IMG/VR virus record: IMGVR_UViG_3300034375_011495
Location: 1 to 24,781 of that record
Length of the DNA stretch: 24,781 bases
Strand: one strand, 5' to 3'
From: a virus
In this document: positions 1 through 24,781 of the stretch, in pieces
Position numbering within the stretch: the first letter of the stretch is position 1
Layout of the letters: every line of letters begins with the position of its first letter
Program-made: the position numbers and the translations under genes
The notes under the pieces: model-generated
What the model was told of the DNA's origin: nothing
Database searches by the model: none
Seen by the model: the letters and a program-made list of their open reading frames with translations, nothing else

Positions 1-756
1 CAGACCGTTCACCACGGTAGACACGACCAAATTCAGGTAAACTCTGGAAATGTGACCTTTGGGGCAAGCAGCATCTCAATCACGGGTCCTTATGGCCCTG
101 TACAGGTCATCAGCGCGCCTTTCCTAGAGCGTCAAGACCGCATCGCGCCCGCGCTTGGTGAGAGCTCAGTGTTTGAGGGAACCTTGGCAGCTCCAACGGT
201 TCAAGTTCAAACCGCCGCAAACGCGAACAACGCCTCTAAGTTTGTAGCAGCTGATAACGGTGATTATATCTATCGAGTAGTGGCAGTGGGTAATAACGGG
301 ATCTCAGCGCCCGAAGACACCGCCGCTGTAACAGTCGCTGCAGGTGAGCAAGTTACGTTCACCATTCGCCACGCGGATCATACTAACGTGAAATATCTCC
401 GCGTGTACCGAAGCGCGAAAGACGCGACAGACGCAAACGGCGCGCTCTTGATTGATGAGGTTGCTGTAAGCGCTCAAGACACTGTAGTGACCGATAATAA
501 TGAGAACATCCCAGGCAGCTCTGAGATCCTCTTCTTGAACTTCGCGCCTGATTACATGTGCTACTATCAGATGCTCAGTTTGGTACGCCGCCCGCTCGCG
601 CAGATCAGCACTACGTTCCCATTCCTCTTGATGATGTTTGGAGCGCCAGCCGTGAAGCTGCCCTCTAAGATGTTTGTAGTTAAGAATGCAGGAGTCAACG
701 CATCAAGCGGCCTTGAAGGCATCAGTGATCCTCGCCTCTTAGGACTCCCCAGTTAA
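1..756 (+). CDS. Major capsid protein, C-terminal part (5' truncated by window)
   Basis: The reading frame is open from base 1 to a TAA at 754-756, so the gene enters from the left; the GTG at 52 is internal, not a start. The 251 visible residues begin with a strand-rich stretch (ITGPYGPVQVISAPFL) and end with RPLAQISTTFPFLLMMFGAPAVKL, a pattern typical of the last A/P-domain strands of HK97-fold major capsid proteins. Between them, roughly residues 55-175, lies a segment with fibronectin/Ig character (DYIYRVVAVGNNGISAPE, then a strand with KYLRVYRSA). I read it as a surface-exposed beta-sandwich insertion. Position directly before connector, neck and sheath genes fits the head-to-tail order of tailed phages. 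The family call rests on pattern and context; a head decoration or other head protein is the alternative. Confidence 0.72.
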   Translation, partial: QTVHHGRHDQIQVNSGNVTFGASSISITGPYGPVQVISAPFLERQDRIAPALGESSVFEGTLAAPTVQVQTAANANNASKFVAADNGDYIYRVVAVGNNGISAPEDTAAVTVAAGEQVTFTIRHADHTNVKYLRVYRSAKDATDANGALLIDEVAVSAQDTVVTDNNENIPGSSEILFLNFAPDYMCYYQMLSLVRRPLAQISTTFPFLLMMFGAPAVKLPSKMFVVKNAGVNASSGLEGISDPRLLGLPS

Positions 757-775
757 TCATTAAAAAGGCTTCGTA

Positions 776-964
776 ATGGCTACCGTAAAGTATAGACATC
801 CTCGACTCAGAAACACTCAGCTCTCTCTTGCAGATGGTCTTGTAACCATCGATGAAGAAGGATGCTTTGAGGCTAAGAGCGAGGCGCAAAAGGCCAAAGC
901 GGAGTTAATGAGCTGGCAAAAAATCCCTAAGAAACGCGGGCGCCGCAAAAAGAGCGAAGAGTAA
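776..964 (+). CDS. Small basic-tailed head-region protein, function unknown
   Basis: This 62-residue protein starts at an ATG preceded by an AAAAAGG ribosome-binding site 7 bases upstream and ends 5 bases before the next gene. It has a short beta-like N-terminus, the stretch VTIDEEGCFEAKSEAQKAKAEL, and a strongly basic C-terminal tail (KKRGRRKK). Many phages carry a comparably small gene between the capsid and connector genes whose product has a short beta segment followed by a charged tail. No catalytic motif is visible. A minor head component or a nucleic-acid-contacting peptide are both possible. I consider the gene real because of its spacing, RBS and codon use, but I do not assign a function. 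Confidence 0.6.
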   Translation: MATVKYRHPRLRNTQLSLADGLVTIDEEGCFEAKSEAQKAKAELMSWQKIPKKRGRRKKSEE

Positions 965-969
965 AGATT

Positions 970-1914
970 ATGGCTACCATTCAAGAGCGCGGGTATGATG
1001 TTCAATACCTCAAAGACACCTATCTCTTAGGCGTAGATTTAACTCTTGATGACGGTAGCCCCTATCCTGACACCATCTTTACGACCTCTATCGAGCAGGC
1101 AGAGCGCGCAGTAAGCGATGAGCTTGGCTTGGTCTTTGACGTGCAAACGTTCTCAGAGCGCCACGACAAAGAACCAGACGCCGCGCCTGCTTGGTACCCG
1201 ATTCGATCAAGGTATCGACCTTTGATCGATGTTGAAGCGCTGTCAATCATCTACGGTAGATCATCGACACGCGCTGAATTACCCCCGCAATGGGCTCAGA
1301 TCACTGAGCCGATTGCAGGACAAGTGCATATCATCCCCACCACCGAAGGCGCCTCAAGTTATATGATCTCGGGAGGTTTACCCGTGATTCTAGGGCTTGG
1401 AGGCTTAGCTGCTGAGTATTATATACCGGCCTACTTCGAGATGGATTATTCAGCGGGATTTCCCTACTACACAGGGACCGCGACAATCTTACAAGGTCAG
1501 AGCTCAGTAGAGGTGAGCACCCCTCAAAGCTTTGTTGATCGATATGACGTAAAGGCTACAGACGCCACAGCGAGCATCAAGAGGCATGATAAATTCACGC
1601 TGAGCTTGAGCGCGCCCGCAGCACAAAACACAGACATTCCTTGGATCATTGACACGCTACCTCAAGACATCGCGCGCGCCGTGATGCTCAAGAGCTCACT
1701 CTTAGCGTTAGATGTAGCAGGTGATTTGATCGCGGGCGCAGGTCTCGCGATGGTCTCAACTTCAATGGATGGATTGAGTCAGAACATTAACACCACCGCG
1801 AGCGCCACAAATTCAGGTTATGGAGCGCGAGTACTCCAATTTACCAAAGAGTATAAAGAGCTTATCGCCACGCTCAAGGCCACCTATCGCGCTATGAATA
1901 TCATGGCTCTGTGA
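970..1914 (+). CDS. Head-tail connector / head-completion-type protein
   Basis: A 314-residue protein. Residues about 258-306 carry the stretch GLAMVSTSMDGLSQNINTT followed by SATNSGYGARVLQF and a Lys/Leu-rich helix. This serine/alanine-rich tail with a DGLSQ core and a YGAR motif recurs in connector-region proteins of myoviruses. The middle part is beta-rich and includes FEMDYSAGFP and the strand after DTLPQDIARAVMLKSSLLALD, resembling the helical core of gp6-like adaptors. It sits between capsid and neck genes, as expected for a protein on the portal ring or closing the head. The start is the ATG at 970, just after the upstream stop, with a GAAGAG element nearby. The connector assignment is from pattern and synteny. 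Confidence 0.6.
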   Translation: MATIQERGYDVQYLKDTYLLGVDLTLDDGSPYPDTIFTTSIEQAERAVSDELGLVFDVQTFSERHDKEPDAAPAWYPIRSRYRPLIDVEALSIIYGRSSTRAELPPQWAQITEPIAGQVHIIPTTEGASSYMISGGLPVILGLGGLAAEYYIPAYFEMDYSAGFPYYTGTATILQGQSSVEVSTPQSFVDRYDVKATDATASIKRHDKFTLSLSAPAAQNTDIPWIIDTLPQDIARAVMLKSSLLALDVAGDLIAGAGLAMVSTSMDGLSQNINTTASATNSGYGARVLQFTKEYKELIATLKATYRAMNIMAL

Positions 1915-1922
1915 GGTGAGTC

Positions 1923-2729
1923 ATGATCTTAGGTTCTCGCATCCCTCCGAAACTTAACCCCCGCGCAGACTTTAAACCTGAGCAGTTTAGAAAAGTTATC
2001 ATCTCACATGGATTAAATGTGAGATGGGAACAGGCGGCAGAATGCCCTTGTTCACAAGCCTCTAACGCTCATGGTTTCAGTTTGGGCTTAGCCTCTATCT
2101 CAAGCGAACAGGCGCGGGTAGATTGCCCCGCTTGTTATGGTAAGGGCTATCTCTATCATTCAGCGCAGACAATCAGAGCAGTAGTCACAGGCGCCCGAAA
2201 AGAAGAACAGCGACACGGTCCCGCAGGTGCTACTGAATATGGGCGAGGGAACATAGGCCTCACGCTCTTACCTGAACATTTACCCATGTATGGAGACCGC
2301 TTCTCAATCCTAGATAGCGCGATTGTTTATAGGGAAACTCTAATAAGAGGCTCTGGCCCTACCGACACCCCCCGCTATCCTATCGCGACAAGATCACATG
2401 ATCTTGCATCAGGGAATCTTGAATTTGGCGTGAGGTATTTAATCGTAGCTGATGATACAGGCGAGGTTAACCCCGCTGACACATTGACCGAAGGCGCAGA
2501 CTTCAACGTAACGGAAGCAGGCGCGATCAATTGGATCAACCCCCCCGCCGAAGGTAGACGGTTCAGCGTGACCTATTACGCCCACCCTGTTTACATCATC
2601 ACAAACCATCCACACGCGATCAGAGACACTTACATCAACGCCAAGGCCCCCGCGCCCTATCACGCCGAACTCCCTATTTATGCAGAAGCTCAGCTCGAGT
2701 TCTATGGATCTCCCGAAGGCTCACCATGA
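1923..2729 (+). CDS. Neck / head-closure-type protein with CxC...CxxC motif
   Basis: A 268-residue protein, ATG at 1923 preceded by GAGGTGA. Residues 41-43 (CPC) and 68-71 (CPAC, followed by YGKGYLYH) form a CxC...CxxC arrangement that looks like a zinc ribbon or knuckle. The rest is beta-rich (ERDGF-like strands, LPEHLPMYGDRFSILDSAIVY). Its stop overlaps the next start (ATGA at 2726-2729), so translation is probably coupled. Position between connector and HK97-gp10-like proteins is that of head-closure proteins. Neck proteins with an N-terminal Cys-rich segment do occur in tailed phages, but I cannot name this family with certainty. Metal binding is inferred only from the cysteine spacing. 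Confidence 0.5.
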   Translation: MILGSRIPPKLNPRADFKPEQFRKVIISHGLNVRWEQAAECPCSQASNAHGFSLGLASISSEQARVDCPACYGKGYLYHSAQTIRAVVTGARKEEQRHGPAGATEYGRGNIGLTLLPEHLPMYGDRFSILDSAIVYRETLIRGSGPTDTPRYPIATRSHDLASGNLEFGVRYLIVADDTGEVNPADTLTEGADFNVTEAGAINWINPPAEGRRFSVTYYAHPVYIITNHPHAIRDTYINAKAPAPYHAELPIYAEAQLEFYGSPEGSP

Positions 2730-3436
2730 TCAACCTGAGAGATTATGGCCTCGACCCCCGCAGCCGACAAGCGCGCGCTAAGCGCTTAGCCATAGCGGTA
2801 GCTGCAGCATGGAAAGCAACCGCTCATGAGGCGGGCGATGATTTAGGCTCAGTGTTACGCGACTATAAAAGAGGGATCACAATCACCCAGACCTCACCGA
2901 ATGAGATCATTGTAACGCTTCAAGGCATTGTTCCGAACCTCCTAGAACAGGGACAAGCCCCCCACGACATGAGGGACTATCTCTTAAGGACAGTACGCCC
3001 AGGCGCCGCGCCAATACGCCGCGACAAGTTAGGGCGCCCTTATCGTTTCATCATGTTTAGGAGGAAGGTTGCAGAGATCAAGCGTATGGGAGACGCGAAC
3101 GCTTACAACGACGCAAAGAGCATGAGCGCGACCATGAGCGGGAGTGATGGAAAACTGATTTATGGATCCCGTATGGAGAGTGGAAGAGCAGCTCACTACA
3201 TCAACAAGAGCGGAGTCCGTTCTGTATCAGATGCTCTCTCAGGTATGGTTAAGCTTGTAGGGATCACAACGGCGGAAGGCGCGCAGAGAAAAGGCGCGAA
3301 TACCACTTATGCCACATGGAGAACGGTGAGCTATAAGCGCCCTGAAGCTTGGCAACATCCAGGCAGGCAAGCGCTCAATCTCGCTCAGGGCGTGAGAGAC
3401 AATATAGCTCAAATCGCAGAAGAGGCGGGTATATGA
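2726..3436 (+). CDS. HK97 gp10-like neck / tail-completion protein
   Basis: A 236-residue protein. The C-terminal signature ATWRTVSYKRPEAWQHPGRQAL matches the F/W-R-T-[IV]-S...W-x-H-P-G pattern of HK97-gp10-like and related neck or tail-completion proteins. The N-terminal part is a basic helix followed by a beta hairpin (GITITQTSPNEIIVTLQG) and the loop LLEQGQAPHDMRDYL, also usual for this family. These proteins form the interface ring between connector and tail. It overlaps both neighbours by 4 bases (ATGA at each end), so it belongs to a coupled neck cassette. The family call is good; the exact ring position is not determinable here. Confidence 0.65.
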   Translation: MINLRDYGLDPRSRQARAKRLAIAVAAAWKATAHEAGDDLGSVLRDYKRGITITQTSPNEIIVTLQGIVPNLLEQGQAPHDMRDYLLRTVRPGAAPIRRDKLGRPYRFIMFRRKVAEIKRMGDANAYNDAKSMSATMSGSDGKLIYGSRMESGRAAHYINKSGVRSVSDALSGMVKLVGITTAEGAQRKGANTTYATWRTVSYKRPEAWQHPGRQALNLAQGVRDNIAQIAEEAGI

Positions 3437-4032
3437 TCCATCATCACTTAACCACAGCAATCAGAGCCGCAGTCACCTATTATCTCGATGCAGCCAACCA
3501 AGCCGCGACCCTTGAGCATCTCTACAACACAGCTCATGATGACACGACATTAATCAAGATCATTGAAGAGCTCAGAGAGCAACCACCCAAGGTGATACCT
3601 CACGCGACAGCGGGCGCTCAAGGCCTCCCTTTGATTGTGTGCCAGCAATTGAGCCGCACTGTTACACATCGACCGCTAGGAGGAACAGCGCTAGGTATTG
3701 AGCAAACAATCAGTAACCAGACCGCACAGATTGAGATTATGGCAGCGGGCGCAGAGGCTACCGAGACACTCTCTCAAATGGTAGTTACAGCATTACACGC
3801 GCTCAGAGCAGATTTCATCTCTAATGGCTATCTCACATTTCAATTTGATTCAATCGCAGAGCTCACACCTCAAGAGATGCTTGCCGCTGAAGAACTCGGA
3901 GTATTTGTAAGGCGCCTCAACATCAGCGCGATGATACACGATTCTGCGGGAAGACACATCTTCACAGCTGATGAGGTGATAGGAACACTAACTTTAGGAT
4001 TGAAGCCTTCAGGCAGGGTGACACCCCTCTAA
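3433..4032 (+). CDS. Probable tail terminator / neck protein
   Basis: A longer frame is open from 3349, but the natural start is the ATG at 3433: it overlaps the upstream stop as ATGA and follows a GAAGAGGCGGG purine-rich element. This gives 199 residues. The protein has a helical N-terminus (LTTAIRAAVTYYLDAAN), then alternating strands and helices (TAQIEIMAAGAEATETLSQMVVTALHAL), and ends with strands (YLTFQFDSIAELTP; VRRLNISAMIHD). This resembles the alpha/beta layout of tail terminator proteins that cap tube and sheath. It is the last gene before the sheath, where terminators are expected. No diagnostic motif is seen, so the call rests on order, size and fold pattern. Confidence 0.5.
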   Translation: MIHHHLTTAIRAAVTYYLDAANQAATLEHLYNTAHDDTTLIKIIEELREQPPKVIPHATAGAQGLPLIVCQQLSRTVTHRPLGGTALGIEQTISNQTAQIEIMAAGAEATETLSQMVVTALHALRADFISNGYLTFQFDSIAELTPQEMLAAEELGVFVRRLNISAMIHDSAGRHIFTADEVIGTLTLGLKPSGRVTPL

Positions 4033-4045
4033 AAATAGGTATACT
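4018..4045 (+). promoter_or_regulatory. Sigma70-like promoter before the sheath gene
   Basis: A -35 GTGACA (4018-4023, 5/6 to TTGACA) and a -10 TATACT (4040-4045, 5/6 to TATAAT) are separated by 16 bases. Transcription would start near 4052, about 29 bases before the sheath ATG. It sits in the only clear intergenic gap of the structural cluster (4033-4080), overlapping the end of the neck gene. A dedicated promoter would raise expression of sheath and tube, needed in many copies. Sequence match only. Confidence 0.5.
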
Positions 4046-4080
4046 CTAAGACCCACACGACGAGATAAGGAGCGCTGAAA

Positions 4081-5727
4081 ATGCCTAGTATTCTCAACTC
4101 ATCAGGATTTCCCCGAACATCCAGACCCGGCGTATATACTCGCATTGATGCCAGCGCCCTTGCAGGTGGCGATGTCACAAGCGGTAATATCGCGATTGTG
4201 GGAGACTTCCCCAGTTTCCAAAGCCACACCCCAAAGCTCTTTAGCTCGAGAAGGGCAATGAGCGCCTATGATCTCAGTGATCATGATTTGGCTCTACTCG
4301 CTCAGCTCGCTTTCTCGCCCTCAGACGACCCCGCCGCGAGCGCGGGCGCATCTAGTGTGAGAGTGGTAAACGCGCGCGAGACCACCGCTCAAGCCTCTCT
4401 TGATATTGGCCCCCTCACTCTCAAGAGCGTGATCTACGGCACGAAGGGGAACCGCTTAAACGCGGCCCTCGCGATCTCAGGAGACACGCACACACTCACG
4501 CTCAACCGCAACGGATTGAGTGAAGAGTTCAAGATTGAGAATGATGCGCTCTTTAGTATTGAGAATGAGGACGCCACCCATGATCTCACTGTAGTGATTG
4601 AGAACGGAACCGCGACACTGACACGCAACGCCGTTACACTGCTCTCAGTAGACAGCGATGAGGCGCCCACGCTCAAAGACTTCGTGGCACTCGCCCACAG
4701 CCTCACAGACGTAAGCGCAACGCTCATTGAGGTCTCTGAGATTGCGCTTGATGAGATTGACTACATCACGCGCACCATTGGCACGAGCTCAACAGAGACA
4801 TTCAAGGCGCCAGCGTACTTACTGAAGCAGGCGCTGAGCTCATCGACACTCGCAGAGGCTACGCTCTTAAACACATCAGCCGCAGCCTCCCTTGTCGCGA
4901 CATCCCAAACAGCGACGGGAGGCGCAGATGGCTTGACCCTCGACTTTGAAGAGGCACTCCAGAGTATTGAGAACGCTGATGTTCAAATTGTTGTACTCTT
5001 CACCGAAGACGCGAGCTCACAGAGCAAGCTAGGAGCTCACCTCACAGCGAGCGCGACCGCAGGCCATGAGCGTCAGGCTTATTGTGCAATTGCTTCAACG
5101 GAGACTTTAACAAACGTAAAGACGCGCGCGGCAAGTCTCAACAATGCAGGAATCGCCTTAGCCTCACAGAGCATCAAGCTCATTGACCCGCGAGGCAAGA
5201 CCCTGACCAAGAGCCCTAAATACACCGCGCTCATGTTGGCAGGTATGCAAGCGGGCTCTGATATTGGGGAACCGCTCACGCGCAAGCGCCCTCGCATCAT
5301 CGAAACCTCTCAATCTTGGGATGCTTACGCCGACATTGAGCAGGCGATCCAGAGCGGTACAATCGCGATCAGCACCGATAACTTAGGCCCTCGAGTAGAG
5401 CGCTCAATCACAACCTATCTCACAGACAACAATCCTGTTTATTGTGAGGTGAGCGCTTATGAGTCGATCTTGACCTCTGTGAGAGATCTCCGTAACAGCC
5501 TGGCTGATCAGATTGGACGCCCCACACGCGCAAGTCAGATCCCTTTGATCTCTTCTCGCGTTCAGAGCTCGCTCACAGCTCAGGTGAGAGACGGAATCAT
5601 CAAAGCCTTTCAGAATATCCAACTTGAAGATCTGGGTGATGAGGTCGCAATTAGCTATGAGGTCGCACCCATTGAGCCTCTCAACTTTATCTCAATCACC
5701 GCTGTAGCGGTACGCATCGCAGCTTAA
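4081..5727 (+). CDS. Tail sheath protein
   Basis: A 548-residue protein, ATG at 4081 with AAGGAG upstream. It opens with SRPGVYTRID (residues 14-23), the N-terminal arm typical of contractile sheath proteins, followed by a strand GNIAIVGDFP. The middle (about 95-285) is a long beta-rich domain. From about residue 300 comes the conserved sheath core: VQIVVLFTEDAS, LMLAGMQAGSDIGEPLTRKRP, and the C-terminal pattern DLRNSLADQIGRP...VQSSLTAQVRDGIIKAFQNI, ending in a beta strand (NFISITAVAVRIAA). It forms the outer contractile cylinder and defines the phage as a myovirus type. The immediately following tube gene confirms the assignment. Confidence 0.9.
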   Translation: MPSILNSSGFPRTSRPGVYTRIDASALAGGDVTSGNIAIVGDFPSFQSHTPKLFSSRRAMSAYDLSDHDLALLAQLAFSPSDDPAASAGASSVRVVNARETTAQASLDIGPLTLKSVIYGTKGNRLNAALAISGDTHTLTLNRNGLSEEFKIENDALFSIENEDATHDLTVVIENGTATLTRNAVTLLSVDSDEAPTLKDFVALAHSLTDVSATLIEVSEIALDEIDYITRTIGTSSTETFKAPAYLLKQALSSSTLAEATLLNTSAAASLVATSQTATGGADGLTLDFEEALQSIENADVQIVVLFTEDASSQSKLGAHLTASATAGHERQAYCAIASTETLTNVKTRAASLNNAGIALASQSIKLIDPRGKTLTKSPKYTALMLAGMQAGSDIGEPLTRKRPRIIETSQSWDAYADIEQAIQSGTIAISTDNLGPRVERSITTYLTDNNPVYCEVSAYESILTSVRDLRNSLADQIGRPTRASQIPLISSRVQSSLTAQVRDGIIKAFQNIQLEDLGDEVAISYEVAPIEPLNFISITAVAVRIAA

Positions 5728-5741
5728 TAGGAGTCTGAAAA

Positions 5742-6170
5742 ATGCCAGCATATCGAGGAATTAGCGGCGCAAGTTGTAAGGTTTTCCTTAGCGCGACGGG
5801 AACAGAGATAGGATGGGCCACTGGTGTAAATGTCAGTGAAAATATCCAGACTCAGCGCGTTGACGTGATCGGTGAGATTGATAGTCAAGAGATTATCCCT
5901 GTACGACGCACAGCCACTTTAACAGTAGACGCGATCAGGATCAGCAAGCAGGCGCTTGAGGATAATGGATCTTGGCAAAAGGGCTCCACTAACGACATCC
6001 TAAACGCGGGTGGAATTAGCATGAGCGTAATTGACGAGAACACCCAAGAGACACTCTTAACGCTTGAGGGATGCAGGCCCACGACACGCAACTTTAGAGT
6101 AGACAGCTCTTCACTCTTCAGCGAGAATCTAAGCTTTGAAGTGAGACGAATCGTATATCCTAACGAGTAA
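5742..6170 (+). CDS. Tail tube protein
   Basis: A 142-residue protein starting at an ATG with TAGGAG 8 bases upstream. It lies directly after the sheath gene and has the size of contractile-tail tube proteins. The pattern ATGVNVSENIQTQRVDVIGEID, then PVRRTATLTVDAIRI, and a C-terminal strand set (NFRVDSSSLFSENLSFEVRRI) fits the tube beta-barrel: a strand, a loop with ENIQ, and alternating strands that stack in hexameric rings. It is the inner tube through which DNA passes. Size, order and pattern all agree, so confidence is high. Confidence 0.85.
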   Translation: MPAYRGISGASCKVFLSATGTEIGWATGVNVSENIQTQRVDVIGEIDSQEIIPVRRTATLTVDAIRISKQALEDNGSWQKGSTNDILNAGGISMSVIDENTQETLLTLEGCRPTTRNFRVDSSSLFSENLSFEVRRIVYPNE

Positions 6171-6173
6171 ACC

Positions 6174-6632
6174 ATGAGCTTGAGCGACATCAGAGACAAG
6201 AGCGAAAACGCGACACCCCCCGCCCCAATCACACCCGAGATCACAGGCGCTGAGAAGGTGTTACATATTGAATTTGAGCTTCAGGGCCAGACCCTAAGCG
6301 CAAGTGTTGTGAGTTCCATCTTAAGCTTTGATCAGACGCTCAAGCGAGACCGCGCGCTTGTTCAAATGGCAGCTCCTGAGCGTTATGATGATCTACCCGC
6401 GATGGCAAAGCTCAGAATCTACGCTCTAGCCACACTCTCACAAGCGCTCAAGAATCCGCCTCCTTGGTTGGATGAATGGTTAGGGAGATTTGACCCTTTA
6501 CTCTTTGCGGTCTACGAGGAGGTGAGCGCCCATGAGCGCGCCTTTTTTCGAGTCGGCATGGAAGCGAGCGAAGAGGACGAGGGATCAACACCCCTTGTTA
6601 AAATCAGGTCGCTTACACCCCCCGCCCCTTGA
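6174..6632 (+). CDS. Tail assembly chaperone, upstream frame (gpG-like)
   Basis: A 152-residue protein between tube and tape-measure genes, the canonical place for lambda G / P2 E-type tail assembly chaperones. It contains LHIEFELQGQTLSA, then MAKLRIYALATLSQALKNPPPWLDEWLGRFDPLLFAVYEEV, a helical pattern common to these chaperones. It ends with an acidic stretch (EASEEDEG) and STPLVKIRSLTPPAP. A second frame, offset by +1 (equivalently -2), is open from 6526 to 6828, covers its 3' end, and could be joined by ribosomal frameshifting. Its product would coat the tape measure during tube polymerisation and be absent from the virion. The chaperone role is inferred from order and pattern. Confidence 0.75.
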   Translation: MSLSDIRDKSENATPPAPITPEITGAEKVLHIEFELQGQTLSASVVSSILSFDQTLKRDRALVQMAAPERYDDLPAMAKLRIYALATLSQALKNPPPWLDEWLGRFDPLLFAVYEEVSAHERAFFRVGMEASEEDEGSTPLVKIRSLTPPAP

Positions 6633-6828
6633 GCCCTCAGAGATCGACCCTACGAGATTCAAAGCGCACCCCGCGCAGATCTATGAGCATGTTCTTTTGA
6701 CCCTTGATGAGGATCAGTTTAGGGCATTGGCCCCCGAAGAGGATCAACTCAAAGCCGATCAACCCGCCGAAACAGGGATTGCATGGATCGATGAACTAGA
6801 GCGCAAGCTCTATGAGAAGAGGGAATAG
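6532..6828 (+). CDS. Tail assembly chaperone, downstream frame (T-like extension)
   Basis: Offset +1 (or -2) from the upstream chaperone. Read from its own ATG at 6532 it encodes 98 residues. A perfect anti-SD match AGGAGGTGA lies at 6517-6525, so independent initiation is possible. Alternatively it is reached by frameshifting to give a fusion of about 217 residues. Residues translated inside the overlap (FESAWKRAKRTRDQHPLLK) look like shadow sequence, while those after 6633 (EPSEIDPTRFKAHPAQIYEHVL and an acidic helix) look like a genuine protein. That favours the fusion joined near the end of the first frame. Its stop lies 3 bases before the tape-measure start. It would supply the tape-measure-binding T domain. 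Confidence 0.65.
   Translation: MSAPFFESAWKRAKRTRDQHPLLKSGRLHPPPLEPSEIDPTRFKAHPAQIYEHVLLTLDEDQFRALAPEEDQLKADQPAETGIAWIDELERKLYEKRE
6618..6632 (+). other. Candidate programmed frameshift site (C6 run before stop)
   Basis: In the upstream frame the last codons read CCC CCC GCC CCT TGA. A prolyl-tRNA on the six-C run can re-pair perfectly after a +1 or a -2 slip, and either enters the downstream frame. The CCT TGA end resembles the CCC TGA context reported for +1 shifting in Listeria phage PSA; phage Mu uses a -2 shift in the equivalent gene. A second possible site is TTT TTT CGA at 6543-6551, where tRNA-Phe could move from TTT to TTC. Confidence 0.5.
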
Positions 6829-6831
6829 ACA

Positions 6832-8337
6832 ATGGCTCAGGAAGCTCAGATCAAAGTCAACATTGACGATAATGAGGCGCTTCAGGCCTTGAGGGAGATG
6901 AGCGCGCTTGTCGCTCAAATCTCGGAAGGGCTTGGAGGGTTAAGTGTGCCCCCTGGAGCAATCCCAAGCGCCGCCCCTCCACCAAGCGCAGCCCCTTCAC
7001 CAGAAGGAGCACCTGAAGAGGAAGAGCGAAGAGCGAGCCTGAAGAGGGTTCTCAAAGCAGAGGCACAAGCCACCATAGACACGCTCACCTCTCCTATGAG
7101 CATGAGTCATGTGACCCAGCGCTTCAGCTCTATGCTGAAGAACGTAGCTAAAACCCTACCCTTGGGCATGGGCGCGCCTCTAGCGCTTGCAGGCGCCGCC
7201 TTTCAGGGCTTGAGCGCATCTCTTCAAGCGCGACAAGCCCGTTTAGGTGAGGTGATGGGACTCGAAGCGCAAGAGGCTGAGATTTCAGGAATGATCGACA
7301 CGCCCAGCGCTCAAGCCTTTGCACAGGATCGAGCGAAAGCCCTCGAGAGTTTAGGGCTCGATCCTATGACAGCGCGCCAGCTGATCACAGGCACCGCCAG
7401 CGCGGTAGGTTTTCAGGCAACAGAACAAGATTTTAGTAGTTTCAGATTATCCCAACTTGCAGCCGCAGAGAGATCAGGAGTGAGCGCGGGTTCCATCGCT
7501 TCCCTCGCCGGCCTGATCGCACAAAGCACAGGTGACAGCGTAGGGCAAGCGCTTGATCAATCGCTCAGTCTGCGAAATCTCGCTGAATCTCAGATGGATC
7601 TCAGAGGCGCAGGCGTTGAGCAGTTTCTAAGCGCGATAGGGGGGATCGTCGATAACCTCACCTCACGAGGAATCACAGCTCAACCTACTAGCATAGCCCA
7701 GACCCTTGGAGGTATTGCGCGCGCGACAGGCACACGCGGGCAGCGCCCCGCGCAGATCTTCCAAGGTCTGCAAAGCTTAGGAAGAGGCGCATTTAGTGAG
7801 ATATCCGCACCTTTTCAGCAACTCGGACAGATGGCCGTTTTAGCTGATATCTATTCGAGATCAGGCGATATCTTCAGCGCGCAACAAGAAGCCGAGCGCC
7901 TGCAAGCAGACCCCTCTAATATTCCTCAAATCCTCGCGAGAGGGTTAGGAGGCCAGGCAGGACAAGCCGCGCTTGCTTCAATTCAGGGCATCAGCGCCTT
8001 TGACGCCACACGCTTGATAGAGGGCATTGATTTAGGTGCTGATGTCAGAATGAGACAATCACCCGCGCAAGTCGCGCAGAGCCTCCAGCTGAGCGCCGCG
8101 CAAGCCGCGCAGACAGGGCAGACCTTGAGAGGCTTGAGAGACCCTCAGAGCACAGCCATCTTTCAGAAGATGATTGAGATTGGAGGCGCCTCAGAGCGCA
8201 ATGTACTGAAGATGAGCGAGAACATTGACGCGATTATCAAACTCACTGATATCGCGCTAGGCATACAGAGCGCCTTGACAGGCTCTGTCAACCTATTCTC
8301 AACAGCGCTCAATACTCTACAGAGGATGATCCCATGA
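6832..8337 (+). CDS. Tape measure protein (short)
   Basis: A 501-residue protein in the tape-measure slot, between the chaperone pair and the baseplate hub. It is almost wholly helical and rich in Ala, Gln and Gly. It has a Pro/Ala-rich linker at about 43-66, a hydrophobic stretch near 108-128 (PLGMGAPLALAGAAFQGL) and a second at the C-terminus (ALGIQSALTGSVNLF). With the usual rule of about 1.5 angstrom per residue the tail would be roughly 75 nm, short for a myovirus. No lysozyme or peptidase domain is visible. Its last bases overlap the hub start (ATGA). Function: sets tail length and is ejected with the DNA. Confidence 0.75.
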   Translation: MAQEAQIKVNIDDNEALQALREMSALVAQISEGLGGLSVPPGAIPSAAPPPSAAPSPEGAPEEEERRASLKRVLKAEAQATIDTLTSPMSMSHVTQRFSSMLKNVAKTLPLGMGAPLALAGAAFQGLSASLQARQARLGEVMGLEAQEAEISGMIDTPSAQAFAQDRAKALESLGLDPMTARQLITGTASAVGFQATEQDFSSFRLSQLAAAERSGVSAGSIASLAGLIAQSTGDSVGQALDQSLSLRNLAESQMDLRGAGVEQFLSAIGGIVDNLTSRGITAQPTSIAQTLGGIARATGTRGQRPAQIFQGLQSLGRGAFSEISAPFQQLGQMAVLADIYSRSGDIFSAQQEAERLQADPSNIPQILARGLGGQAGQAALASIQGISAFDATRLIEGIDLGADVRMRQSPAQVAQSLQLSAAQAAQTGQTLRGLRDPQSTAIFQKMIEIGGASERNVLKMSENIDAIIKLTDIALGIQSALTGSVNLFSTALNTLQRMIP

Positions 8338-9719
8338 GTGAGGTCATACTCTACACAGATGAGCGCACTTATGATGTAACGCCGTTCACAACCTCTTTCC
8401 AGATTCAATTGAGCCTCACCGCGCCTTATGAACAAGCGCTTATTGAGCTCATGATTCCTGCTCACTTACAGCATGAATTAATCCCCTTCTACGAGGAGAC
8501 AGGCGCGATTGATCTTGATACTTGGGTAGTGATTCGAGAGAACATCGAACTAAAAAAGCGCGCTATTTTCTGTGGTCGGCTCAGCGCTGTGAGCTATGGT
8601 GTGAGCGCAAATGAAGAAGGTCTCGTTGAGGCAGCACCCTTACAATTGAATTTTACAACATGGTTAGCACCTCTTATCGAGTCTCAAATTTATCTCTCAG
8701 CAACCCCTCTTATCAACGGTCATATCTATGAGATCCAGTCTTACGGGAGACTTCTTCAGAGCACCCTCTCAAGCGTATTTGAAAACAATATAGGCGAGGT
8801 GTTCAGGACCGTTTATAACCAATTGAGCCCTGCTTATCGATTCCCTAAAACCCTAGCAGGCGGCGCGCGACTCTCACAGGTGCCTATCATCTCATCGAGA
8901 GCGCGCGCGGAACAATACGCCCCAGAGCGCGCTCATCTTTATCGCGGAATCTATGGCCTCGCTCTAAACGCTACTCAGATCAGACCCACAGGCGCCCCTT
9001 GGTCAATCCTCTCAAGCTTCTTTGATGTTGACCCTACATTGATTGAGCTTTTCCCGAGCCTTGAGCCTGCTCATGTAACAGGCTCTTTGAGCGATTTCTT
9101 GGACGCTACACCTGTGATCATGTATAGGCTCAAGCCCTTCATCTTTGGACGCTTGACGAATCAGAGCATCGACCCCAACGCGCCAAGTGTGCAAGAACAT
9201 GCTCAAACTGTAGAGCGGATCATCACCGCAAATGAGATCATCAGGCTTGATCTCAGCGTGAACGCTCAGGACAGGATCAACAGCGCCTATGTAGAAACCC
9301 CCCTCAATGAGCAGAGAGGGATTGACGCTTTTGGGCTGATCGGCTCACCTTCATTAAATCGCGAAGACATCGAGCAGAACGGCTTGAGGATGTACCGTGG
9401 ACAGTGGCCCTTTTTCCCCCAAGGCCGCAGCACCCCCCAACGCTCACTCAAGCGAGAGATTGATTACATCATCTCGATTGTGAACACGATCACAATCAAT
9501 AATCATCGTTATCTTCAAGGCTCTCTTACAATTGCTCAGCGTCCCGACTTAAGAGCGGGATTATGGGTTAAGGTGGAGTATCCTCAAGTACATCAACATC
9601 TGATTGTTTATATTGAGACAGTCACACACACAACTCAAGTGATCGACCAACTCACAACGCGCCGGTCTTCAATCAGCTTCACACGCGGATTCTATCAAGG
9701 AGGTGAACATCATGATTAA
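8334..9719 (+). CDS. Baseplate hub-type protein (gp27/gpD-like)
   Basis: A 461-residue protein directly after the tape measure. It begins with a beta-rich N-terminal domain (FQIQLSLTAPYEQALIELMIP, then a barrel-like region with VVIRENIELKKRAIFCGRLSAVSY) and has a middle stretch WSILSSFFDVDPTLIELFPSLE. This SFFDVDP...IELFPSLE pattern recurs in hub proteins of contractile tails. The C-terminal strands (YLQGSLTIAQRPDLRAGLWVKVE) resemble the second tube-like barrel of gp27/gpD. It would form the threefold-to-sixfold adaptor between tube and spike. Start ATG overlaps the tape-measure stop. Fold assignment is by pattern only. Confidence 0.65.
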   Translation: MSEVILYTDERTYDVTPFTTSFQIQLSLTAPYEQALIELMIPAHLQHELIPFYEETGAIDLDTWVVIRENIELKKRAIFCGRLSAVSYGVSANEEGLVEAAPLQLNFTTWLAPLIESQIYLSATPLINGHIYEIQSYGRLLQSTLSSVFENNIGEVFRTVYNQLSPAYRFPKTLAGGARLSQVPIISSRARAEQYAPERAHLYRGIYGLALNATQIRPTGAPWSILSSFFDVDPTLIELFPSLEPAHVTGSLSDFLDATPVIMYRLKPFIFGRLTNQSIDPNAPSVQEHAQTVERIITANEIIRLDLSVNAQDRINSAYVETPLNEQRGIDAFGLIGSPSLNREDIEQNGLRMYRGQWPFFPQGRSTPQRSLKREIDYIISIVNTITINNHRYLQGSLTIAQRPDLRAGLWVKVEYPQVHQHLIVYIETVTHTTQVIDQLTTRRSSISFTRGFYQGGEHHD

Positions 9720-10398
9720 GCAGCTCATCTCTCATGGACGCGCACACATTGAAATCATGATCGTGGTAGACCGCTACATTACGGAAGGTTTCCCTGAATG
9801 TGATCTACTCGATTCACGCGGGATTCTTCATCAAGGATGCTCGATTATGAGCTTAGGGGGAGGGATTACCGATCTCTTCAGCGTACCCGCCTTGAACGCT
9901 GAAGTTATCGCGCTGAGCTCTTCAGGTGCAACTCCTTACATTGTTGGAGTACTTGCAGAGGTGCAGACCTATCAAGCCTCCCCACAGATCACCCCCGCAG
10001 GGGAATACCCTTCAAATCAAATAGGGATGGATCACGCGCAACTGAAGAGCTCAGGAAGTCGCATAATCGCGACAGAGAGCGCGCTTTATCTAGAGCCACG
10101 AGCGCGGATTCAAGGCGCTTTAGAGGTCAGCTCAGGCGCAGAGCCTCTTCAATCTTTTGCGGTCGCAGAGCCTACGATAGACACGCTTGAGACTTATCAA
10201 GCGCGTCTCACCGAGATGAGAAGCGCGATCATCAATCTTCAATCCACCCTCTCTTCCATCGTAACAGCGCTGAAGCTGGATATCCCTTTAGGCGCGCCCA
10301 CCAATCTCAATCTAGTCACTCTTCCTAGTGATCCCGTCGCGACAATCACAGCGCCAGATGATAGAATAGCCTCAGAGATAGCGAAATTAGAGAGGTGA
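9712..10398 (+). CDS. Putative OB-fold baseplate spike/adaptor protein
   Basis: An upstream in-frame GTG exists at 9703, but the ATG at 9712 is preferred: AAGGAGGTGA lies 6-7 bases before it. This gives 228 residues. The segment CDLLDSRGILHQGCSIMSLGGGI, then VPALNAEVIALSSSGATPYIVGVL, has the strand-loop-strand spacing of gpV/gp45-type OB domains (a P-x2-N/G-x-E-V turn and a final V-G-V-L strand). A beta segment (IIATESALYLEPRARIQGALEV) and a helical C-terminus (TLETYQARLTEMRSAIINLQSTL) follow. Order after the hub fits the central spike or a spike adaptor. No obvious needle repeat or metal-binding tip is seen, so the spike call is tentative. Confidence 0.45.
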   Translation: MIKQLISHGRAHIEIMIVVDRYITEGFPECDLLDSRGILHQGCSIMSLGGGITDLFSVPALNAEVIALSSSGATPYIVGVLAEVQTYQASPQITPAGEYPSNQIGMDHAQLKSSGSRIIATESALYLEPRARIQGALEVSSGAEPLQSFAVAEPTIDTLETYQARLTEMRSAIINLQSTLSSIVTALKLDIPLGAPTNLNLVTLPSDPVATITAPDDRIASEIAKLER

Positions 10399-10402
10399 TC
10401 TA

Positions 10403-11983
10403 ATGCCCAATTCAGGTTTTACCCTCCCAGGCACCTTAGCGAATTTAGCGCGCGTGAATATACGCTATATCCTCGAGTGGCATCGAAACGCGCGCCTCTA
10501 TAAAGCGATCTCTCTACCTCTTCCCCCTAACGCGCTGAGCATCAGCAGCCCGAGCCCGCGCCAGATCACATACACGCTAGGTGATGAGCCGATAAGGGAG
10601 CTGGGAGAATTCAAGCGACGGACAATAGAGCTCTCAGGAAGCGCGGGCTATGACGCCCGTCCCGCTTATCGCTCAGACGGTTCAATCTCTGCGCTCTTTG
10701 GCCCTGCAATTCTCATTGAGTTTCGAGATTTCATTGAAGAATACCAGACCCTTGCAGCTGTCGAAGGTTCAATGAGAGTAGTCAATCACCAAATTGACGA
10801 GCACCACACCCTCATCTTTAGAGCGCTTGATGAAGGCTATCATCTCAGGGTTGAAGTGAGTGAATTCAACATCCAGCGCAACGCAGATGAGGACAATTTA
10901 ACCCCCTCATGGACACTGAATCTTGAGGCTTATCTTGAAGCCCGCCCCCCGTTTAATCCGCTCTTTAATTTAGCAGGCTCACTAGCAAAAGTAACCCGAG
11001 CAATACAAACAGCCGCAGACGCAACAGCGCTCAGCGCTCAGTTATTGGCAGGTGCTAACGCCTATGTAAGAAGAGGTCTCCAAGGCCCCTTTCAAGCGCT
11101 ACAAGCGCTGACCTCTACCCTAGACGCTACAGTCAATAATTTCTCTGAACTGGTTGATATCCCTGTAGACATTATCCGCTCTATATCGCGCACTGCGGGC
11201 CAAGTTCGCACAACCGCAATCAAGCTCCTTGATGCAGTGTTTTTGGATGAGCTGATCCCTGAAGTGGATCTTTTATTTCAGATCATAGGTTTAGCTCAGG
11301 ACATCGAGAGCGCAGCCGAGAGCACCGCAACAATAACCCCGCAGCCCAACATTGAAGAGGTTGACGAAGCCCTCTCACCTTCACTCCCCTCATCAGCAGC
11401 CCCAATCATAGATCAAGCCCCCGTTGAGAGTGTGAGCGCCTATCGATTGAGGTTAGGTGAAGATCTCCGAATTTTAGCGCGCCGCTTCTTTGGTGACCCT
11501 GATCAATGGCCCACGCTCGCAACCCTCAACTCTTGGCTTAGCGCTGATCAGGATTCAAGAGGCGAGCCCCCGCGCGCGGGCGACGTGATCCTTATCCCAG
11601 ATCCTCAATCACCCCCTCAAACAAGCTCTGATCTGTACGGCCAAGACCTCTTGATTGTGGACGGTGATCTTGAGCTAAAGGCAAATGACTTCAGTCTTGT
11701 CTCATCAACCAAAAACCTAGAGCAAGCCGCCGCGCATAGACTCCAGAGCCAAGCGGGAGAGAGCATCATCGAGCGCTACGGATTACCCGAGCGCATAGGC
11801 CAGAGGCTCACAGCAGCCAGCTCAGGTTATCTCTCAGCGCATATCTCAGAGCAGCTCTTGTTAGACCCCCGAATCGAGCAAATCAACGTGATTGAGTTGA
11901 GAGATCAAGGCGATCATCTAAGCGCCTCCCTCGAGTTCACCGCGCGTTCAGGCGCGCTCATATCTAGCGCAATTAGGATTTAA
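10403..11983 (+). CDS. Baseplate protein: LysM plus gp25-like wedge domain fusion
   Basis: A 526-residue protein, ATG at 10403 after AGAGGTGA. The N-terminal third (LPPNALSISSPSPRQITYTLGDE... FKRRTIELSGSAGYDA) matches the opening of XkdP/gp53-type LysM baseplate proteins. Residues about 345-400 are a LysM-like domain (YRLRLGEDLRILARRFFGDPDQWPTLATLN, ending PRAGDVILIP). From about 411 a second module begins LYGQDLLIVDGDLELKANDFS and continues with QSQAGESIIERYGLPERIG and VIELRDQGDHLSASLEFTA, a gp25/DUF2634-like wedge pattern. In many phages these are separate genes; here they appear joined. It would attach the wedge to the hub. The LysM call is fairly secure; the gp25-like call is by pattern. 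Confidence 0.65.
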   Translation: MPNSGFTLPGTLANLARVNIRYILEWHRNARLYKAISLPLPPNALSISSPSPRQITYTLGDEPIRELGEFKRRTIELSGSAGYDARPAYRSDGSISALFGPAILIEFRDFIEEYQTLAAVEGSMRVVNHQIDEHHTLIFRALDEGYHLRVEVSEFNIQRNADEDNLTPSWTLNLEAYLEARPPFNPLFNLAGSLAKVTRAIQTAADATALSAQLLAGANAYVRRGLQGPFQALQALTSTLDATVNNFSELVDIPVDIIRSISRTAGQVRTTAIKLLDAVFLDELIPEVDLLFQIIGLAQDIESAAESTATITPQPNIEEVDEALSPSLPSSAAPIIDQAPVESVSAYRLRLGEDLRILARRFFGDPDQWPTLATLNSWLSADQDSRGEPPRAGDVILIPDPQSPPQTSSDLYGQDLLIVDGDLELKANDFSLVSSTKNLEQAAAHRLQSQAGESIIERYGLPERIGQRLTAASSGYLSAHISEQLLLDPRIEQINVIELRDQGDHLSASLEFTARSGALISSAIRI

Positions 11984-11984
11984 C

Positions 11985-13376
11985 ATGTACACGCCCCGAG
12001 ACCGCGATGAACTCGCCCGCATCATTCTAGGCTCGATAGTGAGCCGCTCAGAGCTCACAGACACCGCTTCAGGTAGCGTCATCGATGTACTCGCTCAGAG
12101 TATGGCAGCGCTCAGCTCTTCAGTGGAATATCGTATAGCGCGAATGAGAGACGCTTTTGATTTCCGTAACGCGACAGGCGCAGAACTTGATGAGCGCCTA
12201 AGCGAGTTTCCCCCTTCAACCATCGAGCGCCAGAGCGCGACCTATGCAACAGGCGCCCTTATCGTCACGTTAGATGCTCAGGTGCTTGACCTCACCATTC
12301 CTGCGGGTGCTTCATTCAGTCCGTCCTCGAGACCTGAGATCATCTATTCAGTGATTGCAGATACAGTGATCACAGCGGGAGAGACCTCTAAAGAGTTGAG
12401 CGTAGAGGCTAACCTTTTAGGCCCTGCTGGCAACATCTCAGCAGAGCGCATTGATACGATATTGAGCGCCCCGCCTGAGCTCTTAACGGTGAGTAATCAG
12501 ACGAGCATCTCTAATGGACGCGACGAAGAGACAGACGTCTCACTGAAGAGGCGCGCGCTGCTCTATCTCCAGAGTTTAGCGCGCTCTCAACCCTCAGCGC
12601 TCGAGTTTGCTGCATTGAGCGCTGACGTAACCCCGCGTCTCTCTCTGGCTTCTGTTTATGAGGATCCTGAACAGCGCGGATTCTCTTGGCTCTATATCGA
12701 TGATGGATCGGGTGAACTCGGATTAAGAACCCAGACAGGCCAACGGTATACAGGCACCGCGACCGCATCAGGCCCCCGCACTATTTATTTCGACGCGCCC
12801 GCCGTTAACGCGCCTACGCTCACTTATGTTGACCCTGTAACAAGTCTCACGCACATGGTGAGCACCGCGCGTTATCTCGCTATCCCTGAGCGCGGGATCA
12901 TGTATGTTGACGCCTCAGCGATCCCTGATACAGCCGTATGGACACTGGGAGCCTATGACGTTTTTTCAGGCCCTATTGCCGAGATCCAAAGAATTATTGA
13001 GGGTGACCCCGCGAACCCTAACAGTTCACCGGGATGGAGAGCGGCAGGAACCCGAGTTCGAGTTTACCCTCCAGGCGTTCAGCGCCTGAGCTTTGATCTG
13101 CATTTAGTACCTATATCAGGTTATGACATCGATGATCTCAAGCGCGCCGTTGAGCTCGCAGTGATTGACCACTTGAGCTTACTTCGAATCGGTGAGCCTG
13201 TTTTTGTGGCTCGATTAATTGAGATCATCATGAGCGTAGAAGGCGCCCTCAATATCGATCTCTATCAAGCCTCCACAGGCTCAAGCGCAGCTCCTCAAGA
13301 TCTCGAAGACTTGTACCCCGCCTCTAATAGCGTAGTGAGACTAGGCACCCTCACCATTACCCCTAGTGAGAGTTAA
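11985..13376 (+). CDS. Baseplate J-like wedge protein
   Basis: A 463-residue protein carrying the hallmarks of the baseplate J family. These are an N-terminal helical arm, TGAELDERL (64-72), TIPAGASF (104-111), LLGPAGNISAERID (144-157) and NGRDEETDVSLKRR (177-190), which corresponds to the conserved G-x-D-x-E-[ST]-D-x3-[KR]-x-R motif. The family's usual C-terminal alpha/beta domain follows (VQRLSFDLHLVPISGYDIDDLK). It forms the ring of wedges that triggers sheath contraction. Start ATG lies 1 base after the upstream stop, so translation is likely coupled. The length is normal for the family. Confidence 0.88.
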   Translation: MYTPRDRDELARIILGSIVSRSELTDTASGSVIDVLAQSMAALSSSVEYRIARMRDAFDFRNATGAELDERLSEFPPSTIERQSATYATGALIVTLDAQVLDLTIPAGASFSPSSRPEIIYSVIADTVITAGETSKELSVEANLLGPAGNISAERIDTILSAPPELLTVSNQTSISNGRDEETDVSLKRRALLYLQSLARSQPSALEFAALSADVTPRLSLASVYEDPEQRGFSWLYIDDGSGELGLRTQTGQRYTGTATASGPRTIYFDAPAVNAPTLTYVDPVTSLTHMVSTARYLAIPERGIMYVDASAIPDTAVWTLGAYDVFSGPIAEIQRIIEGDPANPNSSPGWRAAGTRVRVYPPGVQRLSFDLHLVPISGYDIDDLKRAVELAVIDHLSLLRIGEPVFVARLIEIIMSVEGALNIDLYQASTGSSAAPQDLEDLYPASNSVVRLGTLTITPSES

Positions 13377-13378
13377 TC

Positions 13379-14875
13379 ATGGATAAAGTTAAATTTGACG
13401 CGCTTGAGCGCGCTGAGCTCGAAGACATCAGAGCGCTCTCAGATCTCCCTTATGAGTATGTGATGAGAGCTTTAGGGAGCGTACTTGGTGCAGGTGACTT
13501 GAGCGCCTCTCAAGGGGGATTGCTTACAGGCCCCAGCGCCAGCTACACACACGCGACAGGGCTCTTAACCCTGAGCTCCTTCACATTCCTAATGATTGAT
13601 TCTGGCAGCATTGATAGCAACGGTAATTCACTCGCCCCCGAGACACGCGCCGTAAAATTTGATGCAGGCGCAAGCGATCACCTCAACTCTCCTGTAGACA
13701 TCAGCGCCGCGCGCTCAGTGGGTGTTACTTACACCTTATTCGCGCGCCCTATCGAGATCGAGAGCGATGCAGCCGCGCGCCGTAAATGGGATCTATCCAG
13801 TCAGCAAGAGATCAGCTACACCCCTAACACGCGATTGAGAGAGCGGGTAGAGTTTAGCGCGGGAACCACCACCCCCGCACAAGGCGCGGGCGCCTCATGG
13901 ACAGCGATTTTAAATTATAGCGTCGATGGTTCAAACACCTTCACACATACTCCAATCAGTGCGCTTGATCAGAGTGACTCAAGAGCAATTGCTCTCCTCA
14001 ATCCCAGCCTTGCCCTCGATGCGCTTTCAACGCAGCTCTTCTTAGACCCCTCATCGACAGGCACCCAGAGCCGCGCGCTTGGTTTATTAGGGCTCATGAG
14101 CGTGATCAAACAAGCCCTCTATCGCACCGCTCATGATGGTTCACTTGACTCTCTCTACACGCCTAGCAGCGGCGTCAGATGGTACTCAGCGCCTCTAATC
14201 TCGCTTGGAGAGGCCTCTCAGCGAATCGCGCAGATTGAGACACGCGCCGCAGGGCTCTACAGCACATTCCCCTTTAACATTGAGATTCAACTTCAGATGA
14301 TCTCAGGAGTCGCTACTGAAAATGTAAGGATCACCCAAACCGATCAGGCACCCTTTACGGCTGACTTGACCGTTAACTTTGACAATCGCTATCGCAGCGA
14401 GGGCGCCCTACCTAGCGCATGGTCAACGACATCAAACCACACAACCGCAGAAGCCCTAAACCGCATAGGTCACATTGTATTAAGCTTCTCGAGTAATTAC
14501 TCCACCTCAAGTGAAGTGATCATGGCTCAAGGGATTCATACAGTGCACGTTATCAGAGACAACACTAACACGAGTACAAGTTGGAGCTCAATTAACGCGC
14601 TTAGCGCTGTGTCAGGCGCTGCTTCAGCTATGGCCGCAACCCCCTTAAATCTCGCATTTGTGGAAGAGACAGACCTACCCAACCCAAGCACCCCCGCCCC
14701 TAACGCGAGAGCCTTGAGAACCCTAACTTACATCGATGATGACAGCGTATCTCAAACCGTTGATAGAGCAGTGAAATTGAGCGCTTACATTGACCCCGCT
14801 CAAGTTCAAACAGACGCAACAGACAATGAGGGACTCACAATCACTCTCAATTATCAGATTCTAGTGAGACGCTAA
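13379..14875 (+). CDS. Distal baseplate / tail-fibre structural protein
   Basis: A 498-residue protein right after baseplate J. Residues 1-45 form a helical head (KFDALERAELEDIRALSDLPYEYVM) that could dock on the baseplate; the rest is Ser/Thr/Asn-rich and beta-strand-rich, typical of fibre or host-recognition proteins. A short helical stretch (ALGLLGLMSVIKQALYRTAHDG) interrupts the strands near the middle. I see no enzymatic motif, collagen repeat or autocleavage chaperone. It ends TAATGA, overlapping the next start at 14875. Function is inferred from location and composition; the exact family is not recognised. Confidence 0.5.
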   Translation: MDKVKFDALERAELEDIRALSDLPYEYVMRALGSVLGAGDLSASQGGLLTGPSASYTHATGLLTLSSFTFLMIDSGSIDSNGNSLAPETRAVKFDAGASDHLNSPVDISAARSVGVTYTLFARPIEIESDAAARRKWDLSSQQEISYTPNTRLRERVEFSAGTTTPAQGAGASWTAILNYSVDGSNTFTHTPISALDQSDSRAIALLNPSLALDALSTQLFLDPSSTGTQSRALGLLGLMSVIKQALYRTAHDGSLDSLYTPSSGVRWYSAPLISLGEASQRIAQIETRAAGLYSTFPFNIEIQLQMISGVATENVRITQTDQAPFTADLTVNFDNRYRSEGALPSAWSTTSNHTTAEALNRIGHIVLSFSSNYSTSSEVIMAQGIHTVHVIRDNTNTSTSWSSINALSAVSGAASAMAATPLNLAFVEETDLPNPSTPAPNARALRTLTYIDDDSVSQTVDRAVKLSAYIDPAQVQTDATDNEGLTITLNYQILVRR

Positions 14876-15909
14876 TGATTACCGCTCATGCAGGTTGGAC
14901 TTTAAACCCTATCAGCAACCCCAACCCTACAATCACACATTCTCTCCCCCTGGCAAGCTCAACTTATAGCGCTTTTGGGGATGCGGTCGATTCCACAGAC
15001 CCCAGCGCAACCTTTACTTTTTCATGGTCAGTTCTGCTCCCTCGCACAGGTCAAACCGCCGACTTTGTGAGCGCCACAGCCCAGAACCCTACATTACAAA
15101 ATGTGACTGATACTTGGGGCGATATAAGGCTTTTCCTCATCGCTGTTAATCCTGTTACAGGTGACTCTTCAGACGCGGACCCCCGCACCGCGCCCGCGAG
15201 CGCTTTCTGCACACTCCAAATCGAGAGCGCCGCGCGTTCTTTGCGCTTACCCGCCATAGGCTCAAGAGACTGGTACACCGCGCTCGATAGCGTGACCTCA
15301 ACCCTTGATACTCTCTCGATTAATAACGGCATAGACACCGCTACCGTTAATGGCTCAGGTGAGTTGATCATCACGCTTGATGATGGCTCAACGATTAACG
15401 CGGGCTCAGTCATAGGCCCCGCCGGCGCTGATGGCGCTGATGGCGCTGATGGCGCTGATGGCGCTGATGGTGCAGCGGGACCAAGCCAACGTCAATTGAT
15501 GTACAGCGCGCATGTAACTCACTGGTATGATTCAGACGCGCCTAACGTGCTACGCTCAGAATTCAATCCTGCAAAGCTAGAACCTATAGCAGGCCCCTGG
15601 AGAGCCCCTGTTGATCTCGCGCTTCTTCACATCTCAATTACAGCGCGCAACGCAGGCACCGTAAATAATGCAGCGACGTTTAACATTTACACATGTACCC
15701 CCGCAAACTGGGAAGCGGACACCCTGACAAGCGACACTCAAACGCTCACCATCACATCAGTTACGAGTAATGAGCCCTCATCGACTAAGCGCGCGTTATC
15801 ACCCGCCGTGAGTGTTCCAGCGGGCTCTCTCTTTGGGATCCAGATGGGAGCCCCCTCTATTGATGCGATGCACTCTATTGCTGTATCCATCCAAGCACAG
15901 GAGGCTTGA
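14875..15909 (+). CDS. Fibre protein with PKD/Ig-like domain and collagen-like stalk
   Basis: A 344-residue protein. The N-terminal part (about 20-115) contains FTFSWSVLLP, then FVSATAQNPTLQNVTDTWGD and IRLFLIAVNPVTG, the strand pattern of PKD/Ig-like domains. Residues 181-204 are Gly-X-Y triplets (five consecutive Gly-Ala-Asp units flanked by GPA and GAAGPS), expected to form a short collagen-like triple helix. The remaining 140 residues are a beta-rich globular domain (AATFNIYTCTPANW; VSVPAGSLFGIQMG). A trimeric fibre with a receptor-binding head fits. Coupled to its upstream neighbour by a TAATG overlap. Confidence 0.68.
   Translation: MITAHAGWTLNPISNPNPTITHSLPLASSTYSAFGDAVDSTDPSATFTFSWSVLLPRTGQTADFVSATAQNPTLQNVTDTWGDIRLFLIAVNPVTGDSSDADPRTAPASAFCTLQIESAARSLRLPAIGSRDWYTALDSVTSTLDTLSINNGIDTATVNGSGELIITLDDGSTINAGSVIGPAGADGADGADGADGADGAAGPSQRQLMYSAHVTHWYDSDAPNVLRSEFNPAKLEPIAGPWRAPVDLALLHISITARNAGTVNNAATFNIYTCTPANWEADTLTSDTQTLTITSVTSNEPSSTKRALSPAVSVPAGSLFGIQMGAPSIDAMHSIAVSIQAQEA
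15424..15468 (+). repeat. Five perfect 9-bp tandem repeats (collagen-like stalk)
   Basis: The unit GGCGCTGAT is repeated five times without a mismatch, then degenerates into GGTGCAGCG. It encodes Gly-Ala-Asp triplets in the fibre gene. Identity at the nucleotide level suggests recent copy-number change by slippage; each unit added or lost keeps the frame. Confidence 0.95.
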
Positions 15910-15911
15910 TC

Positions 15912-16700
15912 ATGAGAGGTTACGGTGACCCCGAAGCAGGCGGGCTCGGCTACGGTGACCCCGAGAGCTTAGCGGGTACCGTTGAGGAGCTCGGTTATGG
16001 AGACCCCTCTCAAGAGGCGCTGATTTACCTTGAGCTCAGAGACAGCCGCGCTCATCACAGAGGAGGCGCCCCACTTCATTTTGCCGGCCCTCTCTCTGAT
16101 CATTTAGCACCTTATCGCCTCTCCATTGATGTTGGAGGCGTGACCACATACCTTTATTCAGGTATCGCAGGACAAGGCTTTGATCTCCTCAAGAGGCGCG
16201 GAGAGCTCGAGGCGTACTCACCACCCGCGCCCGCAGGATCCTATACAATAACCCTTCATTGTGGCCCTAATTTTGGACTTCAATTTCCGTTGAGTACACC
16301 CTTGATCATTGAGCCTGATAATCGAGGGAATCAGCGTTACAGCGCCAGACGCAGCGCCCCTCATCTCTATCAAACAGGCGCCCGCTATAATGCTCTTGAT
16401 CCTCTCGATCTCGCCACAATGAAGCCTCAGCGCCCCCCTTACATGCACCAGCTCTTAGACATCTTTGGGCGCCTCACTCAAGAGCTCTCAGGAGCCCCTC
16501 AAACCGTCCTCGCTCGAGATCACCAACAAGGTGAGACCGCGCTTGAGCTTGAGTCTCTCTATTCTTTCGCGCTCAAGGGAGAAGTGATCATTGAGGGTGA
16601 TCTCTACCCCTACACCATCTCAGGATCTCAGCTCACTTTAGGGCGAGGTCTCAAGCGCGCCCTCCCTCAACTCAGCGAGGTGATTATCAATGCAGCGTGA
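15912..16700 (+). CDS. Tail/baseplate protein with GYGDP repeats
   Basis: The frame is open from a TTG at 15906, but AGGAGG at 15899-15904 is 7 bases before the ATG at 15912, so I start there (262 residues). The first 35 residues contain three GYGDP motifs separated by Gly/Glu-rich spacers, probably a flexible or docking peptide. The body is beta-rich (YRLSIDVGGVTTYLYSG; AGSYTITLHCGPNFGLQF). The C-terminus (TALELESLYSFALKGEVIIEGD, then YTISGSQLTLGRGL) resembles the small beta domain that closes many tail-fibre and baseplate proteins, with a [ST]-x-L-x6-G-x-[VI]-x-[IV]-x-G-E/D-x-[IY]-x-Y pattern. No enzymatic motif. A distal tail component is likely. Confidence 0.5.
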   Translation: MRGYGDPEAGGLGYGDPESLAGTVEELGYGDPSQEALIYLELRDSRAHHRGGAPLHFAGPLSDHLAPYRLSIDVGGVTTYLYSGIAGQGFDLLKRRGELEAYSPPAPAGSYTITLHCGPNFGLQFPLSTPLIIEPDNRGNQRYSARRSAPHLYQTGARYNALDPLDLATMKPQRPPYMHQLLDIFGRLTQELSGAPQTVLARDHQQGETALELESLYSFALKGEVIIEGDLYPYTISGSQLTLGRGLKRALPQLSEVIINAA

Positions 16701-17481
16701 ACAATCCCACTTGAGAGAAGCGCGCTTAGACACACTCGCCCACCGCGCCCCTGATGATCTCATTGATTCGCTCAGCGGGCTCTATGCCTTGAGCGCCCCT
16801 CACATCCCCCGCGACAGCCAACGAGAATTTAACCACGCTTCACTCTACAGCGTGAGAGGATCTTACACCCATCTCATTTCAGCGCTGAGCGCGATCTTTG
16901 ACCACCTCACCGAAGAGGCAGCAGGCGCGACATTGACCCCCGCCGCCGCGCCCTATCTCACCTCACCTGACATCAGCGCGAATTGGGGAGATGAGCGCCT
17001 CATCTCCTTCAATGGTAACCTCTATCAATCGATCTCTTACGACTCAGGAACAAGCCGCCTTTACTTGAGCCCCGCGCTCAGTTTGGGGATCACCCCCGCC
17101 CCGAGATCAGGAAGCGCCACCACAGCGACCGCGCAACTGTTACCCTTCACGATCTCGGAACCCCAGCCCGATTCTTTATTGGGCGCCCAAGTGAGCGCGC
17201 GTTGTGAGGTGATTGTTGACATCATCTCCTCTCAGCTCGATCTTGTACCCCCCTCATATCTTCGAGATCTCGCCAGCGCGCGTACAAGCGACCCCCCCGG
17301 CGCTCATATCCTCAACATTTACAGCGCCACCGAGAGCGAGAGGATCGGAGATCAGAGCACTGGCCCTTATCCTCTCTATTTCCCGAGTCTCGATTTTGAT
17401 CGAGAGACACGCGCTCTTTTTGACTCTCTCTTAGCATCAGGCGTGAGACTCTCGATGAGAATCCGCCGCACTTACTCATGA
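16690..17481 (+). CDS. Distal tail protein (gpI-like context)
   Basis: A 263-residue protein whose ATG at 16690 overlaps the previous stop. The N-terminal third (LDTLAHRAPDDLIDSLSGLYALSAPHIPRDS, then YSVRGSYTHLISALSAIFDHL) has the pattern of small baseplate/tail proteins in which an R-G-[ST]-x3-L motif precedes a helix. The rest is strands and loops, ending LLASGVRLSMRIRRTYS. It closes the structural cluster and is probably a baseplate periphery or fibre-anchoring protein. There are no catalytic signatures. Assignment is by context and weak pattern. Confidence 0.45.
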   Translation: MQREQSHLREARLDTLAHRAPDDLIDSLSGLYALSAPHIPRDSQREFNHASLYSVRGSYTHLISALSAIFDHLTEEAAGATLTPAAAPYLTSPDISANWGDERLISFNGNLYQSISYDSGTSRLYLSPALSLGITPAPRSGSATTATAQLLPFTISEPQPDSLLGAQVSARCEVIVDIISSQLDLVPPSYLRDLASARTSDPPGAHILNIYSATESERIGDQSTGPYPLYFPSLDFDRETRALFDSLLASGVRLSMRIRRTYS

Positions 17482-17490
17482 GGATTGATC

Positions 17491-17796
17491 ATGGATTCGT
17501 TATATCTCGAAACTGTAATTGTCACAGCAATCAGCGCTTGGGCTCTTGTAGAGTGGAGCCGCCCACTCCTCACAATGCTTAAAATTCAAGGCCCGAAGAA
17601 ACGTCTTGTTTTGCGCTCCATCGCGCTGATTGTAGGCTCTATCGCGGGCTCACTCCTCCATCCTGATTTCTATCCTAAAGGCACAGCTGATCAGGGTTTT
17701 TTCATAGGTCTTGGTTGTGGTGCCTTTAATGCGCTCATCGTCAATCAGATCAAGACCCGAGCGAAGGCGTTAAAGGGGAAATTAAATGGAGACTGA
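17491..17796 (+). CDS. Small membrane protein, holin candidate
   Basis: An in-frame TTG at 17485 precedes it, but GAGGA lies 6 bases before the ATG at 17491, giving 101 residues. Three hydrophobic segments are visible: about 5-29 (LETVIVTAISAWALVEW), 40-58 (LVLRSIALIVGSIAGSLL) and 68-86 (GFFIGLGCGAFNALIV). A basic C-terminal tail follows (KTRAKALKGK). Size, three membrane spans, charged tail and position after the last tail gene fit a class I holin, which would make inner-membrane holes at lysis. No endolysin is adjacent, so the role is inferred and another small membrane protein is possible. Confidence 0.5.
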   Translation: MDSLYLETVIVTAISAWALVEWSRPLLTMLKIQGPKKRLVLRSIALIVGSIAGSLLHPDFYPKGTADQGFFIGLGCGAFNALIVNQIKTRAKALKGKLNGD

Positions 17797-17968
17797 GCGC
17801 AAGGACTTAGAGTGGATATGGCGAGGTGTTTCACTGCTCGTTTTACCCCTGTTAGGCTGGATTATCCAACTCAGCGCCGATCTCTCAAGAGCTCAGGTAG
17901 AGCGACATCAAAGCGCTCAAAGCCCAACAAATAAAGTGATCAATCTTGGATCACATGACGCCCTGTAG
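17786..17968 (+). CDS. Small single-span membrane protein (lysis-accessory candidate)
   Basis: A 60-residue protein whose ATG overlaps the end of the holin candidate and follows AAAGGGG. It has a charged N-terminus (METERKDLEW), one hydrophobic segment near 13-29 (GVSLLVLPLLGWIIQL) and a polar C-terminus (DLSRAQVERHQSAQS). This layout fits an antiholin, a spanin-like or another accessory protein of the lysis cassette. Its last 29 bases overlap the 3' end of the polymerase gene on the other strand. The RBS and coupling support a real gene; the function is a guess from context. Confidence 0.5.
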   Translation: METERKDLEWIWRGVSLLVLPLLGWIIQLSADLSRAQVERHQSAQSPTNKVINLGSHDAL

Positions 17969-19814
17969 CGTCTCGAAGCTCCTCTATCCCCTTAGACCAT
18001 CGACGAGAAACCCACGCTTCAGCCTGCATATTGAGATCAGGTGTAAAGGGCTTCATCGCTTGGAGCATCAGCCGCGCGAGCTCATCAGCCGCTTCAGGTG
18101 CTCTCTCTTCAGGCACCTCAAGAATGATCTCATCATGGATGAAGAGGACAGGTCGCGAACCGTATAACGGGCTCTTAGGCTCCATCCAAGAGGCCCTCAC
18201 CACATCATAGAGCGCGCTCTTAGCTCCATCCGCAACTAACCCCTGAAAATAAGAATTAGCCGAGTCAGTGAAGCCGATTCCCCCACGCCGCCGCCCGCTG
18301 TAATGTTGCTCCAACCATCCTCGCTCAACTGCGCTTTTAACGTGGTTGAAATACCCGCGCATCTCAGGCCAGCGATTGAACCAAGCGCGCTTAAGCTCTT
18401 CAGCGCGCTCTTCATCGATCTTGAGCCCGTACCCTTTCGCGAAGCCCACCAGACCCGCCACCCCAAGCCCGCCGGGGAGACCGAAGTTAGGGATCTTTGC
18501 GAGCTTTCGTAGTTTGTTGATCTCAGGATCTTGAGCGGCTTTGAGCTCGAGAGCGCGCTCATAGGTCACGCCCGCGAGATCAGCGGCTAAAGCTAAGTGG
18601 AGATCACGCCCTTGATTGATCGTCCGCGCCATCTCACTATCAAGCCCAAGATTCACGCATACTTGAGCGAGCGCTAAGAGCTCAGCCGTGGAGTAATCAC
18701 AGCCTACATAGACATAATTTTCTCTCGGCTCAAAGCACTCCCTCACACCGCCCTCTTGAGGCAACTGCTGTAGATTTGGCTTCACGCAGCTAGTTCGCCC
18801 CGACTTCACCAAGACATTCCAACGAGGGTTAAGCGGGCGCTCAGTCGCACTCTCAACGGTAGGTGTAAAAGTACCTGAAACCTTATCTAATTTCAGCCAC
18901 TTAGCGAGCTTTAACAAGATCTCGCTACCACTATCAACAAGCACTTCATCAGAGGTTTGAATTAACCCTGTTTGGGAGCGTGGTGCGTCCTCTCCATAAC
19001 AGGCTTCAATGACTGCACGAATCGCGCTCATATCGCGCTTCCCGTCACTCTTGAGCAACCCAAACTCTTTAAGCTCACGCTCAAGTTCAGCGCGCTCTTG
19101 AGTGAGATCATTCGTAAAGGCGTCCACTCGATCTCTTGAAGTTCTCAAGCCCCAAATCTCAAGGTGATGCAGCGCCCAAGCCGCTTTTACTTGCAGCTCA
19201 AAAGAGGCCATTGAGCGATATTCGCCGCGCTGATTGTGTTTGATGTTGAGCAGGCGCTCTTGTTGGCGCTCAAAGATCTGGTGAGTAATCCGCGCATCCT
19301 CGAGAGCGTATGAGCGCGCCTCTTCACTCCACTCTTCTAGAGGTATCCCGATTAGGCGTCCGTATTGGTAGCGCGGTGACTTTGGATCAAGCTTCTGATC
19401 GCTGAGATCGAGGTCTAATAGACCGCTCGCAAGCTGCGCTAAGCTGACCCCTTGAGAGATGATCGAGCGCCCAATCTCAGGATGTGAATCCCATCCATGA
19501 TAGAGTGCATAGAGCCGCTCATGGATGCCTGTATCCCATACCCTCCCTAGATCGTAGAGCCTCCATATATGAGGAGCTAAAGACGGGCGATGTTTCAGGA
19601 TCACAGCTAGATCAAAGCTCACATTGTGACCAATGAGCCAACCTTGATCTAAGCGTAGCCAGCGCTCAATTAAATCGCACCCTTCATCAGGAGTCAGCAG
19701 CTCATGAGCCTTGCCTGTAGAGGCGCTCATGCAAGCCATTCTCGGCGCTTTGCGACCTCGCCCGATTAGCTCCGTCTCACAATCAATTGTGAGGTGTACA
19801 AGTTGTTCACTCAT
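17940..19814 (-). CDS. Family A DNA polymerase with DEDDy 3'-5' exonuclease
   Basis: A 624-residue protein. The frame opens at a TTG (19832), but the ATG at 19814 overlaps the upstream TGA as ATGA and precedes the exonuclease motif, so I start there. Exonuclease: D11/E13 in IDCETE, D68 in GHNVSFDLAV, and Y169-x3-D173 in YALEDARITH. Polymerase: SGRTSCVKPNLQQLPQ (338-353), motif A D373 in VGCDYSTAE, O-helix R436...K440..NFG (RKLAKIPNFGLPGG) and motif C H560-D561-E562. No 5'-nuclease domain. The usual YG after NFG is replaced by PGG. It would replicate the phage genome, with SSB and nuclease encoded just upstream in the same operon. Confidence 0.93.
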   Translation of the reverse strand: MSEQLVHLTIDCETELIGRGRKAPRMACMSASTGKAHELLTPDEGCDLIERWLRLDQGWLIGHNVSFDLAVILKHRPSLAPHIWRLYDLGRVWDTGIHERLYALYHGWDSHPEIGRSIISQGVSLAQLASGLLDLDLSDQKLDPKSPRYQYGRLIGIPLEEWSEEARSYALEDARITHQIFERQQERLLNIKHNQRGEYRSMASFELQVKAAWALHHLEIWGLRTSRDRVDAFTNDLTQERAELERELKEFGLLKSDGKRDMSAIRAVIEACYGEDAPRSQTGLIQTSDEVLVDSGSEILLKLAKWLKLDKVSGTFTPTVESATERPLNPRWNVLVKSGRTSCVKPNLQQLPQEGGVRECFEPRENYVYVGCDYSTAELLALAQVCVNLGLDSEMARTINQGRDLHLALAADLAGVTYERALELKAAQDPEINKLRKLAKIPNFGLPGGLGVAGLVGFAKGYGLKIDEERAEELKRAWFNRWPEMRGYFNHVKSAVERGWLEQHYSGRRRGGIGFTDSANSYFQGLVADGAKSALYDVVRASWMEPKSPLYGSRPVLFIHDEIILEVPEERAPEAADELARLMLQAMKPFTPDLNMQAEAWVSRRWSKGIEELRDATGRHVIQD

Positions 19815-20293
19815 GAATGAGCTCTCGACCAATGTACCTTCGTGAAATCATGACCGCTGCGTGTTTGGATGGTTTCGCTTCTCAGATGGATCTTTTTACC
19901 TTGTGCAGGTTGAGAAGGACCTGTGAGCTCATCCATGAGTGCAGCGCCGATTGATCGAGGATCAGCGCCTGGATTGAGAGCCATCACAAGCGCTTTGATA
20001 TTGCGCTGATACGCCTGCTCATCTGCTTTAGCGACCCAATCATAGCGCGTGGGGTCCTCTCCAACGGTCTGGAGAGTCGCGACAAATACGGGTCGGTTGT
20101 TGTTTTTTACGCTCTGGATCACTTTGAGCTCAATGATCTCTGCGTCACAGTCAAGATCAGCGGGGATGTAGGCGTTGCGCTGTGGCGCGGTGTCTACCGC
20201 CTCGAAATTTCCCCAAATTGATGATGTTTGAGGTGCTTGAGGTGCGGTGTTCCATGAATTGTTATTGTCGCTGTTGTTGTTCCAAGTACTCAT
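19811..20293 (-). CDS. DUF669-like single-stranded-DNA-binding protein
   Basis: A 160-residue protein, ATG at 20293 with AAGGA upstream. After an Asn/Trp-rich tail (about residues 1-30) comes a compact OB-like pattern: NAYIPADLDCDAEIIELKVIQS, NNRPVFVATLQTVG, DPTRYDWVAKA, then KKIHLRSETIQTRSGHDFTKVHW. This ending, in which a T-x-[SK]-G-x-x-[FY]-[TV] strand follows a KI/KV strand, is typical of the small phage SSBs formerly called DUF669. It lies between the nuclease and the polymerase and its stop overlaps the polymerase start, so it probably coats template ssDNA for that polymerase. The family is inferred from pattern; another OB-fold protein is the alternative. Confidence 0.65.
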   Translation of the reverse strand: MSTWNNNSDNNNSWNTAPQAPQTSSIWGNFEAVDTAPQRNAYIPADLDCDAEIIELKVIQSVKNNNRPVFVATLQTVGEDPTRYDWVAKADEQAYQRNIKALVMALNPGADPRSIGAALMDELTGPSQPAQGKKIHLRSETIQTRSGHDFTKVHWSRAHS

Positions 20294-20307
20294 AATGATT
20301 TCCTTTT

Positions 20308-22014
20308 TTATCGAGTGCCTTTAATGACAATATCTGCTTGCTGCTCTAGAATGTGAGAGCAGTGTCTGTGTAGCGGGTGCGTCGACTGAATCGTCACAAT
20401 ATTTTTTTGATAGCTCCAAACCTTGAGCGCGTCAATCCGCGCTCCTAGCTCTTTCCATCCCTCATCATAAGGGATAGAGAGAATTGATTTACCTCTACGC
20501 GCCTCTATCTCTTTGATCAGTGGTGAAACCTCGCTCAAGAGTGAGGAGCTCTCCCCCTTGATCGTGGTACCGTCCACAATCAAGATCGTGGTCGGTGTTG
20601 GGGTCGCGGTCATAGGGAGCGTGAATTGATCAGCCGCTTGATCAGCTGCCTGATCTAAATCTCTCGAGGTGATCTCACTCGCAGCTTCTTGCTCACCTCG
20701 AGAGATCTCAGAGAGAGGCCATGTGTCTTTGAGCGGTTCGGGCTCGGGTTCGGGTTCGGGTTGGGGTTCGGGTTGGGGTAGGGGTTGGGGTTCGGGTTCG
20801 GGTTGGGGTTCGGTGTCTGGTGTGTTGAGGATCGAAAAAAGATCATCATCTTCATTCATGGCGGCGGGCTCTTTGGGTGTGATCATTCCGTAGGTGATCT
20901 GATGAATGATTTGGAGGCGCTCATGGTTCGCCTTCATGGTGTTCTTGTTAATATGCGTGGAAAGCACTTTATACGTTTCGAGCGTCTCAGGGCTCATTGT
21001 CCCTGTCAGCTCGTCCAGAGCTTGAATGAGCTCAGGCGCCTTCATAGCGCTGAGCCCTTTACCTTTCCACTTGAAGCGAGGTAAGCGCTTCTGAGGCTTC
21101 TCTTCTTCAGGTAGCTCTTCACCGTCTGGGAGACCGTCGGGCGGGTTGAGATTAATGTATGCTGACCCCGAAAGATCGAGCTCAGGAGAGATCTCAATGA
21201 GCGCCTGTTGAGGTGGAAAAGAGATGCGTTTGGGTGTCTGTGATGAAGAAGCGAGGCTCTCAAGATAATCGCTCACCATCTCTTGAGAGGGCTCATTGAC
21301 GGTGATAAGGGCTCTCTGAGCCCTTGTACAGTCCGCCCGAAAAGGGCAACCTCCCCATTTATCACAAGCGCTATAAGAGGGCTCAACCTCCCTCCAGCTC
21401 AGCGCTTGAGAGGTCTCTTTTTGCTGAGCTACCTTCTTCTTGATTTGCTCTAAACTTGGGGCGATTGACTCTCGAGTCATCCATCTGCTCACTAGTCGTG
21501 TCTCAGATCGTCCTCGCGTGGTCCCGTAAAGGAGGGTGAATTTAAGCGGCTCATCAAACTCAATCCCAAGCGCACCGTGTAAAGCTACCGCGCTATAGAT
21601 CACCGCTTGTGTATCTGTCTCGAGGTCGTGCTCTGTCTTCGCGTAATTTAATGAGGCTGTCGTCTTGTGGTCGATAATTTGGTTCGACCTTGGATCGATT
21701 AAATCAATCCTTCCCCTAACCGCTGCGGCCCATCCAGGCGGCGTGACATCAAACGCTTGCTCAACATGATCAGGGCTCACGCTCCCTCCTTCGGGGAGAT
21801 GTCTCATCATCGCGCGCGCCGTACCATTGACGGGCGGCGTTGCGTTCATGAGCCACTCTTCAAGCTCACTGTGAATCTTTGAGCCAAGCTCAGCTGCGGG
21901 CGAGCTGGGCGAGCGCTCACCAAGAACGGATTCACGGAACCATTGACGCTTACAGTCTCTATAGCGGCTGAGCTGAGAAGGTGAAGTGGACCTCCATTCT
22001 TTACGCTCGCTCAA
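20308..22014 (-). CDS. Cas4/AddB-like Fe-S PD-(D/E)XK nuclease with extra C-terminal domain
   Basis: A 568-residue protein starting at TTG (22014). An in-frame stop lies two codons upstream, AGAGGTGA precedes it, and TTGA overlaps the upstream stop. Nuclease domain, about 8-235: SPSQLSRYRDCKRQW, G44...H48 region, D104 in GRIDLID, D115-H-K117 in IIDHKTT, and Q136 in DTQAVIYS. Four cysteines (C21, C217, C223, C229 in CDKWGGCPFRADC) are placed like the 4Fe-4S ligands of Cas4/AddB. Residues 402-428 are a Pro-Glu/Gln repeat. The last about 95 residues (TTILIVDGTTIKG ... SILSIPYDEGW ... ADIVIKGTR) form a separate alpha/beta domain I cannot name. A DNA-end-processing nuclease serving replication or recombination is likely. 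Confidence 0.82.
   Translation of the reverse strand: MSERKEWRSTSPSQLSRYRDCKRQWFRESVLGERSPSSPAAELGSKIHSELEEWLMNATPPVNGTARAMMRHLPEGGSVSPDHVEQAFDVTPPGWAAAVRGRIDLIDPRSNQIIDHKTTASLNYAKTEHDLETDTQAVIYSAVALHGALGIEFDEPLKFTLLYGTTRGRSETRLVSRWMTRESIAPSLEQIKKKVAQQKETSQALSWREVEPSYSACDKWGGCPFRADCTRAQRALITVNEPSQEMVSDYLESLASSSQTPKRISFPPQQALIEISPELDLSGSAYINLNPPDGLPDGEELPEEEKPQKRLPRFKWKGKGLSAMKAPELIQALDELTGTMSPETLETYKVLSTHINKNTMKANHERLQIIHQITYGMITPKEPAAMNEDDDLFSILNTPDTEPQPEPEPQPLPQPEPQPEPEPEPEPLKDTWPLSEISRGEQEAASEITSRDLDQAADQAADQFTLPMTATPTPTTILIVDGTTIKGESSSLLSEVSPLIKEIEARRGKSILSIPYDEGWKELGARIDALKVWSYQKNIVTIQSTHPLHRHCSHILEQQADIVIKGTR
20731..20811 (-). repeat. Low-complexity Pro-Glu/Gln coding repeat, G-rich on + strand
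   Basis: The coding strand is imperfect 6-bp units of the CCCGAA / CCCCAA type, giving the PEPQPEP linker of the nuclease gene. The + strand carries about a dozen runs of three or four G separated by TT or TTC, so it could fold into G-quadruplexes on the template strand. This is repetitive enough to vary in length between relatives. Confidence 0.9.
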
Positions 22015-22217
22015 AGGTCACCTCTGTAACTCTGAGGTAAACTCGAGAGATAAGCCTCGAACAGGCTCGAGAGCGCGCTGGAAGCGCTCAGAGTGATCAA
22101 GGGATTGTCGGCGGAGTGTTCTTTGAGATATGTTAGTTGAGCTCTGATCTCAGCCACTAAATGAGCCCTTGTCTCCTTGATCGAGGGTTGCTGGTTTTTA
22201 GGGTTATTGGTTGCCAT
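22011..22217 (-). CDS. Small protein of unknown function in replication operon
   Basis: The frame is open from TTG 22223, but the ATG at 22217 is preferred: GGGAG lies about 8 bases before it, giving 68 residues. It is a mostly helical protein (SIKETRAHLVAEIRAQLTYLKEH, then LITLSASSALSSLFEAYLSSL) with a polar, Asn/Gln-rich first 15 residues. Its start overlaps the DUF3310 gene and its stop overlaps the nuclease TTG as TTGA, so it is translationally coupled on both sides. No known family is recognised; a replication accessory factor is possible from position only. Confidence 0.55.
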   Translation of the reverse strand: MATNNPKNQQPSIKETRAHLVAEIRAQLTYLKEHSADNPLITLSASSALSSLFEAYLSSLPQSYRGDL

Positions 22218-22440
22218 TATCAAGCTCCCTCTTGAGGTACCAAAGAGCCTTCTCTAGGTCTTGTTTCATTGTTTCGGGGTTCTTGAGACCTGCTCGAGCG
22301 ATGTATTTAAGGACATTACCTAAGTTGAAGTTGAGCCCCCAAGCCTCGATAACATCGATGGCTTCTATACCCGAATCAGCGCGGTAATGGGGGGGGTGAT
22401 CGACCCCTTCAAGCGCTTTGACGAATTGTTCTTTGCTCAT
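22204..22440 (-). CDS. DUF3310 family protein
   Basis: A 78-residue protein, ATG at 22440 after TAGGAGA. It carries the DUF3310 signature almost entire: DHPPHYRADSGIEAIDVIE, then FNLGNVLKYIARAGLKN and DLEKALWYLKREL. The family is widespread in phages and usually lies among early or replication genes. It has been linked to T7 gp1.7, a nucleotide kinase, but the role in most phages is unproven. It is the first gene of the leftward replication operon, facing the control region that separates it from the primase-helicase. Confidence 0.9.
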   Translation of the reverse strand: MSKEQFVKALEGVDHPPHYRADSGIEAIDVIEAWGLNFNLGNVLKYIARAGLKNPETMKQDLEKALWYLKRELDNGNQ

Positions 22441-22556
22441 GTGTCTCCTATTTCAGAGTTTGAGAGATATGATGATCTCTCTAATTTAACTCTTGACAAC
22501 TTGAGAATCAAGAGGAGATTTTAAGAGATCTCTCAATTCCCTCTTGAAAGGCACCA
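22441..22556. promoter_or_regulatory. Divergent control region with interlocking promoters and inverted repeats
   Basis: A leftward promoter candidate has -35 TTGATT (complement of 22506-22511) and -10 TAAATT (complement of 22483-22488), 17 bases apart. A rightward -35, TTGACA at 22493-22498, lies between them; its -10 is weak (GATTTT or TTTTAA, 22517-22524). CTCTTGA (22490-22496) and TCAAGAG (22508-22514) form a 7-bp inverted repeat over both -35 elements, and CTCTTGA recurs at 22541. GAGAGAT/ATCTCTC (22462-22481) and AGAGATCTCT (22524-22533) are further dyads. This looks like an operator-controlled early promoter pair. An origin function cannot be excluded. Confidence 0.55.
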
Positions 22557-24781
22557 ATGGAAATCAGCAAACTTACAGCCCGCTGGACGGGCTCAGGTTA
22601 CACCAAGCCGCGTATGTGGACGGGTGGGCAAACCATACCCCCATCCTTTGAGCGAGGCTCTTTTAGATCCGCGCTCGCTTATGACTGGACTCAGGGACAT
22701 GAGCCTGCTCAAGAAGCGTTTCTTATCCCTTACATCTCCGAAGGAGGCCCCCTCACTCTACCCGTGAAAAAGGAAGGGATCACCCTTGAGCGCATTAAAG
22801 AAGATCTAGGATCTACTCTGTACCGCACAGGCGTATTCATCGATATTGATGACCGATGGGCGCACGATAAAGACAACCCCTTAGAGCACTCAGACGAGCG
22901 CTTCTTCACGCCCCTTGAAGAGGCGCTCGAACCCTTCAAGAAGTTCCCTGGATGGTTTTACTCAAGGACACTCAGAGGCGCTCGAGTTGGGCTCATCTTT
23001 GAACAACCCGTCGAGGTCGATCTCGGCTCCAAAGTCGCTAAAGAGATCTTCGCTCAAGTTCACCGCTCACTTGCACACCTTGAGCGCGTGGAGGTTGACG
23101 CGGGTTCTTTGCAGGACTTCCGATTTTACACCGCGCCCATTGGATTTAAGAGAAACGAGCGAATCTCATCTGAGTTTGCTCAATTATGGATCCATCCTCA
23201 TGATCTCCCCCTCAACATGATCGAGGCGATAGCCGCGAAGAATCTCTATGAATCCTATTATCTCAAATCGATAGCTGGGGCCGCGCGCAGTGCTCAAGCG
23301 AGCGCGCCGCCGTTAGGGCGTAGCCCGAGAGGAGGCAGCGCGAGCGCAGACGCACCCCCGCGAGACAGAGACACTCAACACCCTCGAGTATTCATCGAGC
23401 GCGGATTTGATCGAGATGCGCTTGATGGTACTGAGCAGTACCACTTGCTCAGAGACATGTTATGGAAACTCTCACACTCACTGATTCAAGAGGAGACACT
23501 ATTCACCGAGATTGCACAGCTCCTTGATCATCATATTTGCAACGGGAGGAGACAAGAGAAAGGAGAGCTGGAAACGCTCATCAAAGGATGCCTGAATCAA
23601 GCACCTGCTTTTTCTTCTGATCAAAGAGAGATCGGAACTACAGCGCCCCCAGAGCCCGCAACCCTTGACGAGTTCCCTGAGCTCTCGCCACTCAGGCGCA
23701 CCTTCACCTATCCCCTTGATGATCTCTCAATCGCTCGATCTCTCCTCGAGTCAATGGGAGACACCCCCGCGCCTATATGGCATGGTGAAGGGCTCAGGCG
23801 CTATGATGAGAAGAAAGGGGTCTGGAAGCTTTACCCCAAAGCCCAACTTGAGCGGATCCTCACGCGCCTCGAAGGCGCTCAAGCTGAGAATGCTAAAGGT
23901 GAATTTCGAGAGATCTCTGTAAGCGTGAACCTGATCTCAAACGCAGTCAAAGCCACAGCCATCATTACAGGCGCAGGAGAGGACATACACCCCTTTGACT
24001 CGGCCCCCGCAGGAGTCGCGCTCAGACACCACTTCATCAGCGCAGGTCTTACAGGACTTAAGGTCCAACCTCATCATCCCAGTAATCGAGCAATCCATCA
24101 CCTAGATTATGAGCTCTCGCCTCAACTGTTAGCCTATTGGGATGATGAGGACCAAGGACACCCCCCCAGTACACCCCCCATTTTCACGCGAGAGTTTCTC
24201 GCTCGCTCTCTTCACCGCGCCCCAGAGGAAGACGAGACACAAGAGGTCGTTGATCGCGAAATCAAAGCCAAGATTACCACTATAGGCGAGTGGCTAGGCT
24301 TAGCGCTCTTAGGTCTCTGCACTCGTGAAGCTACCGCGCTAGTAGCACACGGCCCTGGCTCCAACGGTAAGAGCGTACTCGCAGCGCTCATCACCGACCT
24401 TTTCGGTAAAGAGCGCACCGCGCATCTAGCACCCCAAGCGATGAAAGAGCGCTTTAGCAGAGCTCAGTTATTCGGGGCAGCTGTTAACGTGGTGAGTGAA
24501 ATGCCTGAGAGTGATCTCTTAGAGAGCGACACCATCAAGGCGATGATCTCAGGTGACGCAATCACGGTCGAACACAAGAACGAGAAGCCCTTTAGGATGA
24601 TCCCTAGAGCGGCTCACTTCTTCGCCGCAAATACCCTCCCTGCCTCCAGAGACCGCTCACATGGATTATGGAGAAGGCTCGTACCTATTGAATTTCACCA
24701 CATCTTCACGCGCTCAGATAGAGACCCTGACCTACTCGATAAACTGAGAGCGGAGTATGATTTATTAGTACCTTGGGCGCT
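22557..24781 (+). CDS. Primase-helicase: AEP-like primase + D5/SF3 helicase (3' truncated)
   Basis: Open from ATG 22557 (AAAGG 5 bases upstream) to the end of the window, at least 741 residues. N-terminal module: VFIDIDD with D96/D98, YSRTLRGARVGLIFE (135-149) and VEVD with D181, followed by FRFYTAPIGFKRN. This matches the order hDhD ... S/T-x ... hD of archaeo-eukaryotic primases, although the usual motif-II His is missing. A Pro/Ala/Arg-rich linker follows near 240-275. The C-terminal module shows Walker A GPGSNGKS (599-606), NVVSE (Walker B, E648), and FFAANTLP with N692, then WRRLVPIEF, typical of Pox_D5-type SF3 helicases. It would prime and unwind phage DNA. The primase call is weaker than the helicase call. 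Confidence 0.82.
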   Translation, partial: MEISKLTARWTGSGYTKPRMWTGGQTIPPSFERGSFRSALAYDWTQGHEPAQEAFLIPYISEGGPLTLPVKKEGITLERIKEDLGSTLYRTGVFIDIDDRWAHDKDNPLEHSDERFFTPLEEALEPFKKFPGWFYSRTLRGARVGLIFEQPVEVDLGSKVAKEIFAQVHRSLAHLERVEVDAGSLQDFRFYTAPIGFKRNERISSEFAQLWIHPHDLPLNMIEAIAAKNLYESYYLKSIAGAARSAQASAPPLGRSPRGGSASADAPPRDRDTQHPRVFIERGFDRDALDGTEQYHLLRDMLWKLSHSLIQEETLFTEIAQLLDHHICNGRRQEKGELETLIKGCLNQAPAFSSDQREIGTTAPPEPATLDEFPELSPLRRTFTYPLDDLSIARSLLESMGDTPAPIWHGEGLRRYDEKKGVWKLYPKAQLERILTRLEGAQAENAKGEFREISVSVNLISNAVKATAIITGAGEDIHPFDSAPAGVALRHHFISAGLTGLKVQPHHPSNRAIHHLDYELSPQLLAYWDDEDQGHPPSTPPIFTREFLARSLHRAPEEDETQEVVDREIKAKITTIGEWLGLALLGLCTREATALVAHGPGSNGKSVLAALITDLFGKERTAHLAPQAMKERFSRAQLFGAAVNVVSEMPESDLLESDTIKAMISGDAITVEHKNEKPFRMIPRAAHFFAANTLPASRDRSHGLWRRLVPIEFHHIFTRSDRDPDLLDKLRAEYDLLVPWA

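Follow-up and report, generated by a model that had tools for sequence, protein, structure and literature searches.

The viral contig analysed here very probably uses a +1 ribosomal slip at UUU-CGA to join two overlapping frames of its tail module, G and T, into a G-T fusion protein, as judged from the nucleotide sequences of the contig and its relatives. The window, that is, the whole stretch of DNA that was analysed, is the IMG/VR virus record IMGVR_UViG_3300034375_011495 (24,781 bases), and it carries a contractile tail module. Most ribosomes would translate G alone (152 aa). A minority would slip +1 on reaching GCC TTT TTT CGA (6540-6551): with the A-site codon CGA still unfilled, the P-site tRNA-Phe would leave UUU (6546-6548) and re-pair with UUC (6547-6549), after which the +1 frame would be read as GAG AGC GCA TGG... 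up to position 6825. The tRNA-Phe pairs better with UUC than with UUU, and P-site slippage at UUU_C is the favoured explanation for the influenza A PA-X shift (PMC3498833). The product would be a 217-residue G-T fusion reading ...HERAFF|ESAWKRAKR... across the junction; a +1 join at TTTC thus gives the length of about 217 residues anticipated by the initial annotation. By analogy with phage lambda, G would bind the tape measure protein, and tail tube subunits would be recruited through the T part that only the few G-T molecules carry, so that the frequency of the shift would set the G:GT ratio.

Gene order and the candidate chaperone pair

The tail genes lie on the plus strand. The tail sheath gene (4081..5727; phrog_279 tail sheath, E 3e-46) is followed by the tail tube gene (5742..6170; phrog_985 virion structural protein, E 5e-15), whose product also has a weak tblastn match to a protein of Listeria phages P100/A511 that is named tube in one record. 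Next come G (6174..6632), read in the 0-frame and assigned as tail assembly chaperone from its position and the similarity of its AF2 model, and, in the +1 frame, the T domain (6550..6828; 92 codons and a stop codon). The probable tape measure gene (6832..8337) is assigned by position and length only and is without a family match. A baseplate J-like gene is also part of the tail module. The G/T pair is thus located between the tube and tape measure genes, as expected of a chaperone pair, and the same gene order is found in Hafunaviridae and Herelleviridae records.

The 3' end of G reads ACA CCC CCC GCC CCT TGA, with the CCC CCC run at 6618..6623 and the TGA at 6630-6632. The second frame extends from ATG 6532 (6532..6534) to the TAG ending at 6828 and could encode a separate product of 98 aa. 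Since 6532 minus 6174 is 358, or 1 modulo 3, it is in the +1 (equivalently -2) frame relative to G. Upstream, the overlap is bounded by a +1-frame stop, the TGA at 6523-6525, which forms part of the Shine-Dalgarno-like element AGGAGGTGA (6517..6525). The proposed shift site TTT TTT CGA occupies 6543..6551. All of the sequence features named in the initial annotation (the C-rich G terminus, TTT TTT CGA at 6543, the Shine-Dalgarno-like element and ATG 6532) are present. After the slip the +1 frame contains no stops and is conserved as protein; overlap with the end of G and protein-level conservation of the second frame are further features of chaperone pairs.

G and T were folded separately, not as a fusion. 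The AF2 model of G consists of a beta hairpin and helices, with a pLDDT >90 over most of residues 41-120, and its confidence collapses just after the slip position. A Foldseek search of BFVD with G returned 9 matches at E<=0.001, and named tail assembly or tape measure chaperones (Lactobacillus 521B, Bacillus JL, LfeInf) are among its matches at E ~0.001-0.01; the fold therefore resembles the predicted structures of known tail chaperones in that database. No match was found in the PDB. The T model has a mean pLDDT of 81 and a confident helix at residues 2-13, directly after the slip. Neither G nor T matches a named family above noise in PHROG and Pfam. Tail chaperone proteins diverge fast, and a match to a named family is not a defining requirement. 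Taken as a whole, position, overlap and model similarity suggest that G and T serve a contractile-tailed phage as its pair of tail assembly chaperones.

Conservation of the proposed shift site in close homologues

Scans with G, the tube and the sheath yielded 18 loci with a readable G/T junction. These homologues are mutually related, so that counts of loci are not independent. T is in the +1 frame in every homologue examined, in agreement with the shift of a rare class, into the +1 frame and joining two tail chaperone frames, that the initial annotation had proposed. When G is aligned by codons, the junction position 6546 has TTT followed by C in 18/18 homologues, preceded by TTT, TTC or TAC. 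TTT TTT CGA had been listed only as a competing PA-X-like option; the homologues identify it as the correct site. One further locus outside the 18 (L019) also reads TTT TTT CAC at the junction.

This invariance is not a matter of codon usage in general. Across the homologous loci Phe is encoded by 398 TTT and 287 TTC, and two other Phe positions of the G alignment are mixed (14 TTC:3 TTT at 6504; 12 TTT:5 TTC at 6543). Among 9 conserved NNY columns in G, the junction Phe alone has a single codon, the other 8 all mixing codons. On the tree of tube and G, the junction Phe has undergone 0 synonymous changes; it is one of only 4 out of 34 conserved degenerate G columns without such a change, the others being three Glu codons (alignment columns 116, 117 and 122). 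In-frame TTT|C is rare, at ~0.25% of codons (15/5,801 in the window and 88/36,183 in the distant loci described below), and its presence at the aligned junction in nearly all loci therefore amounts to more than chance.

The alignment also locates the switch of frames, as the initial annotation had advised, and conservation in the +1 frame begins right after TTTC. Over the 11 codons after the junction, mean pairwise identity is 60% in the +1 frame versus 45% in frame 0. When frame 0 was kept and its synonymous codons were redrawn, simulated +1 identity was 30% (sd 2), and 0/2000 simulations reached the observed value; in a simulation that preserved shared codons, the observed +1 identity was reached in 0.1% and the observed BLOSUM score in none. 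The +1 frame is therefore selected as protein from the junction onward, and a motif, [ST]W.RA[KQR]...R, is conserved in it after the slip. Frame 0 past the junction is also constrained, more weakly, so the tail of G beyond the junction probably matters too. The initial annotation had taken the acidic C-terminus of G as authentic, hence a late shift, and the overlapped part of the second frame as shadow sequence. The late shift and the shadow sequence do not hold: the second frame is the better conserved one there and is predicted to form a confident helix, while the 0-frame tail is predicted to be disordered.

Some of these records have peculiarities of their own. In L019 (3225-3820) and L027 (IMGVR 3300046167_000869) the tube and G frames are broken by single-base indels, due either to sequencing error or to decay. 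L058 and L040 (VGTA01000003.1) represent the same 24,891-base contig, which was binned in a Deltaproteobacteria MAG; the binning points weakly to where the host of these phages may lie.

Distant relatives and cultivated viruses

Distant loci were chosen by similarity of the tube or sheath, not by motif. Phylum- and class-wide searches of cellular genomes returned only two new loci (L095 and L096) plus the already known MAG contig. Both were found by a genome search with a tube profile, have tubes that are ~30% identical, read TAC TTT CGC and TTT TTT CGC at the junction, and have T in the +1 frame. A last viral scan added ~40 contigs; with L095 and L096 included, this makes 32 distinct readable sequences, and in 29 of them an in-frame TTT C occupies the aligned position. 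The remaining 3/32 have UUU_U (L130-L133, a single sequence) or AAA_A before AGA (L134 and L138), both of which are +1-slippery tetranucleotides. The junctions of L134 and L138 amount to a natural swap of UUU_C for another such tetranucleotide.

Similarity of the sheath or tube led to four cultivated phages (Thermus phage Lalka8, Bordetella PHB04, Aeromonas ST4 and Listeria P100), and from those four to Staphylococcus phage K, Enterococcus EFGrNG, Bacillus phiAGATE and BSP18, Pseudomonas Dolphis, Yersinia fHe-Yen8-01 and Enterobacter phiT5282EW. In 11/11 the G/T overlap contains TTT CG[ACT] and T is in the +1 frame. The open overlap in the Herelleviridae amounts to just 4-7 codons ahead of the G stop, has no start codon and encloses TTT CGN; an overlap this short leaves the shift almost no alternative location. 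The phage K sequence, AAC TCC TTT CGT TAC TAA, contains the exact PA-X site UCC_UUU_CGU, and the predicted transframe peptide of this phage is ...LNSFVTNSIETLDK. In the phage K record (NC_005880.2 60035-61073; L175 829-1867), the ORF that follows the tail chaperone (gp159) carries the name 'RNA polymerase beta subunit' and is actually the +1-frame T part.

Haloarchaeal Hafunaviridae share the arrangement, with TTT CG[CT] in the overlap in 10/10 records (HSTV-2, HF1, HRTV-5, -14, -15, -25, -27, HCTV-6, Serpecor1 and Hardygib1). The virion genes of HSTV-2 use TTC for 187/217 Phe codons, yet the site uses TTT. For five of the family's records (L060, L062, L065, L066, L067), GenBank notes from 2021 give a 'putative programmed translational -2 frameshift'. 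Contrary to these notes, the TTT CGN sequence of the overlap can, by codon pairing, re-pair only after a +1 shift. A 2016 review had called the HSTV-2 chaperone shift 'very likely +1' (PMC5009743).

Among 65 distinct sites, 43 have CGC as the A-site codon, 14 have CGA, 3 CGT, 3 CTC, 1 CAT and 1 CAA. CGN is thus found in 60/65, and CGG never. TCC precedes TTT in 7/65 sites, phage K among them; the window has TTT there.

Alternative explanations

One alternative is that initiation at ATG 6532, behind AGGAGGTGA, yields T on its own as a 98-aa protein, with no fusion. The window has a perfect Shine-Dalgarno sequence at good spacing, the AGGAGG lying 9 nt upstream of the ATG. In the family, the GAG GAG codons of this element are fixed (GAG GAG GT[GA] shows no synonymous change on the tree), and the CAT that creates the ATG is kept in 13/18 members though CAC is the slightly commoner His codon (135 CAT:168 CAC). 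The GAG GAG codons persist, however, even in lineages in which the ATG is gone: its counterpart is ACG in L006, L040 and L042, TCG in L034 and a stop, TAG, in L036. In L036, L040 and L042 the +1 frame holds no ATG, GTG or TTG from its upstream stop to the junction, its next start being located past the conserved W..RA residues; six distant loci (L105, L108, L126, L135, L137 and L141) likewise have no start codon before the slip, nor do the Herelleviridae. ATG 6532 is therefore dispensable, and initiation there, which the initial annotation had offered as an option, is ruled out as the mechanism of the family. It would also leave the invariant TTT|C unexplained, and we consider it improbable that the window relies on a separate T in place of a fusion. 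This phage may still make a second product from ATG 6532 in addition to the fusion. Such a combination is compatible with the +1 slip and would draw on the Shine-Dalgarno sequence and ATG alongside all the evidence for the shift, but the ATG is not conserved and a free T has no known role, and we regard two products as possible though rather unlikely.

The remaining alternatives concern where and how the frame is changed. The six-C run near the G stop permits re-pairing of prolyl-tRNA after a +1 or a -2 shift, and was for that reason the site favoured in the initial annotation. One relative (L013) also has CCC CCC, but the run is absent in most homologues and conserved +1-frame residues (W..RA) already appear ~25 codons upstream of it; the chance that the shift occurs this late is negligible. 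A Mu-like -2 slip at TTT TTT C, considered equally possible at the outset and in line with the GenBank notes for Hafunaviridae, would allow the P-site tRNA to re-pair in members with six T's. It cannot do so where TTC, TAC, TGG, AAG or TCC precedes TTT C, while the +1 slip can in all of them, and the AAA_AGA and UUU_UCA replacements fit +1 as well. Transcriptional slippage on the T run, which would produce mRNAs lacking one U, is conceivable for the T6 run of the window, but in many homologues the run is just three T's long (TTC TTT C, TAC TTT C and TGG TTT C). As these members lack a long homopolymer, it is excluded as the common mechanism, and both it and the -2 slip are very improbable for the window. 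Every member is compatible with a +1 move of tRNA-Phe from UUU to UUC, the probable common mechanism.

Comparison with known frameshift systems

According to the phage lambda model, G attaches to the tape measure protein and T brings in tube subunits (Xu et al. 2004, as cited in PMC5009743). The window resembles the lambda G/GT system in having overlapping frames between tube and tape measure, a short major product with a long fusion, and a shift near the end of G. However, lambda and most phages shift by -1, whereas the shift proposed here is +1 at UUU_CGN. The Mu shift likewise leads into this relative frame in a tail chaperone gene, but the -2 re-pairing it uses is impossible in most members here. 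Listeria phage PSA, cited by the initial annotation as a +1 precedent, and SPP1 share the direction of the shift in phage structural genes, so the precedent stands in that respect. It does not extend to the gene or the site: the PSA shifts are in capsid and tail-shaft genes, not in chaperones (PMC5009743), and in PSA and SPP1 a CCC codon, mostly adjoining the stop, is used in capsid and tail-shaft/tube genes. No CCC beside the G stop is conserved in the homologues of the window.

HSTV-2 and the other Hafunaviridae are like the window in having T in the +1 frame and TTT CG[CT] in the overlap. They differ in their archaeal host, in the -2 shift noted in GenBank and in their G profiles, to which the G of the window shows no support for homology (hhalign probability 0.4%). 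The closest parallel in the site itself is PA-X of influenza A virus (UCC_UUU_CGU; PMC3498833), in which a P-site slip at UUU_C is likewise followed by an Arg CGN codon and has no clear stimulator. The window has the UUU_C (6546-6549) and the CGN A-site codon (CGA), but TTT instead of UCC before UUU; UCC enhances the PA-X shift and is not essential for it (PMC3498833). PA-X also differs in coming from a eukaryotic RNA virus and in involving unrelated proteins. No conserved downstream RNA stimulator was found in single-sequence folds of eight loci (z ~-0.3 to -1.1), and the Shine-Dalgarno-like element, ~23 nt from the P-site codon, is too far away for known stimulation of a shift. One locus (L037 3830-3902) has an unusually stable long hairpin just 3' of the shift site (z -3.4) that was not seen in the other folded loci.

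A probable widespread shift signal in tail chaperone genes

The groups considered together here are the family of the window and its distant relatives, the Herelleviridae (phage K, phiAGATE, P100), Thermus phage Lalka8, the ST4-like phages of Aeromonas, Pseudomonas and Bordetella, and the haloarchaeal Hafunaviridae. UUU_CGN is probably the standard tail chaperone signal across a large part of contractile-tailed bacterial and archaeal viruses, a prokaryotic counterpart of the PA-X site that would have been either kept or repeatedly re-invented, and that earlier annotation would have overlooked, split into separate genes or entered as -2. A frameshifted chaperone pair is already known as a kind; what is new is the UUU_CGN site and its wide distribution. 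A literature search found no description of UUU_CGN in phage tail chaperones; it did not cover the older haloarchaeal papers, so partial precedence is possible for the haloarchaeal site. Intragenic +1 frameshift sites are described as notoriously difficult to detect (PMC5009743).

From eukaryotic viruses, Firth et al. 2012 predicted a class of shift sites in which UUU_C is combined with a restricted choice of A- and E-site codons. This class can now be placed in bacterial and archaeal viruses, where it is strongly conserved. UUU_CGN provides a rule to find and correct chaperone annotations in many phage genomes, and the shift could explain how these phages set the G:GT ratio. UUU_C slippage also becomes testable on bacterial and archaeal ribosomes, with the natural UUU_U and AAA_A swaps as controls.

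Elsewhere in the window, the minus strand between 17940 and 22440 carries a family A DNA polymerase-like frame (17940-19832) and a PD-(D/E)XK-type nuclease-like frame (20308-22014), both judged by eye.
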